A DNA stretch of 64,000 nucleotides, from the NCBI RefSeq assembly GCF_003351045.1, contig NZ_QQZY01000002.1:1-64000 (forward strand), read 5' to 3'. The position numbers were made by a program, and so were the translations under genes. Positions within the stretch are counted from its first letter, which is position 1, and the number at the start of each line of letters is the position of its first letter. Below, in pieces: positions 1-64,000 of the stretch. The DNA comes from Gaiella occulta (GTDB taxonomy: Bacteria > Actinomycetota > Thermoleophilia > Gaiellales > Gaiellaceae). The notes beneath the pieces were generated by a model. The model was not told the origin of the DNA. It searched no databases and saw nothing but the letters and a program-made list of their open reading frames with translations.

Positions 1-395
1 TGGACGGCAAATACCTGCTCTCCAGCTCGGACCCCGACCTGAGCGCGGAGGAGATCGCGCTCGGCTACAAGAACCTGCGCGAAGCCGAACGCTCCTTCCG
101 CGACCTGAAGACCACCTTGGAGCTGCGGCCTGTCTTCCACCGGCTCGAGCACCGCATCCGCGCCCACGTCGTCGTCTGCTGGCTCGCGCTGCTGCTGATC
201 CGGATCGCCGAACGGCAAAGCGGCCGCAGCTGGCGGCGGGTCGCGACCGAACTGCAACGCCTGCACCTCGTCACGCTCGAAGGCCCGGCCGGCGCCGTCC
301 AACAGACCACGGCACCGAGCGCGCCTCAGCAGGCGATCCTGGCCGCGCTCCAGATCGAGCCGCCGCCCCGCATCACCGCGCTCGAACCCGCCTGA
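1..395 (+). CDS. IS1634/IS4-type DDE transposase, C-terminal part (truncated by window edge)
   Basis: Only the last ~130 residues are visible, read from base 3 to a TGA at 393-395. The visible part has the C-terminal signature of IS4-superfamily transposases. Visible residue Tyr22 is followed by Glu29 and Lys36 in LREAERSFRDLK, with the E-(6)-K spacing that supplies the third catalytic acid. After it come RPVFHRLEHRIRAHV and a hydrophobic stretch, typical of IS1634 proteins. The upstream catalytic Asp residues and the left end lie outside the window, so it is not known whether the element is intact. No convincing right terminal repeat could be assigned without the left end. It is the only mobile element seen in the window. 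Confidence 0.8.
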   Translation, partial: DGKYLLSSSDPDLSAEEIALGYKNLREAERSFRDLKTTLELRPVFHRLEHRIRAHVVVCWLALLLIRIAERQSGRSWRRVATELQRLHLVTLEGPAGAVQQTTAPSAPQQAILAALQIEPPPRITALEPA

Positions 396-771
396 ACCGC
401 CGCCGGCGCCCCGGATCGCTGTAGGCACACGCCTACCAAGCCGCCAGACCGCTAAAACACCTGCTCAGAAGCCACTTCTACACCGTCAGCATGCCCATCG
501 ACTGCGGAACTCCGGCCAGAGCTTCCGGTGCCATCGGCCCGGTTGGCGGAGCTAGTGCGCCGTCTGCAAACGTTCGAGCCGCAAGGGGCGCGCGAGGCGC
601 GCCCGTTCAGGATCATGTCGCCCGGCCGCTGCGCAGCCGGGCGTCGTGCAGCGAGCATCGAGTGCGGCGTCTCGCACCAGGGCCTTCCGGTCGGCTGGCG
701 CTACACGTTCGCTGTCTGCGGAGGAGGGGTGCGGCGCCGAGGCGGCGTTGCGGCGGATACGGTGGAGGGCG
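396..771. other. Non-coding stretch between transposase and PHP gene, with two hairpins
   Basis: No credible gene is seen; the open frames here have arginine-rich shadow composition. Two perfect inverted repeats are present. One is GTAGGC/GCCTAC with an ACAC loop at 421-436, just after the transposase stop. The other is GGGCGCGC/GCGCGCCC with a GAG loop at 586-604. The first could be part of the insertion-sequence end or act as its terminator. The stretch probably holds the IS right end and the promoter region of the PHP gene. Confidence 0.45.
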
Positions 772-1530
772 ATGGCGGCTCCGGGCTTCGTCGACGTTCA
801 CGCACACGTCGTGCCGTCCGGCGATGACGGCGCCGCCTCGATCGAGCATGCGCTCGAGCTCTGCCGCATCGCGGTCGACGCCGGCACGCGCGTGCTGTTC
901 GCGACACCCCACGCGCACGCGCCGTGGGACCGCTATCCGCTCACGCCGGCGCGGCGGCGCACCTACGACGACGCGTTTCCCGTCGTCCGCGACGCCGTCG
1001 CCGCATGGGGGCTCGAGCTGCGCCGCGGCTTCGAGGTGTTCCCGACCGTGCTCGATCACGACGTCGACCCGCGCGACTACCGGCTCGACGGCACCGACGC
1101 CGTGCTCCTCGAGTTCCCCGGCTGGTGGCTCGACTACCCCGACCCGATCCCGATGCTCGTCGAGGCGGGCCGGCGCGCCGAGGCCGCCGGCCTCGTTCCC
1201 GTCCTCGCCCACCCGGAGCGCTGCCCCGCCGTCAGCGACGATCCCTCCATCGTGCGTCCGCTCGCCGAGCGGGGATGGCACCTGTGCCTCAACGCCCCGT
1301 CGCTTCTCGGCGACCACGGCGGCACCTCGGAGAAGGCGGCCTGGCAGCTGCTCGAGGACGGGGTCGTGACGATCGCCGCCTCCGATGCGCACGGGCTCGA
1401 GCGGCCGCCGCGGCTCGACCTCGCCTTCCGCGCGGTCGAGCGACGCTACGGGCGCGAGGCGGCCGTGCCGCTCTTCGACGGCAGCGTGCTGCCATGGGCG
1501 GATCGAGGCGCTGCTACCGTCGTCGTCTAG
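772..1530 (+). CDS. PHP-domain phosphatase, CpsB/YwqE-like
   Basis: This 252-residue protein resembles the PHP-fold tyrosine phosphatases that act on capsule-regulating kinases (CpsB, CapC, YwqE). Metal-ligand motifs are at the expected places: VDVHAH (His10, His12), ATPHAH (His47, His49), LAHPER (His147) and ASDAHG (Asp205, His207). The length matches the family. The ATG at 772 was chosen because the PHP motif begins eight residues later and GGAGGG precedes it; the longer frame upstream is arginine-rich and unlike protein. No polysaccharide or tyrosine-kinase gene lies next to it, so its substrate cannot be inferred. It could also be another PHP phosphoesterase. Confidence 0.75.
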   Translation: MAAPGFVDVHAHVVPSGDDGAASIEHALELCRIAVDAGTRVLFATPHAHAPWDRYPLTPARRRTYDDAFPVVRDAVAAWGLELRRGFEVFPTVLDHDVDPRDYRLDGTDAVLLEFPGWWLDYPDPIPMLVEAGRRAEAAGLVPVLAHPERCPAVSDDPSIVRPLAERGWHLCLNAPSLLGDHGGTSEKAAWQLLEDGVVTIAASDAHGLERPPRLDLAFRAVERRYGREAAVPLFDGSVLPWADRGAATVVV

Positions 1531-1573
1531 GAGCGGACATCTCGTCTGCGCCCCGACGAAAGGCGGACGGCCG

Positions 1574-1813
1574 ATGCAGGGGACGATGCTCTGGTTCAAC
1601 GACGTGAAGGATCTCGGTGTGATCGAGACGGAGGAGGACGGGCGCTTCGACGTCTTCGGGGAGGATTTCGAGCCGGGGCACAAGCCGGTCGGGCGCTGCA
1701 AGGGCACCCCTGTCACGTTCACCGCCGACGATGAGCAGCGGCGGGCGCTGCACGTCTCGGTCGTCCCCGAGCCCATCACCAAGCGGGCACGCTCGCACCG
1801 TCGCGGCGGCTAG
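1574..1813 (+). CDS. Degenerate cold-shock-domain protein
   Basis: This 79-residue protein begins with a recognisable cold-shock start ([15 protein letters not shown]) and lines up with the full-length cold-shock protein at 2944. The two nucleic-acid-binding motifs have decayed. RNP1, normally KGYGFI, reads KDLGVI, and RNP2, normally LFVH, reads FDVF. A basic tail ([10 protein letters not shown]) is added. The fold is therefore probably kept while RNA binding through the usual aromatic residues is doubtful. Such degenerate cold-shock proteins are known in actinobacteria without a settled role. The gene ends in a 4-base tail-to-tail overlap with tatA. Confidence 0.65.
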
Positions 1814-2058
1814 TCGCGGGGCGTCTCGGACGAGCGCCGCTGCTCCGCCGGCTGCCCCGGCGGCGCGGCGCGAGGCGCCTCGGGGTCGTCGCCCGCCTCG
1901 AGCATCCGGCGCGGGTCGACCTCGGCGACCGCGTCCTTCACCTCGCGCACGCCGGTGCCGAGCCGGCGGGCCACCTGCGGCAGGCCCTTGCTGCCGAAGA
2001 GCAGCGCCACGATGCCGAGCAGGATCACGATCTCCCACAGTCCGAGGCCGAACGGCAT
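1810..2058 (-). CDS. tatA: Twin-arginine translocase subunit TatA/TatB type
   Basis: This 82-residue protein has the standard Tat layout: a short N-terminal membrane helix (about residues 5-21, [18 protein letters not shown]), the hinge [13 protein letters not shown], an amphipathic helix, and a polar Pro/Glu-rich tail. TatA subunits assemble with TatC into the pore exporting folded proteins. No tatC is nearby. The protein starts with few residues before the helix, as TatA does, but TatB cannot be excluded. TAGGAT at 2065-2070 ends 7 bases before the ATG with no Shine-Dalgarno, which fits a leaderless transcript. Confidence 0.85.
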
Positions 2059-2067
2059 GCCGCGATC

Positions 2068-2739
2068 CTACAGACGCCAGTCGACGGGCTCGCGGCCGTC
2101 GCCGACCAGCAGCTCGTTCGCGCGGGAGAAATGCCGGCAGCCGAAGAAGCCGCCTGCGGCGCTATAGGGCGACGGATGCGCGGCGCTGAGCACGTGGTGG
2201 CGGGAGCGATCGACGACGCCGCCCTTCTGCTGTGCGTACTTCCCCCACAGCAGGAAGACGATGCCCTCGCGTCGCGAGGACAGTTCCGCCACGACCCTGT
2301 CGGTGAAGCGCTCCCAGCCCTTGCCCGCGTGCGAGCTGGGCGAGCGTGGCGCGACGGTCAGCACCGCGTTGAGGAGCAGCACGCCGCGTCGCGCCCACGC
2401 CGTCAGGTCGCCGCTCGACGGCGGCGCGACGCCCAGGTCGGATGCCAGCTCCTTGAAGATGTTCTGCAGCGACGGCGGCTGCGGTACGCCCGGCGGCACC
2501 GAGAAGCAGAGGCCCATGGCCTGGCCCTGCCCGTGGTACGGATCCTGGCCCAGGATGACGACACGGACGTCCTCGAACGGCGTCAGCGCCAGCGCGTTGA
2601 AGACGAGCGCGGCCGGCGGGAAGAAGCGCCTGCCCGCCTGCAGCTCCGCCGCGAGAAAGGCCCGCAGGTCGCGCATGTAGGGCTGCTCGAACTCGTCCCC
2701 CAGCACCGCACGCCAGCTCTCGTCGATCCGTGGCTGCAC
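2068..2739 (-). CDS. ung: Uracil-DNA glycosylase, family 1
   Basis: This 223-residue enzyme removes uracil from DNA in base-excision repair. The water-activating motif GQDPYHG (Asp66) and the His loop HPSPYSA (His188) are both intact, together with [10 protein letters not shown] and the LLLNAVLTV core. Length matches Ung proteins. The start is the GTG at 2739. TAGGCT (2746-2751) ends 7 bases upstream, so the message is probably leaderless. It lies 9 bases upstream of tatA on the same strand, but tatA has its own promoter-like box. Confidence 0.95.
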
Positions 2740-2856
2740 GTCGCAAGCCTAGAGCCTCGGCGCTGCTACGGTGCCCGCCCGCGAGGGGAGAGACGTGCGC
2801 GGGGCGCCGGTTGCGCAGGCCCGGGCGCCGTGATCCCGCCGGCTGTCGAAAACCGC

Positions 2857-2943
2857 TACGCTGATGCGGAAATCAGAGCGCGGTCCCGGAGGCACGACGC
2901 CTCCCTCACCCGTTCGACGAAGGGTGAGAGGAGGTGTTTTTCT
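2857..2943 (+). promoter_or_regulatory. cspA promoter and structured 5' leader
   Basis: A -10 like TACGCT (2857-2862) predicts a leader of about 75 nt. The leader holds two perfect hairpins. One is GGAGGC/GCCTCC with loop ACGAC (2888-2904). The other is CTCACCC/GGGTGAG (2905-2928), whose 3' arm runs into the strong ribosome site GAGAGGAGGTG (2926-2936). Long structured leaders that melt or refold on cooling are typical of cspA messages. Here the second stem could mask the ribosome site. Confidence 0.6.
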
Positions 2944-3147
2944 ATGGCAACCGGAACCGTGAAGTGGTTCAACGACGCGAAGGGCTACGGCTTCATCGCC
3001 CCCGACGAGGGCGGCAAGGATCTCTTCGTGCACCACAGCAACATCGCCGGCGAGGGCTTCAAGTCCTTGCCCGAGAACGCAAAGGTCGAGTTCGAGGCGC
3101 GCGAGGGCGCGAAGGGCCCCGAGGCGACGAACGTGACGCTGATCTAG
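2944..3147 (+). CDS. cspA: Cold shock protein CspA family
   Basis: This 67-residue single cold-shock domain acts as an RNA chaperone. It keeps both RNA-binding motifs, KGYGFI (RNP1) and DLFVHHS (RNP2), and the usual [11 protein letters not shown] start. The length is canonical. The ATG at 2944 follows the window's clearest Shine-Dalgarno (GAGGAGGTG). It sits upstream of infA, separated by a strong hairpin. The neighbouring protein at 1574 is its degenerate relative. Confidence 0.95.
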
Positions 3148-3154
3148 CGTCGCG

Positions 3155-3205
3155 GCGTTCCGGATCGCGCTCCGGGGCGAGGCGTCCGTCCTCGCCCCGG
3201 AACGC
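3155..3205 (+). terminator. cspA terminator hairpin with overlapping alternative stem
   Basis: A perfect 12-bp stem (3171-3182 with 3190-3201, 7-nt loop) follows the cspA stop. The sequence GCGTTCCGG at 3155-3163 can instead pair with CCGGAACGC at 3197-3205, which uses five bases of the terminator arm. The two folds exclude each other, so read-through into infA could be adjustable. No T-tract follows. Confidence 0.5.
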
Positions 3206-3242
3206 TCCGACACCGGACCCCACCGAGGGAAGGAGCGTCGCC

Positions 3243-3461
3243 ATCGGAGGCGAGGAGAAGATCGAGATGGAGGGCGAGGTGCTCGAGGCGTTCCCGAGCG
3301 GCATGTTCCGCGTCGGCCTCGACAACGGCCACGAGCTGATCGCCTATACCGCAGGGAAGATGCGCCGCTACCGGATTCGCGTGAACCCGGGCGACAGGAT
3401 CAAGGTCGAGCTGTCGCCGTACGACCTCAAGCGCGGCCGCATCGTGTACCGCTACCGCTAG
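3243..3461 (+). CDS. infA: Translation initiation factor IF-1, apparent AUC start
   Basis: IF-1 binds the ribosomal A site during initiation. The S1-like OB fold is complete, with [25 protein letters not shown] and [17 protein letters not shown]. The first in-frame ATG (3267) would remove eight conserved residues. Starting at ATC 3243 gives exactly 72 residues and aligns without gaps to the E. coli N-terminus (MAKEDNIEM against IGGEEKIEM). A strong ribosome site, GAGGGAAGGAG, ends at 3235, seven bases before this ATC. No ATG, GTG or TTG lies at a suitable place. The non-standard start is an inference from length and spacing. The stop overlaps the convergent gene by four bases. Confidence 0.85.
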
Positions 3462-3913
3462 CGCTTCTTGCCCTTGCGTCCACGGGCGCCGGGCCGCTGC
3501 TGCACGATCATGCCCTGTGCTCCGCGCTCGACGCGGCGCCGCTGATCGCGATTGATGGGATCGGGCATCTGACCCTGCTCGCCGACGAGCTCCATGTATG
3601 CCCTGCGCTCCGCCGGCGTCAGCACCGCGAGCGCACGTTGAGCCTGCTCGGGCGTCTTGATCTCGCCGAAGCTCTGCATCTTCTTGATCGCGCCGGCGAG
3701 CTCGGGGTTCGACTTCTCGTAGGCGGCGACCGACATGCGCTGGAACCAGCGGCGCATGAAGCCGATCTTCGACAGCTGGTTCACGATCGGTCGCAGCGCC
3801 TTGCCGCCTGCGACGCGAGCGAGCACGAACACGAGCAGCGTCAGCAGCAGCAGGCTGCCGAGGATGATGAACGGCAGCAGGTAGAGGAAGCTGATCGCGA
3901 GCGGCGTGCTCAT
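3458..3913 (-). CDS. Membrane-anchored protein of unknown function
   Basis: This 151-residue protein has one strong N-terminal membrane segment (about residues 7-34, rich in Leu/Ile/Val/Phe), then a charged cytoplasmic region and a very basic tail ([12 protein letters not shown]). The middle part ([20 protein letters not shown]) looks helical. I do not recognise the family. Codon use and composition are those of a real gene. The start at 3913 follows TAGCAT (3923-3928) and a 49-base element repeated upstream of the phosphomannomutase gene. It converges on infA with a 4-base overlap. Confidence 0.65.
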
Positions 3914-3920
3914 GCCGGGC

Positions 3921-3969
3921 GCATGCTAACGAGGATCGTCCACCTGGCGCGGGCGCTGCATCCCGTCCG
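3921..3969 (-). repeat. Upstream repeat element, copy A
   Basis: Forty of 49 positions match copy B at 30434-30482. Both copies lie in the same orientation directly upstream of a minus-strand start codon, and each includes a TAGCAT -10 at its downstream end. The best-conserved block contains GGCGCGGGCGCT on the plus strand (about 3946-3957). This may be a shared promoter/operator type. Confidence 0.55.
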
Positions 3970-4028
3970 CCTTACCGGGCCGCTCCCTGCGCGGGAGGAT
4001 TCCGCCGCTCGTTGCGGAATCAGCGCCC

Positions 4029-4286
4029 GTGAAAGAGCAGAGCCACAAGGACGAGATGCGCGCGGCGCTGCGCGGGGACTTCGAGCGCCTGCGCTCGCGC
4101 CGCGACGGGCCGCTGACGCTCGAGATCGCGCCCGAGCCCGAAGCGCTCCCGGCACAGCCCGGCACCCCCGGGCGGCTCGACCATGTCGCGCACGGCGAGC
4201 CGGCGCGTGGGCCCGACGCCGCAGAGAGAGAGCTCGCTGCCTCGCCGCGCTCCGCCTGGCTGCAGCGCCTGCGCGGCCGGCGCTGA
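4029..4286 (+). CDS. Small hydrophilic protein, unknown
   Basis: This 85-residue frame starts with GTG at 4029 and encodes a highly charged protein (KEQSHKDEMRAALRGDFERL) with no membrane segment and a basic C-terminus (WLQRLRGRR). It fills the gap between the divergent membrane gene and the MFS carrier. Its amino-acid composition is more protein-like than the antisense frames. No family is recognised and no ribosome site is obvious, so it is only a probable gene. Confidence 0.45.
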   Translation: MKEQSHKDEMRAALRGDFERLRSRRDGPLTLEIAPEPEALPAQPGTPGRLDHVAHGEPARGPDAAERELAASPRSAWLQRLRGRR

Positions 4287-4316
4287 CCGTCGCGCCGATC
4301 GGCTAGCGTTGCGCGC

Positions 4317-5552
4317 GTGCTTCGTCGCCTCGCGCACCTGATCTGGGGCGCGGAGGTCGACCGCGCACTCCGTCCCGTCCTCGCCGTCACGCTGATCGGC
4401 TCCCTCGCGGGATCGAGCGCGTGGAGCTTCATGGGCATCTGGGCGATCGAGGATCTCGGCGCGACCTCCGCCCAGCTTTCCTTCGGCTATCTCGTCGGGG
4501 CGATCGTCGCCGGGCTCGTCGGCCACGCCGGCGGCCATCTCTCCGACCACGTCGGCCGCCGCGGGCTCATCCTCGCGGGCGAGGGGCTTCTCGCGATCAC
4601 CTTGCCGCTGTTCCTGCTCGCGGGCTCCGACGTGCTGCTCGGGTTGGGGTTGATGGTCGGAGCCGGTGCGCTCGGGTCGTTCGGCGGCTCTGCCGGGCAA
4701 GCCATGGTCGCCGATCTCGTGCCTCCGGAGCGCCACGAGGTCGCCTATGCGTCCGTACGCGTCGCGGCCAATCTCGGGGTCACGATGGGCCCACCCGCGG
4801 GGAGCCTCTTCCTCGTCGCCGGGGGCTGGCACGCGTTCTTCCCCGGAGTCGGCCTGCTCGCGGTCGCAGCCTGGTGGCTCGCGTTTCGCCTCCTGCCCCG
4901 TGGCGGCGCCTACGCGCCGACGTCGCCTCCGCAGCGGGGCTCGCTCGGGGTGATCGTGCGCGATCGGCCGTACCTGCTGTTCATGGCTGCAAGCGTGTTC
5001 TCGTGGCTCGTCTACGTCGCCTACGAGACCGTGCTGCCGGTGTCGCTCGTCGAGAGCCACGGCCTGCCGACGTGGGGGTGGGGGGTGCTCGTCGTGATCA
5101 ACCCGCTGCTCGTGACCCTCTTCCAGCTTCGCCTCACGCGCAGCCTCGCCCACGTCTCGATGGTCCCGAAGTGGGTGGCGGGCGTGCTGCTGATGGGCCT
5201 GCCGTTCCTCCTGCTCGGCGTCACCTCCGCGATCCCGGTGATCGTCCTCGTGCTCGTGCTGTTCGTGCTCGGGGAGATGCTGTGGGTGCCGACGTCGTCC
5301 GCGATCGTGGCCGGTCTCGCCCCGGACGACCTCCGCGGCGCCTACATGGGTGCGTTCGCAGGCACGGCCGCGACGGGATTCGCGCTCGCGCCGTTCCTCG
5401 GGCTCCAGGTGCGCGATGCGTCCGGGGACGCGGCGATGTGGTCGGCGTTCGCGGTCGCGGCCGTCGTCAGCGCGGCGGTGGGTGCGACCGTCTGCAGGCG
5501 CGCGGAGTCCCGCGCCGCGCCGCCGCCGCCGTCTGCTCTACTGGAAGGGTGA
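4317..5552 (+). CDS. Major facilitator superfamily transporter
   Basis: This 411-residue protein has about 12 hydrophobic segments and the MFS loop 2-3 signature (GHLSDHVGRRGLILAGE, about residues 73-89). The central loop carries PTSPPQRGSLGVIVRDRPYL. This is a drug/metabolite-exporter type of carrier; the substrate cannot be predicted. The GTG start at 4317 follows TAGCGT (4304-4309) at leaderless spacing of 8 bases. Its stop overlaps the next gene's GTG (GTGA), so the two are probably translated together. Confidence 0.85.
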   Translation: MLRRLAHLIWGAEVDRALRPVLAVTLIGSLAGSSAWSFMGIWAIEDLGATSAQLSFGYLVGAIVAGLVGHAGGHLSDHVGRRGLILAGEGLLAITLPLFLLAGSDVLLGLGLMVGAGALGSFGGSAGQAMVADLVPPERHEVAYASVRVAANLGVTMGPPAGSLFLVAGGWHAFFPGVGLLAVAAWWLAFRLLPRGGAYAPTSPPQRGSLGVIVRDRPYLLFMAASVFSWLVYVAYETVLPVSLVESHGLPTWGWGVLVVINPLLVTLFQLRLTRSLAHVSMVPKWVAGVLLMGLPFLLLGVTSAIPVIVLVLVLFVLGEMLWVPTSSAIVAGLAPDDLRGAYMGAFAGTAATGFALAPFLGLQVRDASGDAAMWSAFAVAAVVSAAVGATVCRRAESRAAPPPPSALLEG

Positions 5553-6082
5553 AGCGCGCCGAGCGGGAGACGATCCTCTTCCAGGGCGCCGTCAAGCCGG
5601 AGGCGCCGCGCCGCCGCCGCGAGCTTGCGGAGCTCGAGGAGGATCTCGGCTCGAGCCCGCTGCGTGGGCGGCGACTCCCCCTGCGGCTGCGCAACTTCCG
5701 CCCGGCGGCCGACGGCTATCTCGCGGCTCTCGGCGGGCCGCTCCCGTACATGATGCGGCTGCGCAGGATCGCCGAGTTGACGTCCGAGCACGAGCGCCGA
5801 CTCGAGCGGGAGCGGCGCGAGCTCGCGGTCGCGCTTCCCGACGAGGCGAAGTTCCGGGATGCCTGGAGGGCAGCGCTCGCGCGCTGGTCGTTCAACGAGG
5901 TGAACGACCTGATCGAGCGTCACAACGTCTACTACCCGGCCGAGTCGCGGCTGCCGATGGATCCGCGCACGCGCACGTACGCGCTCGTCAACGGCGAGGA
6001 CTACCGGCGCCGGCCGCTCGACGCCGCATGGGCGCTGGGGCGCTTCCCGGCCGACCGCGCGCTCGCCCTCACGGGCGCCTAG
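5549..6082 (+). CDS. Conserved hypothetical protein coupled to the MFS gene
   Basis: This 177-residue soluble protein begins at the GTG that overlaps the MFS stop. The N-terminal third is basic and helical (ERERRELAVALPDEAKFRDAW). The C-terminal half has a distinctive stretch, RWSFNEVNDLIERHNVYYP, followed by LPMDPRTRTYALVNGEDYRR. I cannot name a function. The coding signal is clear and the overlap suggests co-expression with the transporter. Its end overlaps the convergent methyltransferase gene by 14 bases. Confidence 0.7.
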   Translation: MKRAERETILFQGAVKPEAPRRRRELAELEEDLGSSPLRGRRLPLRLRNFRPAADGYLAALGGPLPYMMRLRRIAELTSEHERRLERERRELAVALPDEAKFRDAWRAALARWSFNEVNDLIERHNVYYPAESRLPMDPRTRTYALVNGEDYRRRPLDAAWALGRFPADRALALTGA

Positions 6083-6659
6083 CGCGAACGAGCGCGTCGA
6101 TCGCCGGGCGCTCGGCGCCGTCGACCTGCCGCAGCACGCGCTCCGCCTTCACGACCTCGAGGCCGGGCAGCTCGGCCGCTATCTGCTCCGGTGTGAACAG
6201 GAGATCGGGATCTTGTGGTCCCCCGTGCCCTTCGCTCAGGTTGCGCAGGTCGTGGCCGACGAGCAGGAAGGTGCCGCCGGCGGCGACGGCCGCGGCCGCG
6301 CGTTCCAGCACGACTCTGCGCTCCGCCGCCGGGATCTGCAGGTAGAGGACGAGCACGAGGTCGAACGCGCGCGCCGGCGGCTCCCAAGCGGTGACGTCGG
6401 CGTGGACGAGCGTCGGCGCGACGCCGCGCCGGGCAGCGATCCGCCGTGCCTTGTCGAGCGCCACCTCGGCGTAGTCCACGGCCGTCACCTCCCATCCGCG
6501 CTCGGCGAGCCAGAGGGCGTTGCGACCCTCCCCGCAGGCGAGGTCGAGCGCGCGCCCCGGCGCGATGTCCTCGGTCTCCGCGACGAGGAAGCGGTTCGGG
6601 GCTGCGCCCCACACGAGCCCGCTCTCGGCATAGCGGCGGTTCCAGTCGTCGCTCCTCAC
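6069..6659 (-). CDS. Class I SAM-dependent methyltransferase, TehB-like
   Basis: This 196-residue Rossmann methyltransferase has motif I DLACGEGRNA (residues 39-48), the acidic loop VTAVDYAEVAL, motif VHADVTAW and motif IV FDLVLVLYLQI. The SDDWNRRYAESGLVWG start and short length resemble TehB and small-molecule methyltransferases. The GTG at 6659 was chosen because the upstream extension is arginine-rich. The substrate is unknown; it could be a thiol, a metalloid or a small metabolite. Confidence 0.8.
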   Translation of the reverse strand: MRSDDWNRRYAESGLVWGAAPNRFLVAETEDIAPGRALDLACGEGRNALWLAERGWEVTAVDYAEVALDKARRIAARRGVAPTLVHADVTAWEPPARAFDLVLVLYLQIPAAERRVVLERAAAAVAAGGTFLLVGHDLRNLSEGHGGPQDPDLLFTPEQIAAELPGLEVVKAERVLRQVDGAERPAIDALVRARRP

Positions 6660-7324
6660 GTCGTCGCCGCCCGGGTCGCTGTGCCGAGCGTCGGGCCGAG
6701 GGCGGCGCCGCGAAGCACGCCGGCGGGCAGCGTCGAGAGACCGAGGTCGTCGACATGCCCGGGAGGCAGCGGAACTGTCATCCGAAACACCATCGCGTCG
6801 ACGAACACGATAGACCCGGCGCGGCCGGCGGCGCGGCGCATGGGCGAACGTCGTTCCCACCCGGACGCGTGCGTCCGCACAGGAGCACGACGAAATGCAC
6901 CGAGCCGGTGGCCCCCTCGTCCGGCTTTCCGACTGACCTCCGCCGAAGCGGCTGCCGGTCGGAGAGCCATCAACCTCGGGCGCTCCGTACTCGGTGCACG
7001 CCGCACACTACGGCGTGCCCGGAACGCCGTCAAGAGCCCGCTGGAAGAGATTTCCGCAATTTGCATACGTTTGCTGGAGAGCAGAAGAAAATTGCGCTCT
7101 CTCCGGCATGCTCTACAAAGGCGGGACCAGCAGTTCACCGAGCCGGGAGCGCTTTCGTCCACCGCCCCGGGTGACCTTCCGCTTCCGCGTACCGCCTCCC
7201 GGTGAGGCTTCGTCCTACTCGCGCCCCGTGCTCGGCGCAGTCGTGAATCTATGCTGGAGCGCCGGTCCCGATCAAGGGTGCCGGCGGATGGACTTCCCGC
7301 AAATTGCGAACGTCTGGAGAGACC
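6660..7324. other. Long intergenic region before the SDR gene, with duplicated operator-like sites
   Basis: About 665 bases hold no convincing gene. The part from 7040 to 7324 is visibly richer in A and T than its surroundings. It contains two copies of a ~28-base sequence: 7051-7081 (core GCAATTTGC) and 7294-7322 (core GCAAATTGC), both ending in TGGAGAG. The cores are reverse complements of each other. The second copy supplies the ribosome site of the SDR gene. The first may be a second operator or the remains of a duplicated leader. Confidence 0.45.
7298..7308. promoter_or_regulatory. Palindromic operator candidate upstream of SDR
   Basis: CGCAA-A-TTGCG is a perfect palindrome 16 bases before the SDR start codon. 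A related half-palindrome occurs at 7055-7064. The position suggests a repressor site for the catabolic island, but no regulator gene is adjacent. Confidence 0.4.
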
Positions 7325-8083
7325 ATGACCGGAAAGCACGTCGTCGTCACCGGGGCCGGCACCGGAATCGGTCGCGCCGTCGCCCGGCGGCTCGCGCGCG
7401 ACGGCGCCTCGCTCACCCTGCTCGCGCGCGACCGCGGGCGCCTCGAGGCCGTCGCCGCCACGCTCGACGTCGCGACCCATGTCGTGTCGTGCGACATCAC
7501 CGACCGCACCCGGGTCGACAGGGCCTTCGCCGGGGCGAGCGAGGCGCTCGGCCCGATCCATGCGCTCGTCGCGGCGAGCGGCATCGGCGGCCCGAACGGC
7601 GACGGCCCCGGCGACCGGTTCGACGAGATCGTCCGCGTGAACCTCGGCGGAACCTACTCCTGCGCCCGCGCGTCCGTCCGGCACCTGGCGCCGGGGCCGG
7701 ATGCGCGCCATCTCGTGGTGATCTCGTCCATCCTCGCGCGCATCGCCGTGCCTGCCTACACCGGCTACAGCGCGTCGAAGGCGGGTCTGCTCGGCCTCGT
7801 GCGCTCGCTCGCCGCCGAGCTCGCCCCCGGCAACGTGCAGGTGAACGCGATCTGCCCCGGGTGGGTCGACACGGACATGGCGTGGCAGGGGCTGGACGCA
7901 CTCGCCGAGGCAATCGGAGGCACGCGCGAGGACGCGTACCGCCGCGCGATGAGCGAGGTGCCGATGGGCCGCATGTCCCAGCCGGACGACATCGCCGGCA
8001 CGGTCGCATGGCTTCTCTCGCCCGACGCGCGGGGTGTCACCGGGCAGGCAATCGACCAGAACGGCGGTGCCTGGACGGGCTGA
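7325..8083 (+). CDS. Short-chain dehydrogenase/reductase (SDR)
   Basis: This 252-residue classical SDR has the NAD(P) motif TGAGTGIG (residues 9-16), a Ser at 134/135 (VVISS), and catalytic Tyr148 and Lys152 (YSASK). PGWVDTDM follows, as in 3-oxoacyl reductase-like members. ATG 7325 has GGAGAG at the right distance. The gene is first in the gamma-glutamylation island. It is a candidate for oxidising an alcohol group of a gamma-glutamylated amino alcohol, or for an unrelated keto reduction. It ends at a bidirectional terminator. Confidence 0.85.
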   Translation: MTGKHVVVTGAGTGIGRAVARRLARDGASLTLLARDRGRLEAVAATLDVATHVVSCDITDRTRVDRAFAGASEALGPIHALVAASGIGGPNGDGPGDRFDEIVRVNLGGTYSCARASVRHLAPGPDARHLVVISSILARIAVPAYTGYSASKAGLLGLVRSLAAELAPGNVQVNAICPGWVDTDMAWQGLDALAEAIGGTREDAYRRAMSEVPMGRMSQPDDIAGTVAWLLSPDARGVTGQAIDQNGGAWTG

Positions 8084-8114
8084 TCGCGACCGTCCCGTCG
8101 ACGCCGCGTCGCGA

Positions 8115-8152
8115 GACGGATCGGGGGCGCCGCAAGGCGCCCCCGATCCGTC
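8115..8152. terminator. Perfect 17-bp hairpin, bidirectional terminator
   Basis: The arms 8115-8131 and 8136-8152 pair without mismatch around a GCAA tetraloop, between the convergent SDR and permease genes. There is no T-tract on either side, as is common in very GC-rich actinobacteria. Confidence 0.75.
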
Positions 8153-8172
8153 GGACGGTGCTGCGAAGGCCT

Positions 8173-9774
8173 CTAGGCGCCTTCGTACTGCGTGTCGGGC
8201 GGCACGTCGAACTGCGCCGACCCGACCTCCTCGAGCTGCTCGAGCTCCTCGTCCGTCCCCATGCGGACGGGGCCCTTGAACCAGCGCTTCGCCGACAGCA
8301 CCCACCAACCGCCGAACAGGAGGAACGCTCCTCCGACGGTGATGGGGGCGTAGTTGAGCACGTTCCAGTCGAACGCGTCGTTCCACGGGATGCCGGCAGG
8401 TGCGATCGGAGCGATGAAGAGGATGCAGATCAGCGTCACCCAGACGATCGCGATCCAGTCGATCACCTTGTAGGAGCCGCCGAGCGTCCACGCTCCTGTC
8501 TCGAACCGCTCGCCCAGGCGCAGCCGCAGGATCACCGGCAGGATGAAGGCGATGTAGAGCCCGATCACCGCGATCGAGGTGCCGACCAGGTAGCCGACGA
8601 CCGCGTTCCACAGCGTCGGCACCATCAGCAGCCAGGCCGCGACCGAGATCCCGAGCACCGAGATCTGCGGCACGCGGTTGCGGGCAACCTGCCTCCACAG
8701 CTGGTGTCCGGGGACGGCGCGGTCGCGCGAGAACGCGAACAGCATCCGCGAGGCGGAGGTCGTCGACGCCGTGAGGCAGAACATCTGCGCCACGACGGCG
8801 ATCAGGAGGAGGAACTCCGCCCAGCTCTGACTCGTCGACTGGGTCCAGATGTAGACGACGGCGTTGCCGCCTGCGTCGAGCACGCCCTGCGTGTCGGGGA
8901 TGGCGAAGGTGACGGCGAGCAGGAGGATCCACCCGAACACCATCGAGACGAACACCGACATCCACATGCCCACGGCGGCCGAGCGGGACGCCTGGTGGGT
9001 CTCCTCGGCCATGTGGGCGGACGCGTCATAGCCCGTCATCGTGTACTGCGACATCAGCAGGCCGATGCCGAACACATACCAGAACACGATGCTGCTGAAG
9101 CCGTTGCCCGAGAAGCCGGAGTTGTTGATCGTCTCGCCGAACACGTATCCGAACGACTGGTGGTTGTCGGGGACGACGATGAGGACGAGCACGATCACGA
9201 CGACGCCGACCATGTGCCAGTAGGCGGAGACCGTGTTCAGCAGCGACGTGATCCTGACGTTGAACAGGTTCAGGACGAGCGAGATCAACATCACGATCGA
9301 GTACATGACGAAGATCCAGTTCGACGAGTTCGGGTAGTCGAACCACAGGTTGAAGAGCGCCGTCGCGAAGATCGCGAGCCCGTAGCCGATCGCGGCGGTG
9401 ACCGCGATCTGGCCGACGAGGTTGAACCAGCCGGTGAACCAGCCCCAGGCCGGGCTCCCGAGCCTCGATGCCCAGTAGTAGAGGCCCCCGGCGGTGGGGA
9501 AGGCCGACGCGATCTCCGCCATGGCGAGTGCGACGATCGTCGACATCGTGCCGACGAGCAGCCAGCCCCATGTCACCGCGACCGGGCCGCCCCAGTTGAA
9601 CGCGATGTAGTAGGACGTCAGGCTGCCGGCGAGGATCGAGATGATCGTGAAGCTGATGGCGAAGTTCTGGAACCCGCCCATCGCCCGAAACAGCTCCTGC
9701 GCGTATCCGAGCTTGTGCAGGAGCTTCTCGTCCTCCGACGTGTGGTACCCGCCGCCTGCGGGTGTGTCGCTCAT
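8173..9774 (-). CDS. APC-superfamily amino acid/amine permease
   Basis: This 533-residue protein has about 12 membrane segments. It carries the amino acid-choline-type start (GYAQELFRAMGGFQNFAISF), then SILAGSLTSYYIAFNWGGP and the helix 3 motif MAEIASAFPTAGGLYYWA. The C-tail is acidic (DEELEQLEE). Family members import GABA, choline, amino acids or polyamines. Being divergent from the gamma-glutamyl ligase makes it the probable importer of that pathway's amine substrate. A strong ribosome site (GGAGGGAGGC) precedes the ATG, so this gene is leadered. Confidence 0.85.
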   Translation of the reverse strand: MSDTPAGGGYHTSEDEKLLHKLGYAQELFRAMGGFQNFAISFTIISILAGSLTSYYIAFNWGGPVAVTWGWLLVGTMSTIVALAMAEIASAFPTAGGLYYWASRLGSPAWGWFTGWFNLVGQIAVTAAIGYGLAIFATALFNLWFDYPNSSNWIFVMYSIVMLISLVLNLFNVRITSLLNTVSAYWHMVGVVVIVLVLIVVPDNHQSFGYVFGETINNSGFSGNGFSSIVFWYVFGIGLLMSQYTMTGYDASAHMAEETHQASRSAAVGMWMSVFVSMVFGWILLLAVTFAIPDTQGVLDAGGNAVVYIWTQSTSQSWAEFLLLIAVVAQMFCLTASTTSASRMLFAFSRDRAVPGHQLWRQVARNRVPQISVLGISVAAWLLMVPTLWNAVVGYLVGTSIAVIGLYIAFILPVILRLRLGERFETGAWTLGGSYKVIDWIAIVWVTLICILFIAPIAPAGIPWNDAFDWNVLNYAPITVGGAFLLFGGWWVLSAKRWFKGPVRMGTDEELEQLEEVGSAQFDVPPDTQYEGA

Positions 9775-9935
9775 GTCGCCTCCCTCCTAGATGACCGGAT
9801 CGCCCCCCGCCTCCCCAGCGGATGGGCCGTGGGCGTATTCACCCCTGCCGGCATGGGCCTTGTCAAGACATGCCATCGATGATCACAGTGAGCGCCCGTG
9901 ATCGAAGGAGTGTGCTCCCCTGTTCGGACGGATAG

Positions 9936-9941
9936 TAGGAT
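9936..9941 (+). promoter_or_regulatory. -10 box of the GS-like gene, leaderless spacing
   Basis: TAGGAT ends 8 bases before the ATG at 9949. Transcription starting about 7 bases after it would begin at or next to the start codon. It lies in the 174-base divergent region shared with the permease. Confidence 0.5.
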
Positions 9942-9948
9942 CGCCCGC

Positions 9949-11283
9949 ATGATCACCTTCGAGCAGTTGCGAGCAGACGTCGAGAGCGGCGCGATCGACA
10001 CCGTCGTCGTCGCCTTCACCGACATGCAGGGGCGGTTGATGGGGAAGCGCCTGCACGGCGAGTTCTTCGTCGACGAGATGGACGCCGGGCACGGGGTGGA
10101 GGGGTGTAACTACCTGCTCGCGCTCGAGATGGAGATGGATCCCGTCCCCGGCTACGCGATCGCGAGCTGGGAGCAGGGATACGGGGATTTCGACGTCCGG
10201 CCGGACATGGCGACGCTGCGGCGGATCCCCTGGCTCGAGGCGACGGCGCTCGTGCTCGGCGACGTCCACTGGCACGACGGCTCGCCGGTCGGCCCGTCGC
10301 CGCGCCAGGTGCTGAAGGCGCAGATGGAGCGTGCCGCCGCCCTCGGGCTGACGCCGATGATGGGCAGCGAGCTCGAGTTCTACCTGCTGCGGGAGACCTA
10401 CGAGCAGGCGCACGCCCAGGGCTACGCGGGGCTGACGCCGTCCGTGCCCTACATCCTCGACTACCACATCCTCGCCACGACCTACGACGAGGCGTTCCTG
10501 CGCCAGATCCGCAACGGCATGCACGGCGCCGGCATCAAGGTCGAGACGTCGAAGGGCGAAGCGTGGCCCGGGCAGCAGGAGATCAACTTCCGTTTCGCCG
10601 ACGCGCTCACGATGGCCGACAACCACGTCGTGTACAAGAACGGCGCCAAGGAGATCGCGTTCCTCAACGGCTGCTCGATCACGTTCATGGCGAAGCCGTT
10701 CGAGGACTGGATCGGCAACTCGTGCCACATCCACTCGTCGCTGTGGCGCGACGGCGAGCCGTGCTTCCGCGACGACGAGACGCTCTTCTCGCGCTGGCTC
10801 GCGGGCCAGATCGCCTGCTTCAAGGAGCTGGCGGTGTTCCTCGCGCCGACGATCAACTCGTACAAGCGCTTCGCGGCCGGCTCGTGGGCGCCGACCACGC
10901 TCGCCTGGGGCAACGACAACCGCACCTGCGGCTTCCGCGTCGTCGGGCACGGCGCCGCGCGCCGTGCCGAGACGCGCATCCCCGGCGGCGACGCCAACCC
11001 GTACCTCGCCTTCGCGGCCGTGATCGCCGCCGGCCTGTACGGGATCGAGAACGAGCTCGAGCTGCCTCCCGGCCTCGAGGGCAACGCGTACGAGTCGGAT
11101 GCCGACCGCTTCCCGTCGACGATGCGGGAGGCGATCGCCGCGCTCGAGGCCGGCACGATGGCACGCGGCGCCTTCGGCGACCAGGTCGTCGATCACTACC
11201 TCAACTACGCGCGCACCGAGCAGGGGCTCTACGACCGCTTCGTCACCGACTGGGAGCGCAGGCGCTACTACGAGCGTGGCTAG
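9949..11283 (+). CDS. Glutamine synthetase-like gamma-glutamyl-amine ligase (PuuA/GlnA4 type)
   Basis: This 444-residue protein belongs to the GS fold: GSELEFYL (139-146, Glu metal ligands), HIHSSLW (260-266, nucleotide/metal His) and ETRIPGGDANPYL (341-353). The tyrosine adenylylation loop of housekeeping GS is absent (NELELPPGLEG instead). It groups by motif with PuuA (gamma-glutamylputrescine synthetase) and actinobacterial GlnA3/GlnA4, which ligate glutamate to polyamines or ethanolamine with ATP. The neighbours (hydrolase, aldehyde dehydrogenase, SDR, permease) support an amine-catabolic role. Which amine is used cannot be read from the sequence. Its TAG stop lies inside the -10 box of the next gene. 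Confidence 0.85.
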   Translation: MITFEQLRADVESGAIDTVVVAFTDMQGRLMGKRLHGEFFVDEMDAGHGVEGCNYLLALEMEMDPVPGYAIASWEQGYGDFDVRPDMATLRRIPWLEATALVLGDVHWHDGSPVGPSPRQVLKAQMERAAALGLTPMMGSELEFYLLRETYEQAHAQGYAGLTPSVPYILDYHILATTYDEAFLRQIRNGMHGAGIKVETSKGEAWPGQQEINFRFADALTMADNHVVYKNGAKEIAFLNGCSITFMAKPFEDWIGNSCHIHSSLWRDGEPCFRDDETLFSRWLAGQIACFKELAVFLAPTINSYKRFAAGSWAPTTLAWGNDNRTCGFRVVGHGAARRAETRIPGGDANPYLAFAAVIAAGLYGIENELELPPGLEGNAYESDADRFPSTMREAIAALEAGTMARGAFGDQVVDHYLNYARTEQGLYDRFVTDWERRRYYERG

Positions 11284-11292
11284 GCTGCGAGC

Positions 11293-12027
11293 GTGAGCGG
11301 ACGTCCGATCATCGGCATCACCTCGTACGCGCAGCCCGCGAAGTGGGGCGCGTGGGAGCTGCCGGCGGCGCTCGTGCCGCTCATGTACGTCGAGTCGGTC
11401 GAGCGCGCCGGCGGGCGGCCGCTGCTCGTGCCGCCGAGCGAGCACGGCGTCGACGAGACGCTCGACGTGCTCGACGGCGTCATCTTCTCCGGCGGCATCG
11501 ACATCGACCCGTCCCGCTACGGCGCCGACCGGCATCCGGCCACCGACCCCGCGCAGGCGCACCGTGACGCGGGCGAGCTCGCCCTGCTCGCGGCAGCGCT
11601 CGAGCGCGACGTGCCGACGCTCGCGATCTGCCGCGGCTTCCAGCTCCTCAACGTGCTGCGCGGCGGCGACCTCGTGCAGCACCTGCCGGAGACGGTCGGG
11701 CACGACCGGCACCGGGAGACGCCGGGCGTGTTCTCGCAGCATCCGGTCGACGTGAAGGAGGGCACCCGGCTCGCCGCGATCCTGGGCGCGCGGCACGAGT
11801 CGGTGCGCTCGAGCCACCATCAGGGCGTCGGCAGGGTGGGGGAGGGGCTCGTCGAGAGCGCTTGGGCGGAGGACGGATCGCTCGAAGGGCTCGAGGACCC
11901 GACCAGGCGCTTCGCCGTCGGCGTGCTCTGGCACCCGGAGATGGAGGAGGACGACAAGCGCCTGTTCGAGGCGCTCGTCGCCGAGGCGCGGGCCTACCGC
12001 GCCGAGCGCCGTGCAGGGTCGGCGTGA
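11293..12027 (+). CDS. PuuD-like gamma-glutamyl hydrolase (class I amidotransferase fold, peptidase C26)
   Basis: This 244-residue enzyme has the nucleophile elbow AICRGFQLLNV (Cys113) and the catalytic pair in VLWHPEM (His214, Glu216), plus the family signature SGGIDIDPSRYG. PuuD releases glutamate from gamma-glutamyl-GABA, and here it should release glutamate from the oxidised gamma-glutamyl product. It follows the ligase by nine bases. TAGGCT at 11281-11286 overlaps the ligase stop codon and ends 7 bases before GTG 11293. The gene may therefore be transcribed both by read-through and from its own leaderless promoter. Confidence 0.88.
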   Translation: MSGRPIIGITSYAQPAKWGAWELPAALVPLMYVESVERAGGRPLLVPPSEHGVDETLDVLDGVIFSGGIDIDPSRYGADRHPATDPAQAHRDAGELALLAAALERDVPTLAICRGFQLLNVLRGGDLVQHLPETVGHDRHRETPGVFSQHPVDVKEGTRLAAILGARHESVRSSHHQGVGRVGEGLVESAWAEDGSLEGLEDPTRRFAVGVLWHPEMEEDDKRLFEALVAEARAYRAERRAGSA

Positions 12028-12097
12028 AGGCGGGGCAGATCCACCCGCCGCTCGCCTCTGCCGTCACGCCGTCGCTCCGTGGTGTTGAATCAGCGGC

Positions 12098-13450
12098 ATG
12101 ACACTGATCGTCCGCAACCCGGCCACCGAGGAGGCGATCGCCGAGCTCGCGCAGGCGGGCGTCGAGGAGACGGACGCCGCCGTCGCCCGGGCCAGAGCCG
12201 CCTTTCCCGCCTGGCGCGCCGTCTCTCCCGCCGACCGCGCGAGGCTGCTGCGCCGTCTCGCGACGCTGGTCGAGGAGCGGCATGAGGAGCTCTCCCGGCT
12301 CGAGTCGCGCAACGCGGGCAAGCCGATCTCGGGCGCCCGCGGCGAGGTCGGCATGGTCGCCCAGGTCTTCCACTTCTACGCGGGCGCGGTCGACAAGCAC
12401 TACGGCGAGACGATCCCGGTCGCCGGCGGCGTCGACGTCACCTTCCGCGAGCCGCTCGGCGTCGTCGGCCTGATCACGCCGTGGAACTTCCCGCTCAACA
12501 TCGCGAGCTGGAAGGTCGGGCCGGCGCTCGCGACCGGCAACACGATCGTGATCAAGCCCGCCGAGCTGACGCCGTTGACGACGATGCGGCTCGGCGAGCT
12601 CGCGCTCGAGGCCGGCATCCCCGAGGGCGTGCTCAACGTCGTCGTCGGCAAGGGCTCCGTCGTCGGGCAGCGGCTCGTCGAGCACCCCGACGTCGCGAAG
12701 ATCGGCTTCACCGGTTCGACCGAGGTCGGGCAGCGCGTCATGCAGGGCGCCGCGGCGACGATCAAGCGCGTCACGCTCGAGCTCGGCGGCAAGTCCGCGA
12801 ACGTCGTCTTCGCGGACGCGGACCTCGAGCGGGCGGCCGCGTCCGCGCCCTACTCGGTGTTCGACAACGCCGGCCAGGACTGCTGCGCGCGCAGCCGCAT
12901 CCTCGTCGAGCGATCCGCCTACGACCGCTTCCTCGAGCTCCTCGTCGACGCGACGCGCAAGGTCAAGGTCGGCGATCCCGAGGACGAAAGCACCGAGATG
13001 GGCCCGCTGATCTCCGCCGCGCACCGCGAGACGGTCGCCTCGTTCGTCGAGCGCGAGCCCGTGTTCCGCGGCGAGACGCCCGACGGCCCCGGCTACTGGT
13101 TCCCCTGCACCCTCGTCGAGGCCGGCAACGACGACCGCGTCGCCCGCGAGGAGGTGTTCGGTCCTGTTGCCGCGGTGATCCCGTTCGACGACGAAGCGGA
13201 CGCAATCCGGATCGCCAACGACACCCCCTACGGGCTGTCCGGCTCGATCTGGACGCGCGACGGCGCCCGCTCGCTGCGGGTCGCGCGCGCGCTCGAGAGC
13301 GGCGTGCTGTCGGTCAACTCGAACAGCTCGGTACGCGTCCACACGCCCTTCGGCGGCATGAAGCAGTCGGGGTTCGGGCGCGAGCTCGGCATGGCGGCGC
13401 TCGAGGGCTACACCGACATCAAGAACGTGTTCATCTCGACGGAGGGCTGA
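12098..13450 (+). CDS. NAD(P)-dependent aldehyde dehydrogenase
   Basis: This 450-residue ALDH has the oxyanion Asn130 (PWNFPLN), the general base Glu228 (LELGGKSAN) and the nucleophile Cys262 in NAGQDCCARSRI. The double-Cys form is common in gamma-glutamylaminobutyraldehyde and betaine-aldehyde-type enzymes. At 450 residues it is somewhat shorter than the usual ~480-500. In context it would oxidise the gamma-glutamyl aldehyde to the acid. A weak TTGAAT box lies at leaderless spacing. The next SDR starts five bases after the stop. Confidence 0.88.
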   Translation: MTLIVRNPATEEAIAELAQAGVEETDAAVARARAAFPAWRAVSPADRARLLRRLATLVEERHEELSRLESRNAGKPISGARGEVGMVAQVFHFYAGAVDKHYGETIPVAGGVDVTFREPLGVVGLITPWNFPLNIASWKVGPALATGNTIVIKPAELTPLTTMRLGELALEAGIPEGVLNVVVGKGSVVGQRLVEHPDVAKIGFTGSTEVGQRVMQGAAATIKRVTLELGGKSANVVFADADLERAAASAPYSVFDNAGQDCCARSRILVERSAYDRFLELLVDATRKVKVGDPEDESTEMGPLISAAHRETVASFVEREPVFRGETPDGPGYWFPCTLVEAGNDDRVAREEVFGPVAAVIPFDDEADAIRIANDTPYGLSGSIWTRDGARSLRVARALESGVLSVNSNSSVRVHTPFGGMKQSGFGRELGMAALEGYTDIKNVFISTEG

Positions 13451-13455
13451 AGCAC

Positions 13456-14232
13456 ATGGCGGGACGTCTGGAAGGCAAGGTCTGCGTCATCACCGGCGCG
13501 GGGGGCGGCATGGGCCGCGAGGCGGCGATCGTGTTCAGCGCCGAGGGCGCGAGGGTGTGCGTCGCCGACGTCGCGCTGGCCGCGGCGGAGGAGACCGTCG
13601 GGCTGTGCCCGGAGGGCTCGGCGTTCGCGTTCCAGCTCGACGTGGCCGACGAGGCGGCGGTCGAGACGATGATGGCCGCCACGGCCGAACGCTTCGGCGG
13701 CATCGACGTCCTCTACAACAACGCGGGTATCTCCCCCGACGACGACGCGTCGATTCTCGACACCTCCGCGGAGGCCTGGCAGCGGGTGCAGGACGTCAAC
13801 ACCAAGGGCGTCTTCTTCTGCTGCAAGCACGGCATCCCGCATCTGCTCGCGCGCGGCGGCGGGTCGGTGATCAACGTCGCCTCGTTCGTCGCGATCCTCG
13901 GCGCGGCGACGTCGCAGATCTCGTACACCGCCTCCAAGGGCGCGGTGCTCTCCCTCAGCAGGGAGCTCGGCGTCCAGTTCGCGCGCCAGGGCATCCGCGT
14001 CAACGCGCTCTGCCCGGGCCCGATCGAGACGCCGCTGCTGCTCAACATCTTCGGTGACAACCCGGAGGCCTACGAGCGGCGCCGCATCCACTGGCCGATG
14101 GGCCGGCTCGGCAAGCCGCGCGAGATCGTCAACGCGGCGCTCTTCCTCGCAAGCGACGAGGCGTCGTTCGTGAACGGCGCCACGTTCGTCGTCGACGGCG
14201 GCATCACCGCCGCCTACGTGACTCCCGAATGA
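13456..14232 (+). CDS. Short-chain dehydrogenase/reductase (second SDR of the island)
   Basis: This 258-residue classical SDR shows TGAGGGMG (13-20), LYNNAG (86-91), Ser143, Tyr157 and Lys161 (YTASK), and a C-terminal VDGGITAAYV typical of 3-oxoacyl reductase-like members. It sits in an operon directly after the aldehyde dehydrogenase. An alcohol dehydrogenase at this point would supply the aldehyde if the substrate is an amino alcohol. No amine oxidase (PuuB) gene is present, which favours that reading. Confidence 0.85.
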   Translation: MAGRLEGKVCVITGAGGGMGREAAIVFSAEGARVCVADVALAAAEETVGLCPEGSAFAFQLDVADEAAVETMMAATAERFGGIDVLYNNAGISPDDDASILDTSAEAWQRVQDVNTKGVFFCCKHGIPHLLARGGGSVINVASFVAILGAATSQISYTASKGAVLSLSRELGVQFARQGIRVNALCPGPIETPLLLNIFGDNPEAYERRRIHWPMGRLGKPREIVNAALFLASDEASFVNGATFVVDGGITAAYVTPE

Positions 14233-14233
14233 G

Positions 14234-14455
14234 ATGAAGCTCGAGCGGGAGCGGGAGAACGTCTTCCGGCTCACGGTGACGGCCCCCGAGCTGTCGGCGC
14301 TCGCCGGCGCCGCCAGGCTCACGCTCGCCGCGATGCGCGCCGACCCCGCTGCCCCGCCGGAAGCGGTCGTGCTGCTCGACCGGCTCCTGCGCGACTACGA
14401 CCGGTCGCTGTCGGGACTCCAGGACGACGACGGGCGCTCCGCGCGCCCGTCGTGA
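14234..14455 (+). CDS. Small protein at the end of the catabolic operon
   Basis: This 73-residue protein starts one base after the SDR stop. It is helical and charged (MKLERERENVFRLTVTAPEL, then LAGAARLTLAAMRADP and LLDRLLRDYDRSL). No family is recognised. The tight spacing and an amphipathic-helix pattern suggest a genuine partner or regulatory protein, not a chance frame. Confidence 0.55.
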   Translation: MKLERERENVFRLTVTAPELSALAGAARLTLAAMRADPAAPPEAVVLLDRLLRDYDRSLSGLQDDDGRSARPS

Positions 14456-14476
14456 GCCCGCCGCCGCCGCTGCCGC

Positions 14477-14872
14477 CTAGACGGCGGCCGCCTGCGATGC
14501 ACGTACGTGTGCCGCGATCTGGTCGAACTCCCGCTTGAACGTGTCCCAGTCGTACCGCTCGGCGTTCAGGTAGGTGCTCCAGCCCATCGTGTGCTTCGCC
14601 ATCAGCGAAGCCTCCTGGATCTCCTCCTCCGTCGCGCCGAACAGCCGTGCGGCCTCGGTGTGGAAGTACGTGCAGTACTGACACCGTGTCGCGCCGGAGA
14701 CGGCGAGCCCGATCAGCTCCTTGTACTTGTTCGGGATGGCCGTCTCGGCCAGCTGTAGGTTCTTGAACGTCGTCCACTCGCTCTCGAGCAGGCTTTCGGG
14801 AAGCGTCTCCAGGAAGCCGGGGACGATCCCGAGCGTGTCTCGAATGTCGGCGAACACCTCTGCCTTCTTCAT
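14477..14872 (-). CDS. Carboxymuconolactone decarboxylase / AhpD-like protein
   Basis: This 131-residue protein carries the redox motif of the AhpD-like family, ATRCQYCTYFHTEAAR (Cys64, Cys67, His71), inside an all-helical CMD domain. Such proteins act as alkylhydroperoxidases or thiol-redox partners; the true muconolactone enzymes lack the CxxC. A GGAGGG ribosome site precedes the ATG. A good TACAAT (-10; plus-strand ATTGTA at 14924-14929) lies ~52 bases upstream, so this gene has a leader. It faces the catabolic operon and is probably independent of it. Confidence 0.82.
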   Translation of the reverse strand: MKKAEVFADIRDTLGIVPGFLETLPESLLESEWTTFKNLQLAETAIPNKYKELIGLAVSGATRCQYCTYFHTEAARLFGATEEEIQEASLMAKHTMGWSTYLNAERYDWDTFKREFDQIAAHVRASQAAAV

Positions 14873-14980
14873 GCACCCTCCTCTCGACGCGCGAGGCTCA
14901 AGGGGCGTGGCGGGTTGCCGATCATTGTAACGAATGAAGCGAGAAGGCGGGAACATGCGGGCGTCGAACGGCGTTTCCAC

Positions 14981-15166
14981 GTGAACATGTGCATTCGCTG
15001 CCGTCACGCCGAGGCGCCCGATCCGCTCGGGTACTGCGCGACCTGCGCCGTGCACGCGCGCATCGAGCTGACGGAGGGCTACCGCCGGCTGGCGCGCTAC
15101 CTCGGCGCGTGGGCGGCGTTCGACGAGTGGTCGCGCCGCCACGGCGCAGAGCCCGCGAACGGCTAG
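14981..15166 (+). CDS. Small Cys-rich zinc-binding protein
   Basis: A 61-residue protein from GTG 14981 (or 59 from ATG 14987) has two Cys pairs, CIRC and CATC, spaced like a zinc knuckle. A helical tail follows (RLARYLGAWAAFDEWSRRHG). No family is named. The Cys spacing and clean composition make it a likely gene. The start is uncertain because no ribosome site or -10 is evident. Confidence 0.5.
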   Translation: MNMCIRCRHAEAPDPLGYCATCAVHARIELTEGYRRLARYLGAWAAFDEWSRRHGAEPANG

Positions 15167-15168
15167 CG

Positions 15169-15621
15169 TCAGACGCCGACGACCTGGACGAGCCAGCGCC
15201 GGTCACGCTCGCGGTCGAGCTCGAGGAAGAGGATCCGCTGCCAGGTGCCGAGCGCGAGCTCGCCCTCCCGGATCGGGATCGACTCGCCCGCGGGGCCGAG
15301 CAGCATCGACATGCAGTGCGAGTGACCGTTGCCGAACTCCTGGTCCTCCTCGCAGATGTTCTCCGTGCGACGGTCCCAGTCGTCATGCGCGTAGTAGTGC
15401 TCGGTGGGGACGAGCCGCTTCAGCATGACGGCGAAGTCCTCCAGGAAGCCGCGCTCGAACTCGTTCACGCGGACGGAGCAGGTCGTGTGCGGCGAGTACA
15501 CGCAGCAGATGCCGTCGTGGACACCGCTCTCACGTACGGCGTCGCGCACCTCGTCGGTGATGTCGGTCACCGTCAACCCACCCGCGGTGCGCAGCTGCAC
15601 CTCCCGCTGGAACGTCTTCAC
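15169..15621 (-). CDS. UPF0047/YjbQ family protein
   Basis: This 150-residue protein has the family marks GICCVYSPHTTCSVRVNE (about residues 37-54), a DDWDRRTEN region, GNGHSHCMSMLLGP and a GTWQRILFLELD end. Members form trimers with a conserved His cluster, and some show weak thiamine-phosphate synthase activity; the true role is unsettled. It starts with GTG 15621, preceded by a GGAAGGG-like ribosome site. Confidence 0.88.
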   Translation of the reverse strand: MKTFQREVQLRTAGGLTVTDITDEVRDAVRESGVHDGICCVYSPHTTCSVRVNEFERGFLEDFAVMLKRLVPTEHYYAHDDWDRRTENICEEDQEFGNGHSHCMSMLLGPAGESIPIREGELALGTWQRILFLELDRERDRRWLVQVVGV

Positions 15622-15729
15622 GTGATCCGTGTCCCTTCCGTCGTCGTCCGCGGCGGCCCGCGCCTGTGCCCGTCATTGTGTCAGTCAGGTGGGAGCGGGC
15701 GGAGCGCGAACAGGCTACGCTCGCGCTGC

Positions 15730-15803
15730 GGGCCCGTAGCTCAGCTGGTCAGAGCAGCGGACTCATAATCCGTCGGTCCCTGGTTCGAGTCCAGGCGGGC
15801 CCA
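15730..15803 (+). tRNA. tRNA with CAU anticodon (Ile2 or elongator Met)
   Basis: The cloverleaf is complete: acceptor GGGCCCG/CGGGCCC (15730-15736 with 15796-15802), D arm GCTC/GAGC, anticodon stem GCGGA/TCCGT with loop CTCATAA, and T arm CCTGG/CCAGG around TTCGAGT. The discriminator is A and CCA is not encoded. The anticodon is CAT. The acceptor stem and variable region look more like the lysidine-modified Ile2 tRNA than elongator Met. That choice is tentative and needs a tRNA-identity model. TACGCT at 15716-15721 is a likely -10. Confidence 0.92.
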
Positions 15804-15945
15804 TACATACCCTTGCATTCGGCGGTCTTGGCTCGAGACCGTGGGCCGGAGGTACCGAGAGCGCCCGTTGGCGCGTGGCGCGCGACCAGCGGCGCCGCCA
15901 CGGCGCAGCTGCGTCCTGGACGGCTCTACCGGACGAGTGACAGGT

Positions 15946-16629
15946 CTATCCGTCGCCCGGGAGCCGGGTGATGCCGTGGCGGTCGAGCGCCGCGACGATC
16001 GGCGGCTGTCGTCGCTGCCAGTAGCCGCGGACTGCGTCGCGCCGGACGGGGAGGAACGGGTCGTCGGCGACGTCGTCGAGGTAACCGAGCGCAAGGATGA
16101 TCGACGTGATCGCGCTGTCTGCGTGTGCGGGCTCGTAGCGGGCGAGGTAGAGGGCGAGCCCCTCTTCGACACTGCGGCCGCCGTGCTGCTCGATCGCCAT
16201 CAGGTCGTAGTAGTCGCGTAGCTGGCCGCGGCCGGCGATCGCGTCCAGCTCCATCGCGAGGAGGTCGCCGAGACCCGCGACCTGGAGTCCGGCGACGGCC
16301 GTGGTCGGCTCGAGCAGGCGCTCGGGCCGGTCTGTCCCGCAGTGGAGGAATTGCACTCCGGTCTCGCCGAAGAGGCCGTTCAGCGTCCCGACCGCTTGTT
16401 GGGTCGTCGCGAAGTCACCCAGAGAGCGCAGTTGCCGCGCCAGCTCGTCGAGGTCGAGCGGCCGGTGGGAGAAGAAGTCGAGGTCGCGGCTCTGCCGGTG
16501 GCGGAGGTGGACCGCCAGCGCCGTCCCGCCCCCGAGGTACGCCTCGGCGGGAACCACGCCGGCGATCTGCCGCCAGGTCTGCGCGGTGTCTCCCGGGAGC
16601 AGCGCCTGCAGCCAGTCGGGCAGGCTCAC
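15946..16629 (-). CDS. AbiEii-type nucleotidyltransferase toxin
   Basis: This 227-residue protein has the DNA polymerase beta-like fold of AbiEii toxins. Motif I is LGGGTALAVHL (32-42), the metal motif is SRDLDFF (47-53), and the downstream motif is LRDYYDLMAIEQ (137-148). AbiEii and MenT toxins transfer nucleotides to tRNA or other targets and block growth during phage infection. The GTG start at 16629 overlaps the stop of the upstream gene by four bases, as in AbiE type IV toxin-antitoxin operons. Confidence 0.82.
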   Translation of the reverse strand: MSLPDWLQALLPGDTAQTWRQIAGVVPAEAYLGGGTALAVHLRHRQSRDLDFFSHRPLDLDELARQLRSLGDFATTQQAVGTLNGLFGETGVQFLHCGTDRPERLLEPTTAVAGLQVAGLGDLLAMELDAIAGRGQLRDYYDLMAIEQHGGRSVEEGLALYLARYEPAHADSAITSIILALGYLDDVADDPFLPVRRDAVRGYWQRRQPPIVAALDRHGITRLPGDG

Positions 16630-17339
16630 GGGCGAGCGCTCCCGGCCAGGTTGCGGGCGAGAGCGCGTTGCGCGGGCGAGAGGCCGCGGTTTCGCGCCGC
16701 CTCGTTCCAGTCGGCGCTCGTGAGCGCCCGCAGCCCCCAGGCGAGCCCGTCCAGGTCGCCACTCGAGACCAGTCGCTCCGCGACGTACGCCCCATGGCGT
16801 TCGAGGTCGATTCTGCTCGGGTCGGCGTTCCAGAAGAGGTGGCGAAGGCGAGCGGGCACTCGGGTGGGATGCGCAGTCGAGGTTCGGGAGGGGAAGCGGA
16901 CGGTGGCGAGACTGGGGGCCAGGGCGGGCCAGTCGGGTGCGGTGGCGTCGGCGTAGATCACCTCCGTCGCGCGTGCCCGGCCGGCGGCGATCCACTCTCG
17001 CCGCGTGCGCGCGAGCCCGCGGCCTCTCAGGGAGCGGAGCGCACGCGCGGCCGCGGTCGGAGACACACCTGCGCGGCGGGCGACCGCGCGCGCCGACATC
17101 AGCCCGCGCGGTGCCCGGGCGAGCGCGGCCAGCACGAGCGCCTCGATCCTGCCGAGCCCGTCGACCGGGGGCAGGGCACCAAGCTCGGCCTGCAGGTATT
17201 CGAACTGGCGTGGGGTCAGCAGCACGCGCCCGCCGCCACGCCGCTCGGCGTCGATTCCCAGCCTTCTGATCGTGCGTGTCACCCGCGGCACGCTCGTTCC
17301 CAGGCGGCGCGCAGCCTCCGCGGCCGACATAGTGTCCAT
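16626..17339 (-). CDS. AbiEi-like winged-helix antitoxin/transcriptional autorepressor
   Basis: This 237-residue protein begins with a helix-turn-helix (SAAEAARRLGTSVPRVTRTI, residues 5-24). A second winged helix follows (LMSARAVARRAGVSPTAAARAL) and then a C-terminal domain with DWNEAARNRGLSP. Its place directly before the nucleotidyltransferase and its DNA-binding domains match AbiEi antitoxins, which repress their own operon and counter the toxin. The sequence is divergent, and the two stacked HTH units are unusual for AbiEi. ATG 17339 or the ATG three codons later are both possible starts. Confidence 0.72.
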   Translation of the reverse strand: MDTMSAAEAARRLGTSVPRVTRTIRRLGIDAERRGGGRVLLTPRQFEYLQAELGALPPVDGLGRIEALVLAALARAPRGLMSARAVARRAGVSPTAAARALRSLRGRGLARTRREWIAAGRARATEVIYADATAPDWPALAPSLATVRFPSRTSTAHPTRVPARLRHLFWNADPSRIDLERHGAYVAERLVSSGDLDGLAWGLRALTSADWNEAARNRGLSPAQRALARNLAGSARP

Positions 17340-17650
17340 TTCGTACGTTCAGCGGATCGGTTCCGCGCCGTCGCGTGTGCGTCGGCCAGGCTCACGAAGC
17401 GTCCACAGCAAACCCGCCGACGCTCGGTCACGCACGACTCTTCGGGATCGCGAGGCCTGAGTCCCGCTGCGCCATCGGAGACAGGGGAGCCCGCGGACGG
17501 GCTCCCCTGCCCGGCCACGACGCAACCTCGGGGCCAGGCGGTTTCCCGCCTGAGGGGAGAGGAGTCGCGCCGCAGCAGTTGTATCTGTCTCACATCGCAA
17601 CGATGATTGCGAGCGTCGGTTCGCACCTCCCGAAAGGAAAAATCCGCAAA
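17340..17650. other. Divergent intergenic region with hairpins and an operator-like repeat
   Basis: This 311-base region lies between the AbiE operon and the membrane-protein gene and has no gene. It holds a perfect 11-bp stem (17483-17493 with 17498-17508, loop CGGA) and a 6-bp stem (AGGCGG/CCGCCT at 17536-17551). Nearer the gene is TCGCAA-N6-TTGCGA (17595-17612). Known riboswitch classes were considered and none fits. Confidence 0.45.
17483..17508. terminator. Strong GC hairpin in intergenic region
   Basis: An 11-bp perfect stem with a CGGA tetraloop. It could insulate the membrane-protein gene from antisense transcription or form part of its leader. Confidence 0.45.
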
Positions 17651-18253
17651 ATGGATATCTCCAGGCTGTCCCAGGGCGCCAAGCTCGTGGTCGCCGCGAC
17701 GATCGCGTTCCTCGTCGTGTCGATCTTCAACTGGCAGGAGGTCGACTTCCAGGGCATCGCCTCTGCCGGCGTCAGCATGTGGCACGGGTGGGGGGTCCTC
17801 GCCGGGCTGATCGCGATCGCGATCCTCGCCTGGGAGGGTCTTCGCCTTGCCGGCATCAAGATCCAGATCGGACTCTCGCCGACGATGGCCACGATGGCCC
17901 TCGCCATCCTGCTCGGCCTGTTCACGGTGCTCAAGTTCCTCGTCGACAACGAGTTCCGCACGTTCTGGGCCTGGCTCGGGCTGCTCCTCGCGATTGCGGT
18001 CGTGGCGGGCGCGTTCCTCAACATGCAGTCCGCCGGCGAGTCGATCTCCGAACTGAAGACCTCGGTGGTCGCTGCCGCGGGCAGTGCCGCTACCGCGGCG
18101 AAGGAGGCGGTCGAGTCCGCCACCGACAAGCAGGCCGACACGCCGGCCGACACGCCGGCCGACCCGCCCGCCGACCCGCCCGCCGACGCGGCGGGCGAGC
18201 CGCCGGCGGCACGGCACGACCAGGGCGACGACGAGCCCGGGCGGAGCGTCTGA
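17651..18253 (+). CDS. Four-helix membrane protein with Pro/Ala-rich repeat tail
   Basis: This 200-residue protein has four predicted membrane segments in about the first 125 residues (AATIAFLVVSIFNW, GVLAGLIAIAILAWEGL, ATMALAILLGLFTVL, WLGLLLAIAVVAGAFL). A helical linker and a tail of five Ala-Asp-X-Pro-like tetrapeptides follow. I do not recognise a function. ATG 17651 follows AAAGGAAAAA; an earlier ATG at 17603 is possible. The gene is separated from pdxS by about 60 bases. Confidence 0.75.
   Translation: MDISRLSQGAKLVVAATIAFLVVSIFNWQEVDFQGIASAGVSMWHGWGVLAGLIAIAILAWEGLRLAGIKIQIGLSPTMATMALAILLGLFTVLKFLVDNEFRTFWAWLGLLLAIAVVAGAFLNMQSAGESISELKTSVVAAAGSAATAAKEAVESATDKQADTPADTPADPPADPPADAAGEPPAARHDQGDDEPGRSV
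18134..18193 (+). repeat. 12-bp tandem repeat in the membrane protein tail
   Basis: Five 12-base units encode ADTP, ADTP, ADPP, ADPP and ADAA. The low-complexity tail probably varies in copy number between strains. Confidence 0.75.
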
Positions 18254-18304
18254 CCGATCCCCGACGGGCGCCCGCTCCCGGGTTCGCCGGGGCGGGCGCC
18301 CCGC

Positions 18305-18310
18305 TACACT
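18305..18310 (+). promoter_or_regulatory. -10 box of the pdxS operon, leaderless spacing
   Basis: TACACT ends 7 bases before the pdxS ATG at 18317, and there is no ribosome site. The same hexamer at the same distance precedes the rel gene. Confidence 0.55.
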
Positions 18311-18316
18311 GGACTC

Positions 18317-19201
18317 ATGGCCGAAGTCGGCACCATGCGCGTGAAGAGCGGTCTCGCCGAGATGCTCAAGGGCGGCGTCATCATGGACGTCGTCAACGCC
18401 GAGCAGGCGCTGATCGCCGAGAACGCCGGTGCCGTCGCCGTCATGGCGCTCGAGCGCGTCCCGGCCGACATCCGCCGTGACGGCGGCGTCGCCCGCATGT
18501 CCGACCCGGGCATGATCCGCGAGATCCAGGAGGCCGTCTCGATCCCGGTGATGGCCAAGTGCCGCATCGGCCACTTCGCCGAGGCGCAGATCCTGCAGGC
18601 GCTCGAGGTCGACTACATCGACGAGTCCGAGGTGCTGACCCCCGCCGACACGGAGCACCACGTCGACAAGTGGGGCTTCACCGTCCCGTTCGTGTGCGGG
18701 GCCACGAACCTCGGCGAGGCGCTGCGCCGCATCGGCGAGGGCGCGGCGATGATCCGCACCAAGGGCGAGGCGGGCACCGGCGACATCGTCAACGCGGTCA
18801 CGCACATGCGCGCCGTCTTCGGCGGCATCCGACGGCTGCAGTCGCTGCGCGGCGACGAGCTGTACGCGGCGGCGAAGAACCTGCAGGCGCCGTACGAGCT
18901 CGTCCGCTGGGTGGCCGAGAACGGTCGCCTGCCGGTCGTGACGTTCACCGCCGGCGGCATCGCGACACCCGCCGACGCCTCGCTCTGTATGCAGCTCGGC
19001 GCCGACGGCGTCTTCGTCGGCTCCGGCATCTTCAAGTCGGGCGACCCCGACCGCCGCGCGAAGGCGATCGTCGAGGCGACGACGCACTACCAGGACGCGA
19101 AGATCCTGGCCGAGGTCTCGACCGGGCTCGGAGAGCCGATGGTCGGCATCTCCTCCGCGTCGCTCGCCGAGGGCGAGCGACTCGAAGTCCGCGGCTGGTA
19201 A
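18317..19201 (+). CDS. pdxS: Pyridoxal 5'-phosphate synthase, PdxS subunit
   Basis: This 294-residue TIM-barrel enzyme makes PLP from ribose 5-phosphate, glyceraldehyde 3-phosphate and ammonia. The substrate-binding lysine Lys81 (VMAKCRIGH) is at the same number as in Bacillus. GGVIMDVVN with Asp24 and the phosphate-binding GEAGTG and [12 protein letters not shown] are intact. It is followed at 13 bases by pdxT, its glutaminase partner. TACACT ending 7 bases before the ATG implies a leaderless message. Confidence 0.97.
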
Positions 19202-19214
19202 GGCTCTTCGCCGC

Positions 19215-19769
19215 ATGAGAATCGGGGTTCTCGCCGTGCAGGGGGCGTTCCGCGAGCACGCCGCGATGCTGCGGCGCCTCGGCGCCGCCGTCGTCGAGGT
19301 GCGCCTTCCGGAGCACCTCGCAGGGCTCGACGGGCTCGTCATCCCGGGCGGCGAGTCGACCGCGATCCTGCGCCTGATGGCGCTGTACGGGCTCGACGAG
19401 GCGCTACGGGGCTTCGACGCGCCGATCTTCGGCACCTGCGCCGGCATGATCGTGCTCGACCGGGAGCGCCTCGGCCTCATCGACCTGCGCGTGGAGCGCA
19501 ACGCCTTCGGCCGGCAGGTGGCGAGCTTCGAGACCGAGCTCGCCGTCGAGGGCGAGACGGAGCCGTTCCACGCCGTCTTCATCAGGGCGCCGTGGATCGC
19601 CGAGGCCGGGCCCGGCGTCGCTATCCTCGCCGAGGTCGACGGGCACCCGGTGCTCGCGCGCGAAGGCCGGATCCTCGTCGCGTCGTTCCACCCGGAGCTG
19701 ACCGACGACACGCGGATCCACGAGCGTTTTCTGGCAATGGTCGAGGAGGGCATGAGTGTCCGGGCATAG
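19215..19769 (+). CDS. pdxT: Pyridoxal 5'-phosphate synthase, PdxT glutaminase subunit
   Basis: This 184-residue class I amidotransferase feeds ammonia to PdxS. The oxyanion motif GGEST (45-49), nucleophile Cys75 (FGTCAGM) and His158/Glu160 (SFHPEL) are present. The end overlaps the yebC start by 14 bases and gives yebC its GAGGAGGG ribosome site, so the two are translationally coupled. The order pdxS-pdxT-yebC-ruvCAB is common in actinobacteria. Confidence 0.96.
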   Translation: MRIGVLAVQGAFREHAAMLRRLGAAVVEVRLPEHLAGLDGLVIPGGESTAILRLMALYGLDEALRGFDAPIFGTCAGMIVLDRERLGLIDLRVERNAFGRQVASFETELAVEGETEPFHAVFIRAPWIAEAGPGVAILAEVDGHPVLAREGRILVASFHPELTDDTRIHERFLAMVEEGMSVRA

Positions 19770-20511
19770 CAAGTGGTCGACGATCAAGCACAAGAAGGGC
19801 GCCGCCGACGCCAAGCGCGGCAAGCTCTTCACGAAGCTGTCGCGTTCGATCATGGTCGCGGCCAAGGAGGGCGGCGCCGACCCGGCGACGAACCTCGCGC
19901 TGCAGAACGCGATCGAGAAGGCGCGCTCGTACTCGATGCCGAAGGACAACATCGAGCGTGCCATCGCCAGGGGCACCGGTGCCGACGCCGACGGCTCCGC
20001 GTTCGAGACCGTCGTCTACGAGGGCTATGGCCCGGAGGGCGTCGCCGTCATCGTCGAGGCGCTCACCGACAACCGCAACCGCACCGCGTCCGACGTCCGG
20101 CACCTGTTCTCGAAGCACGGCGGCAACCTCGGCGCCACGGGGGCCGTCGCCTGGCAGTTCGAGCGGCGCGGCATCGTCCTCGTAGCGGCCGAGGGCGTCG
20201 ACGAGGAGGAGCTCTTCCTCCTGGCCGCGGACGCAGGGGCCGACGACGTGGAACGCGATGGTTCCGTGTTCCAGGTCGCGAGCGCGCCCGAACAGCTTGC
20301 CGCCGTGCGGGAGGCGATCGAGGCGGCCGGGCTGACGATCGAGTCCGCCGAGCTGTCGATGGTGCCGAAGGTCACCGTCGCGATCGACGACGAGAAGACC
20401 GCGAAGCAGGTCGTGCGCCTCGTCGAGGGACTCGAGGACAACGACGACGTGCAGGACGTGTACGCCAACTTCGACATCCCCGAGAGCCTGCTCGAGGCCG
20501 TCGCGTCGTAG
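19756..20511 (+). CDS. yebC: YebC/PmpR family protein
   Basis: This 251-residue member of the TACO1/YebC family is described as a transcription regulator or as a translation factor that relieves ribosome stalling on proline stretches. The highly conserved start MSGHSKWSTIKHKKGAADAK is present, as are the three-domain layout and the VYEGYGPEGVAV motif. GTG 19756 lies within the pdxT end, with GAGGAGGG eight bases upstream. Length matches the family. Confidence 0.95.
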   Translation: MSGHSKWSTIKHKKGAADAKRGKLFTKLSRSIMVAAKEGGADPATNLALQNAIEKARSYSMPKDNIERAIARGTGADADGSAFETVVYEGYGPEGVAVIVEALTDNRNRTASDVRHLFSKHGGNLGATGAVAWQFERRGIVLVAAEGVDEEELFLLAADAGADDVERDGSVFQVASAPEQLAAVREAIEAAGLTIESAELSMVPKVTVAIDDEKTAKQVVRLVEGLEDNDDVQDVYANFDIPESLLEAVAS

Positions 20512-20618
20512 GCGGCCGGCCGCGGCGTGCGGCGGGTCGGCGCCGGGCGGCGATGCGCGGGCCGCCGTGCCGGCGGCGCACCGGCGGGGCCGTCCGCTCC
20601 GACCCCTACCCTTCCACC

Positions 20619-21107
20619 GTGAAGGTCCTCGGCATCGACCCAGGGACGGCTGCGTGCGGCTACGGGATCGTCCTCGAAAGCGGCGGGCGCATCAGCGCGC
20701 TCCAGCACGGGTGCTGGCGCAGCGGACCGCGCGAGCGCCCGGAGCTGCGCCTGAGGACGATCTTCGACGGCGTGCAGGAGCTGATCGCGGCGCACGCGCC
20801 GGACGCCGTCGCGCTGGAGGAGTCGTACGTCGGCGCCGACGCCCGCATCGCGCTCTTCGTCGGCCAGGCGCGCGGCGCCGCCATGGTCGCGGCCGCCACG
20901 GCCGGCATCGAGTGCAGCGAGTACGCGCCCGCGCGCGTCAAGCAGTCCGTCTGCGGGCACGGGCGCGCCGACAAGCATCAGGTGACGCGCATGGTGACGA
21001 TGCTGCTCGCCCTTCCCGCCGAGCCCGAGACGTCGCACGCGGCCGACGCGCTGGCGGTCGCGATCTGCCACGCGCTGATGCCCCCGCTTGCCCGGATGGC
21101 CTCGTGA
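20619..21107 (+). CDS. ruvC: Crossover junction endodeoxyribonuclease RuvC
   Basis: RuvC resolves Holliday junctions. The 162-residue protein has the RNase H-like acidic set: Asp7 (GIDPGT), Glu67/Glu68 (ALEESYVG) and Asp143 ([10 protein letters not shown]). GTG 20619 follows TACCCT (20607-20612) by 7 bases without a ribosome site, implying an internal leaderless promoter after yebC. The stop overlaps the ruvA GTG. Confidence 0.96.
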
Positions 21108-21679
21108 TCGCCCGCCTGCGCGGCATCCCCGCGGGGCGCAGCGCCGACGGGCTCGTGCTCGACGTCGGCGGTGTCGGCTACCTCGTCGCCGCGACGCCGT
21201 CGGTGCTGCGACGGGCCGAAGCCGGGGCGGAGGTGACCGTCGAGACCTACCTGCACGTGCGCGAGGACACGATGCAGCTGTACGGGTTCGCGGACGCCTC
21301 GGAGCGCGAGCTGTTCACGCACCTGCTCACCGTCGCCGGCATCGGCCCGAAGGTCGCGCTCGCCGTCGTGTCGGGCTCGCCCGCCGCCGAGCTGCGCCGC
21401 GCGATCGCGCTCGGCGACCATGCGCGCTTCCAGGCGATCCCCGGCATCGGCAGGAAGACCGCCGAGCGCATCGTGCTCGAGCTGCGGGAGAAGATCGGCG
21501 TCGAGACGGACGCCGCCGTCTCGGCGGCGGCGGGCACGTCGACCCATCTCGTCGCGCGCGACGCGCTCGTCGAGCTCGGCTACTCGCTCCACGAGGCCGA
21601 GCAGGCACTCGCCGGCATCGATCCCGGTCTACCCGCCGAGGAGCGGATCCGGCAGGCGTTGCGGGCGGCCGTGGCATGA
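21104..21679 (+). CDS. ruvA: Holliday junction branch migration protein RuvA
   Basis: RuvA binds the four-way junction and loads RuvB. The 191-residue protein has the N-terminal OB domain ([20 protein letters not shown], allowing Met for the GTG start), two helix-hairpin-helix motifs ([12 protein letters not shown] and [13 protein letters not shown]) and a C-terminal RuvB-binding domain ([15 protein letters not shown]). It overlaps ruvC (GTGA) and ruvB (ATGA) by four bases each. Confidence 0.96.
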
Positions 21680-22680
21680 GCCAGTTCCTCGCACCCGACC
21701 TGCGGCCCGAGGACGAGGAGATCGAGCGCTCGCTGCGCCCGCGGCGCCTCGACGACTTCGTCGGCCAGGAGCGCATCAAGGAGCAGCTGCAGATCGCGCT
21801 CGATGCCGCCAAGGCGCGCGGGGAGGCCCTCGACCACGTGCTGCTCGCCGGCCCGCCCGGGCTCGGCAAGACGACGCTCGCCCAGATCGTCCGCGAGGAG
21901 CTCGGCGTCGGGATGCGCACCGTCGCGGGCCCGGCGCTCGAGAAGAAGGACATCGCCGCCATCCTGACTGCGATCGAGCCGCGCGACGTGCTCTTCGTGG
22001 ACGAGATCCACCGGCTCAACCGGGCCGCCGAGGAGATCCTCTACCCGGCCCTCGAAGACTTCCGCCTCGACATCATCTTCGGCCAGGGGGCCGCGGCGCG
22101 CGCGCTCACGATCGACCTGCCGCCGTTCACCCTCGTCGGTGCCACGACGCGTAGCGGGCTGCTCACGACGCCGCTGCGCGACCGCTTCGGGATGACGTTC
22201 CGGCTCGGCTACTACGAGCCCGCGCAGCTCGGCACGATCGTGCGCCGCTCGGCGCGGATCCTCGGCGTGGAGATCGCGGACGACGCGGCCGACGAGATCT
22301 CCCTGCGCTCGCGCGGCACGCCGCGGATCGCGAACCGCATCCTGCGGCGCGTGCGCGACGTCGCCGAGGTGCGGCACGCCGGGGTGATCACGACGCGGGT
22401 CGCGCGCGAGGCGCTCGAGCTGCTCGAGGTCGACGTCGAGGGCCTCGAGCGCATCGACCGCGAGCTGCTCGAGGCGGTCGCGCACAAGTTCGGCGGCGGA
22501 CCCGTGGGGCTCTCGACGCTCGCCGTCGCCCTCGGCGAGGAGCAGGACACGATCGAGGACGTCTACGAGCCGTACCTGCTCCAGCTCGGCTTCCTGCAGC
22601 GCACTCCGCGGGGCCGCGTCATCACCGAGCTCGGCCGCGCGCACGTGGGGGCGACGAGGACCGACGGGAGCCTGTTCTGA
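21676..22680 (+). CDS. ruvB: Holliday junction branch migration helicase RuvB
   Basis: This 334-residue AAA+ motor has Walker [10 protein letters not shown] (59-67), Walker B LFVDEIH (106-112), sensor 1 [10 protein letters not shown], and the C-terminal winged helix ending in [15 protein letters not shown]. The length is standard. Its ATG overlaps the ruvA stop. The next small gene starts on the last base of its stop, so ruvC-ruvA-ruvB-22680 is one translational unit. Confidence 0.97.
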
Positions 22681-23000
22681 TGCCCGAGCTGTGGACGCCC
22701 GGGATGGCAGGCCCGCTGGAGGAGCTCGTGAGCCGCATCCACCGGCGCATCGACGGCTTCAAGACCGAGCGCGGACTCGACCGCGTCGACGTGAGCGTGG
22801 AGCTCGTGGACGGCGCCCTGCACCGCCTCGCCTCGCTCTCGTCCGAGCCGGGGTTCGGCTTCGTGACGCTGAGCCCGCTCCCCGACGGGGACGACCCGTA
22901 CGAGCTGATCGTGCCGCTCGGGGCGATCAAGGAGATTCGCATCGGCGTCGGCGCGGACGAGCAGCGTCTCGGCTTCGCGCTGCCCGCCGAGTCGGGCTAG
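22680..23000 (+). CDS. Conserved hypothetical protein at the end of the ruv operon
   Basis: This 106-residue acidic soluble protein (LEELVSRIHRRIDGFKTERG, then VSVELVDGALHRLASLSSEPGFGFVTLSP) starts with the TGATG overlap of the ruvB stop. Alternating hydrophobic residues suggest a small alpha/beta fold. No function can be named; its place makes it a candidate partner for recombination or simply a passenger. Confidence 0.65.
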   Translation: MPELWTPGMAGPLEELVSRIHRRIDGFKTERGLDRVDVSVELVDGALHRLASLSSEPGFGFVTLSPLPDGDDPYELIVPLGAIKEIRIGVGADEQRLGFALPAESG

Positions 23001-23021
23001 CCCGGCTGGTCGCGTCTCGAC

Positions 23022-23489
23022 CTACGAGCTACGGCGGAACTGCAGCTCATGCCAGCTCGGCGTCGGTGCGAGCTCGAGCAGCGCGCGTCCGCCCTGCGGC
23101 TCGGCGTAGCCGAAGTCGCCCGCTCCCTCGTCCCACACCACCTCGAGCAGGCCCTCCTTGACGCGGTGGTCGAGGTACGCGCCCCGGAACACGAGCTTGC
23201 GCAGCCAGTAGACGAGCGACTCGCCGTCGTTCAAGGCGAGTCGCTCCCAGTGGCGCACGAGATAGCGGCCAAGCCCGCTGCGTGCGTCGGCGATGCGGCC
23301 GTCGGCGGCGAGCTCGACGAGGTCGCACGTCTCGTCCTCGTCGAGGTCGTTCCCCGCCACGAGCCCCAGCCGCACCGCGGCGGCGGTGACCCGCTCCTCG
23401 AAGTCGGCGCAGCCGAACGAGAACCGATACCCGAGGAACTCGAGCAGGTAGTCCTGGCCGGACACGTAGTTGACCTCGCCCTGGGTCAC
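23022..23489 (-). CDS. Hypothetical protein, divergent from a small membrane protein
   Basis: This 155-residue acidic protein contains VNYVSGQDYLLEFLGYRFSF, DEDETCDLVELAADGRIADA and VKEGLLEVVWDEGAGDFGYA. I do not recognise the family. GTG 23489 is read from a shared palindromic -10 box (23496-23505) at leaderless distance (7 bases). Composition is convincing for a real gene. Confidence 0.65.
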   Translation of the reverse strand: MTQGEVNYVSGQDYLLEFLGYRFSFGCADFEERVTAAAVRLGLVAGNDLDEDETCDLVELAADGRIADARSGLGRYLVRHWERLALNDGESLVYWLRKLVFRGAYLDHRVKEGLLEVVWDEGAGDFGYAEPQGGRALLELAPTPSWHELQFRRSS

Positions 23490-23495
23490 GCCCAG

Positions 23496-23505
23496 AGGCT
23501 AGCCT
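23496..23505. promoter_or_regulatory. Palindromic bidirectional -10 box for two leaderless genes
   Basis: AGGCTAGCCT reads TAGCCT on both strands. The plus copy (23500-23505) ends 7 bases before GTG 23512. The minus copy (23501-23496) ends 7 bases before GTG 23489. The two start codons are only 22 bases apart, so both leaderless transcripts would start from one symmetric element. Confidence 0.6.
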
Positions 23506-23511
23506 GAACCC

Positions 23512-23736
23512 GTGAACCTGCGTGTCACGATTCCCATGGTCTTCGCCGTCCTCGCGATCTGGCTCGTCGGCGCCGCGATCACGAAGTACTCCCTGGCGCA
23601 GATGGCGTACTTCGCGCCGATCGCCGTCGTCGTCGTCGGCGCCACGATCGGGATCGTGCTGCTCTGGGTGAAGGTCATCCTCGAGTCGACGCGGCAGCGG
23701 CGCGCCCGCCGCAGGGGCAGCGGAGCCTCTCCGTAG
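23512..23736 (+). CDS. Small two-helix membrane protein
   Basis: This 74-residue protein has two membrane helices (IPMVFAVLAIWLVGAAI and YFAPIAVVVVGATIGIVLLW) and a basic C-terminus (RQRRARRRG) expected in the cytoplasm. No family is recognised. It is expressed from the symmetric promoter at 23496-23505. The short distance to recJ (84 bases) leaves open whether it is co-transcribed with it. Confidence 0.65.
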   Translation: MNLRVTIPMVFAVLAIWLVGAAITKYSLAQMAYFAPIAVVVVGATIGIVLLWVKVILESTRQRRARRRGSGASP

Positions 23737-23820
23737 AGCGCGTGGCCGGCGAGCCGGTCGCGGACGGAGGCGAGGGCGCCGCACGCATGTCCGTCCGGCT
23801 CCGGTCCTATCGTGGCTCCC

Positions 23821-25701
23821 ATGGCAGGAAGCTGGACGATCGCGCCGGTCGCGCTGGACGAGGTCGCCCGCCTGGCCTCCGAGCTCGGCGTGTCGGAGAC
23901 GCTGGCGGCGGTGCTCGTGCGTCGCGGCTTCGGCGATCCGGGCGACGCGCGTGCGTTCCTCGAGCCGGAGGGCGTCTGCCACGACCCGCTGCTGCTCGGG
24001 GACATGGAGGCCGCGGTGAGCCGCCTGCGGCAGGCGCTGGAGCGTGGCGAGCGCATCTGCGTGCACGGCGACTACGACGTCGACGGGATCTGCGCCACGG
24101 CGCTCGCCGTGCTGACGCTGCGCGAGCTCGGCGCCGACGTCCGCTGGCACCTGCCGAGCCGGTTCGAAGAGGGATACGGCGTCTCGCGCGCCACGATCGC
24201 CCGCCTCGCCGACGAGGGCGTCGACCTCGTCCTCACCGTCGACTGCGGCATCACCGCGGTGGCAGAGGTGGCCGACGCCGCCGCCCGCGGGCTCGACGTG
24301 ATCGTCAGCGACCACCACCGGCCCGGCGACAACCTGCCTGCCTGCCCGATCGTCGCGACCCGGCCCTCCGCGTATCCGTTCCCCGAGCTGTGCGGCACAG
24401 GTGTCGTCCACAAGCTCGCGCAGGCCCTGCTCGGGCCCGGTCACGCGGCGCTCGCGCGGCACCTCGACCTCGTCGCGCTCGCGACGATCGCCGACGTGGT
24501 GCCGCTCGTGGACGAGAACCGCGCGCTCGCGACGGCCGGCCTGAGGACCCTCGCGCGCACGCAGAAGCCGGGCCTGCAGGCGCTCATGCGCGCCGCCCGG
24601 GTCGATCCGGCGACGATCGACGCGACCGCGGTCGGGTTCAGGCTCGCGCCGCGCATCAACGCCGCCGGCCGTCTCGGGCGTCCCGACGTCGCCCTCCACC
24701 TCGTGCTCACCGACGACCGGCGCGAGGCGGACCTGCTCGCCGCCGAGCTGGAGACGCTCAACCGCGACCGCCAGGCGGTCGAGGACAGGATTCTGCGCCA
24801 GGCGATCGCGCAGGTGGAGAGCTGGCCGGACGAGAAGCGCCGGCAGCGCGGGTACGTCCTCTGGGGCGAGGACTGGCACGAAGGAGTGATCGGCATCGTC
24901 GCCTCGCGGCTCGTCGAGCGCTTCGGCCGGCCGATCGTGATGATCGCGGGCGGCGGCGAGGAGTGGAAGGGATCGGGCCGCTCGATCTCGCGCTTCGACC
25001 TCCACGGCGCTCTTGCCGCCTGCGCCGGGCTGCTCGAGCGCTTCGGTGGGCACCGTGCCGCCGCCGGCCTCTCCATCAGGCCCGAGCAGGTCGGGCCGTT
25101 CGCGGAAGCGTTCTCCGCGCACGCCGACGCCGAGCTCGCCGATGCCGATCTCGAGCCGGTCACCCGGGTCGACGCCGTCGTCCCCGCCTCCGCCCTCACC
25201 CTCGACCTCGCACGCGAGCTCGACCGGCTCGCGCCGTTCGGCCTCGGGAACCCCGACGTCATGCTCCTCGTGGCGAGCTGCGAGGCCGTCGACGCCGCCA
25301 CCGTCGGCGAGGGCAGGCACCTCCGCTTCCGCGTGCGCCAGCACGGGCGCGACGGCGGCAGCGCGATCGCATTCGGCTTCGGCGCCCAGCTCGACCGCAT
25401 ACAGGGCGATGCCCGCTACGACCTCGCCTTCCGCCTCAAGGAGAACCGGTGGAACGGCACCTCGGCGCCCCAGCTCGTCGTGCGACGTGTGTTCGACGCG
25501 CCTTCCGCCTACGAGGAGCTGCGCGCCTGGCTCGCCTCGATGTGGCGGGCCGGCGAGGCCGCGTGGACGCCGGAAGCACGCCGTATCTTCGCCGAGCTCG
25601 ACCTCGCCTCCGCGCCGGGCAGGCGCGAGCTGCTCGAGTCCGAGACGTTCCGGGCGCTCCTCGCCCACGGGGCGCCGCTGACGCTGCCCCGGGCCGCCTG
25701 A
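23821..25701 (+). CDS. recJ: Single-stranded-DNA-specific exonuclease RecJ
   Basis: This 626-residue 5'-3' ssDNA exonuclease works in recombination and mismatch repair. The DHH phosphoesterase motifs are intact: HGDYDVDG (82-89), TVDCGIT and SDHHRPGD (163-170). The DHHA1 motif GGHRAAAGL and a C-terminal OB-like domain follow. ATG 23821 follows TATCGT (23808-23813) at 8 bases, a leaderless arrangement. Length is close to the family norm. Confidence 0.95.
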   Translation: MAGSWTIAPVALDEVARLASELGVSETLAAVLVRRGFGDPGDARAFLEPEGVCHDPLLLGDMEAAVSRLRQALERGERICVHGDYDVDGICATALAVLTLRELGADVRWHLPSRFEEGYGVSRATIARLADEGVDLVLTVDCGITAVAEVADAAARGLDVIVSDHHRPGDNLPACPIVATRPSAYPFPELCGTGVVHKLAQALLGPGHAALARHLDLVALATIADVVPLVDENRALATAGLRTLARTQKPGLQALMRAARVDPATIDATAVGFRLAPRINAAGRLGRPDVALHLVLTDDRREADLLAAELETLNRDRQAVEDRILRQAIAQVESWPDEKRRQRGYVLWGEDWHEGVIGIVASRLVERFGRPIVMIAGGGEEWKGSGRSISRFDLHGALAACAGLLERFGGHRAAAGLSIRPEQVGPFAEAFSAHADAELADADLEPVTRVDAVVPASALTLDLARELDRLAPFGLGNPDVMLLVASCEAVDAATVGEGRHLRFRVRQHGRDGGSAIAFGFGAQLDRIQGDARYDLAFRLKENRWNGTSAPQLVVRRVFDAPSAYEELRAWLASMWRAGEAAWTPEARRIFAELDLASAPGRRELLESETFRALLAHGAPLTLPRAA

Positions 25702-25865
25702 CGGGCCGCTCGCCGCAGGCTACCGGGACGGCCGCGCCGCGCGCGCTCGAGCTCGAGCAGCAGGCGGAGGACGCGACGGTGCTCGAGATAGCGTCGGACG
25801 GCGCGCATCGGCCCTCCGTGCTTCGGCATCCCGGCACGGGCTCCTGTCCCCCGAAGTGCGCTGAG

Positions 25866-25871
25866 TACACT
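25866..25871 (+). promoter_or_regulatory. -10 box of the rel gene, leaderless spacing
   Basis: TACACT ends 7 bases before ATG 25878 with no Shine-Dalgarno in between. Confidence 0.55.
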
Positions 25872-25877
25872 GACACC

Positions 25878-28082
25878 ATGACCGTCGTCGACGCGGATCG
25901 CCATCACGAGGACCTCGTCGGCGAGCTGATCGCGAGCGTCGAGACGTACAACCCCGGCGTCGACCGCGATCTCATCCGGCGCGCCTTCGAGTACGCCGAG
26001 CGGGCGCACCGGGGGCAGGTGCGCCGCTCCGGCGAGGGCTTCATCAACCATCCGTGGGGCGTCGCGCAGATCTGCGCCGAGCTGCATCTCGACGAGCAGA
26101 CGATCGCCGCCGCGCTGCTGCACGACGTCGTCGAGGACACCGCCACCGGGCTCGACGATCTGCGCGCGGAGTTCGGGCCGGAGATCGCCCAGCTCGTCGA
26201 GGGCGTCACGAAGCTGACCCGTATCACGTTCCAGAGCCGCGAGCAGGCGGAGGCGGAGAACTACCGCAAGATGATCGTGGCGATGGCGCAGGACGTGCGC
26301 GTGATCCTGATCAAGCTCGCGGATCGCCTCCACAACATGCGCACGATCGAATACCTCGGCAAGCAGAAGCAGGTGCAGAAGGCGAAGGAGACGCTCGAGG
26401 TCTACGCGCCGCTCGCGCACCGCCTCGGCATCCACGCCGTCAAGTGGGAGCTCGAGGACCTGTCGTTCGGGATCCTGCACCCGCGCAAGTACGCCGAGAT
26501 CAAGGCGATGGTGGCCGACCGGCGCGCCGACCGCGAGGCGCAGGTGGAGCGCGCCGCACAGCAGCTGCAGTCGGAGCTCGAGAAGACCGACATCCCGGCG
26601 GACATCTCCGGCCGCGCGAAGCACTTCTACTCCATCTACGACAAGATGGCGAAGAAGGGTCGCGAGTTCAACGAGATCTACGACCTCACCGCGATGCGCG
26701 TGATCGTGGAGCGTGGCGGAGACGAGGGCACGCGCGACTGCTACGGCGCGCTCGGGATCATCCACTCGCTGTGGAAGCCGATGCCCGGCCGGTTCAAGGA
26801 CTTCGTCGCGATGCCGAAGCTGAACCGCTACCGGTCGCTGCACACGACCGTGATCGGGCCGAACGGCACGCCGCTCGAGATCCAGGTGCGCACGCGGGAG
26901 ATGCACGAGGAGGCCGAGTACGGCATCGCCGCCCACTGGCTCTACAAGCGCGGCCGTGCCGCGAAGGGCGACGACGAGTGGGTGGCATGGGTGAAGACGC
27001 TGATGGACTGGCAGGGCGAGGAGCAGGACGCCGCCGAGTACATGAAGACGCTCCGCACCGACCTCTTCGACGACGAGGTGTACGTGTTCACGCCGAAGGG
27101 AGAGGTGAAGACGCTCCCGTCGGGCGGCACGCCGATCGACTTCGCCTACGCCGTGCACACCGACGTCGGCCACAAGACGGTCGGCGCCAAGGTGAACGGG
27201 CGCATCGTGCCGCTCCACTACAAGCTCAAGAACGGCGACTTCGTCGAGATCCTCACCTCGAAGTCGGGTCGCGGCCCGTCCCGCGACTGGATGTCGCTCG
27301 CCGCCTCCTCGCGGGCGCGCAGCAGGATCCGCCAGTGGTTCCAGCGGGAGACGAAGGGCGAGACGGAGGCGAAGGGCCGCGAGGCGCTCGATCAGGCCCT
27401 GAAGGCGCAGAACCTCCCTTACCGGAAGCTGCAGGGCTCCGCCGTGCTCGCACAGGTGATACGCGACCTCGGGTTCAAGAAGGCCGAGGACTTCTACCTC
27501 GCCGTCGGCTCCGGCAAGCTCGGCACCGGCCAGGTCGTGAACAAGGTGCTGCAGCGCCTGAAGACGGAAGAGGTGGCCGAGGAGCCGGCCGTCACGCTCA
27601 AGCCGGCGAAGGCCCGCTCGACGGTCGCGGGCGACAGCCTCGGCATCGTCGTGCAGGGAGTCCAGGACGTGCTCGTGCGGCTCGCCAAGTGCTGCACCCC
27701 GGTGCCGGGCGACGAGATCCTCGGCTACATCTCGCTCGGGCGCGGGATCACGATCCACCGCGCCGACTGCCCGAACGTGAAGGCGCTGATGCGCAACCCG
27801 GAGCGGTTCACGCCCGTCGAGTGGGAGGGCAGCGCGAAGACGAGCTTCCGCGTCCAGATCGCGGTGGAGGCGTGGGATCGCGCGCGGCTGCTCGAGGACG
27901 TGGCCCGCACCTTCTCCGAGCACGGCGCCAACATCGTCGCCTACGGGGGCACCGTCGAGGACGGGATGGCGAAGAACTGGTACGCGGCCGAGCTCGGCGA
28001 CGTCAACGACCTGCGCTCGCTGCTGTCGGCGCTGCGGCATCTGGACGCGGTGTTCGACGCCTACCGCGTGACGCCGAACTGA
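25878..28082 (+). CDS. rel: Bifunctional (p)ppGpp synthetase/hydrolase, RelA/SpoT family
   Basis: This 734-residue protein controls the stringent response. The N-terminal HD hydrolase is intact (SGEGFINHP, LLHDVVEDT with His82/Asp83). The synthetase domain has KDFVAMPKLNRYRSLHTT and EIQVRTREMHEEAEYGIAAHW. A TGS domain (YVFTPKGEVKTLPSGGTPID), a Zn-finger-like CCTPVPGDEI stretch and a C-terminal ACT domain follow. It is therefore the single bifunctional enzyme typical of actinobacteria. The start follows TACACT by 7 bases. Confidence 0.97.
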   Translation: MTVVDADRHHEDLVGELIASVETYNPGVDRDLIRRAFEYAERAHRGQVRRSGEGFINHPWGVAQICAELHLDEQTIAAALLHDVVEDTATGLDDLRAEFGPEIAQLVEGVTKLTRITFQSREQAEAENYRKMIVAMAQDVRVILIKLADRLHNMRTIEYLGKQKQVQKAKETLEVYAPLAHRLGIHAVKWELEDLSFGILHPRKYAEIKAMVADRRADREAQVERAAQQLQSELEKTDIPADISGRAKHFYSIYDKMAKKGREFNEIYDLTAMRVIVERGGDEGTRDCYGALGIIHSLWKPMPGRFKDFVAMPKLNRYRSLHTTVIGPNGTPLEIQVRTREMHEEAEYGIAAHWLYKRGRAAKGDDEWVAWVKTLMDWQGEEQDAAEYMKTLRTDLFDDEVYVFTPKGEVKTLPSGGTPIDFAYAVHTDVGHKTVGAKVNGRIVPLHYKLKNGDFVEILTSKSGRGPSRDWMSLAASSRARSRIRQWFQRETKGETEAKGREALDQALKAQNLPYRKLQGSAVLAQVIRDLGFKKAEDFYLAVGSGKLGTGQVVNKVLQRLKTEEVAEEPAVTLKPAKARSTVAGDSLGIVVQGVQDVLVRLAKCCTPVPGDEILGYISLGRGITIHRADCPNVKALMRNPERFTPVEWEGSAKTSFRVQIAVEAWDRARLLEDVARTFSEHGANIVAYGGTVEDGMAKNWYAAELGDVNDLRSLLSALRHLDAVFDAYRVTPN

Positions 28083-28198
28083 TCCAGGCGCAGCCGGCCG
28101 CCCGCGCCGCCGCGCACGGGTGGCGCGTCCCCTCGAACGAGGGATTGCACCCTCCGTACGGGTGAGTAGAACCTGAGCAGGGGGAGGGGAGAGCCGCA

Positions 28199-28225
28199 GC
28201 GACCGTCCGTCAGCCGGGCGGTCGC
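28199..28225. terminator. Hairpin between convergent rel and GAF genes
   Basis: The arms 28199-28209 and 28215-28225 pair over 11 bases with one T-G wobble and a 5-base loop (TCAGC). It lies in the 201-base convergent gap, which otherwise shows only short weak stems around 28125-28160. Confidence 0.6.
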
Positions 28226-28283
28226 GCGGTGTGTCGGCCGGCTGTCGCGCGCGCTGCGGCTGCGCGCGGCGGCCCGCACGGCC

Positions 28284-28625
28284 TCAGGGCTCCCAGGCCT
28301 CGCCGCCGGTGTCCCAGCCGAGCAGCACGTGCGCCGACACGAGCCCGGCTACGCGCCGCAGGAAGGCCTCGCCGGCACTGCCGTCGACCGCGAGCTCGCC
28401 GACCCGCGTGCCCTGGTAGTCGACCGGGACGCGCAGGCGGCGCCTCTCGTCGGGGACGCCCGCCTCGGGGCCGAGCGACAGCTCGCCGTTCTCGAGGAAC
28501 AGCACGCCGGCCCAGCTGATGCCGTCCTCGCGCGCGAGCTCCGCCACCACGGCGCGCAGGACGTCGTCGGCGTCGCCACCGCGGTCGAGGATGCGGTCGA
28601 TCGCCTCGAGCGCCCGCGTGCTCAT
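28284..28625 (-). CDS. GAF-domain protein
   Basis: This 113-residue protein is essentially one GAF domain: LEAIDRILDRGGDADDVLRA, ISWAGVLFLENGELSLGP, RVPVDYQGTRVGELAVDG and a final helix. GAF domains bind small molecules or sense redox state (as in free methionine-(R)-sulfoxide reductase). The catalytic Cys residues of the latter are absent, so it is probably a sensor. ATG 28625 overlaps the upstream thioesterase stop by four bases. Confidence 0.78.
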   Translation of the reverse strand: MSTRALEAIDRILDRGGDADDVLRAVVAELAREDGISWAGVLFLENGELSLGPEAGVPDERRRLRVPVDYQGTRVGELAVDGSAGEAFLRRVAGLVSAHVLLGWDTGGEAWEP

Positions 28626-29080
28626 TCCGCCAGATCGACCCCCTCGAAGGCGCGGATCGGCGCGCGCGCGCTCTCCGGGATCGGCGTCGGACGCCGCGCC
28701 ACCGGGTCGACGAGCACGAGCGTCTGCGTCGCGGTCACCATCAGCACGTCGTCCGGCAGCCGGTACGCGGCGCAGTCGTAGGTGACGCTCGTGTGTCCGA
28801 GCCTGCTGATGCGCACGAAGCACTCCAGCAGATCGTCGAAACGTGCCGGCGCGTGGTACTCGACGGCGGAGGCCCGCATCACGAACTCGGCTCCCGCGAC
28901 CGAGAGCGTGCCGAGGTGCCGGTGGTACTCGGTGCGGGCGTGGTCGAAGTAGGGCAGGTAGCGCCCGTAGTAGACGACGCCCTGCGCGTCGGTGTCGGAG
29001 AACCACACGCGCGTGAGCGCCGAGTACTTGAACGGCGGCCGCCGTCCGCTGACCCGCCCGAGCTCGGGTGCGCCGCCCAT
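28622..29080 (-). CDS. Acyl-CoA thioesterase, 4HBT hot-dog family
   Basis: This 152-residue hot-dog fold protein has the 4-hydroxybenzoyl-CoA-thioesterase signature SDTDAQGVVYYGRYLPYFDH (28-47), with the catalytic Asp in DTDAQG. Such enzymes hydrolyse short or aromatic acyl-CoA. Start one base after the phosphomannomutase stop and a 4-base overlap with the GAF gene define a minus-strand operon. The functional link among its members is unclear. Confidence 0.85.
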   Translation of the reverse strand: MGGAPELGRVSGRRPPFKYSALTRVWFSDTDAQGVVYYGRYLPYFDHARTEYHRHLGTLSVAGAEFVMRASAVEYHAPARFDDLLECFVRISRLGHTSVTYDCAAYRLPDDVLMVTATQTLVLVDPVARRPTPIPESARAPIRAFEGVDLAE

Positions 29081-29081
29081 G

Positions 29082-30428
29082 TCAGCCGCGGATCAGCGCC
29101 ACGAGCTCGTCGCGCTTCTCCACCATCTTCCGCTCGGACAGCGCCTCGAGGTTGAGTCGCAGCAGCGGCTCGGTGTTCGAGGGCCGCACGTTGAAGTGCC
29201 AGTCGTCGAAGTCGACGGAGATGCCGTCCAGATGCGAGATGCGACCTCCCTGCGAGGCATAGCGCTCCTTGATCTCCTGCAGCTTCAGCGCCACGTCCGC
29301 CACCGGCGTGTTGATCTCGCCGGTGATGAAGTACTGCGAGCGCAACGGCGCCAGGATCTCGGACAGCTTCGCGCGCCCGCGCGAGACGAGCTCGAGCATG
29401 AGCAGGAACGGCACCACGCCCGTGTCGGCCTGGGTGAAGTCGCGGAAGTAGTAGTGGGCGGACACCTCGCCTGCGAAGACGGCGTTCTCCTTGCGCATCC
29501 GGTGCTTGATGAACGCGTGGCCGACCCGGTTGACGAGCGCCGTGCCGCCTGCGGCGGCGATCGTGCGCGGCACCGCCCAGCTCGCGCGGACGTCGTAGAG
29601 CACGGTGCCGCCCGGGTTCTTCGCGAGCACGCTCTCGGCCAGCAACGCCGTGACGAAGTCACCCGGAATGAACTCCCCCGTGTCGTCCACGAAGAAGCAG
29701 CGGTCGGCGTCCCCGTCGTAGGCGACGCCGAGATCGGCTTCCTCGCAGCGTGTCCTCTCGACGATGAAGGCGCGGTTCTCGGGCAAAAGCGGGTTCGGCT
29801 CGTGATTGGGGAACGCACCGTCGGGCTCGAAGAAGCACCGCACCACGTCGAGCTGGGGCAGGCGCTCGAGCACGGGGGGCAGCATCGCGCCGGCCATGCC
29901 GTTCGCCGCGTCGATGACGACGCGCAGCGGCCTGATCGCGTCGACGTCGACGAACGAGAGCACCTTGTCGACGAACCCGGGCCACACGTCCTCCGTGCGG
30001 ATCTCGCCCCGGCGCGACACCGGGCCGAAGCCCGCCTGGGCGCGGCCGCGGATGTCGTCGAGGCCCGAGTCGCCGCCCACGGGAAGGGCGCCGCGGCGCA
30101 CGATCTTCATCCCGGTGTACTGCTTCGGGTTGTGGGAGGCCGTCACGCAGATGCCGCCCTCGAGCCCGAGCTCGCCGACGGCGTAGTAGACCATCTCGGT
30201 GCCGACCATGCCGATGTCGAGCACGTCGGCGCCGCCGTCGGCGGCGCCTTCGATCACCGCGGCGGCCATGGCCGGCGCGGACAGGCGCATGTCCCGCCCG
30301 ACGGCGATCGCGCGCGGCTCGAAGTGCTCGACGTAGGCGCGCCCGATCGCGTAGGCGCCCTCCTCGTCGAGCTCGGAGCCGTAGAGGCCGCGCACGTCGT
30401 ACGCCTTGAAGACCCTGGGGTCGAGCAT
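29082..30428 (-). CDS. manB: Phosphomannomutase/phosphoglucomutase
   Basis: This 448-residue alpha-D-phosphohexomutase interconverts hexose 1- and 6-phosphates for glycan precursors. The phosphoserine loop TASHNPKQYTGMK, metal loop DGDADRC, sugar loop GEVSAHYYF and phosphate loop RPSNTEPLLRLN are all intact. ATG 30428 was chosen because the PRVFKAYDVRG start follows directly. TAGCAT lies 8 bases upstream inside the 49-base repeat copy B. The sugar specificity (Man or Glc) is not decided by the sequence. Confidence 0.93.
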   Translation of the reverse strand: MLDPRVFKAYDVRGLYGSELDEEGAYAIGRAYVEHFEPRAIAVGRDMRLSAPAMAAAVIEGAADGGADVLDIGMVGTEMVYYAVGELGLEGGICVTASHNPKQYTGMKIVRRGALPVGGDSGLDDIRGRAQAGFGPVSRRGEIRTEDVWPGFVDKVLSFVDVDAIRPLRVVIDAANGMAGAMLPPVLERLPQLDVVRCFFEPDGAFPNHEPNPLLPENRAFIVERTRCEEADLGVAYDGDADRCFFVDDTGEFIPGDFVTALLAESVLAKNPGGTVLYDVRASWAVPRTIAAAGGTALVNRVGHAFIKHRMRKENAVFAGEVSAHYYFRDFTQADTGVVPFLLMLELVSRGRAKLSEILAPLRSQYFITGEINTPVADVALKLQEIKERYASQGGRISHLDGISVDFDDWHFNVRPSNTEPLLRLNLEALSERKMVEKRDELVALIRG

Positions 30429-30433
30429 GGGCA

Positions 30434-30482
30434 CGATGCTAGCCCGGATCTTCCACCCGGCGCGGGCGCTACATCCCGCCCG
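30434..30482 (-). repeat. Upstream repeat element, copy B
   Basis: Matches copy A (3921-3969) at 40 of 49 positions in the same orientation to its gene. It contains the -10 TAGCAT (30441-30436 on the minus strand) used by the phosphomannomutase gene, plus a conserved GC-rich block where the -35 region should be. Confidence 0.55.
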
Positions 30483-30513
30483 GCCCGCTGTCACGCCGGC
30501 GGAGCTGTCCCGG

Positions 30514-31329
30514 CTACCCGGCGAGCACGACCCGGATCGCCTGGCTCGACGCCTCGTCCGGCGACTCCGAGATCACCGTCGCAGGGCGGTCGAAGCGATC
30601 GAGCGCCGCGCGCAGCGGCTCCGCCCGTAACGTTCCCTCGCCGTAGGGCAGGTGGTGCTTCTCGTTGCGGTTCGCATAGGCGATGTCCGAGAAGTGGATA
30701 TGGAACGGCGCGCCCGGCGCCAGCACCTCGTCGACCGCCTCCAGCGCGTCGGCGAACAGGGGGGCCTCGAGGTAGGCGCCGTCGCTCGTCGCATGCATGT
30801 GCGCGAAGTCGAGCACGGGCCGCACCCAGCCGGTGCGCCGGGAGATCTCGACGACGTCGTCGAGCGAGCCGAGGTCGCGCACCCGTCCCATCACCTCGAC
30901 GCCGAACGGCACCGCCCGCCCTTTGCCCTCGAGCCGCTCGCGCAGCGCGCCGAGCTGCTCGACGACCGACCGGATCGCGTCCTCGCGCGAGCGGCCGAGC
31001 AGGAAGCCGGGGTGGAACACGACCACCTCGGCGCCGCTCGCCGCGGCGATGCCGGCGCTGCGATCGAGCGCGCCGACGGCTGACGAGAACTTCTTCCCGC
31101 TCGCCTCCAGGTGGCCCATGAAGCCGAACAGCGGCGCGTGCAGCGACAGCGCCACGTCGCGGGCGCGTGCCGCCTCGCCGAGCCGCTCGGCCCACGGGTA
31201 GTCCATCCAGAAGCCGCCCTCGAAATCGATCTCGCATGCGTCGTAGCCGCGCGCGAGCAGCAGCTCGACCGCCGCCTCGGGGCTCTCGCGGTCGGGTATG
31301 CGGGCCGGACCGACGCGGATTCGTCCCAT
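30514..31329 (-). CDS. Endonuclease IV-like TIM-barrel protein (deoxyribonuclease IV family)
   Basis: This 271-residue protein has the AP-endonuclease family 2 fold with metal-ligand motifs in order: LHAPLFG (His), FHPGFLLG (His), FGVEVMGR (Glu), LDFAHMHA (Asp, His), FHIHFSDI (His, Asp) and VISESPD (Glu). Nfo enzymes cut DNA at abasic sites, while related proteins are sugar isomerases. All expected ligands are present, which supports a nuclease. ATG 31329 starts the conserved RIRVGPARIP strand. Upstream is TAGAGT at 9 bases. Confidence 0.8.
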   Translation of the reverse strand: MGRIRVGPARIPDRESPEAAVELLLARGYDACEIDFEGGFWMDYPWAERLGEAARARDVALSLHAPLFGFMGHLEASGKKFSSAVGALDRSAGIAAASGAEVVVFHPGFLLGRSREDAIRSVVEQLGALRERLEGKGRAVPFGVEVMGRVRDLGSLDDVVEISRRTGWVRPVLDFAHMHATSDGAYLEAPLFADALEAVDEVLAPGAPFHIHFSDIAYANRNEKHHLPYGEGTLRAEPLRAALDRFDRPATVISESPDEASSQAIRVVLAG

Positions 31330-31375
31330 TTGCGGGGACTCTATTCCGTCCGATCGCGTTCGTACGCTTTCCGCC

Positions 31376-31609
31376 ATGGAACGGCCGACCCGGATCGACC
31401 TGCTCGAGCTCGACATCGACCTGCGCCTCACCGACCTGTGGCGCGAGGCCGTGGACGTCGCCGAGTGGAACCTCGAGGTCGTGGCGGCGTTCATGCGCGC
31501 CGCCTACGGGAAGGGCTACTGCGACGCCTTCACCGAGGAGTCGCCGGGCTCGCTCTGCCACGACCACGGCTACGAGATCCCCGGCCGCGCCCGCGAGATC
31601 GCGCAGTAA
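31376..31609 (+). CDS. Small hypothetical protein
   Basis: This 77-residue acidic protein (RIDLLELDIDLRLTDLWREA, FMRAAYGKGYCDAFTEESPG, CHDHGYEIPGRAREI) has several His and Cys residues that might bind metal. No family is named. TACGCT (31363-31368) ends 8 bases before its ATG. It is divergent from the endonuclease-like gene and 54 bases before ccmE. Confidence 0.6.
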   Translation: MERPTRIDLLELDIDLRLTDLWREAVDVAEWNLEVVAAFMRAAYGKGYCDAFTEESPGSLCHDHGYEIPGRAREIAQ

Positions 31610-31663
31610 CGGCACCTCGGCGCATGCGGCGCAGGTGTCCACGCATGTGGGTAAGCTTGCGCC

Positions 31664-32074
31664 GTGACCAGGAAGCGCTCCCCGGCGCGTCTCGTCATCG
31701 CCCTTTCGATCGCGGCGGTGCTCGCCGTCTTCCTTCTCTACACGTCCATCGCGGGCGGCGGCACGCCGTCGCTGAAGCCGAGCCAGCTCGGATCGCAGAC
31801 GGGTGAGGTGTCGCTGTCCGGCCTCGTCGTCGGCCCCGTCACGGGCGACGCCCACGCGGCAGGCTTGCGCTTCCGCCTCAGGGACGTCGGGAGCAGCGCC
31901 AACGGCAAGACCGTCGCCGTGCTGTACACGGGATCGGTGCCCGACCTGTTCAAGGTCGGCCGCGTCCTCGTCGTCAGCGGGCGCTTCGAGAACGGCACCT
32001 TCGTCGCCAAGCGCGACTCGATGGTGACGAAGTGCCCGTCCAAGTACTCGGCCGCCAAGCCGGCGAACGGGTAG
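31664..32074 (+). CDS. ccmE: Cytochrome c-type biogenesis protein CcmE, CxxxY variant
   Basis: This 136-residue haem chaperone has one N-terminal membrane anchor (LVIALSIAAVLAVFLLYT) and an OB domain with VSLSGLVV, LRFRLRD, VLYTG.VPDLF and GRFENGTFVAKR. The usual haem-binding His is replaced: the motif is Cys124-x3-Tyr128 (KCPSKYSA). This is the CxxxY form known in archaea and some bacteria. GTG 31664 follows TAAGCT by 7 bases. It is directly joined to ccmF. Confidence 0.9.
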   Translation: MTRKRSPARLVIALSIAAVLAVFLLYTSIAGGGTPSLKPSQLGSQTGEVSLSGLVVGPVTGDAHAAGLRFRLRDVGSSANGKTVAVLYTGSVPDLFKVGRVLVVSGRFENGTFVAKRDSMVTKCPSKYSAAKPANG

Positions 32075-34081
32075 ATGGCCGAGCTCGGTCGCGCGGCTCT
32101 CGTCGTCACGCTCGGGCTGGCGCTGTACGCGCTCGTCGCGGGCGTCTACGCGGGCGTCGCCCGCCGCCGGCGCTTCGCGCTGTCGGCCCGCAACGCGCTG
32201 ATCGCCTCGTTCGCGAGCACGCTCGTCGCCTTCGGCGTGCTCGCCGCCGGCTTCCTGCGCCGCGACTTCTCGCTCACCTACGTCGCCGACCACTCGAACC
32301 GATCGCTCTCCGGGATCTACCGGCTGTCGGCGCTGTGGGGCGGGCAGGAGGGCTCACTGCTGCTGTGGCTGCTCATCCTCACGGGCTACTCCGCCCTCGC
32401 CCTCTGGATCAACCGGAACCGGGCGAAGGACCTCGTGGTCTGGGTCACACCCGTGCTCGCCGCGATCACCGTCGGGTTCGCGTTCCTGCTCGTCGTCGTC
32501 GCGAGCCCGTTCGCGCTGCAGGTTGCCCCGCTCGACGGCGCCGGCCTCAACCCGAGCCTGCAGAACCCGTACATGATGGCCCACCCGCTGTTCCTCTATC
32601 TCGGCTACGTCGGCCTCTCGGTGCCGTTCGCGTTCGCCATGGGGGCGCTGCTGTCCGGACGAACCGACGAGCGCTGGATCGTCGCCACGCGCCGCTGGAC
32701 GCTGCTCGCATGGACGACGCTCGGCCTCGGCCAGCTGTTCGGCGCCCACTGGGCGTACGTCGAGGTGGGCTGGGGTGGCTACTACGCGTGGGATCCCGTC
32801 GAGAACGCCGCTCTCATGCCCTGGCTCGCCGCGACCGCATTCCTCCACTCCGTCATGATCCAGGAGAAGCGCGGCATGCTGAAGGTGTGGAACGTCGTGC
32901 TCGTGTCGCTCGCGTTCTGCCTGTCGCTCTTCGGCACCTTCATCACCCGCTCGGGCGTCATCACCTCCGTCCACTCGTTCGCGCAGAGCGACATCGGGCC
33001 CTGGTTCCTGGCCTTCATCATCATCGCGGTCGCCTTCTCCGTCGCCATGATCATGTGGCGGCTGCCGCTGTTGCGCTCGACGACGAGGCTCGAGTCGCTC
33101 GTCTCGCGCGAGGCGGTCTTCCTCTACAACAACCTGCTGCTCGTGGCGCTGTGCCTCACGATCCTGTGGGGCGTCGCCTGGCCGCTCCTGTCGGAGGCGG
33201 TGCGCGGACAGTCGGTGGTCGTCGGCCGGCCCTACTTCGACTTCTTCCTCCGTATCTTCGGGCTGCCGCTGCTGCTGCTGATGGGCATCGGCCCCCTGAT
33301 CGCGTGGCGGCGCGCGTCCGTCCGCGGGGTGCTGCGCACCTTCACGTGGCCGGGGGCGATCGCGGTCGGGACGGGCGTCGTCCTGCTCTTCCTCGGCGCG
33401 GGCTCGTCGATCCCCGGCCTCGTCGCCTACACGTTCTCCGCCTTCGTGCTGGCGGCGATCGGGCTCGAGTTCGTCCGCGGCACGCGGGCCCGGCGCGCCC
33501 TCTCGCGCGAGTCGTGGCCGGTCGCGCTCGCCTCGTTGCTGTCCCACAACCGGCGCCGCTACGGCGGCTACGTCGTCCACGCCGCGATCGTGCTGCTGGC
33601 TATCGGCATCGCCGGGTCGAGCGCCTACGACTCCGTCAGCGAAGGCAGGCTCTCGCGCGGCCAGGCGCTCTCGGTCGGCGGGTACACGGTCACCTACCAG
33701 GGGCTGAAGGAGCGTGACACCGATCACGCCACCGAGGTTCGCGCGCAGCTTGCGGTGCAGCGCGACGGCAAGAGCCTCGGGCTGCTCGAGGCCGGCAAGA
33801 ACTCGTACAAGGTCGCCGGTCCCGACCCGCAGGTGTCGTCCGAGGTGGGGGTCCGCAGCGACTACTCGACCGGGGAGGATCTGTTCGTGATCGCCGAGCA
33901 GATCAACAGCGACGGCAGCGTGTACTTCCGCATCTTCGTGAAGCCGCTCGTCAATCTCATCTGGCTCGCGGGAATCGTCTTCGTGCTCGGATCCCTCGTC
34001 GCGCTGTGGCCCGACGCCCGCGAGGAGCGCCGTCTCGTGCTCCGCTACGAGCTGGCCGGCAGCCCCGTCCGCGGCCGGTGA
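32075..34081 (+). CDS. ccmF: Cytochrome c haem lyase subunit CcmF
   Basis: This 668-residue polytopic membrane protein attaches haem to apocytochrome c. It shows about 14 hydrophobic segments and the haem-handling motif WGGYYAWDPVENAALMPW, with Tyr-Tyr-Ala in place of the common Trp-Trp-Phe. GLNPSLQNPYMMAHPLFLY and a C-terminal periplasmic domain before the last helix follow. It starts on the base after the ccmE stop and overlaps the next gene by four bases. With the variant CcmE this indicates System I in its reduced form. Confidence 0.94.
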   Translation: MAELGRAALVVTLGLALYALVAGVYAGVARRRRFALSARNALIASFASTLVAFGVLAAGFLRRDFSLTYVADHSNRSLSGIYRLSALWGGQEGSLLLWLLILTGYSALALWINRNRAKDLVVWVTPVLAAITVGFAFLLVVVASPFALQVAPLDGAGLNPSLQNPYMMAHPLFLYLGYVGLSVPFAFAMGALLSGRTDERWIVATRRWTLLAWTTLGLGQLFGAHWAYVEVGWGGYYAWDPVENAALMPWLAATAFLHSVMIQEKRGMLKVWNVVLVSLAFCLSLFGTFITRSGVITSVHSFAQSDIGPWFLAFIIIAVAFSVAMIMWRLPLLRSTTRLESLVSREAVFLYNNLLLVALCLTILWGVAWPLLSEAVRGQSVVVGRPYFDFFLRIFGLPLLLLMGIGPLIAWRRASVRGVLRTFTWPGAIAVGTGVVLLFLGAGSSIPGLVAYTFSAFVLAAIGLEFVRGTRARRALSRESWPVALASLLSHNRRRYGGYVVHAAIVLLAIGIAGSSAYDSVSEGRLSRGQALSVGGYTVTYQGLKERDTDHATEVRAQLAVQRDGKSLGLLEAGKNSYKVAGPDPQVSSEVGVRSDYSTGEDLFVIAEQINSDGSVYFRIFVKPLVNLIWLAGIVFVLGSLVALWPDAREERRLVLRYELAGSPVRGR

Positions 34082-34416
34082 CGGCCGCGCTCGTGCTCGG
34101 GGCCGCGCTCGCCGTCGCCGGCGTCGTGATCGTCGCGTTGCCGTTCCTGCACGATCCCGCGCCCGCCTCCGACGAGCTCGACGTGTTCACGCCCGAGCGC
34201 CGGCGCCTGCTCGAGCTCGCAGAGGAGCGTGACAGGGCGCTCGCCGCCCTCAAGGAGCTCGAGGCCGATCACCGCGCCGGCCGGGTGAACGACGAGGACT
34301 ACCGCGCGTCGGTCGGCCCGCTCAGACGCGACGCGGCGGCGGCGCTGCGCGCCCTCGATGCGATCGCGACGGCCGCGCGCGCCGCGCCGGCAGAGCAGGG
34401 AGTGGCGCCGTCGTAG
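34078..34416 (+). CDS. CcmI-like membrane-anchored protein
   Basis: This 112-residue protein has one N-terminal membrane helix (ALVLGAALAVAGVVIVALPFL) and a charged helical part (ERDRALAALKELEADHRAGR, then VNDEDYRASV). The latter resembles the N-terminal region of CcmI/CycH, which holds apocytochrome for haem attachment. The C-terminal TPR domain of CcmI is missing. GTG 34078 overlaps the ccmF stop. Assignment rests mainly on location and the LKELEADHRAGRV pattern. Confidence 0.65.
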   Translation: MTAALVLGAALAVAGVVIVALPFLHDPAPASDELDVFTPERRRLLELAEERDRALAALKELEADHRAGRVNDEDYRASVGPLRRDAAAALRALDAIATAARAAPAEQGVAPS

Positions 34417-34430
34417 CGAAGACGTCAGCC

Positions 34431-35636
34431 ATGGTCCGGCGTGTACCGCTCGGCGCCGTGTTCGCGGCCGTGCTGCTCCTCGCCGCTCCGGCGGCCGGAG
34501 ACCCCGGCTCCGACAAGGCCCGCATCGACGGGACGATCGGCGAGCTGCGCGCGCGCATCGACCGTGCCGGACATCAGGCGGGCGTGCTCACCACGCAGAT
34601 CAGCGAGGTGACGGGCAAGGTGCGCACGCTGCAGGAGGGCGTCGACGCCGAGCAGGCGCGCCTCGCGGCGCTCGAGTCCCGGCTCGCCGCGTCGCGTGCG
34701 CGGCTTGCGCAGCTGGAAGCGCGGATACAGGAGCAGAATCGTCGCCTCGCCGTTCTCGAGCGCGAGTACGCCGCCGCCCTCACGAGCCTCGAGGCGCGCG
34801 TCCGCGAGATCTACACCACGGAGACCCCGGACGCGCTGTCCTTCGCGTTCGGGGCCTCGTCCTTCTCCGACCTTCTCGACACGGTCGATCTGATCGACCG
34901 GATCGGCCGCCAGGACGAGCGGATCGCGGCAACCGTGAAGCGTACGGCGCAGGATCTCGCTCGAACGCGCGCCGCGACGGAGCGTGACCGCGCCGACGTC
35001 GCCACCGAGACGAGCGCGGTGGCACAGCGGACGGAGGAGCAGCGCGCCGCCCGCGACCGGCTCGTCGCCAGCCGCGACGCGCTCATGGCGGCGCAGCGCG
35101 AGAAGCGGGCGACGCTGGCGGCGATCCAGGGCGACCGCGCCGAGTTCGTCGCCCAGGTAGAAGTGCTGCAGGCGCAGAGCGCCGCGCTCGCCGCGAAGAT
35201 CGTGGCCGCTCAGGCGGCTGCGGCACAAGCGGCGTCGTCCAGCCCCGGCGAGCAGGCGCCGCCGCCGTCGACGGGCAGCTTCGTCTGGCCCGTCAGCGGT
35301 ACCGTCACGAGCGGCTTCGGGCCCCGCGACGGACGCACGCACGAGGGGATCGACATCGCCGTGCCGTCCGGCACGCCCGTGGGCGCCGCAGCGTCCGGCA
35401 CCGTGATCCAGGCAGGGTGGCTCGGCGGCTACGGCATTCTCGTCGTCATCGACCACGGAAACGGCGTCTCGACCGCCTACGCACACAACTCCGGCGTCGC
35501 CGTCACGGTCGGTCAGCGCGTCACCCAGGGCCAGGTTATCGCGTACGCGGGGAGTACGGGGAACTCGTCCGGCCCGCACGTGCACTTCGAGGTGCGCGTC
35601 GGCGGCAGTGCGGTCGACCCACTCGGCTACCTGTAG
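34431..35636 (+). CDS. Exported M23 peptidase / murein hydrolase activator (EnvC-like)
   Basis: This 401-residue protein has a signal peptide (LGAVFAAVLLLAAPAAGDP), about 230 residues of coiled coil rich in Arg/Glu/Ala, and a C-terminal LytM domain. The LytM motifs HEGIDIAVP and HVHFEVRVG carry the Zn-ligand His and Asp residues, with TSGFGPRDGRTH before them. Because the ligands are intact it may be an active endopeptidase, unlike EnvC itself. The coiled coil suggests control of cell-wall hydrolysis during division. It lies 14 bases after the CcmI-like gene. Confidence 0.88.
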   Translation: MVRRVPLGAVFAAVLLLAAPAAGDPGSDKARIDGTIGELRARIDRAGHQAGVLTTQISEVTGKVRTLQEGVDAEQARLAALESRLAASRARLAQLEARIQEQNRRLAVLEREYAAALTSLEARVREIYTTETPDALSFAFGASSFSDLLDTVDLIDRIGRQDERIAATVKRTAQDLARTRAATERDRADVATETSAVAQRTEEQRAARDRLVASRDALMAAQREKRATLAAIQGDRAEFVAQVEVLQAQSAALAAKIVAAQAAAAQAASSSPGEQAPPPSTGSFVWPVSGTVTSGFGPRDGRTHEGIDIAVPSGTPVGAAASGTVIQAGWLGGYGILVVIDHGNGVSTAYAHNSGVAVTVGQRVTQGQVIAYAGSTGNSSGPHVHFEVRVGGSAVDPLGYL

Positions 35637-35716
35637 ACGACGGCCGACGGGCGTACGCAAGGCCGGTCTCGGGCGCCGCCGTCGAAGCCGGTGCGCAGGG
35701 GCGGCGAGTGCCGCGG

Positions 35717-36250
35717 CTAGGCGGCGTCTGTCGCGGCGGCCGGCAGCGTCTCGGGTGTCACGTAGCGCAGGTCGGGCAGCGCCCGCCAGCGCTCGTCGAG
35801 CCCGAGGCCGTAGCCGGCGAAGAGCTCGTCGGGGACGGTGAAGCCGACGTAGCGAAGGTCGATGTCGCCGACGAGCCGGCGGTACGGGCGGTCGAGCAGC
35901 GTCACGGCGGCGAGACTCGCCGGGTTGCGCGTGCGCAGCGTGCGCACGAGGAAGCCGAGCGTCAGCCCCGTGTCGACGACGTCCTCGACGACGATCACGT
36001 CGCGCCCCTCGATCGGCGTGTCGAGATCCTTCAGCAGCCGCACGCCGCCGCTGCGCCCAGCGCCGTAGCCGGCGAGCTCGACGACGTCGATGCCGTGGAG
36101 GATCGGCAGGGCGCGAGAGAGGTCGGCGAGGAAGACCGCGCTCGACTTCAGCGGCGCCACGAGCAGCGGCTCGCGCCCCGCGTAATCCGCCGTGATCTCG
36201 CGTCCGAGCTCGGCCACGCGCGCCGCGATCTCCTGCGCGGACAGGTACAC
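35717..36250 (-). CDS. hpt: Hypoxanthine phosphoribosyltransferase
   Basis: This 177-residue purine-salvage enzyme has the PRPP-binding motif VIVVEDVVDTGLTL, the flexible-loop region PLKSSAVFLADLSRAL, and C-terminal VGFTVPDELFAGYGLGLDE. All catalytic features for HPRT are present. The GTG at 36250 was chosen since the first conserved strand follows directly. Farther upstream lies only the end of the preceding gene, 23 bases away, so both are likely one transcript. Confidence 0.93.
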   Translation of the reverse strand: MYLSAQEIAARVAELGREITADYAGREPLLVAPLKSSAVFLADLSRALPILHGIDVVELAGYGAGRSGGVRLLKDLDTPIEGRDVIVVEDVVDTGLTLGFLVRTLRTRNPASLAAVTLLDRPYRRLVGDIDLRYVGFTVPDELFAGYGLGLDERWRALPDLRYVTPETLPAAATDAA

Positions 36251-36273
36251 GTCCCCGACCGCAGGCCGGGCCT

Positions 36274-36642
36274 CTATGAGGCGAGCTTCAGCTGATATCG
36301 CTGGGCGAGGCGCTCGAGGTCGCGCCGGTAGAAGAGCTTGACGTTGACGTGCGGGTAGAGCTGCTTCAACTCCCGCAGCTTGCGGTTCTTGCGCGTGACG
36401 AGCGACTGCTTCATCACGGTCACCTCGACGTAGAGCTCCTGGTCGGGAAGGAAGAAGTCCGGTGTGAACGCGCGCCTGACCCGCCCCTCCGCGTCCCGCT
36501 CGAGCACGAACGACGTCGGCTCGTAGTCCCACGGCACTCCGTACCAGTCGAGGATCTTCGCGCACTCGAGCTCGATCCGGTTGGCGAAGCGCGGCGCCTC
36601 GGAGCCGCAATATGCCTGGAACCGGTGGAATTCCGCCCGCAC
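36274..36642 (-). CDS. PD-(D/E)XK-like nuclease-fold protein upstream of hpt
   Basis: This 122-residue protein has RIELECAKILDWYGVPWDYEP, then FTPDFFLPDQELYVEVTVMK and a conserved basic end (RKNRKLRELKQLYP, VKLFYRRDLERLA). The order Glu ... PDF ... EVT resembles the PD-(D/E)XK core, with Thr where the Lys is expected. TAGCCT (minus strand, 36655-36650) lies 8 bases before GTG 36642. Its pairing with hpt might hint at nucleotide metabolism. The activity is unknown. Confidence 0.7.
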   Translation of the reverse strand: MRAEFHRFQAYCGSEAPRFANRIELECAKILDWYGVPWDYEPTSFVLERDAEGRVRRAFTPDFFLPDQELYVEVTVMKQSLVTRKNRKLRELKQLYPHVNVKLFYRRDLERLAQRYQLKLAS

Positions 36643-36724
36643 CGGGGCAAGGCTAGTGACCGCCCCGGACGCCACCGCCGGGCGGCGTCCCCGCGACCCC
36701 TTGGTTTGCAGGAGGATTCCGCCG

Positions 36725-36730
36725 TAGACT
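36725..36730 (+). promoter_or_regulatory. -10 box of the cDPG operon, leaderless spacing
   Basis: TAGACT ends 7 bases before the metallophosphoesterase ATG at 36737; no ribosome site intervenes. It is probably the main promoter of the four-gene operon. Confidence 0.55.
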
Positions 36731-36736
36731 GCCGGC

Positions 36737-37546
36737 ATGGCCGACGGCGCCGGGCCGGTCTTCCGCATCGCCCACCTCTCCGACCTGCACTGCGGCGGGC
36801 CGTACTTCGAGCCGACCCTGCTCGAGCGGGCGATCGCCGAGATCAACGAGCTGGAACCGGATATCGTGATCTGCTCGGGCGACCTGACGACGCTCGGCTT
36901 CAAGCACGAGTACCACCTCGCCCGGGAGTACGTGAACCGGATCGCGTGCGACGCGCTCGTCGTCGTGCCCGGCAACCACGACTCGCGCAACGTCGGCTAC
37001 GTCCACTTCGAGGAGCTGTTCGGAGAGCGGAACTCCGTGCTGCGCAAGGGCGGCGTCACCGTCGTTGCGGTCGACTCGACCGAGCCGGACCTCGACCACG
37101 GCCAGATCGGCCGCGGCCGCTACCCGTGGATCGAGCGCGAGTTCGCCGCCGGGCCGGCCGACCTGAAGATCTTCGTGCTCCACCACCATCTGCTGCCCGT
37201 GCCGGGCACCGGCCGCGAGCGCAACGTCGTCTACGACGCCGGCGACGCGATCGAGTGCCTGCAGCGCGCCGGCGTGCGGCTCGTCCTCTCGGGCCACAAG
37301 CACGTGCCGTACGCGTGGCGCCTCGAGAACCTGTTCGTCGTCAACACGGGCACGGTCTCGTCGCTGCGTCTGAGGGGGAACACGAGGCCCTGTTACAACG
37401 TGGTCGAGGTCTGCGGCAGCCATGTCGACATCTGGCGCCGCCATCCCTTCCACGGGCAGGAGCGGATCATCCAGTTCTCGACCACCACGCTCGAGTACGA
37501 GAAGTACACGGGCCGGATCGACGCCGAAGTGAGGTCGCGGCCGTGA
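36737..37546 (+). CDS. Calcineurin-like metallophosphoesterase (CpdA-like)
   Basis: This 269-residue phosphoesterase has all dinuclear metal motifs: LSDLHCG (Asp16, His18), CSGDLT (Asp49), PGNHDSR (79-85), VLHHHLLP and SGHKHVP. Such enzymes hydrolyse cyclic nucleotides or phosphodiesters. As first gene of the operon for cyclic 2,3-diphosphoglycerate it could open or degrade that cyclic compound, though this is inference only. TAGACT ends 7 bases upstream. Its stop overlaps the next GTG. Confidence 0.88.
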   Translation: MADGAGPVFRIAHLSDLHCGGPYFEPTLLERAIAEINELEPDIVICSGDLTTLGFKHEYHLAREYVNRIACDALVVVPGNHDSRNVGYVHFEELFGERNSVLRKGGVTVVAVDSTEPDLDHGQIGRGRYPWIEREFAAGPADLKIFVLHHHLLPVPGTGRERNVVYDAGDAIECLQRAGVRLVLSGHKHVPYAWRLENLFVVNTGTVSSLRLRGNTRPCYNVVEVCGSHVDIWRRHPFHGQERIIQFSTTTLEYEKYTGRIDAEVRSRP

Positions 37547-38820
37547 GGGCCGTGGCGCTGATCGACGGCGAGCACTACGCCGCGGTCGTTCGCGACGCCT
37601 TCCACGAGCTTCCCTACGAGATCGTCGCGGCGGTGCTCGTCGGCGGCTCGGAGAAGCTGCGCGGCGGGGAGGGCTACGGCGTCCCCGTCGCCGCGACGCT
37701 CGAGGAGGCCGTGCTCGCGCACGCGCCCGACGTCGTGCTCGACCTCTCGGACGAGCCGGTGCTCGGCCCGGTCGAGCGGTTCCGGCTCGTGGCGCGCGCC
37801 CTCGCGCTCGGCGTTCCCTACGAGGGTGCCGACTTCCGCTTCGAAGTGCCCTCCTTCGCGTCCGTCGCAACGCCGTCGCTCGCGGTGATCGGCACCGGCA
37901 AGCGCGTGGGCAAGACCGCGGTGACGGCGCACGTCGCCGCCACCCTGGCGGCCGGCCGGCGCCTCGTCGTCGTCGCGATGGGCCGGGGCGGGCCGGCCGA
38001 GCCCGAGCTGGTGGAGACGGCGCCCACGCTCGAGGCGCTGCTCGAGCGCTCGCGCGCCGGCCGCCACGCGGCCTCGGATCATCTCGAGACGGCGGCGCTC
38101 ACCGGCGTTCCCACCGTCGGGTGCCGGCGTTGCGGCGGCGGCCTCGCAGGAGCCGTCGGGCTGTCGAACGTCGCCGACGGCGTGCGCGTCGCGGAGGCGC
38201 TCGCCCCGGACCTGCTCGTGTTCGACGGCAGCGGCGCCGCGCTGCCTCCGGTGGCTGCCGGGCGCCGCATCCTCGTCGTGAGCGCCCAGCAGGAAGCTGC
38301 CGTCGCAACCGGCTACCTCAACGCCTATCGCGCGCTTCTCGCGGACCTCGTCGTGGTGACGATGGCCGAGGAGGAGGCCGACCACGCACGGCTCGCGGCA
38401 GCGCTCGGCGGCATCACGCGGCCCGGCGTCCCCGTCGTCCGCGCCGTGCTGCGCCCGCGCCCGACGACGAGCATCGTCGGGCGGACGATCGCCTATTTCG
38501 GGACGGCGCCGGCGACGCAGCACGAGCGCATTGCGCGGCATCTGAGCGATGGTCACGGCGCTGTCGTGGCGCACGTCTCCGGGAGCCTCTGCGACCGTGG
38601 CGCGCTGCGCCGGGAGCTCGCGCGCGTCGACGCGGACACCTTCGTCGTCGAGCTCAAGGCGGCGGCGGTCGACGTGGTCGTCGAGGAGGCGAGCCGGCGT
38701 GGGGTGGACGTCGTGCTGACGGGGAACGACGTTTTGCCGCTGCGCGGGGAGATCGACCTCGACGCCGAGCTGGAACGGCTGGCGGCCGAAGCCACGCTCA
38801 CAGCCGCGGTGCCCGCGTGA
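37543..38820 (+). CDS. cpgS: Cyclic 2,3-diphosphoglycerate synthetase
   Basis: This 425-residue enzyme matches the cDPG synthetase family of methanogens along its length. The start is ALIDGEHYAAVV, followed by VLDLSDEPVL, the P-loop GTGKRVGKT (117-125), AMGRGGPAEPE (145-155), GRHAASDH (173-180) and CRRCGGG (194-200). It uses ATP to close 2,3-diphosphoglycerate into the cyclic diphosphate. The GTG overlaps the preceding stop by four bases and the stop overlaps 2-phosphoglycerate kinase, so substrate supply and cyclisation are coupled. A bacterial example is unusual. Assignment is from remembered family motifs. Confidence 0.88.
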   Translation: MRAVALIDGEHYAAVVRDAFHELPYEIVAAVLVGGSEKLRGGEGYGVPVAATLEEAVLAHAPDVVLDLSDEPVLGPVERFRLVARALALGVPYEGADFRFEVPSFASVATPSLAVIGTGKRVGKTAVTAHVAATLAAGRRLVVVAMGRGGPAEPELVETAPTLEALLERSRAGRHAASDHLETAALTGVPTVGCRRCGGGLAGAVGLSNVADGVRVAEALAPDLLVFDGSGAALPPVAAGRRILVVSAQQEAAVATGYLNAYRALLADLVVVTMAEEEADHARLAAALGGITRPGVPVVRAVLRPRPTTSIVGRTIAYFGTAPATQHERIARHLSDGHGAVVAHVSGSLCDRGALRRELARVDADTFVVELKAAAVDVVVEEASRRGVDVVLTGNDVLPLRGEIDLDAELERLAAEATLTAAVPA

Positions 38821-39731
38821 CCGAGCGCCGCTACCTGGCGCCGCTGCCGCTCGGCGGCGACGAGGGGCCGCCGTGGTCGAAGGGGTTGATGGCGCGCGCG
38901 CTCGCCGCCACGGGTCTGACGCCGACGCGGGCGTACGAGCTTGCCCGCCGTGTCGATGCCGACATGGCGCAGCGCCGCGTCGCGGTGGTCGACCTCGATC
39001 GTCTCGGAGAGATCGCGGCGGAGCTGATCGGCGAGACCGAGGCCCGCAGGACGATCCGCCGCCTGCGCCGCCTGCAGGCGTTGCAGCAGCTCGAGCTGCC
39101 GGTGGTGCTGCTCGTGGGCGGTGCGACGGGCACCGGCAAGTCGACGCTCGCGACGGAGGCCGCGCACCGGCTCGGGATCACGCGGGTCACCTCGACGGAC
39201 TTCATCCGGCAGACGATGCGCGCGTTCTTCTCCCGGGAGTTCATGCCGTCGGTGCACTACTCGAGCTTCGAGGCCAAGCTCGCGCTCACGCGCGCCGACG
39301 AGGATCTCTCAGGCGACGCGGCGTTGCTCGGCTTCCTCGACCAGACGCGCAACGTGCTCGTCGGCGTCGAGGCGGCGATCGACCGTGTGCTCACCGAAGG
39401 GTGGTCGATGGTGCTCGAGGGCGTACACCTCGTGCCCGGGATGATCGCGGTCGACCGCGCGGACGCGCTCGTCGTGCAGTGCGTCGTCGCCATCAGCGAC
39501 GAGGATCTCCACCGCAGCCACTTCTGGGTGCGCGACGCCGCCAGCGACGGGCTGCGCCCGCTCGAGAAGTACATCGACGGCTTGCCCGAGATCCGTCTCA
39601 TCCAGGACGTGCTGCTCGAGCGCGCGCGCCGGTTCGACGTGCCCGTGATCGAGAACGACTCGTTCGACGAGACGATCGGCGAGGTGCTCGACCTCGTCCT
39701 CACGAGCGCCGAGCGGCTCGTGCGCGCATGA
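38817..39731 (+). CDS. pgk2: 2-phosphoglycerate kinase
   Basis: This 304-residue protein makes 2,3-diphosphoglycerate from 2-phosphoglycerate and ATP. It has an N-terminal ATP-cone-like region (SKGLMARALAATGLTPTRAY), Walker A GGATGTGKST (101-110), the family motif STDFIRQTMRAFFS (126-139) and LEGVHLVPGM (about 203-212). This arrangement is that of archaeal 2-PGK. The GTG overlaps the cDPG synthetase stop, and its own stop overlaps the GlpX ATG. Together the two enzymes complete cDPG synthesis. Confidence 0.88.
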   Translation: MTERRYLAPLPLGGDEGPPWSKGLMARALAATGLTPTRAYELARRVDADMAQRRVAVVDLDRLGEIAAELIGETEARRTIRRLRRLQALQQLELPVVLLVGGATGTGKSTLATEAAHRLGITRVTSTDFIRQTMRAFFSREFMPSVHYSSFEAKLALTRADEDLSGDAALLGFLDQTRNVLVGVEAAIDRVLTEGWSMVLEGVHLVPGMIAVDRADALVVQCVVAISDEDLHRSHFWVRDAASDGLRPLEKYIDGLPEIRLIQDVLLERARRFDVPVIENDSFDETIGEVLDLVLTSAERLVRA

Positions 39732-40684
39732 GCTGCCTGTGCACGAACTATGCGAAGGCGACGGAGTGGGCGGCGCTCGCGGGGGCACGCTGGCTGGGGC
39801 GCGCGGACGAGGAGGCCGCCGAGGAGTCCGCGGCGGCGGGGATGCGGGCGGCGCTCAACGAGCTGCCGATCGACGGGAGGGTCATCGTCGGCGCGCGCGC
39901 GGGCGACGCCCTCGAGCCGGGCTGTGAGGTCGGGGCCGGAGGAGAGCAGGTCGACCTCGCGCTCGATCCGCTCGAGGGCCGGGGCGTCGTCGCCCGCGGC
40001 GGCACCGGAGCCATGGCCATGCTGGCGGTCGCTCCGGCCGGGTCGCTGCGGCGCCTGCCCGACATGTACATGCGGACGATGGCGGTGGGGCCGCGCGCGA
40101 AGGACGCGATCGACCTGCTGGCGCCGGTGGCGGACAACGTCGACGCCATCGCCGCGAGCTTCGGCCGCACGGCCGCCGACGTGACCGCGCTCGTGCTCGA
40201 CCGGCCCCGCCACAGCGACCTCGTCGAGGAGATCCGTGCGGCCGGAGCGCGGATCAAGCTGATCCAGGACGGCACCGTGACCGCGTCGATCTCCGCCGCG
40301 ATCCGCGGCACGAACGACCATCTCGCGATCGGCATCGGCGGCTCGCGGCAGGCGCTCCTGACCGCCGCGGCCCTGCGCTGCCTCGGCGGCGGCATGCAGG
40401 CGCAGCTGTGGCCGACGACGCGGGCGCAGATCGACGAGGCTCACGCGGCGGGCATCGAAGACGTCGCCCAGGTGTTCGCGGAGGGCGACCTGGCGCCCGG
40501 CGACGTGATCGTCGTCGCGACCGGCGTGACGAACGGCGACCTGCTGCGCGGCGTGCGCTTCCTCGCCGACAGCGCGCGCACGCACTCCCTCATCATGTGC
40601 ATGCGCTGCAACTGGGTGCGCTTCAGCGACGGGATCCACTTCTTCGCGCGCGAACGGCGCGAGGAGGTGCGACTGCTGACGTGA
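39728..40684 (+). CDS. GlpX-like class II fructose-1,6-bisphosphatase, divergent active site
   Basis: This 318-residue protein aligns with GlpX: WAALAGARWLGR, MRAALNELPIDGRVIVG, DLALDPLEG (Asp80, Glu83) and ATGVTNGDLLRGVRF. Two conserved positions differ from E. coli. The GDKxxAD segment reads ADEEAAE, and the metal-binding GEGE segment reads GARA, removing the ligand equivalent to Glu57. The enzyme may have altered activity, perhaps on another bisphosphate made in this operon. It overlaps 2-PGK by four bases, as last gene of the operon. Confidence 0.82.
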   Translation: MSCLCTNYAKATEWAALAGARWLGRADEEAAEESAAAGMRAALNELPIDGRVIVGARAGDALEPGCEVGAGGEQVDLALDPLEGRGVVARGGTGAMAMLAVAPAGSLRRLPDMYMRTMAVGPRAKDAIDLLAPVADNVDAIAASFGRTAADVTALVLDRPRHSDLVEEIRAAGARIKLIQDGTVTASISAAIRGTNDHLAIGIGGSRQALLTAAALRCLGGGMQAQLWPTTRAQIDEAHAAGIEDVAQVFAEGDLAPGDVIVVATGVTNGDLLRGVRFLADSARTHSLIMCMRCNWVRFSDGIHFFARERREEVRLLT

Positions 40685-40781
40685 ACGTGCCTGCGAGATC
40701 CCCGTGGCGACCGGCCTCCGTTGTCGCAGGCGCCGGTTGTGGCGGGCGGCTGCTCGGCGCGGTCGTGGGTAGACTCGGGGA

Positions 40782-41081
40782 ATGGTCACCGAGAGCGACG
40801 TCGTCGAGGCGCTGCACGGAGTCGAGGATCCCGAGCTCGGGATGGACATCGTCGAGCTCGGACTCTTCTACGAGGCGGAGATCGACGGGCCCAACGTGAA
40901 GATCATCCACTCGCTCACCTCGATGGGATGCCCTGCCGGGCCGATGATCCAGGAGAGCATCCACGACGCTGTCGCCGCCCTCCCGGGCGTCGAAGCGGTC
41001 GAGGTGGAGCTCACGTTCGACCCGCCCTGGACGCCCGACAAGATGTCCGAGGACGCGAAGTTCATCCTCGGGTTCGGCTGA
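40782..41081 (+). CDS. DUF59/MIP18-family iron-sulfur assembly protein (SufT/PaaD-like)
   Basis: This 99-residue protein is a single DUF59 domain: VEDPELGMDIVELGLFYEAE (14-33), then SLTSMGCPAGPMIQ with the reactive Cys of the family, and VELTFDPPWTPDKMSEDAKF at the end. Members help assemble Fe-S clusters or act in phenylacetate oxidation. No suf or paa genes are nearby. TAGACT (40770-40775) ends 7 bases before its ATG. Confidence 0.88.
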   Translation: MVTESDVVEALHGVEDPELGMDIVELGLFYEAEIDGPNVKIIHSLTSMGCPAGPMIQESIHDAVAALPGVEAVEVELTFDPPWTPDKMSEDAKFILGFG

Positions 41082-41089
41082 CGCCGGCC

Positions 41090-42076
41090 TCAGCCCGGGA
41101 TCGCGAGCACGATCTTGCCCAGTTGCGCGCCGGCCTCGAGGCGCTCGTGCGCGGCTCTCGCCTGCGAGAGCGGGAACACCGAGTCGATGTGCACGCGCGC
41201 GCGGCCGCCGCGCACGAGGTCGTAGGCGCCGAGGAAGTCCTCGCGCGTCCCCATCGTGGAGCCGTACACCGTCAGCTGCTTCCACCAGAAGCGGTGGAGC
41301 GCCGCCGGCGGGTTGGGTCCGCTCGTCGCGCCGCACACCGCCACCCGGCCCGCGGGCGCGACCGCGGCGAGCGAGCGTGCCCACGTCGCCTCGCCGACGG
41401 TCTCGACGACGATCTGCACGCCCTCTCCCGTCGCCTCCTTCACGGCCGCGACGACGTCGCCCGTGTGATGGTTGACCGCGATGTCGGCGCCCCACGCGCG
41501 CGCCTGCTCGAGCTTCTCGTCGCTGCCCGAGGTGACGATCGTGCGCGCGCCGAGCGCACGGCAGATCTCGAACGACGCGGTGGCGACGCCGCCGCCGATC
41601 CCCCAGATCAGCACCCACTCGCCCGCCTGTACGGCTGCCTTGCCGACGAGCATGCGGTAGGCGGTCTCGTACACGAGCGGGAACGCGGCCCCCTGCTCGA
41701 ACGTGAGCGCGTCGTCGAGCGGGAAGACCTGCTCCGCGGCCAGTGCGATCAGCTCGCAGTGCGTGCCGTCGCAGTGCTCGCCGACGACGCCGATCGTGGC
41801 GCCGTGCTCGAGGCCCGGATTGATCACGACCCGGTCGCCGGCGGCGAATCCGTCGACCCCCTCGCCGAGCGCCTCGACGACGCCGGCCCCGTCCGCGCCG
41901 AGGATGCGGGGCTTGGGCGCGGAAGGAAGGCCCATGCGCACCCACACGTCGAGATGGTTCAGCGACGCCGCCGCGAGGCGGATCAGCAGCTGGCCTGCGC
42001 CGGGCTCCGGATCGGGCACGTCCTCGTACCGGAGCACCTCGGGGCCGCCGTCCTCGTGGATGCGAATCGCCTTCAC
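41090..42076 (-). CDS. MDR-superfamily zinc-type alcohol dehydrogenase/quinone oxidoreductase
   Basis: This 328-residue protein has the GroES-like half (IRIHEDGGPEVLRYEDVPDP, ILGADGAGVVEALGEGV) and a Rossmann half (WGIGGGVATASFEICRALGA). Two Cys/His residues in GEHCDGTHCELI sit where a structural zinc lobe might be, but the full four-Cys lobe is absent. The substrate is unknown. GTG 42076 is preferred over GTG 42082 because GAGGAT (minus strand) lies 8 bases before it, and the protein then begins MKAIRIHE like its relatives. Confidence 0.85.
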   Translation of the reverse strand: MKAIRIHEDGGPEVLRYEDVPDPEPGAGQLLIRLAAASLNHLDVWVRMGLPSAPKPRILGADGAGVVEALGEGVDGFAAGDRVVINPGLEHGATIGVVGEHCDGTHCELIALAAEQVFPLDDALTFEQGAAFPLVYETAYRMLVGKAAVQAGEWVLIWGIGGGVATASFEICRALGARTIVTSGSDEKLEQARAWGADIAVNHHTGDVVAAVKEATGEGVQIVVETVGEATWARSLAAVAPAGRVAVCGATSGPNPPAALHRFWWKQLTVYGSTMGTREDFLGAYDLVRGGRARVHIDSVFPLSQARAAHERLEAGAQLGKIVLAIPG

Positions 42077-42079
42077 GGT

Positions 42080-42089
42080 CACAATCCTC
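42080..42089. promoter_or_regulatory. Overlapping divergent -10 boxes (oxidoreductase and queG)
   Basis: CACAAT (42080-42085, plus) ends 7 bases before ATG 42092, and GAGGAT (42089-42084, minus) ends 8 bases before GTG 42076. The two start codons are only 15 bases apart, so any transcripts must begin at the start codons. Confidence 0.45.
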
Positions 42090-42091
42090 TC

Positions 42092-43096
42092 ATGACGGCG
42101 GAGGAGCTCGCGCGGCTGGGTGAGGAGGTCGGCCTCGACGTCGTCGCTGCCGCTCCCGCCGAGCCGTATCTCGAGACCGAGCGCCACATCCGCGAGCGCC
42201 GCGCGCGCGGGCTGTTCGCCGACATGAAGTTCACGATGGCCCGGCCCGAGGTCTCCTGCCACCCCGAGCTGCTGCTCGACGGTGCGCGCAGCATCGTGTC
42301 GGCGGCGCTGTGCTACTGGGTCGACGGAGCGGAGCCGGTGCCGGGAGAGGGAAGGCTGCCCCGCTACGCGTGGCGCGACCACTATGCGCTCCTGCGCGAG
42401 CGGCTCGACGAGCTCGGGCGCCGGCTCGGCGGCTCCCATCGTGTCCTCGTCGACGCGAACGAGCACGTCGACCGTGAGGGGGCCGTACGGGCCGGGGTCG
42501 GCTTCTACGGCAAGAACACGATGCTGATCACGCGTGCGTACGGCTCGTGGGTCGTGCTCGGGACGCTCGTCACGGACGTCGAGATCGAGGCGACCGCGCC
42601 GCTCCGGCTCGACTGCGGCCGCTGCACGCTCTGCATCGATGCCTGCCCGACGGGTGCTCTCGACGAGCCCGGCGTGCTCGACGCGACCAAGTGCCTCTCG
42701 TACTGGACGCAGGCCCCCGCGCCCATCCCCGAGCACCTCCGCGCGGAGATGGGCGCTGCGGTGTACGGCTGCGACATCTGCCAGGACGTGTGTCCCTGGA
42801 ACCGCGGCGTCGAGCGCCGGCGGCGCGACGAGCCTCTCCCCGCCGGCTCGACGCCGACGGTGTCCCTGCTCGAGTGGCTCACGCGCGACGGCGACGAGCT
42901 CGTCAGCGAGCTCGACCGGCTCTACGTGCCCCGCAACGACCCCCGCTGGCTGCAGCGCAACGCGCTCGTCGCGCTCGGCAACGCGGGGGAGGAGGAGCAT
43001 CGGGCGCCGGTCGCGCGCCTGGCCGAGTCGGAGGACGACATGCTCGCCGAGACGGCGCGGTGGGCGCTCCGTCGCATCGCGGAGCGGTCGGCGTGA
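42092..43096 (+). CDS. queG: Epoxyqueuosine reductase QueG
   Basis: QueG reduces epoxyqueuosine to queuosine in tRNA, using cobalamin and two 4Fe-4S clusters. The 334-residue protein has the cobalamin domain (VGFYGKNTMLITRAYGSW), cluster motifs CGRCTLCIDACPTGAL and CDICQDVCPWN, and a C-terminal HEAT-like repeat (NALVALGNAGEEEHR). The length suits the shorter actinobacterial form. queA appears at the other end of the window, supporting a full queuosine pathway in the genome. Its stop overlaps the kinase gene. Confidence 0.95.
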   Translation: MTAEELARLGEEVGLDVVAAAPAEPYLETERHIRERRARGLFADMKFTMARPEVSCHPELLLDGARSIVSAALCYWVDGAEPVPGEGRLPRYAWRDHYALLRERLDELGRRLGGSHRVLVDANEHVDREGAVRAGVGFYGKNTMLITRAYGSWVVLGTLVTDVEIEATAPLRLDCGRCTLCIDACPTGALDEPGVLDATKCLSYWTQAPAPIPEHLRAEMGAAVYGCDICQDVCPWNRGVERRRRDEPLPAGSTPTVSLLEWLTRDGDELVSELDRLYVPRNDPRWLQRNALVALGNAGEEEHRAPVARLAESEDDMLAETARWALRRIAERSA

Positions 43097-43734
43097 GCGT
43101 CGACCGACTCGCAGCGCTCGCGCACGAGGTGCGCAGCCCGGTGGCGGCGCTCGAGGCGATCGCCGAGGCGTTCCCGCATGCCCCGGACGGGCGGCGGCGG
43201 CGGCGCCTGCTCGATCTTGCGGTCGCCGCCTGTCGCAACGTCGAGCGGCTCGTCGGCGACGCGGCCACGGTCACGGCGCTGCTGCGCCTGGAACGCGTGG
43301 ACGCCGGCGCGCTCGCCCGCGACGCCGCCGACGCCGCCGCACTCTCCGGCGCACGCGTGCGCGCGAGCAGCGAGCCCGACGCGATCGTCGACGGCGACCC
43401 GGAGCGGCTGCGGCAGGCGCTCGACAACCTCATCGGCAACGCGCTCGGCCATGCGCCGCCGGGCAGCGACGTGGTTCTGCGGGTGGCGACGGACGGCGGC
43501 GCCGTACGGGTGTCGGTGCGCGACGAGGGAGAGGGGATCGAGCCGGCCGAGCACGAGCGCATCTTCCACGCCGGCACCCGGCTCACGGCCGCCCGCCCGG
43601 GCTCCGGCCTCGGCCTCGCGATCGTGCGCGCGATCGCGCAGGCGCACGGCGGCCGTGTCGAGGTGGAGTCCGCCCCCGGCCGGGGGGCGACGTTCACGCT
43701 CGTCTTGCCGCGGGCTTCTTGCCTGCCGGCCTGA
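43093..43734 (+). CDS. Short histidine kinase without sensor domain
   Basis: This 213-residue protein has only the catalytic parts of a sensor kinase: a DHp-like segment with phospho-acceptor His (LAALAHEVRSPVAALEAI, residues 6-23) and a HATPase with N box (LIGNALGH), G1 (VRDEGEGIEP) and G2 (GSGLGLAIVRAIAQAHGG). No membrane or input domain exists, and no response regulator is adjacent. GTG 43093 overlaps the queG stop, so it is co-translated with queG. The last 41 bases overlap the convergent WYL gene. Confidence 0.8.
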   Translation: MSVDRLAALAHEVRSPVAALEAIAEAFPHAPDGRRRRRLLDLAVAACRNVERLVGDAATVTALLRLERVDAGALARDAADAAALSGARVRASSEPDAIVDGDPERLRQALDNLIGNALGHAPPGSDVVLRVATDGGAVRVSVRDEGEGIEPAEHERIFHAGTRLTAARPGSGLGLAIVRAIAQAHGGRVEVESAPGRGATFTLVLPRASCLPA

Positions 43735-45730
43735 CCGCGAGCTCGACCTCGAGCTCCTTTGCGCGGGCGGCGACGGCATCGCGCATGTCGCTCGGCTCGA
43801 GCACGATCGTCTCGCCGGCGTCGGCGAGCACCTCGCACATCAGCCATTCCTCCGTCTTGAACGGCAGCTCGCTGAGCGCCGCCTTGTCGGTGAGGGCGCG
43901 GGCGCCGCGCTCGACCTTCCAGCGGGCGACGGCGGGCGAGTGCCACAGGCGCGCGAGCCGCGGCTCGCTCATGTAGCGCGGGTCGAAGCCGTCACGCGGC
44001 TCGAACGCCTCGTCGCTGAGACGGGCGGAGCGCATCCGGTCGAGCCGGTACGTGCGCGGCCCGTGGGCGGTGCGATCCCATGTGTGCACGCGCCACACCG
44101 GCAGCTCGCGCTCGAACGAATAGGGCTCGACCGACCGTGTCGTCGGGGCCTCGTCGCCCTCCTTGAGGTACTCGATCTCGACGACCCGCCGCTTCTCGAC
44201 CGCTTCCGACAGCGTGCGCACGAGGTCCTCCTCGACGTCGCGGACGCGTGGGGCGGGTGTCTGCGCGAGCTCGAACTGCCCGAACGTGTCCTCGAGCTTG
44301 CGGCGCACGCGCTCGAGCGGGGTGTGCGCCTCGGCGGCGATGGTGGGTCCGACGTACTCGATCGCGAGGCGGATCGCCCGCGCCTCGAGCGGCGTCAGCT
44401 TCGGCGGCCTGCGGAACACGTCGCCGTACAGCTCCTTGTCGACGCGGACGATGCCGGCCTCCTCGTCGACCTCGGCGTACACCGTGTAGCAGCCGCCGCC
44501 GAAGTTGACGAGGTTGAGCAGCGAGAGCGTCTCCTGCAGCTCCTCGCGCGGGATCGAGAATCGCACGGCGAGGTCGTCGGCATCGAGCTCGGCGTCACGG
44601 CCCTCGCCGCAGGCGGAGAGGACGTGGGCGAGCAGCGCCTGCAGCACGCCGAAGCGCTCGGGCGCGATGGGGCCGACAGGGCGATCGCCGCGCTCGAGCG
44701 TGTGGACGACGCGGCGCTCGCGCGCCAGCGGCGGAAGGTCGGCGCCGTGAGCCTCGCGCAGGCGCGTCAGGCCCGCGGCGACCGCGTCGCGAAGCGCCTT
44801 CGGCTCGAGCGGGACGGCACGGCCGTTCTGGCGCAGCACCCAGCCCGCGAGCGGCTCGATGCGCGCGTACGCGGTCGTGAAGACGCCGTCCTCGAGCACG
44901 CCCGCGTCGGAGAGCGTACGGTGCACCCACCAGGCGGTGTCGCCCTGCACGGCGATGCGCGCCTCGCCGACCTTCTCGCCGATCTGCCATGGTCGCGGCA
45001 CGCGGTGCGCCTCGACGTCGAACTCGGGCGGCAGCCTGAAGTCGCGCTCGCGCCGGGTGGCGAAGCGGATGTCGCTGCGGATACGGGAGACCCGGAACGT
45101 CCGCACGGCGGCGCGGTCGAGGTCATGGCCGATCACGTACCAGACGCCTTCGTCGAGGCGGAGCGCGTAGGGGTTGAGGGTGCGCTCGGAGACCTTGTCG
45201 CGCTGCGGCGACCAGTACGAGAACTTGATCGTACGCTGCTTCGAGATCGCCGATTCGAGCTTCGAGAGGCGGCCGGCGAGCTCGGGCGAGTAGTCGGGCG
45301 CGGTCACGCGCACACGCTCGGCGGTGTCCGTGCGCGCCTCGGGGAAGCCGGGGCGGCCGAGCGCGAGGTTCTGCAGCGCGAGCCGCAGCGGCTCGGCGTA
45401 GGCGAACTTGCCGTCGAGGTAGAAGAGCGCCGTCTGCAGGGCCGCGAGCTCGTCGTCCTCGAGGTCGAGGCGGTCGAGGAAGTAGTTCTCGGAGCGCAGC
45501 GTGTACAGCTCCTCGCCGGTGAACTCGTCGCGCTGCGAGTGCAGCGGCACGCCGAGCGCGGTCAGCTCGGCGCGGTCGGAGTAGAAGCGTCGCGCGAACG
45601 CCTCGTCGGACATCTCCGAGTAGCCCTCGACGTTGCCCTTCACGTCACGCGCGGTCAGCGGCCGCCGCTCGGCCATCAGGAAGGCGACGAGCGAGAGCTG
45701 GCGGATGAGCTTGTCGGTGTCGTGCGACAT
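43694..45730 (-). CDS. Fused PafB-PafC-type WYL transcription regulator
   Basis: This 678-residue protein is two HTH-WYL modules in tandem. The first runs from DKLIRQLSLVAFLMAERRPL through WYL-type IKFSYWSPQRDKVSERTLNP (about 170-190). The second has LGVLQALLAHVLSAC-like HTH elements, KLTPLEARAIRLAIEYVGPT and VEIEYLKEGDEAPTTRSVEP. PafBC activates DNA-damage genes independently of LexA in actinobacteria; there it is usually two genes, here it is one. A basic Lys/Ala/Arg tail overlaps the kinase gene. TAAGCT lies about 12 bases upstream of ATG. Confidence 0.88.
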   Translation of the reverse strand: MSHDTDKLIRQLSLVAFLMAERRPLTARDVKGNVEGYSEMSDEAFARRFYSDRAELTALGVPLHSQRDEFTGEELYTLRSENYFLDRLDLEDDELAALQTALFYLDGKFAYAEPLRLALQNLALGRPGFPEARTDTAERVRVTAPDYSPELAGRLSKLESAISKQRTIKFSYWSPQRDKVSERTLNPYALRLDEGVWYVIGHDLDRAAVRTFRVSRIRSDIRFATRRERDFRLPPEFDVEAHRVPRPWQIGEKVGEARIAVQGDTAWWVHRTLSDAGVLEDGVFTTAYARIEPLAGWVLRQNGRAVPLEPKALRDAVAAGLTRLREAHGADLPPLARERRVVHTLERGDRPVGPIAPERFGVLQALLAHVLSACGEGRDAELDADDLAVRFSIPREELQETLSLLNLVNFGGGCYTVYAEVDEEAGIVRVDKELYGDVFRRPPKLTPLEARAIRLAIEYVGPTIAAEAHTPLERVRRKLEDTFGQFELAQTPAPRVRDVEEDLVRTLSEAVEKRRVVEIEYLKEGDEAPTTRSVEPYSFERELPVWRVHTWDRTAHGPRTYRLDRMRSARLSDEAFEPRDGFDPRYMSEPRLARLWHSPAVARWKVERGARALTDKAALSELPFKTEEWLMCEVLADAGETIVLEPSDMRDAVAARAKELEVELAVRPAGKKPAARRA

Positions 45731-45823
45731 GCGGCGGTTCGAGCTTATCGCCCGCGTCGAGATCGGCGGCCGGCGGCTGCCGTGTGCCCGGGTCGAGTCC
45801 GGCGACCGGCGCGACGGGAGGCG

Positions 45824-46243
45824 CTACGCGGCGAGCGAGCTTCGGGCTTCGAGGTGCTGGTGCGACGGGCAGTAGTCGCGGCCCGGCAGCGGGGTGCGCT
45901 GGCAGGCCTTGCCCTTGCGCGTGGTCGCCTTGCAGCGGGCGACGCCGCCGTCGAAGGCGCCTGCCTCGATCTGCTGGTCGATGAACGCCATCGCCGCGCC
46001 GACGCCCTCACGCACCGCCCAGGCGACCTGCGCCTGCGCCGTGATCGGGAAGTAGCGGCGGATATCCTGGAACAGCGTACGGTCGGGACGCGCGAAGTAG
46101 TGCGGGTCGGCAGCGAGCCGTGACATCGTCAGCTCGCACTCGGCGAGCAGCGCGCGCCGGTACTCGAGACGCGTGCGCTCGTCGGTGTACGGGTCGATCA
46201 GATCCTTGAGCGAGCGGTAGATGGCTCGCGAGTATTGATACAT
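45824..46243 (-). CDS. Hypothetical protein with C-terminal zinc-binding motif
   Basis: This 139-residue protein begins YQYSRAIYRSLKDLIDPYTD and has a helical middle part. It ends in a Cys/His cluster, CKATTRKGKACQRTPLPG followed by YCPSHQHLE, like the small zinc motif found at protein ends in actinobacteria. The function is unknown. The ATG at 46243 was chosen; a TTG four codons upstream is also possible. Confidence 0.65.
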   Translation of the reverse strand: MYQYSRAIYRSLKDLIDPYTDERTRLEYRRALLAECELTMSRLAADPHYFARPDRTLFQDIRRYFPITAQAQVAWAVREGVGAAMAFIDQQIEAGAFDGGVARCKATTRKGKACQRTPLPGRDYCPSHQHLEARSSLAA

Positions 46244-46417
46244 GCACGACTGCAACTACACCACGTGGTCTTCCATGTGCGTGTGCTCGCTTCCCCGAGA
46301 AAACGCTGTCAGCAGGCCCTAAACACGTGGAGAGCGCCGCTCTCCGGAGCGGAGTCTACCGGGTTTTCGCGGCTGTTACAAACTCTGCACCAACGTTGTC
46401 GATAAAGAAAACAAACG
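46244..46417. other. Intergenic stretch with hairpin, locally AT-richer
   Basis: It holds GGAGAGC/GCTCTCC with a 3-base loop (about 46330-46346) and an A-rich run near 46405-46415. No gene is seen. It separates two minus-strand genes and probably holds the terminator of the SPOR-like gene and the promoter of the gene at 46243. Confidence 0.4.
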
Positions 46418-46969
46418 TCAGGGCGAAACCCGCTGTGTGCGGGCTGTTCTCTGCGCCGCCTTCGCGATCCGCAGGCGGCTCGCGGCTTCCGGCTCGCTGG
46501 CATAGACGCCGGCGAACACGACCCAGTAGCCGGGGTGGAGGCTCGCGTAGCGCGACGAGTCGAGGATGCCGACCCCGGCGACACCGCGACGCCGTGCCTG
46601 TTCCGCGCGTGCGACCGCCGCGTCTCGCCCCGCGACCTTCGGGATCGAGACGAGCACGTTCGTCCAGCCTGCGGTGTCGCGCGGCCAGCTCGCAAGACGC
46701 GACGCGGCGCTCGGTGCCGGGGCGGCGACGGTGACGCTGCCGCCGGTCGCGGTCGCGATCGTGGCGGGGCGGGCGCCGTCGCGCGTCAGCGCGACGGCGC
46801 CCGCGGCACCGCCGATCGCAAGCGCGGCGGCGACAGCGAGGCGGAGAGCGAGCCGGCGCGGATCCTGCGGCGGCGGCCCGAGCCGTGCGCGCCCGGGAAT
46901 GCGCCGGCCGCATTCGAGGCAGTACTCCTGGCCGGCTGCGACGGCGCCGCCGCAGCGCGGGCAGCTCAT
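46418..46969 (-). CDS. Zinc-ribbon membrane protein with SPOR-like domain
   Basis: This 183-residue protein starts with a zinc ribbon (CPRCGGAVAAGQEYCLECG), then one membrane helix (LALRLAVAAALAIGGAAGAVAL). The extracytoplasmic part resembles SPOR repeats (NVLVSIPKVAGRDAAVARAE, then LHPGYWVVFAGVYASEPEA). SPOR domains bind septal peptidoglycan stripped of peptides. ATG 46969 overlaps the upstream gene stop by four bases. Confidence 0.72.
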   Translation of the reverse strand: MSCPRCGGAVAAGQEYCLECGRRIPGRARLGPPPQDPRRLALRLAVAAALAIGGAAGAVALTRDGARPATIATATGGSVTVAAPAPSAASRLASWPRDTAGWTNVLVSIPKVAGRDAAVARAEQARRRGVAGVGILDSSRYASLHPGYWVVFAGVYASEPEAASRLRIAKAAQRTARTQRVSP

Positions 46970-47322
46970 CGGCTCTCGGCCTCCGCGCCCTGCTCCTCGA
47001 TGAGCGAGCGCCCGCAGCTGGGGCAGAAGCGCGCGCCGATGAGGACGGGGGCGCCGCACGCGCAGATCGCCGCGCCCCGGCGGCGCAGGCCGCGGGCGCC
47101 GGCGAGCAGCGCGTCGATCTCGCTCGCGCGCGCCTCGATCGCGACGAGCTCGGCGCAGCGCTCGACGACGAGGGACTCGTCGAAGCGGTCGCGCCGGTAC
47201 ATCTCGAGCGTGAGCCCACCGAGCTCGTGCAGGCGCTCGTCGCGCAGCAGCAGCAGCGCCCGCCGCTCGCGGCGCAGGTCGCGTGCCGCCGGGGCCGCGG
47301 GCTTGCGGGAGAAGAGGGCCAT
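46966..47322 (-). CDS. Small zinc-ribbon protein
   Basis: This 118-residue protein has a charged helical N-terminal half (RDLRRERRALLLLRDERLHE, VVERCAELVAIEARASEI) and a C-terminal zinc ribbon, CACGAPVLIGARFCPSCGR. It is coupled to the SPOR-like gene, which also begins with a zinc ribbon, so the two may work together at the membrane. TATCCT lies 9 bases before ATG. No known family is assigned. Confidence 0.7.
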   Translation of the reverse strand: MALFSRKPAAPAARDLRRERRALLLLRDERLHELGGLTLEMYRRDRFDESLVVERCAELVAIEARASEIDALLAGARGLRRRGAAICACGAPVLIGARFCPSCGRSLIEEQGAEAESR

Positions 47323-47367
47323 CGCGGCGGAGGATAACCGGGCCGGCCGCCGCGCCCGCGGCGCCCG

Positions 47368-48795
47368 TCAGAGCTGGACGACGACGAGGCGCTCTTCGGT
47401 CATCTCGCGGACGGCCCAGGCGGGGCCCTCGCGCGTGTTGCCGGATTCCTTGATGCCGCCGTAGGGCATCTGGTCGGCGCGGAAGGTGGGGGCCTCGTTG
47501 ACCGTCACACCGCCGAACTCGAGCTGCCCGGCGGCCTTGACGGCGGAGGCGAGCGACGCTGTGAAGATACCGGCCTGGAGGCCGTAGCGGGTGGCGTTGG
47601 CGTGCGCGATCGCCTCGTCGAGCGTGTCGTACGGTTGCAGCGTGCAGACCGGGCCGAACGCCTCGTCGCAGGCCAGGTGCGCATCGGCGGGCGGCTTCTC
47701 GACCACGGTGGGGCGCAGCAGCTCGCCCTCGAGCGTGCCGCCGGTGAGGATCGTGGCGCCGCCGTCGCGCGCCTGCTCGATCCACGCGAGCACGCGCTCG
47801 CGCTCGCCGGGGGAGATGAGCGGCCCGACGTCGGTGGCCTCGTCGGCAGGGTCGCCGACCACGAGCGCCTCCACTTTCGGCAGGAAGCGCGCCTTGAACT
47901 CCTCGTACACGTCACGATGCACGTAGATGCGCTGCACCGAGATGCAGCTCTGGCCGGCGAACGAGAACGCGTTCGCGGCGCAGCGGGCCGCCGCGTCGTC
48001 GACGTTCGCGTCCGCCTCCACGATCACCGGCGTCGCGTTGCCGAGCTCGAGCCCGACGCGCTTGCGCGGCGCCCGCTCGCGGATGCCCCAGCCGACCGTG
48101 CCCGAGCCGGTGAACGTGATCAGCTTCACGCGCTCGTCCTCGACGAGCACGTCGCCGATCTGCGACGAGGGGCCGACGACGACGTTGAGCCAGCCGGGCG
48201 GCAGGCCCGCCTCGTCCTCCAGCTCGGCCAGCATCAGCGCCGACAGCGGCGTCTGCGACGCGGGCTTGAGCACGACCGCGCAGCCGGCGGCGAGCGCCGG
48301 CGCGATCTTGTGCGCGACGAGGTTGAGCGGGAAGTTGAACGGCGAGATCGCGCCGACGACGCCGATCGGCCGCCGCAGCGTGAACGCGAGCTTGCCCTCG
48401 CCGGCCTGGGAGGCGTCCATCGGCACCATCTCGCCGGTCAGCGTGCGCGCCTGGACGGCCGCCATCGTGTAGGTGGACATCGCGCGCGCCACCTCGACGC
48501 GCGCCGCCTTCAGCGGCTTGCCGGCCTCGGCCGCGATCTGGCGTGCGGCCTCGTCGGCGCGGCGGCCGAGCGCCCCGGCCACGCGCACGAGGATCTCGGC
48601 GCGCTTGTGCGCCGGCAGCGGCGACTCCATCGCGCGCGCGGCCGCATCGAGCGCGCGGCGCGTCTCGGCCGCGCCCGCCCTCGCCACGCGCGCGACGAGC
48701 GCTCCGTCATAGGGAGAGCGCACCTCGACCCAGCCGCCCGTCTCGACCCAATCGCCGTCGATCAGCAGCTTCCGCTCGTCGGCCGTCGTCGCCAT
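47368..48795 (-). CDS. NAD(P)-dependent aldehyde dehydrogenase (second)
   Basis: This 475-residue ALDH has Asn153/Asn155 (PFNFPLNLV), KPASQTPLSA, Glu250 (GLELGNATP) and catalytic Cys284 (FAGQSCISVQRI). The ELGNATP/ISVQRI pattern resembles enzymes acting on short aldehydes such as glycolaldehyde, lactaldehyde or phosphonoacetaldehyde. It is divergent from a cytochrome P450 across a 24-base region with symmetrical -10 boxes. TAGACT lies 8 bases before ATG 48795. Confidence 0.88.
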   Translation of the reverse strand: MATTADERKLLIDGDWVETGGWVEVRSPYDGALVARVARAGAAETRRALDAAARAMESPLPAHKRAEILVRVAGALGRRADEAARQIAAEAGKPLKAARVEVARAMSTYTMAAVQARTLTGEMVPMDASQAGEGKLAFTLRRPIGVVGAISPFNFPLNLVAHKIAPALAAGCAVVLKPASQTPLSALMLAELEDEAGLPPGWLNVVVGPSSQIGDVLVEDERVKLITFTGSGTVGWGIRERAPRKRVGLELGNATPVIVEADANVDDAAARCAANAFSFAGQSCISVQRIYVHRDVYEEFKARFLPKVEALVVGDPADEATDVGPLISPGERERVLAWIEQARDGGATILTGGTLEGELLRPTVVEKPPADAHLACDEAFGPVCTLQPYDTLDEAIAHANATRYGLQAGIFTASLASAVKAAGQLEFGGVTVNEAPTFRADQMPYGGIKESGNTREGPAWAVREMTEERLVVVQL

Positions 48796-48802
48796 CGACG
48801 AG

Positions 48803-48812
48803 AGTCTATCGT
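48803..48812. promoter_or_regulatory. Overlapping divergent -10 boxes (ALDH and P450)
   Basis: AGTCTATCGT holds TATCGT on plus (48807-48812), 8 bases before GTG 48820, and TAGACT on minus (48808-48803), 8 bases before ATG 48795. Both genes would be leaderless and fire from the same ten bases. Confidence 0.6.
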
Positions 48813-48819
48813 CGGCACC

Positions 48820-49989
48820 GTGACCGCCTCGTTCCCCATCGGGGCCACCGTGTCGGCGGCAGAGCTCGAGCGCGACCCGCACCCGGTACTCGCCCGGCTG
48901 CGGGAACAGGAGCCGGTGTCGTGGCTGCCGGCGCTCGACGCCTGGATCGTGACCCGCCGGGATCTCGCGCTGCACGTGATGCGCGACCCGCGGACATACA
49001 CCGTCGACGACCCGCGTTTCTCGACGGCGCAGGTGGTCGGCCCGAGCATGCTGTCGCTCGACGGCGAGGAGCACCGTCGCCACCGTGACCCGTTCGCGCG
49101 GCCGTTCCGCCTCGACGCGGTGCGCGACCGCTTCACGGAGACGGTGGAGCGCGAGGTCGAGCGGCTCGTCGACGCGATCGAAGAGGACGGGACGGCGGAC
49201 CTCCGCGGCGCTCTCGCAGGGCCGCTGTCCGTCGCGGTGATGGTGCAGGCGCTCGGTCTCGAGCACACCGATCCGGCGGAGGCGCTCGCCTGGTACGCCG
49301 CCATCGTCGCCGAGGTGACCGCGATCACCGCCGGCCGGCCGCCCGACGGCAGGGGGCGGCAGGCGTTCGCCCGCATGCGGGCATCGGTAGAGCCCGCGCT
49401 CGACCGCGACCCCGCCGCGTCCCTCGTCGCCGCGGCCGCCGGCGACGCGGGCGGGCTCAGCCGCGGGCAGGTGGCGTCCAACGCGGCGGTGCTGCTGTTC
49501 GGCGGCATCGAGACGACGGAGGCGATGATCGTGAACGCGTTCCTCCACCTGCTCTCGAACGACGACCAGCGCGCGCTCGTCGAGCGCGACCCCACGTTGC
49601 TGCCCGGGGCCGTCGAGGAGTCGCTGCGCCTCGAGCCCGCGGCGGCCGTCGTCGACCGCTACGCCACGAGAGACGTCGAGCTCGCCGGCGCGCCGATCCG
49701 CCGCGGCGACCTCGTCACCGTGTCGCTCGCGGGCGCGAACCGCGACCCGGACGTGTTCCCCGACCCCGACCGCTTCGACGTGCGGCGCCCGAACCTCAAC
49801 CTGCAGGTCGGCTTCGCGCACGGCCCGCACGTGTGCCTCGGCATGCACCTCGCGCGCCTCGAGACGCGGGTCGCGCTCGCCCGCGCGCTCGCGCGCCTGC
49901 CCCGCCTGCGACTCGACCCGCAGCATCCGTGCGCCGTGCGCGGCCTCGTCTTCCGCAAGCCGGCGGCGCTCCACGTGCTCTGGGGGTGA
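48820..49989 (+). CDS. Cytochrome P450
   Basis: This 389-residue bacterial P450 shows the I-helix GGIETTEAM, the ExxR motif EESLRLEP, the PDRFDVRRPN region and the haem-binding loop FAHGPHVCLGMHLARLE with the axial Cys. The I-helix has GIETT in place of the usual (A/G)GxDT, as in several actinobacterial families. The substrate is not predictable; neighbours for acyl-CoA degradation suggest a lipid or terpenoid. No ferredoxin gene is adjacent. Confidence 0.93.
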   Translation: MTASFPIGATVSAAELERDPHPVLARLREQEPVSWLPALDAWIVTRRDLALHVMRDPRTYTVDDPRFSTAQVVGPSMLSLDGEEHRRHRDPFARPFRLDAVRDRFTETVEREVERLVDAIEEDGTADLRGALAGPLSVAVMVQALGLEHTDPAEALAWYAAIVAEVTAITAGRPPDGRGRQAFARMRASVEPALDRDPAASLVAAAAGDAGGLSRGQVASNAAVLLFGGIETTEAMIVNAFLHLLSNDDQRALVERDPTLLPGAVEESLRLEPAAAVVDRYATRDVELAGAPIRRGDLVTVSLAGANRDPDVFPDPDRFDVRRPNLNLQVGFAHGPHVCLGMHLARLETRVALARALARLPRLRLDPQHPCAVRGLVFRKPAALHVLWG

Positions 49990-50021
49990 TCGGGAGCGTC
50001 GCGGCTGCTAGCGTCCCGTCC

Positions 50022-51176
50022 GTGACCGACGCCCTCATCGTCGACGCCGTCCGCACGCCGATCGGGCGGCGCAACGGCACGCTCGCCTCCGTGCGGGCCG
50101 ACGACCTCGCCGCCGACGCGCTCGGCGGCCTCGCCGGCCGGGTCGGCCTCGACCCGGCCGAGGTCGAGGACGTGCAGATGGGCTGCGTGACCCAGATCGG
50201 CGAGCAGGCGCTCAACGTGGGCCGCGTCGCGGTGCTCGTCGCGGGCTGGCCCGAGACGGTGGCGGCGACGACCGTCGACCGCCAGTGCGGCTCGTCCATG
50301 CAGGCGGCGTTCAACGCTGCCTCCGCCGTCCAGGCGGGACATCTCGACGTCGTCGTGGCGGCCGGCGTCGAGTCGATGTCGCGGGTGCCGATGGGCTCCA
50401 ACCTCGGCGTCGACGGCTTCGCCGGGCTGAACGAGAAGATCGCGCAGCGCTGGCCGATCGTGCCGCAGGGCATCTCCGCCGAGGAGATCGCCAGGGAGTG
50501 GGGCCTGACGCGCGAGCAGCTCGACGCCTACGCGCTCGAGTCGCACCGGCGCGCGCTGGCGGCGATCGACGGCGGTCTGTTCGAGCGGGAGATCGTTCCC
50601 GTCACGCTCCCCGACGGCGTCTTCACGGTCGACGAGGCGCCCCGGCGCGACACCTCGGCGGAGAAGCTCGCCTCGCTGCAGCCCGCCTTCATCCCCGACG
50701 GCGTCGTCACCGCCGGCAACTCGAGCCAGATCGTCGACGGCGCCGCCGCCATGCTCGTCGCGAGCGAAGCCGCCTGCACGCGGCTGCGCCTCGTCCCGCG
50801 CGCCCGCTTCGTCTCCTTCGGGATCGCGGGCGTCGATCCGTTCCGCATGCTGCACGGCAACCCGCAGGCCTGCGCGCAGGCGCTGCGCCGCGCGGGACTC
50901 GGCTGGGACGACATGGCCGTGATCGAGGTGAACGAGGCGTTCGCGTCGGTCGTGCTGCAGACCCTCGCCGACAGCGGCCTGCACGAGCGCTGGGAGGCGG
51001 GGGACGTGAACCCGAACGGCGGCGGCATCTCGCTCGGGCATCCGCTCGGCGCCACCGGCGCCCGCATCACGGCGACCCTGCTCGCCGAGCTCGAGCGCCG
51101 CGACGCGCGCTACGGCCTCGCCTCCATGTGCATCGGCCAGGGTCAGGCGATCGCCGCCGTGGTCGAGCGCCTCTGA
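50022..51176 (+). CDS. Acetyl-CoA C-acyltransferase (thiolase)
   Basis: This 384-residue thiolase has nucleophile Cys89 (VDRQCGSSMQA), NEAFASV, the His motif LGHPLGATGAR and the second Cys in SMCIGQGQAIA. Such enzymes cleave 3-ketoacyl-CoA or condense acetyl-CoA. TAGCGT (50009-50014) ends 8 bases before GTG 50022. The hydroxyacyl-CoA dehydrogenase at 52674 would supply its substrate, so the two probably serve one pathway though not in one operon. Confidence 0.94.
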   Translation: MTDALIVDAVRTPIGRRNGTLASVRADDLAADALGGLAGRVGLDPAEVEDVQMGCVTQIGEQALNVGRVAVLVAGWPETVAATTVDRQCGSSMQAAFNAASAVQAGHLDVVVAAGVESMSRVPMGSNLGVDGFAGLNEKIAQRWPIVPQGISAEEIAREWGLTREQLDAYALESHRRALAAIDGGLFEREIVPVTLPDGVFTVDEAPRRDTSAEKLASLQPAFIPDGVVTAGNSSQIVDGAAAMLVASEAACTRLRLVPRARFVSFGIAGVDPFRMLHGNPQACAQALRRAGLGWDDMAVIEVNEAFASVVLQTLADSGLHERWEAGDVNPNGGGISLGHPLGATGARITATLLAELERRDARYGLASMCIGQGQAIAAVVERL

Positions 51177-51188
51177 GAGCCCGCCGGC

Positions 51189-51209
51189 CCGGCGGCTTCC
51201 GGCCGCCGG
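51189..51209. terminator. Hairpin between convergent thiolase and LysR genes
   Basis: CCGGCGGC (51189-51196) pairs perfectly with GCCGCCGG (51202-51209) around TTCCG, midway in the convergent gap. Confidence 0.6.
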
Positions 51210-51239
51210 TGCAGGCGGATGCGCGATCCTGCGAGAGAA

Positions 51240-52187
51240 TCAGGGCTCGACGAGGTCGCGCTCGACCTCGGCGCTGACCGCCTGTGCGATCTCGACGAAT
51301 GCGCGCGCGGCCGGCGAGCGGTGGCGGTCGCGGTGCCACATGACCGCGATCACGCGGCGCGGAAGCGCAGGCTCGATGCGGAGCACGCGCACCCGCTCGT
51401 CGCCGGGGGTGACCGCCAGCAGCGGCATCAGAGCGGCGCCGAAGCCGGCGGCGACGAGCCCCTGCAGCGTGCCGTTGTCGTCGGAGCGGAACGCGTACTC
51501 GACCGGGAAGCCGAGCCCGCGCAGCGCCGTCTCGACGACCGTGCCGCTCGAGCACGTGTTCGAGCCGATCAGCGACAGGCTGCCGAGATCGGCGAGCGAC
51601 GCCGCGCCGCGTGCGGCGGCGGGATGGCCGGCGGGGACGAGCAGCACGTACGGGTCGCTCATCAGCTCGAGCGCCTCGAAGGGCCCGTCCGGCAGCGGCG
51701 GGCTGCAGAAGGCGAGATCGAGGTCGCCGCTCTCGACGGCGCCGTAGAGCTCCGGGTCGGTCGTCGGCTCGGACAGCCCAAGCTCGATGCCCTGCCAGGC
51801 AGGCAGGAAGCGCCGCATCACCTCCGGCACGACGCGCGCGCCGACGCTCTGGTAGGTGCCCACGCGCAGCGAGCCGCTCTCGCCCGCGCGCAGCGCGGCC
51901 ATGTCCGCCCGGGCCGCCTCGATGCGGTGCACGATCGCCTCGGCGTGGCGCAGCAGCAGCGTACCCGCTTCCGTCAACGAGACGGCCCGCGGACCGCCGG
52001 GCCGCTGCACGAGCTTCTCGCCGACGATGCGCTCGAGCGCCGCGATCTGCTGGCTCACCGCTGACTGCGTGTACCCGAGGCGCTCGGCGGCGCGGCCGAA
52101 CGACGCTTCCTGCGCGACGGCGTCGAGCGCGGCGAAGTGCCGCAGCTCGACGCCCAGCCAACTATCAGGTTCGGTGATCGTTGTCAT
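51240..52187 (-). CDS. LysR-family transcriptional regulator
   Basis: This 315-residue LTTR has the N-terminal winged helix (LRHFAALDAVAQEASFGRAA, then LGYTQSAVSQQIAALERIVG) and a periplasmic-binding-fold effector domain (RVGTYQSVGARVVPEVMRRF). LysR proteins often control the divergent neighbour; here that is the small-ORF pair at 52236-52630. A TACTAT about 25 bases upstream and a GAGG site imply a leadered message. Confidence 0.92.
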   Translation of the reverse strand: MTTITEPDSWLGVELRHFAALDAVAQEASFGRAAERLGYTQSAVSQQIAALERIVGEKLVQRPGGPRAVSLTEAGTLLLRHAEAIVHRIEAARADMAALRAGESGSLRVGTYQSVGARVVPEVMRRFLPAWQGIELGLSEPTTDPELYGAVESGDLDLAFCSPPLPDGPFEALELMSDPYVLLVPAGHPAAARGAASLADLGSLSLIGSNTCSSGTVVETALRGLGFPVEYAFRSDDNGTLQGLVAAGFGAALMPLLAVTPGDERVRVLRIEPALPRRVIAVMWHRDRHRSPAARAFVEIAQAVSAEVERDLVEP

Positions 52188-52235
52188 GAATACCTCGACT
52201 TGTGCTGATAGTAGCGGCGCAGCCACCATGGAGGC

Positions 52236-52346
52236 ATGGAAATCGCCGTGCTGCTCTTCATCGTGCTCGTCGGCGTCGCCTCGGTCTTCGCAGGCCGGGA
52301 CTCCCGTATCGACGAGGCCTCCCGGCGCCGCAGGTACCTCGGGTGA
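52236..52346 (+). CDS. 36-residue membrane microprotein
   Basis: This short frame begins with ATG 52236 after a good GGAGG site and encodes one hydrophobic helix (IAVLLFIVLVGVASVFAG) followed by a basic tail (EASRRRRYLG). Its stop overlaps the GTG of the next gene in a GTGA arrangement, the same coupling used by other operons here. It is divergent from the LysR gene. Size makes it easy to miss, but ribosome site, overlap and composition agree. Confidence 0.6.
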   Translation: MEIAVLLFIVLVGVASVFAGRDSRIDEASRRRRYLG

Positions 52347-52630
52347 CCGAGCGGCTGCCGGCCACGATCGCACGCCAGGTCGGCGGGCGAAGCGAGATCT
52401 CGATTCGCCTCGCCCGCGCGGCCGACACCGATGCGCTGCGACGTCTGGCAGGCCTTGCCGACCGGCGCGTACCCGCCGCGCCCATCCTCATCGCCACGAG
52501 CGACGGCGACGTCGTCGCCGCCGTCTCGCCGCTGACGGGCGAGGTGCTGGCCGATCCGTTCCGGGCCACGGCCGACCTCGTCGATCTGCTGCGCCTGCGC
52601 TCGGCGCAGCTGCGCGCCGCCGCAGCGTAG
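52343..52630 (+). CDS. Small hypothetical protein coupled to the microprotein
   Basis: This 95-residue soluble protein (PATIARQVGGRSEISIRLAR, LRRLAGLADRRVPAAPILIA, EVLADPFRATADLVDLLRLR) starts at the GTG overlapping the microprotein stop. The middle part ILIATSDGDVVAAVSP and DPFRAT resemble the end of actinobacterial acetyltransferase-like or GNAT-associated proteins, but no catalytic motif is visible. The function is unknown. Confidence 0.6.
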   Translation: MTERLPATIARQVGGRSEISIRLARAADTDALRRLAGLADRRVPAAPILIATSDGDVVAAVSPLTGEVLADPFRATADLVDLLRLRSAQLRAAAA

Positions 52631-52673
52631 GCACCCGGCGCGCGCGCGGGCGGCGACTCGATACGATCGCCGC

Positions 52674-53531
52674 ATGGCGGAGATCCGCACGATCGGCGTC
52701 GTCGGGCTGGGGGCGATGGGCGCGGGGATCGCGCAGCTCGCCGTCGAAGCCGGATACGACGTCGTCGGGCGCGAGGTGAGCGCCGAGCTCGGTGAGCGCG
52801 CCGCCGCGACGATCGGGCGCTTCCTCTCGCGCAAGGTCGAGAAGGGGCAGCTCGGCGAGGCCGATCGGGACGCCGCCGTCGCGCGGCTCGCGCTGACCAC
52901 CGATCTCGAGGCGCTCGCCGCCTGCGACATCGTGATCGAGGCGATCGTCGAGGAGCTCGAGCCGAAGCGCCGCCTGTTCGCCGACCTCGATCGGATCTGC
53001 CGGCCGGACGCCGTGCTCGCCACGAACACCTCGGCGCTGTCGGTGACCGAGATCGCCGCCGCGACGGCCCGTCCGCAGAGGGTCGTCGGCATGCACTTCT
53101 TCAACCCCGCGCCCCTGATGCCGCTCGTCGAGGTCGTCCGCGCCGAGCTCTCGGCCGCGGAGGCGGCCGACGCCGCCGCGCTCGTCGGGGAGCGCATGGG
53201 CAAGCGCGTCGTGCGCTGCCACGATACGCCGGGATTCGTCGTCAACCGCGTCCTCATCCCGCTTCTCAACGACTGCGTGCGCGTGCTCGACGAGGCGCGG
53301 GTCACGCCGGAGGCCCTCGACACGGCGATGGAGAACGGCGCCGGCTGGCCGATGGGGCCGTGCACGCTCGTCGACCTCGTCGGCATCGACGTGCACGTGC
53401 ACGCCGCCGAGGCGCTGTACGAGAAGCTGCGCGAGCCGAGGATGGCGCCGCCGCCGCGGCTCGTGGCGATGAAGAACGCCGGGCTGCTCGGGCGCAAGAG
53501 CGGCCGCGGCTTCTACCGCTACGACGGCTGA
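52674..53531 (+). CDS. 3-hydroxyacyl-CoA (3-hydroxybutyryl-CoA) dehydrogenase
   Basis: This 285-residue enzyme has the Rossmann motif GLGAMGAGIA (11-20), NTSALSVTEIA, the catalytic-His region GMHFFNPAPLMPLVEV and the C-terminal domain with PGFVVNRVLIPLLND. It oxidises 3-hydroxyacyl-CoA with NAD in beta-oxidation or butanoate metabolism. TACGAT (52662-52667) ends 7 bases before ATG. The 3' end overlaps the convergent antiporter gene by 13 bases. Confidence 0.94.
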   Translation: MAEIRTIGVVGLGAMGAGIAQLAVEAGYDVVGREVSAELGERAAATIGRFLSRKVEKGQLGEADRDAAVARLALTTDLEALAACDIVIEAIVEELEPKRRLFADLDRICRPDAVLATNTSALSVTEIAAATARPQRVVGMHFFNPAPLMPLVEVVRAELSAAEAADAAALVGERMGKRVVRCHDTPGFVVNRVLIPLLNDCVRVLDEARVTPEALDTAMENGAGWPMGPCTLVDLVGIDVHVHAAEALYEKLREPRMAPPPRLVAMKNAGLLGRKSGRGFYRYDG

Positions 53532-54721
53532 GGCGCCGCGTCCTGCACGGGCAGGCGCTTTCCGAGCACCCGTAGCACGGGGGGCACCGCAAGCGTCGTC
53601 AGCACGGACATGCCGACCACGACCGCGAACATCTCCTCGCCGATCACGCCGCTCGCGCGGGCGATGCCGGCGACGATGATGCCGACCTCCCCGCGTGGCA
53701 CCATGCCGGCCCCGACGAACCGGGCCTCGGCCTCGTCGAGGCCGCGGGCGCCGAGCCAGGCACCGAGGAACTTCGTCGCCGCCGCGAGGGCGGTGACGGC
53801 GACGAGCAGCGCGAGCGTGCCCGCGTCGACGAGTGCGCCGAGGTCGATCTGCATCCCGATCGAGGCGAAGAAGAACGGCGGGAAGAAGGCGTAGAGCGGC
53901 GCCACCTCCTCCTCGATCGGATGCTGCTCCGTCGTCTCGGCCACCATCATGCCGGCGAGGAAGGCGCCGATGATCGCCGCCAGCCCGATCTCCGCGGCGA
54001 GGGCTGCGAGCCCGAGACACAGGATCACCGCGGGAAGGAGCGGCGACTCCGAGAAGCGCGGCGCGGCGAGCATCCCCGGCCGGCGGCGCATCAACGCGGT
54101 GCCGCCGAGCGCGAAGAAGGCGACGAACCCGAGCGCGAGCGCCACGACGACCGCGAGCCCGACGAGGTCCGTGCCGCCCGCGGCGACGCCGACCGCGACC
54201 GCGAGGATGAGCATCGCGATGATGTCGTCGACGATCGCGGCGCCGATGATCGTCCGCCCCGCGCGCGAGGCCAGTGCGCCGATCTCGACGAGCACGGCGG
54301 AGGTGATGCCGACGCTCGTCGCGACGAGGGCCGCGCCGAGGAACGCGCTCGTGCTGCCGCTCTCGCCGAGCGCCAGGCCGAGGCCGAAGCCGCCCGCGAA
54401 CGGCAGCACGACGCCGAGCACGCCCACGAGGAAGGCGCTCGAGCCGACGGCGCGGAGCTCGGTGACGCGTGTCTCGAGCCCGACCCAGAAGAGAAGGAAC
54501 ACGACGCCGAGCTCGGCGAACACCTCGAGGGCCGCCGTGAGGTCGACGAGCCCGAGGACGGCAGGGCCGACGAGCACGCCTGCCAGGATCTCGCCCACGA
54601 TGGCGGGCTGTCCGAGCCGCTTGAAGAGCTCGTCGCCGAGCTTCGCGGCGAGCAGCACGACGAAGAGGTCGACGAGCGCCTGCGCCGCCGCGCCCCCGGC
54701 CGCAAGGGGCAGCTCGGTCAC
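53519..54721 (-). CDS. CPA2-family cation/proton antiporter (Kef-like)
   Basis: This 400-residue protein has about 12 membrane helices and the CPA2 signatures LGQPAIVGEILAGVLVGP, FLLFWVGLETR, AAIVDDIIAMLILA (paired Asp) and PRGEVGIIVAGIA. No RCK/TrkA-N domain follows, so it is a Kef-type transporter without its cytoplasmic regulatory part. The GTG at 54721 overlaps the stop of the next transporter by four bases. The ion is presumably K+ or Na+. Confidence 0.9.
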   Translation of the reverse strand: MTELPLAAGGAAAQALVDLFVVLLAAKLGDELFKRLGQPAIVGEILAGVLVGPAVLGLVDLTAALEVFAELGVVFLLFWVGLETRVTELRAVGSSAFLVGVLGVVLPFAGGFGLGLALGESGSTSAFLGAALVATSVGITSAVLVEIGALASRAGRTIIGAAIVDDIIAMLILAVAVGVAAGGTDLVGLAVVVALALGFVAFFALGGTALMRRRPGMLAAPRFSESPLLPAVILCLGLAALAAEIGLAAIIGAFLAGMMVAETTEQHPIEEEVAPLYAFFPPFFFASIGMQIDLGALVDAGTLALLVAVTALAAATKFLGAWLGARGLDEAEARFVGAGMVPRGEVGIIVAGIARASGVIGEEMFAVVVGMSVLTTLAVPPVLRVLGKRLPVQDAAPQPS

Positions 54722-55980
54722 AGCTGGAAGGCGACGAGGTAGCCGGTCGCGATCACGAGCGAGAGCAGGGTGGCAGGCAGACCGACGGCCAGGAAGCGGC
54801 CGAACGAGACAGGATGGCCGGCGCGCCTGAGCAGCCCGGTTCCGGCGACGTTAGCGGCAGCCGCGATGAGGGTCGCGTTGCCGCCGAAGCACGCGCCGAG
54901 CGAGAGCGACCACCAGAGCGTGTCGTCGAAGCGATCGCCCTCGATCTCGTCGACGACCGGGATCATCGCGGCCGTGAACGGGATGTTGTCGACGACCGCC
55001 GACCCGGCGGCAGCGCCCCACAGGATGACGAGGCTCTCCGCGGTGCGCGATCCGCCCGTGATGTCCCCGAGCCATCCGGCGACGCGCGCGATCGTCCCCT
55101 GCTCCTCGAGCGCTCCCACGACGACGAAAAGCGCCAGGAAGAAGAAGAGCGTCGCCCACTCGACCGAGTGGAGCGCATCCTCGATCTCGACGTCGGTGAC
55201 GAGCAGCATCGCCGTCGCGCCGACGAGCGCGACGACGACCGGCTCGAGATGCAGCGTCGAGTGGAGGAAGAACGCGACGACCGTCCCGATCAGCACCGCG
55301 ACGACGACCCTCCGGCGTCGCGGGTCGCCGCGCAGTTGCGCCACCGGGTCGAGGTCGCCGAGGGTCGCGGCGCGAGCGGGGTCGATGCGCAGGCTGCGCC
55401 GGAAGACGAGGGCGAGCAGGCCCGTCGTGACGACGAGCGTGACGGCGGCGACCGGTGCGAGGTTGACGACGAAGTCGAGGAAGGAGAGCTCCGCCACGTG
55501 CCCGCCGATGAGGATGTTGGGCGGGTCGCCGATCAGCGTCGCGGTGCCGCCCACGTTCGAGGCGATCACCTCGGTGAGCACGAGGGGGACGGGCGAGATC
55601 CCGAGCCGGTCGGCCACCGTGAGCGCGACCGGGACGACGAGGAGGATTGCGGTGAGGTTGTCGAGGAACGCCGACAGGCCGCCCGTGAGCCCGGCGAGCA
55701 AGTACAGCAGCACGATCGGCCGCCCGCGCGAGGCGCGCACGACGTGGAGGCCGAGCCAGTCGAAGAGGCCCGTCGGCTGCGTCAGCCCGACGACGATCAT
55801 CATCCCGCTGAGCAGGCCGAGGGTCGGCCAGTCGACCGCTGCGACGGCCGCCTCGGCGTCGATCGCGCCGGCGACGACGACGATCGACGCCGCCGCGAGC
55901 GCGATCTTCGTCTTGTCGGCCCAGTCGAGCGCGATCACGGCGAGCGCGACGAGGAACACCGCGACGGCGAGGATCTCCAC
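54718..55980 (-). CDS. Ion transporter superfamily permease (ArsB/NhaD/SLC13-like)
   Basis: This 420-residue protein has about 11 membrane helices and the motifs of the IT superfamily: GLLSGMMIVVGLTQPTGLFD, FLDNLTAILLVVPVAL and TATLIGDPPNILIGG. A second repeat has DNIPFTAAMIPVV and GGNATLIAAAANV. Members move arsenite, citrate, sulfate or Na+/H+. TACCGT lies 8 bases before GTG 55980. It is coupled to the Kef-like gene downstream. The substrate is open. Confidence 0.88.
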   Translation of the reverse strand: MEILAVAVFLVALAVIALDWADKTKIALAAASIVVVAGAIDAEAAVAAVDWPTLGLLSGMMIVVGLTQPTGLFDWLGLHVVRASRGRPIVLLYLLAGLTGGLSAFLDNLTAILLVVPVALTVADRLGISPVPLVLTEVIASNVGGTATLIGDPPNILIGGHVAELSFLDFVVNLAPVAAVTLVVTTGLLALVFRRSLRIDPARAATLGDLDPVAQLRGDPRRRRVVVAVLIGTVVAFFLHSTLHLEPVVVALVGATAMLLVTDVEIEDALHSVEWATLFFFLALFVVVGALEEQGTIARVAGWLGDITGGSRTAESLVILWGAAAGSAVVDNIPFTAAMIPVVDEIEGDRFDDTLWWSLSLGACFGGNATLIAAAANVAGTGLLRRAGHPVSFGRFLAVGLPATLLSLVIATGYLVAFQL

Positions 55981-56006
55981 GACCGGGACGGTAGTCGACG
56001 GAGAGC

Positions 56007-57437
56007 TCAGGTGCCTTCGAAGACCCGCCGCAGAGCCGGCTCGTCGGAGGGCTCGCAGTACACGTCGATCCTGTCGCCCGTAGCGAGCGTGAGCTGGTCC
56101 GCGACCTGCAGCCTGCGTCCGTCGCGCACGACGCCTCCGACCCAGGCACGCTCGGCGAGGGGCAGGGCGTCGAGCCGCCTCCCGTCCGCGAAGGCGCGGG
56201 CGGCGACCGTGAACTCCCTGGCCTCGGCCAGGTCGTGCGAGACCGTCCGGAACGGGATGCCGAGGCGAGCCGCCATGACGGGCATCGAGGTGCCCAGGAG
56301 CACGACCGAGAGGAGCACGACGACGTAGACGACCCCGTACAGGTAGCCGGGACGCTCGACGCCGGCGATGACGGCGAGCGCGGCGAGCAGGATCGGCACC
56401 GCTCCCTTCAGGCCGCCGAGCGTCACGAACAGGCGCTCGCCGGGGCGGAGGCGCGCCGGCAGGAGCAGCGGCCCGACGGCGAGCGGACGCACGACGAACG
56501 TGAGAAGGACGAAGAGGATCGCGCCGTCGAGCCAGAGCCGGCCGCTTCGCAGCAGGTCGAAGTCGACCGAGAGGCCGAGCGCGATGAACGCGGTGATCTC
56601 GGCGAGGCTCGCGAGACCGGCCGAAAAGCGCTCCGTCTCGCCCTTGCGCGGCATCGCGGCGTCGCCGAGCAGGATGCCCGCGACGAAGACGGCGATGAAG
56701 CCCGAGCCGTGGACGAGGGCCGAGACGCCGAAGACGAGCCCCGCCCCCGCCAGCACGCGCAGCGGGTAGAGCGACGGCTCGGGCAGCGACACGCGCCGGA
56801 AGACCGGAAGGAGCACGGCCGCCGCCGCGATCCCGATCGCGAGACCGACGCCCATCTCGATCGCGAACTCGCGGACGACGACCGAGAACGAGGCGCCCTC
56901 CGTCGTCGCGAACTCGATCATGCCGATCATGAGCGCGATGCCCACCGGGTCGTTCGCGCCCGACTCGCCCTCGAGGATCGTGCCGGAGCGGCCGCGGATC
57001 TCGCGGTTGCCGAACACCGAGAACGTGACGGCCGGGTCGGTGGGCGCGAGCGCCGCGCCGACGAGGCCGGCCAGCTTCCAGTCGAGCCCCAGCGCCCAGT
57101 GCGCGGCGGCGGCGAGCATGCCCGCGGTCGCGAACGTGCCGAGCACGCCGATCGACAGGATCGGGCCCGCGGATGCCCTGAACCGGCGCAGCCCGATGTG
57201 CAGGCCGCCGTCGAAGAGGATGACGATCAGCGCCACGGTCGTGATCCGCTCCACCTCGAGGATCGAGAGCGAACTGCCGAGAGACGGGAACAGCTCCGCG
57301 GCGACGGGGGGCAGCACGAGGAACAGCGCCGCGCCGGGGATCGCCACCCGCGCCGTCAGCGAGCGCAGCGAGATCGCCGCGAACAGCGCGAGCGCGACGA
57401 CGGCGACGATCGCCGCGAAGTCCGTCGTCTCGTTCAC
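56007..57437 (-). CDS. CPA1 Na+(K+)/H+ antiporter, NhaP2-like with TrkA-C domain
   Basis: This 476-residue antiporter has the CPA1 helices with LAPTDPAVTFSVFG and GESGANDPVGIAL (conserved Asn-Asp), VFVAGILLGDAAMP and GGLKGAVPILLA. A C-terminal TrkA-C/RCK-like domain follows (AWVGGVVRDGRRLQVADQLT, ATGDRIDVYCEPS). NhaP2-type proteins exchange K+ or Na+ for protons. TAGGCT (minus strand, 57449-57444) ends 7 bases before GTG 57437. It is first of three ion transporters on this strand. Confidence 0.9.
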   Translation of the reverse strand: MNETTDFAAIVAVVALALFAAISLRSLTARVAIPGAALFLVLPPVAAELFPSLGSSLSILEVERITTVALIVILFDGGLHIGLRRFRASAGPILSIGVLGTFATAGMLAAAAHWALGLDWKLAGLVGAALAPTDPAVTFSVFGNREIRGRSGTILEGESGANDPVGIALMIGMIEFATTEGASFSVVVREFAIEMGVGLAIGIAAAAVLLPVFRRVSLPEPSLYPLRVLAGAGLVFGVSALVHGSGFIAVFVAGILLGDAAMPRKGETERFSAGLASLAEITAFIALGLSVDFDLLRSGRLWLDGAILFVLLTFVVRPLAVGPLLLPARLRPGERLFVTLGGLKGAVPILLAALAVIAGVERPGYLYGVVYVVVLLSVVLLGTSMPVMAARLGIPFRTVSHDLAEAREFTVAARAFADGRRLDALPLAERAWVGGVVRDGRRLQVADQLTLATGDRIDVYCEPSDEPALRRVFEGT

Positions 57438-57545
57438 GGCGCAAGCCTAGAGCGCCCGCAGGCCGGAGGGCCCGGGACGCCGCTAACAGATTCCTTACCG
57501 GTGTCTCATTGCCGGCACATGCGCGACCTCGATACTGCGACAGGT

Positions 57546-58040
57546 ATGCGCCTTGCAGCACTGGCCCTCGCCGCTCTCGCCCTCTCGGCGTCCACCGCCG
57601 TGGGAGGGAGGAACGCCCCCACCGGGTCGCTGTCGCTCGAGGACGGACGGGGCATCGTCAAGATCGTGGGCAGGGGGGTGCTCGTCGGGCGCATCGACCG
57701 AGGCTCGCTCGAGATCCAGGACCTGAGCCCTGCCGACCAGTGGAGCCCGCGCGTGAACGGCGTGCCACGCGGCAAGGTCGTGGGGCTGCGCGGGCAGAAC
57801 GTCCTCTTCTTCGTGCCCGGCGGGCGCTACCGCATCGTCGCGCGCGGCGAGGGCATCTCGATCTCCGCCCGCGGCGCCGGCCAGGCGGTCATCGACGGCG
57901 AGCCGGATGCGACGGGAGCCGCCGGAACGTTCGCGATCGGCGACGATGCGCCACAGCCGCTGCCGCAGACGCGGCTGCGGCTCGTCTTTCCGGCGTCCGA
58001 CGTGCCTGCGCCGGTCGATTCCGGCAAACTGCGCCCGTGA
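57546..58040 (+). CDS. Exported protein of unknown function upstream of a two-component system
   Basis: This 164-residue protein has a signal peptide (MRLAALALAALALSASTAVG) and a beta-rich secreted part (GIVKIVGRGVLVGRIDRGSL, FFVPGGRYRIVARGEGISIS). ATG 57546 is preferred over ATG 57519 because the signal peptide then starts at once. The stop overlaps the response regulator GTG by four bases. It may be the sensed or controlled partner of the two-component system. No family is recognised. Confidence 0.7.
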   Translation: MRLAALALAALALSASTAVGGRNAPTGSLSLEDGRGIVKIVGRGVLVGRIDRGSLEIQDLSPADQWSPRVNGVPRGKVVGLRGQNVLFFVPGGRYRIVARGEGISISARGAGQAVIDGEPDATGAAGTFAIGDDAPQPLPQTRLRLVFPASDVPAPVDSGKLRP

Positions 58041-58741
58041 CGGCGCCGCAGACAGTCCTCGTCGTCGAGGACGAGAGCTCGATCGCCTCCTTCGTCGCCC
58101 TCTACCTGAAGAACGCGGGGTACGGGGTGAAGGCGGTGGGCAGCGGCGGGGCGGCGCTGAACGCGATCGCGGCGGAGATGCCGGCGCTCATCATCCTCGA
58201 CCTCAACCTGCCCGACATGGACGGCATCGAGATCTGCCGCCGCGTGCGCAAGAGCTCCGACGTGCCGATCCTGATGCTGACCGCGCGGGACGAGGACGTG
58301 GACAAGATCATCGGCCTCGAGGTCGGCGCGGACGACTACCTGACGAAGCCGTTCAACCCGCGGGAGCTCGTTGCCCGCGTGAAGAGCGTGCTGCGCCGAT
58401 CCGCGCCCGACCGCCGGCGCGAGGAGGGTGACGAGCTCCGCCACGGCGACCTCGTCATCAACGCCGGCCGGCGCGAGGTGATGGTGGGCGACGACGAGAT
58501 CCAGCTCGCCCCGAAGGAGTTCGACCTGCTCTGGGAGCTGCTCGACCACCGCGGCATCGTGCTCACGCGCGATCAGCTGCTCGAGCGCGTGTGGGGCTAC
58601 ACGTTCGCGGGCGACACGCGCACGGTCGACGTGCACGTGCGCCAGATACGCCGCAAGCTCGGCGACGCCTCGCCGATCGTGACCGTGTGGGGCGTCGGCT
58701 ACAAGGTCGCGCACGACCGCACGAGCGCTCCCGCCGCGTAG
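58037..58741 (+). CDS. OmpR/PhoB-family response regulator
   Basis: This 234-residue protein has a receiver domain (VLVVEDESS, phosphorylation site Asp55 in LIILDLNLPDMDG, LTARDED, YLTKPFNPREL) and a C-terminal winged helix (LAPKEFDLLWELLDHRGIVL, TVDVHVRQIRRKL). It forms a two-component pair with the kinase 40 bases downstream. GTG 58037 overlaps the stop of the exported protein gene, so the three are probably co-regulated. Confidence 0.95.
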   Translation: MTAPQTVLVVEDESSIASFVALYLKNAGYGVKAVGSGGAALNAIAAEMPALIILDLNLPDMDGIEICRRVRKSSDVPILMLTARDEDVDKIIGLEVGADDYLTKPFNPRELVARVKSVLRRSAPDRRREEGDELRHGDLVINAGRREVMVGDDEIQLAPKEFDLLWELLDHRGIVLTRDQLLERVWGYTFAGDTRTVDVHVRQIRRKLGDASPIVTVWGVGYKVAHDRTSAPAA

Positions 58742-58781
58742 CGGCCGCTGGGCCGGCAGCAGCCGCCCCTACAATCGGAGC

Positions 58782-60179
58782 GTGCCCGGGTCGCTGCGCT
58801 TCCGCCTGCCGGCCCTGTTCCTGCTGGGGATCGTGCTCGCCGGCGTCGTCGCCGCTGCCATCTCGTTGCGGCTGTTCCAGACCTACACGCGCACCCAGTC
58901 GGTGCAGGAGCTGCGACGCGAGGCCTCGGGCCTCTCGCAACTCTACGCGGATGCGGCGCTGCGGGCCGCCGACGAAGGCTCGGCTGCGATCGACTTCGCC
59001 GCGTCGAAGCTGGAGCTGGCGACGGGCGACAGGATCTTCTACATCGGCGCCTCGCTGTTCCCCGGGCAGGACTCGGGCCTGCCGCGCCTCGCCGAGTCCG
59101 CGGTGCCGTCGCGGGTGTCGGCGCTGCGCGAGACGGTCACGTTCGAGTTCACGCCGCCGGGAAGCGGCCGGCCGTACCTCGCCGCCTCGGCCCCGGTGCG
59201 CCTGGAGCCGGAGAGCGACGCGCTCGGCGCGATCATCGTCGCCAAGCCGCGCACCGAGCTGCGCGACCAGTGGCTGCCGCTCGTCGGGCGCCTCGCCGCC
59301 GCGTTCGCCGTCGGCGCGGTGCTCTCCGGCCTCCTCTCGTGGTGGCTCTCGAGGCGGATCACGGGGCCCGTGCTCGCGCTCTCGGGCGCCGCCGACGAGA
59401 TCGCGGACGGCAACTACGCGGTGCGCGTTCCCGTCTCCCAGGGAGGCGACGAGATCAGCCACCTGGCGGAGCGCTTCAACGAGATGGCGGCCCGGCTCGC
59501 GGCCACCGAGGAGCGCGAGCGCCAGTTCCTGATGTCCGTCTCGCACGAGCTGCGCACGCCGCTGACCGCGATCAAGGGGCACGTCGACGCCCTGCGCGAC
59601 GGGCTCGTCGCCGACCCGGAGCTCGTGCAGGCGTCCCTCGACGTCGTCGCCGCGGAGACGGTGCGCCTCGAGCGGCTCGTCGGAGACGTGCTCGACCTCG
59701 CCAAGCTCAACGCGCACCGGTTCACCGTCCATGCCCAGGAGGTGCACATGGGCGCCCTCGTCGAGCAGGCGTACGCCACGTTCGGCGAGGAGGCGCGCAG
59801 GCGAGAGATCGACTACCGATTGTCGGGCACGGACGAGGCGCCGACGATCGTCACCGACGGCGACCGCGTGCTGCAGGTGATCTCGAACCTGCTCGCGAAC
59901 GCGTTCCGCTGGACGCCGGACGGCGGCCTGATCGAGCTCGCAGCCGCAGCGGCAGGCGGCCGCGTCGCGGTCGAGGTGCGCGATTCCGGGCCCGGTATCC
60001 AGCCGGCCGAGCGGGAGCGGATCTTCGTCCCGTTCATCTCGCGCGACACCACCGGGACGGGACTCGGACTGCCCATCGCGCGCGAGCTCGCGGTCGCGCT
60101 CGGCGGGCAGATCGAGCTCGAGTCCGACGTCGGGCGGGGCAGCTGCTTCCGGCTCGTCCTGCCCGCCGTGCGCCCCTGA
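58782..60179 (+). CDS. Membrane sensor histidine kinase
   Basis: This 465-residue kinase has an N-terminal membrane helix, an extracytoplasmic sensor of about 120 residues, and a second helix (LAAAFAVGAVLSGLLSWWLS). A HAMP linker, DHp domain with His255 (SVSHELRTPLTAIKGH) and HATPase (NLLANAFRW, VRDSGPGIQP, TGLGLPIARELA) follow. TACAAT (58770-58775) ends 7 bases before GTG 58782, so it has its own leaderless promoter after the regulator. Confidence 0.94.
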   Translation: MPGSLRFRLPALFLLGIVLAGVVAAAISLRLFQTYTRTQSVQELRREASGLSQLYADAALRAADEGSAAIDFAASKLELATGDRIFYIGASLFPGQDSGLPRLAESAVPSRVSALRETVTFEFTPPGSGRPYLAASAPVRLEPESDALGAIIVAKPRTELRDQWLPLVGRLAAAFAVGAVLSGLLSWWLSRRITGPVLALSGAADEIADGNYAVRVPVSQGGDEISHLAERFNEMAARLAATEERERQFLMSVSHELRTPLTAIKGHVDALRDGLVADPELVQASLDVVAAETVRLERLVGDVLDLAKLNAHRFTVHAQEVHMGALVEQAYATFGEEARRREIDYRLSGTDEAPTIVTDGDRVLQVISNLLANAFRWTPDGGLIELAAAAAGGRVAVEVRDSGPGIQPAERERIFVPFISRDTTGTGLGLPIARELAVALGGQIELESDVGRGSCFRLVLPAVRP

Positions 60180-60215
60180 GCGGCCCCACGAGCGGTGCCG
60201 ACCGGGCGCGGCTGT

Positions 60216-62462
60216 ATGGTGCCGCCACCGCAAGAGGGGAGGGGGGAGACCATCCGGCACGAGAGCGGCACGCCGGCGCGCGCGGACGCCGGCACTGACA
60301 CGGTCATAGCGCTGCTGCAGCAGCTCGCAGAGACGATCGGGACACGCTACGCGCTCCTCGGCCGGATCGACCCCGACGGCGTCGTGCACGCGTCGACGGT
60401 GTCGGCCGGCGGCGCCGTCACGACCGGCATCGCATACGCACTCGCCGGGACGCCCTGCGAGCAGGTCGCCTCGGGCGGCGTCTGCGTCTACCCGCGCGGT
60501 GTCAGCGGGCTCTTCCCCGGCGACGCGCTGCTCGTGTCGATGGGAATCGAGTCCTACGCGGGGATCGCGCTGCGCGACGTCGACGGCCGCTTCGTCGGCT
60601 TGCTCGCCGCGCTCGGGACGGAGCCGCTGCACCGTCGCGCACGCGTCGAGCCCACGCTGCGCCTCTTCGCCGCGCGCGTACGCGCCGAGATCGGCCGCAT
60701 CGACGCGGAGTCCGCCCTGCGCGCGAGCGAGCGTCGGCTTCGCAGCCGCGACGCGATCCTCGCCGCGGTCGCCGACGCGTCCGAGCGGCTCGTACGCGCG
60801 CAGCGCTGGAGCGATGTCGTGCCCGAGATGCTCGAGCTCGTCGGGCGCGCCGCGGCGGCAGGCCGCGCCTACCTCCTCGAGGTCGTCGAGACCGCCGCCG
60901 GCACGTGCTCGCGCCTCGCCTTCGAATGGGTGGAAGCCGGCGTGACACCGCCGGCGTCCGACCCGCTCCTGCACGACGTCCCCGTGCCGGAGGAGGCGGT
61001 CGCGCGGCTACGGCGCGGCGAGGTCGTCCACGAGACGCGAGCGACCGCTCCCGCGCCCGTCCGGGAGGCGTGTGGGCGCGAGGGGACGATGTCGGCGCTC
61101 CTCGTCCCCGTCATCGTCGACGGCACGCTCGAGGCGATCGTCGGCTTCGACGACTGCGAGCAGGAGCGGCGCTGGCAGCCGTCCGAAGTCGAGGCGCTGC
61201 GGCTGGCGGCGGGCGCTCTCGCCGCAGCGGCCGAGCGTGAGCGCGCGATCGAGGGAATGCAGACGCGCGAGCGCATCCTCGAAGCCCTCGCCGCGGCCGC
61301 CGAGCGCCTCTTCCGGGCGGCTTCGTGGGAGCTCGCCATCGACGACGTGCTCGCGCTCCTCGGCCGCGCGACCGGCGCCAGCCGCGCCTACATCTTCCAG
61401 ATGCGCGCGGTCGACGGCGGCGTCGCGTCGACGCTGACCCACGAGTGGGTGGCCGACGGCGTCGAGCCCTCGCTCCGGACAGGGATCTGGACGGACTTCC
61501 CCGAGCCGCCCGAGGTGCTCCGCCTCCTCGAGCGTGGCGAGCCGCATCTACTGCGCCGTGACGATGCGAGCGGCGCCGTGCGGCGTGCGCTCGAGCAGGA
61601 GGGCACGCTCAGGGCCATCAGCTTCCCGATCATCTCGGAGCGGGGCTTGCTCGGCGAGATCGGCTTCGACGACTGCGTGCGCGAGCGGGACTGGATCTCG
61701 TCGCAGCGCGACGCCCTGCGCGCGGCAGCCGGCATCATCGGGGCGGCGATCGAGCGCAGCAGGGTCGAGGCGGCGTTGCGGGAGAGCGAAGGCCGGCTGC
61801 TGCAGGCACAGAAGATGGAGGCGATCGGACGGCTCGCGGCCTCCGTCGCGCACGACTTCAACAACGTCCTCACGGCCGTCGACGGCTACGCCTCGCTGTT
61901 GCGCGAGGAGCTGACCGGCGAGCAGCGCCGCTTCGCCGACGACATCCTCGAGGCGTCGTCGAGCGCCCACGACCTCGTCTCCCGGTTGCTCTCCCTGGGT
62001 CGCCCGTGCCCGTTGGAGGTCGTCGACCTCGACCTGCAGCTGCTCGTGCGCGAGGTGCAGCCGCTCGTCGCCGGCATCGTCCGGCCACACGTCGACCTCT
62101 CGCTCGAGCTCGCGCCGGCGGCCGTCCGCGCCGACCGCACGCAGGTGCAGCAGCTGCTGCTCAATCTCGTCACGAACGCCGTGGACGCGATGCCGGCCGG
62201 CGGCACGCTCCGCCTCGAGACGGGCTGTGACAGAGCGCGGAGCCGTGCCCGGCTCGTCGTCGCCGACACCGGCGTGGGCATGGACGCGGCGACGCGCGAG
62301 CGCTGCTACGAGCCATTCTTCACGACGAAGGGGGAGGGGCGGGGGACAGGCCTCGGGCTCGCTACCGTCTACGGGATCGTCATGGGGCTCGACGGCACGA
62401 TCGAGCTCGAGAGCGAGCCGGGCGCGGGCACCCGGTTCACGATCGAGCTGCCCGCGGCGTAG
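60216..62462 (+). CDS. Soluble histidine kinase with three GAF-like domains
   Basis: This ~740-residue protein has three GAF-like sensor units: about residues 30-170 (LAETIGTRYALLGRIDPDG), 190-340 (LELVGRAAAAGRAYLLEVVE) and 360-510 (LALLGRATGASRAYIFQMRA). A NtrB-like DHp with VAHDFNNVLTAVDGYASLL and a HATPase (NLVTNAVDAMPAGG, GRGTGLGLATVYGIV) follow. No membrane segment or receiver is present. The start is uncertain: ATG 60216 lies in a TATGGT box. A strong AGAGGGGAGGGGGGAG site at 60234-60249 precedes only an ATC at 60252. Confidence 0.88.
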   Translation: MVPPPQEGRGETIRHESGTPARADAGTDTVIALLQQLAETIGTRYALLGRIDPDGVVHASTVSAGGAVTTGIAYALAGTPCEQVASGGVCVYPRGVSGLFPGDALLVSMGIESYAGIALRDVDGRFVGLLAALGTEPLHRRARVEPTLRLFAARVRAEIGRIDAESALRASERRLRSRDAILAAVADASERLVRAQRWSDVVPEMLELVGRAAAAGRAYLLEVVETAAGTCSRLAFEWVEAGVTPPASDPLLHDVPVPEEAVARLRRGEVVHETRATAPAPVREACGREGTMSALLVPVIVDGTLEAIVGFDDCEQERRWQPSEVEALRLAAGALAAAAERERAIEGMQTRERILEALAAAAERLFRAASWELAIDDVLALLGRATGASRAYIFQMRAVDGGVASTLTHEWVADGVEPSLRTGIWTDFPEPPEVLRLLERGEPHLLRRDDASGAVRRALEQEGTLRAISFPIISERGLLGEIGFDDCVRERDWISSQRDALRAAAGIIGAAIERSRVEAALRESEGRLLQAQKMEAIGRLAASVAHDFNNVLTAVDGYASLLREELTGEQRRFADDILEASSSAHDLVSRLLSLGRPCPLEVVDLDLQLLVREVQPLVAGIVRPHVDLSLELAPAAVRADRTQVQQLLLNLVTNAVDAMPAGGTLRLETGCDRARSRARLVVADTGVGMDAATRERCYEPFFTTKGEGRGTGLGLATVYGIVMGLDGTIELESEPGAGTRFTIELPAA

Positions 62463-62484
62463 GCGGAGCAGTACGATCGGCGCC

Positions 62485-63396
62485 GTGCCCGAGGCCGCCG
62501 CCAGCGCCGACGCCGTGGAGCTGCCGCGTCGCCGCTCGCCGCGCCGAGCCGCGCTCGTGGCGCTGCGCCCGCGGCAGTGGGCGAAGAACCTGCTGCTCTT
62601 CGCCGGCATCATCTTCGCCGCCAAGCTCGGCGAGGTCGTGCGGTGGGCCGAGGCGCTCACCGCGTTCGCCGTCTACTGCGCCGCCTCGAGCGCCGCCTAC
62701 ATCGTCAACGACGTGCAAGACGCCGACGACGATCGCCGTCATCCGGTCAAGAGGCGCCGCCCGGTGGCCGCCCGCGAGCTCACGAACCGGCAGGCGCTCA
62801 TGCTCGCCGCCGTTCTGGGGGTCGCCGCCCTCGTGCTCGCCGCCGCGCTCGGGGCGCCGTCGGTCGCGCTGCTCGCTGCGTTCGCGCTCCTGCAGGCGGC
62901 GTACACCCTGCAGCTCAAGCACGTCGCCCTCGTCGACGTGCTCGTGATCGCGGGGCTGTTCGTGATCCGGGCGGCCGCCGGGGCGGCGGCCGTGGACGTC
63001 CGCATCTCCCCGTGGCTGCTCGTCTGCACGGGGCTGCTGGCGCTCTTCCTCGCTCTCGGCAAGCGCCGCGCGGAGCTCGTGCTCGTCGAGCGCACCGCGC
63101 ACCGTGGACGGCCGGTGCTCGACGGGTACTCGATCGTGCTCGTCGACCAGCTCCTGACGGTGGTCGCCGCCGCCACGATCGCGGCGTACACCGTGTACAC
63201 GCTGACGGCCCGCGACACGCCGGCGCTCGCCGCCACCGTGCCATTCGTCGTCTTCGGGCTCCTCCGCTACCTGCTGCTCGTCCACCGGCACTCCGCCGGG
63301 GAGGAGCCGGAGAACGTGCTGCTCGGCGACCTGCCGATCCTCGTCGCCGTCGCGGGCTGGGCGGTCACCTCTGCCGCGATCCTCGCCTTCGCGTAG
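62485..63396 (+). CDS. UbiA-family prenyltransferase, decaprenyl-phosphate phosphoribosyltransferase-like
   Basis: This 303-residue protein has eight or nine membrane helices and the aspartate-rich motif NDVQDADDDRRHPVK (75-89) that binds the prenyl phosphate. The LRPRQWAKNLLLFAG start and SPWLLVCTGLLALFLALGKR region match the DPPR synthase group (Rv3806c type), which makes the arabinose donor precursor of actinobacterial cell walls. TACGAT (62472-62477) ends 8 bases before GTG 62485. Other arabinan genes are not in view. Confidence 0.9.
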   Translation: MPEAAASADAVELPRRRSPRRAALVALRPRQWAKNLLLFAGIIFAAKLGEVVRWAEALTAFAVYCAASSAAYIVNDVQDADDDRRHPVKRRRPVAARELTNRQALMLAAVLGVAALVLAAALGAPSVALLAAFALLQAAYTLQLKHVALVDVLVIAGLFVIRAAAGAAAVDVRISPWLLVCTGLLALFLALGKRRAELVLVERTAHRGRPVLDGYSIVLVDQLLTVVAAATIAAYTVYTLTARDTPALAATVPFVVFGLLRYLLLVHRHSAGEEPENVLLGDLPILVAVAGWAVTSAAILAFA

Positions 63397-63405
63397 GAGC
63401 CTCCG

Positions 63406-63849
63406 TCAGGAGGCGGCCGCGACGTGCTCGGAGCGCAGCGGCACGACCTCGCCGCCGGCGGCCGACTCGATCCGCTGCAGGCGGCCGTCGACGCCCCGCC
63501 AGCCCGACGAGACGAGGTCGACGAGGAGCGTGAGATCGTCGAGGCGCGCGTTGCGCTCGGCGATCAGCTCCTGCTCGAGCCGCTCCAGGCGACCGATCAC
63601 GTTGTTCAGCAGACCGCGAATCTCGCCCAGGTTGCGCGCGACCGGCAGCACCTCGCGGCGCAGTCCTTCCTGCACCGCGTCGCCGACCCGATCCGGCACC
63701 GCCGCCGCAAGCGCCGCCGCGACCCGGCCGAGCGCCTCCACCTCCTCGCGCGAGCGCTGGAGCGCCGCCTCGAACCGTGCTTCCTCGCGGCGACCCTCGC
63801 GCGCCTCCGCGATGCGCCGCTTCGCCCGTTCCAGTGCCTGCTCGTCCAT
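63406..63849 (-). CDS. Coiled-coil protein of unknown function
   Basis: This 147-residue protein is almost wholly helical and charged ([60 protein letters not shown]), consistent with a long coiled coil. A short hydrophobic patch ([12 protein letters not shown]) lies near the end. No family is recognised. TAGCCT (minus strand, 63862-63857) ends 8 bases before ATG 63849. It is divergent from queA. Confidence 0.65.
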
Positions 63850-63856
63850 GGGCGCA

Positions 63857-63866
63857 AGGCTACTCT
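63857..63866. promoter_or_regulatory. Overlapping divergent -10 boxes (coiled-coil gene and queA)
   Basis: AGGCTACTCT contains TAGCCT on minus, 8 bases before ATG 63849, and TACTCT on plus (63861-63866), 10 bases before ATG 63876. Confidence 0.45.
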
Positions 63867-63875
63867 GGCCGTCGG

Positions 63876-64000
63876 ATGAGATCGGCCGAGCTCGACTACG
63901 ACCTGCCGCCGGAGCTGATCGCGCAGCATCCGCCGCGGCGGCGCGACGCCTCGCGGCTGCTCGTCTACGAGCGCGAGACGGGTGCCGTGCGCCATCGCAC
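63876..64000 (+). CDS. queA: S-adenosylmethionine:tRNA ribosyltransferase-isomerase QueA (N-terminal part, cut by window end)
   Basis: The 41 visible residues give the conserved QueA start ([20 protein letters not shown], then [11 protein letters not shown]). QueA transfers the ribosyl part of SAM to the queuosine precursor in tRNA, the step before QueG, whose gene is at 42092. The rest lies beyond the window. Confidence 0.92.

What the first reader, a model, noticed from the sequence alone, without database searches (positions are those of the whole stretch)
36737..40684. Bacterial operon predicted to make cyclic 2,3-diphosphoglycerate
Seen: cDPG synthetase-like (37543) and 2-phosphoglycerate kinase-like (38817) genes with intact P-loops and family motifs, joined by 4-base overlaps to an upstream metallophosphoesterase and a downstream GlpX-like gene. 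Known: 2-PGK plus cDPG synthetase turn 2-phosphoglycerate into cyclic 2,3-diphosphoglycerate, a protein-stabilising solute and phosphate store in methanogenic archaea. Inferred: this bacterium makes cDPG or a related cyclic phosphate. The phosphoesterase would degrade it and the GlpX-like enzyme would tie it to gluconeogenesis. The fixed four-gene coupling suggests a dedicated module.
Basis: partly seen in the sequence, partly recalled or inferred. Interest (0 to 1): 0.85.

Follow-up and report, generated by a model that had tools for sequence, protein, structure and literature searches.

The report
Bacterial cyclic-2,3-diphosphoglycerate operon with candidate hydrolase
A bacterium of the class Thermoleophilia carries, in one operon, the two enzymes that archaeal methanogens use to make the protective phosphate compound cyclic 2,3-diphosphoglycerate, plus a phosphoesterase that is inherited with them so faithfully that it is a good candidate for the unidentified enzyme that breaks the compound down.

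Summary
The four genes exist as described, with 4-base overlaps. The central protein is a full-length relative of Methanothermus fervidus cDPG synthetase: 42% identity, model Z 45.6 against the solved structure (best other fold 18.3), with all the 2,3-DPG and Mg contacts tested kept. The next gene is a 2-phosphoglycerate kinase homologue, below curated cut-offs. In 249 genomes of the class, the synthetase occurs in 116; the kinase and one specific metallophosphoesterase each occur in 112 of these and in none of the other 133. The phosphoesterase sits directly upstream in 71 of 75 named loci and accompanies the synthetase in 4 of 4 archaeal genomes, so it is a good candidate for the missing cDPG hydrolase gene. 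The GlpX reading fails: that protein has lost the FBPase nucleophile and several ligands, carries a four-cysteine signature, and is optional; the genome has a canonical GlpX elsewhere. The unit is therefore a three-gene module plus an optional GlpX pseudoenzyme. That bacteria make cDPG is well supported by sequence but untested; a 2023 paper describes cDPG as exclusive to hyperthermophilic methanogens.

The parts
36737..37546 (+). Binuclear metallophosphoesterase of class III (Rv0805/GpdQ fold); candidate cDPG or 2,3-DPG phosphohydrolase
   Evidence: PF00149 1.4e-19; model nearest Rv0805 Z 23.2 and GpdQ Z 23.1; co-occurs and is co-located with the synthetase; 49 invariant residues over 23 sequences
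37543..38820 (+). Cyclic 2,3-diphosphoglycerate synthetase (GTG start, overlaps the previous gene by 4 bases)
   Evidence: PDB 8oru E 2.1e-79, 9sxb E 2.2e-76; model to 8oru Z 45.6 over 424 residues; active-site residues kept
38817..39731 (+). 2-phosphoglycerate kinase homologue (GTG start, 4-base overlap)
   Evidence: NF008994 2.4e-78 and NF003259 3.9e-76, both below curated cut-off; mevalonate-3-phosphate 5-kinase model far weaker, 1e-24
39728..40684 (+). GlpX paralogue, predicted inactive as an FBPase, with a four-cysteine signature (C3, C5, C291, C294); optional member of the cluster
   Evidence: PF03320 1e-95; catalytic residues replaced and Cys4; canonical GlpX elsewhere in the genome; no close copy in many cDPGS+ genomes

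Best explanation
The operon makes and breaks down cyclic 2,3-diphosphoglycerate. The kinase (38817) phosphorylates 2-phosphoglycerate to 2,3-diphosphoglycerate. The synthetase (37543) uses ATP and Mg to close the phosphoanhydride ring. The phosphoesterase (36737), a two-metal enzyme of the Rv0805/GpdQ class, most likely reopens the ring or removes phosphate, returning carbon and phosphate to central metabolism. In this class the three genes are gained and lost together, as a biosynthesis-plus-turnover unit. Shown here: homology, fold, kept active-site residues, co-occurrence and gene order. Inferred: the reactions, the phosphoesterase's substrate, and the role (solute, phosphate store or energy store). 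The GlpX-like fourth gene is a facultative, probably non-catalytic accessory.
For: Synthetase: PDB 8oru 2.1e-79 over residues 3-396; AlphaFold model (pLDDT 92) to 8oru Z 45.6, rmsd 2.3, 424 residues, best other fold 18.3. Residues that bind 2,3-DPG, Mg or ADP in M. fervidus (E45, K46, K145, R146, K149, T150, D208, T353, E404, K406; PMC10690619) are identical in the window and in all nine Thermoleophilia relatives aligned. Kinase: best NCBIfam models are both 2-phosphoglycerate kinase. Of 249 class genomes, 116 have the synthetase; kinase 112/116 versus 0/133; phosphoesterase 112/116 versus 0/133. Phosphoesterase directly upstream in 71 of 75 loci, from Thermoleophilia, Rubrobacter, Aquicultor and coriobacterial MAGs. 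Archaea: 4/4 synthetase-bearing genomes have the phosphoesterase versus 3/20 others tested. Two relatives lack exactly the three genes at the same locus, keeping flanking genes and GlpX. cDPG hydrolase activity is known in Methanobacterium thermoautotrophicum, and I found no gene assigned to it (PMC1224877).
Against: No product or activity is known. The kinase is below the curated 2-PGK cut-offs (256 versus 343 bits; 264 versus 603). The adenine-loop residue E305 varies in distant families. Rubrobacter keeps phosphoesterase and synthetase, but the best kinase homologue in all six genomes searched has the P-loop lysine replaced by threonine and is unlinked. Bacillota MAGs have the synthetase without kinase or phosphoesterase orthologue. 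Three archaeal genomes have the phosphoesterase but no synthetase hit. Class III phosphoesterases are often promiscuous, so fold does not fix the substrate. Co-occurrence counts are not corrected for shared ancestry.
Confidence: 0.65

Rival explanations
1. The synthetase and kinase make cDPG, but the phosphoesterase acts on another molecule (for example a cyclic nucleotide or glycerophosphodiester) and is coupled through regulation only.
For: Nearest solved structures are a cyclic-nucleotide phosphodiesterase (Rv0805) and a glycerophosphodiesterase (GpdQ). A paralogue with 44-53% identity exists, also in some genomes with no synthetase, so the family can serve other roles.
Against: The orthologue is never found without the synthetase in 133 class genomes, and accompanies it in archaea even when unlinked. 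It is more conserved than the synthetase itself (for example 88 versus 70% and 60 versus 47% in the same genomes).
Confidence: 0.2
2. The operon makes a related but different compound: the bacterial enzymes have moved to another bisphosphorylated or pyrophosphate-ring substrate.
For: Kinase below curated 2-PGK cut-offs; the kinase superfamily includes mevalonate-3-phosphate 5-kinase; only 42% identity of the synthetase to the archaeal enzyme.
Against: The 2,3-DPG contacts tested are invariant from M. fervidus to distant Thermoleophilia. Archaeal genomes carry the same synthetase-kinase pair in the same order. 2-PGK models beat the mevalonate-3-phosphate 5-kinase model by about 170 bits.
Confidence: 0.1
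3. One reading: a fixed four-gene module in which GlpX is an active phosphatase linking cDPG to gluconeogenesis.
For: GlpX is next to the core in several Thermoleophilia families and in Rubrobacter; some operon copies keep the catalytic Thr (L049, L078, L089).
Against: Window copy has lost T84, E51, D27, D183 and E208; T84A is inactive in M. tuberculosis GlpX (PMC5892879). A canonical GlpX is at C2:309507. No close copy in many cDPGS+ genomes, present in two cDPGS- genomes.
Confidence: 0.04

Closest known systems
cDPG pathway of Methanothermus fervidus (2-PGK and cDPGS; PDB 8ork, 8oru)
   Same: Homologous synthetase over full length with the same substrate residues and fold; homologous kinase; the archaeal loci L128 and L165 also have synthetase followed by kinase
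   Different: Bacterial, outside the hyperthermophilic methanogens; genes overlap in an operon with a dedicated phosphoesterase and an optional GlpX paralogue; about 42% identity of the synthetase
Class III metallophosphoesterases Rv0805 (cyclic-nucleotide phosphodiesterase) and GpdQ (glycerophosphodiesterase)
   Same: Same fold (Z about 23) and metal-binding motifs
   Different: 18-25% identity; own set of invariant residues (for example in the stretches RNVGY, PGTGRER and GRGRY); strict association with cDPG synthetase in this class
Class II fructose-1,6-bisphosphatase (GlpX)
   Same: Family by PF03320; keeps Y114, R159 and R161 of the phosphate-binding pocket
   Different: Catalytic Thr and several ligands gone; CxC near the N-terminus and CxxC near the C-terminus, not seen in the canonical copies compared
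Membrane-bound cDPG hydrolase of Methanobacterium thermoautotrophicum (activity only)
   Same: Proposed same reaction
   Different: No gene assignment found to compare; no membrane anchor is evident in the window phosphoesterase (read by eye, not tested)

Membership tests
Cyclic 2,3-diphosphoglycerate synthetase | Full-length similarity including the unique N-terminal domain | tested here: met
   phmmer 2.1e-79, residues 3-396; model to 8oru Z 45.6 over 424 residues
Cyclic 2,3-diphosphoglycerate synthetase | P-loop and 2,3-DPG/Mg residues E45, K46, K145, R146, K149, T150, D208, K406 | tested here: met
   All identical in the window and in nine relatives
Cyclic 2,3-diphosphoglycerate synthetase | Forms cDPG from 2,3-DPG and ATP | not testable with these tools
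   Needs an enzyme assay
2-phosphoglycerate kinase | Best match to 2-PGK models with intact P-loop | tested here: met
   NF008994 2.4e-78, NF003259 3.9e-76; GGATGTGKST
2-phosphoglycerate kinase | Score above the NCBIfam curated cut-off | tested here: not met
   256 versus 343 bits and 264 versus 603 bits; the NF003259 cut-off is passed by only one of five control genomes with a match, so it is homologous but not a strict member
cDPG hydrolase | Hydrolyses cDPG to 2,3-DPG | not testable with these tools
   Only co-occurrence and gene order support it
Class II fructose-1,6-bisphosphatase (active enzyme) | Catalytic Thr84 and residues D27, E51, D183, E208 (M. tuberculosis numbering) | tested here: not met
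   Window has R84, E27, A51, T183, Q208 at these positions
Class II fructose-1,6-bisphosphatase (homology) | PF03320 above gathering score | tested here: met
   320.7 bits versus 27
Class III metallophosphoesterase | Fold and metal motifs D-x-H, GD, GNHD, GHxH | tested here: met
   Motifs invariant in 23 sequences; Rv0805 Z 23.2

The most novel reading that the evidence does not exclude
cDPG metabolism is a widespread bacterial trait of Actinomycetota, and the co-inherited class III phosphoesterase is the cDPG hydrolase whose gene has not been assigned, shared by bacteria and some archaea. In Thermoleophilia a dead GlpX paralogue with a four-cysteine (metal or Fe-S) site serves as a ligand-sensing partner rather than an enzyme.
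Probability: 0.3. Interest if true: 0.88.

Novelty: new variant of a known kind. Interest (0 to 1): 0.73.

Why it matters
The 2023 structural paper states that cDPG is found exclusively in hyperthermophilic methanogens (PMC10690619). If this operon works as its sequence says, a supposed hallmark solute of hot archaea is made by a large group of bacteria, so its role is probably broader than heat protection (phosphate store, energy store or osmolyte). It also gives a testable gene for the cDPG hydrolase, known as an activity since the early 1990s, and new cDPG-synthetase sequences for producing this protectant.

Tried and rejected
1) In-frame TGA codons in synthetase genes of distant relatives looked like possible selenocysteine; in those read they are the ordinary stop at the C-terminus. 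2) GlpX as a gluconeogenic link: rejected on residues, paralogues and distribution. 3) Fixed four-gene module: rejected. 4) Extra conserved pathway genes between the core genes: in L041 the insertions look like glycosyltransferase ORFs (by eye) and the genes are adjacent in nearly all other loci. 5) Plasmid carriage: no match in the plasmid collection. 6) Sigma-70 promoter and terminator scan: nothing found. 7) No Pfam or NCBIfam model hits the synthetase, so pipelines based on those would leave it unnamed. 8) No sequence-similar solved structure for the kinase. 10) Tree direction: archaeal sequences fall inside the actinobacterial spread, but the root is arbitrary and several deep forks are weak; the source organism of PDB 9sxb is not told by the tool, and I only assumed it archaeal in that tree's labels. 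11) Paper searches pairing diphosphoglycerate with Rubrobacter or Thermoleophilia found nothing relevant. 12) Residue P335 of the paper does not land on a proline in my numbering of the archaeal fragment, so it was left out of the residue test.

Full report
Observation. The four + strand genes are at the stated places, with 4-base overlaps between each pair: phosphoesterase 36737-37546, synthetase 37543-38820, kinase 38817-39731, GlpX-like 39728-40684. The genome is a 3.03 Mb assembly in 34 contigs with one copy of the synthetase.

Synthetase. No Pfam or NCBIfam model hits it, but phmmer against the PDB gives Methanothermus fervidus cDPG synthetase at 2e-79 and a second deposited synthetase, 9sxb, at 2e-76. 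I mapped the residues that De Rose et al. (PMC10690619) report for 2,3-DPG, Mg and ADP binding. E45, K46, K145, R146, K149, T150, D208, T353, E404 and K406 are all identical in the window and in nine divergent relatives; the adenine-loop E305 varies. A model of the window protein (pLDDT 92) aligns to the ligand-bound archaeal structure with Z 45.6 over 424 of 425 residues; the best chain of another family is 18.3. The N-terminal domain, which had no known structural relative when first described (PMC10690619), is included in that match.

Kinase. The best families are two 2-phosphoglycerate kinase models (2e-78 and 4e-76), with the related mevalonate-3-phosphate 5-kinase at 1e-24. The scores are below the curated cut-offs, so strict family assignment is not met. 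Among the 14 control genomes only one of the five with a match passes the cut-off of NF003259, so that threshold is narrow.

Phosphoesterase. It belongs to the calcineurin-like superfamily. Its model is nearest to Rv0805 and GpdQ (Z about 23), which are two-metal phosphodiesterases. Across 23 sequences 49 positions are invariant, including the metal motifs and several arginines, which would suit an anionic substrate (the last point is inference).

Co-inheritance. In 249 genomes of the class, 116 have the synthetase (one borderline hit at 9e-4 set aside). The kinase is in 112 of these and the phosphoesterase orthologue (best E below 1e-80) in 112; neither is in any of the 133 without the synthetase. 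Several of the missing cases are contig ends or fragments. Fisher p is 5e-67 for each, but relatedness is not corrected for. Of the 80 kept, 75 have room upstream and 71 of those have the phosphoesterase there. The loci include Rubrobacter (with the named strain R. taiwanensis), Candidatus Aquicultor, coriobacterial MAGs, Bacillota MAGs and the archaeon Candidatus Methanolliviera. In a sample of 197 genomes of the last one's phylum, 4 have the synthetase. All 4 have the phosphoesterase, against 3 of 20 genomes tested without the synthetase (p 0.003). In the archaeal regions read, the phosphoesterase is not beside the synthetase, while the kinase follows the synthetase (L128, L165, L166).

Natural deletions. 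Genomes G165 and G174 of the same family lack the synthetase, kinase and phosphoesterase orthologue, yet keep the GlpX-like gene beside the usual flanking genes (phosphoribosyltransferase and endonuclease-like gene in one, M23-type peptidase in the other). The reverse, the core without a close GlpX-like gene, is seen in G132, G003, G027 and others. So the unit of inheritance is three genes, and GlpX is optional.

GlpX-like protein. Of the ten class II FBPase catalytic residues listed for M. tuberculosis (PMC5892879), the window keeps D79, an acidic residue at position 82, Y114, R159 and R161. It has E for D27, A for E51, R for the proposed nucleophile T84, T for D183 and Q for E208. A T84A mutant is inactive in M. 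tuberculosis, and the equivalent Thr89 is proposed as the attacking nucleophile in F. tularensis (PMC10289334). The same genome has a canonical GlpX at C2:309507 and another at C1:278342. Operon copies vary: a few keep Thr, most do not, and the Rubrobacter ones have Leu. All Thermoleophilia-type operon copies aligned share C3, C5, C291 and C294, absent from the two other copies of this genome, from M. tuberculosis and from Rubrobacter. My reading is a phosphate-ligand-binding pseudoenzyme with a metal or Fe-S site; this is inference.

Mechanism. Proposed: 2-PG + ATP to 2,3-DPG (kinase); 2,3-DPG + ATP to cDPG + ADP + Pi (synthetase, chemistry as in PMC10690619); cDPG back to 2,3-DPG or phosphoglycerate (phosphoesterase). 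cDPG hydrolysis is known as an activity in Methanobacterium thermoautotrophicum (PMC1224877); the library search found no gene for it. The role (osmolyte, protectant, phosphate or ATP store) is open. Carriers range over many lineages not known as hyperthermophiles, so heat protection alone is unlikely to be the role (inference).

Known versus new. The pathway and both biosynthetic enzymes are known in archaea. The literature also notes 2-PGK in mesophilic class I methanogens (PMC2686161), cDPG synthetase in ancestors of ammonia-oxidising archaea (PMC7554672) and 2-PGK in Thermus and Deinococcus (PMC1274311). I found no paper on a bacterial cDPG operon. New here: its breadth in Actinomycetota, the tied phosphoesterase, and the GlpX pseudoenzyme. 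The library is limited to open papers, so priority is not proven.

Limits. There are no activity data; the tree is unrooted with weak deep forks; the methanogen groups where cDPG was measured could not be searched for the phosphoesterase.

Noticed in passing
L138-L143 and L145 (Rubrobacter 2-PGK homologues): The best kinase homologue in six Rubrobacter genomes has the Walker A lysine replaced by threonine (GGATGVGTST) and lies away from the synthetase; R. taiwanensis has a second copy with an intact P-loop (L146). How Rubrobacter gets 2,3-DPG is unclear.
   Followed up: partly
L105:7041-13219 (Bacillota MAG): Synthetase without kinase or phosphoesterase orthologue in the genome, placed after a GntR/UTRA regulator and before an ABC importer (binding protein, permease, ATPase); may be an uptake and catabolism setting.
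   Followed up: partly
window 39728-40684, residues C3, C5, C291, C294: Four-cysteine signature in the Thermoleophilia operon GlpX copies aligned, absent from canonical GlpX; possible Zn or Fe-S site.
   Followed up: partly
L155:1501-2187 (Candidatus Methanolliviera): Archaeal orthologue of the phosphoesterase, 51% identical, on another contig than the synthetase.
   Followed up: partly
whole genomes of the class, second hits (44-53% identity): A second phosphoesterase clade exists, including in genomes without the synthetase; function unknown.
   Followed up: no
window 35717-36660, minus strand: Divergent phosphoribosyltransferase (PF00156) and an endonuclease-like ORF are conserved neighbours of the operon in the family, even where the core is missing.
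   Followed up: partly
tree: Archaeal synthetases branch inside the actinobacterial spread, so the direction of transfer between domains is open.
   Followed up: partly
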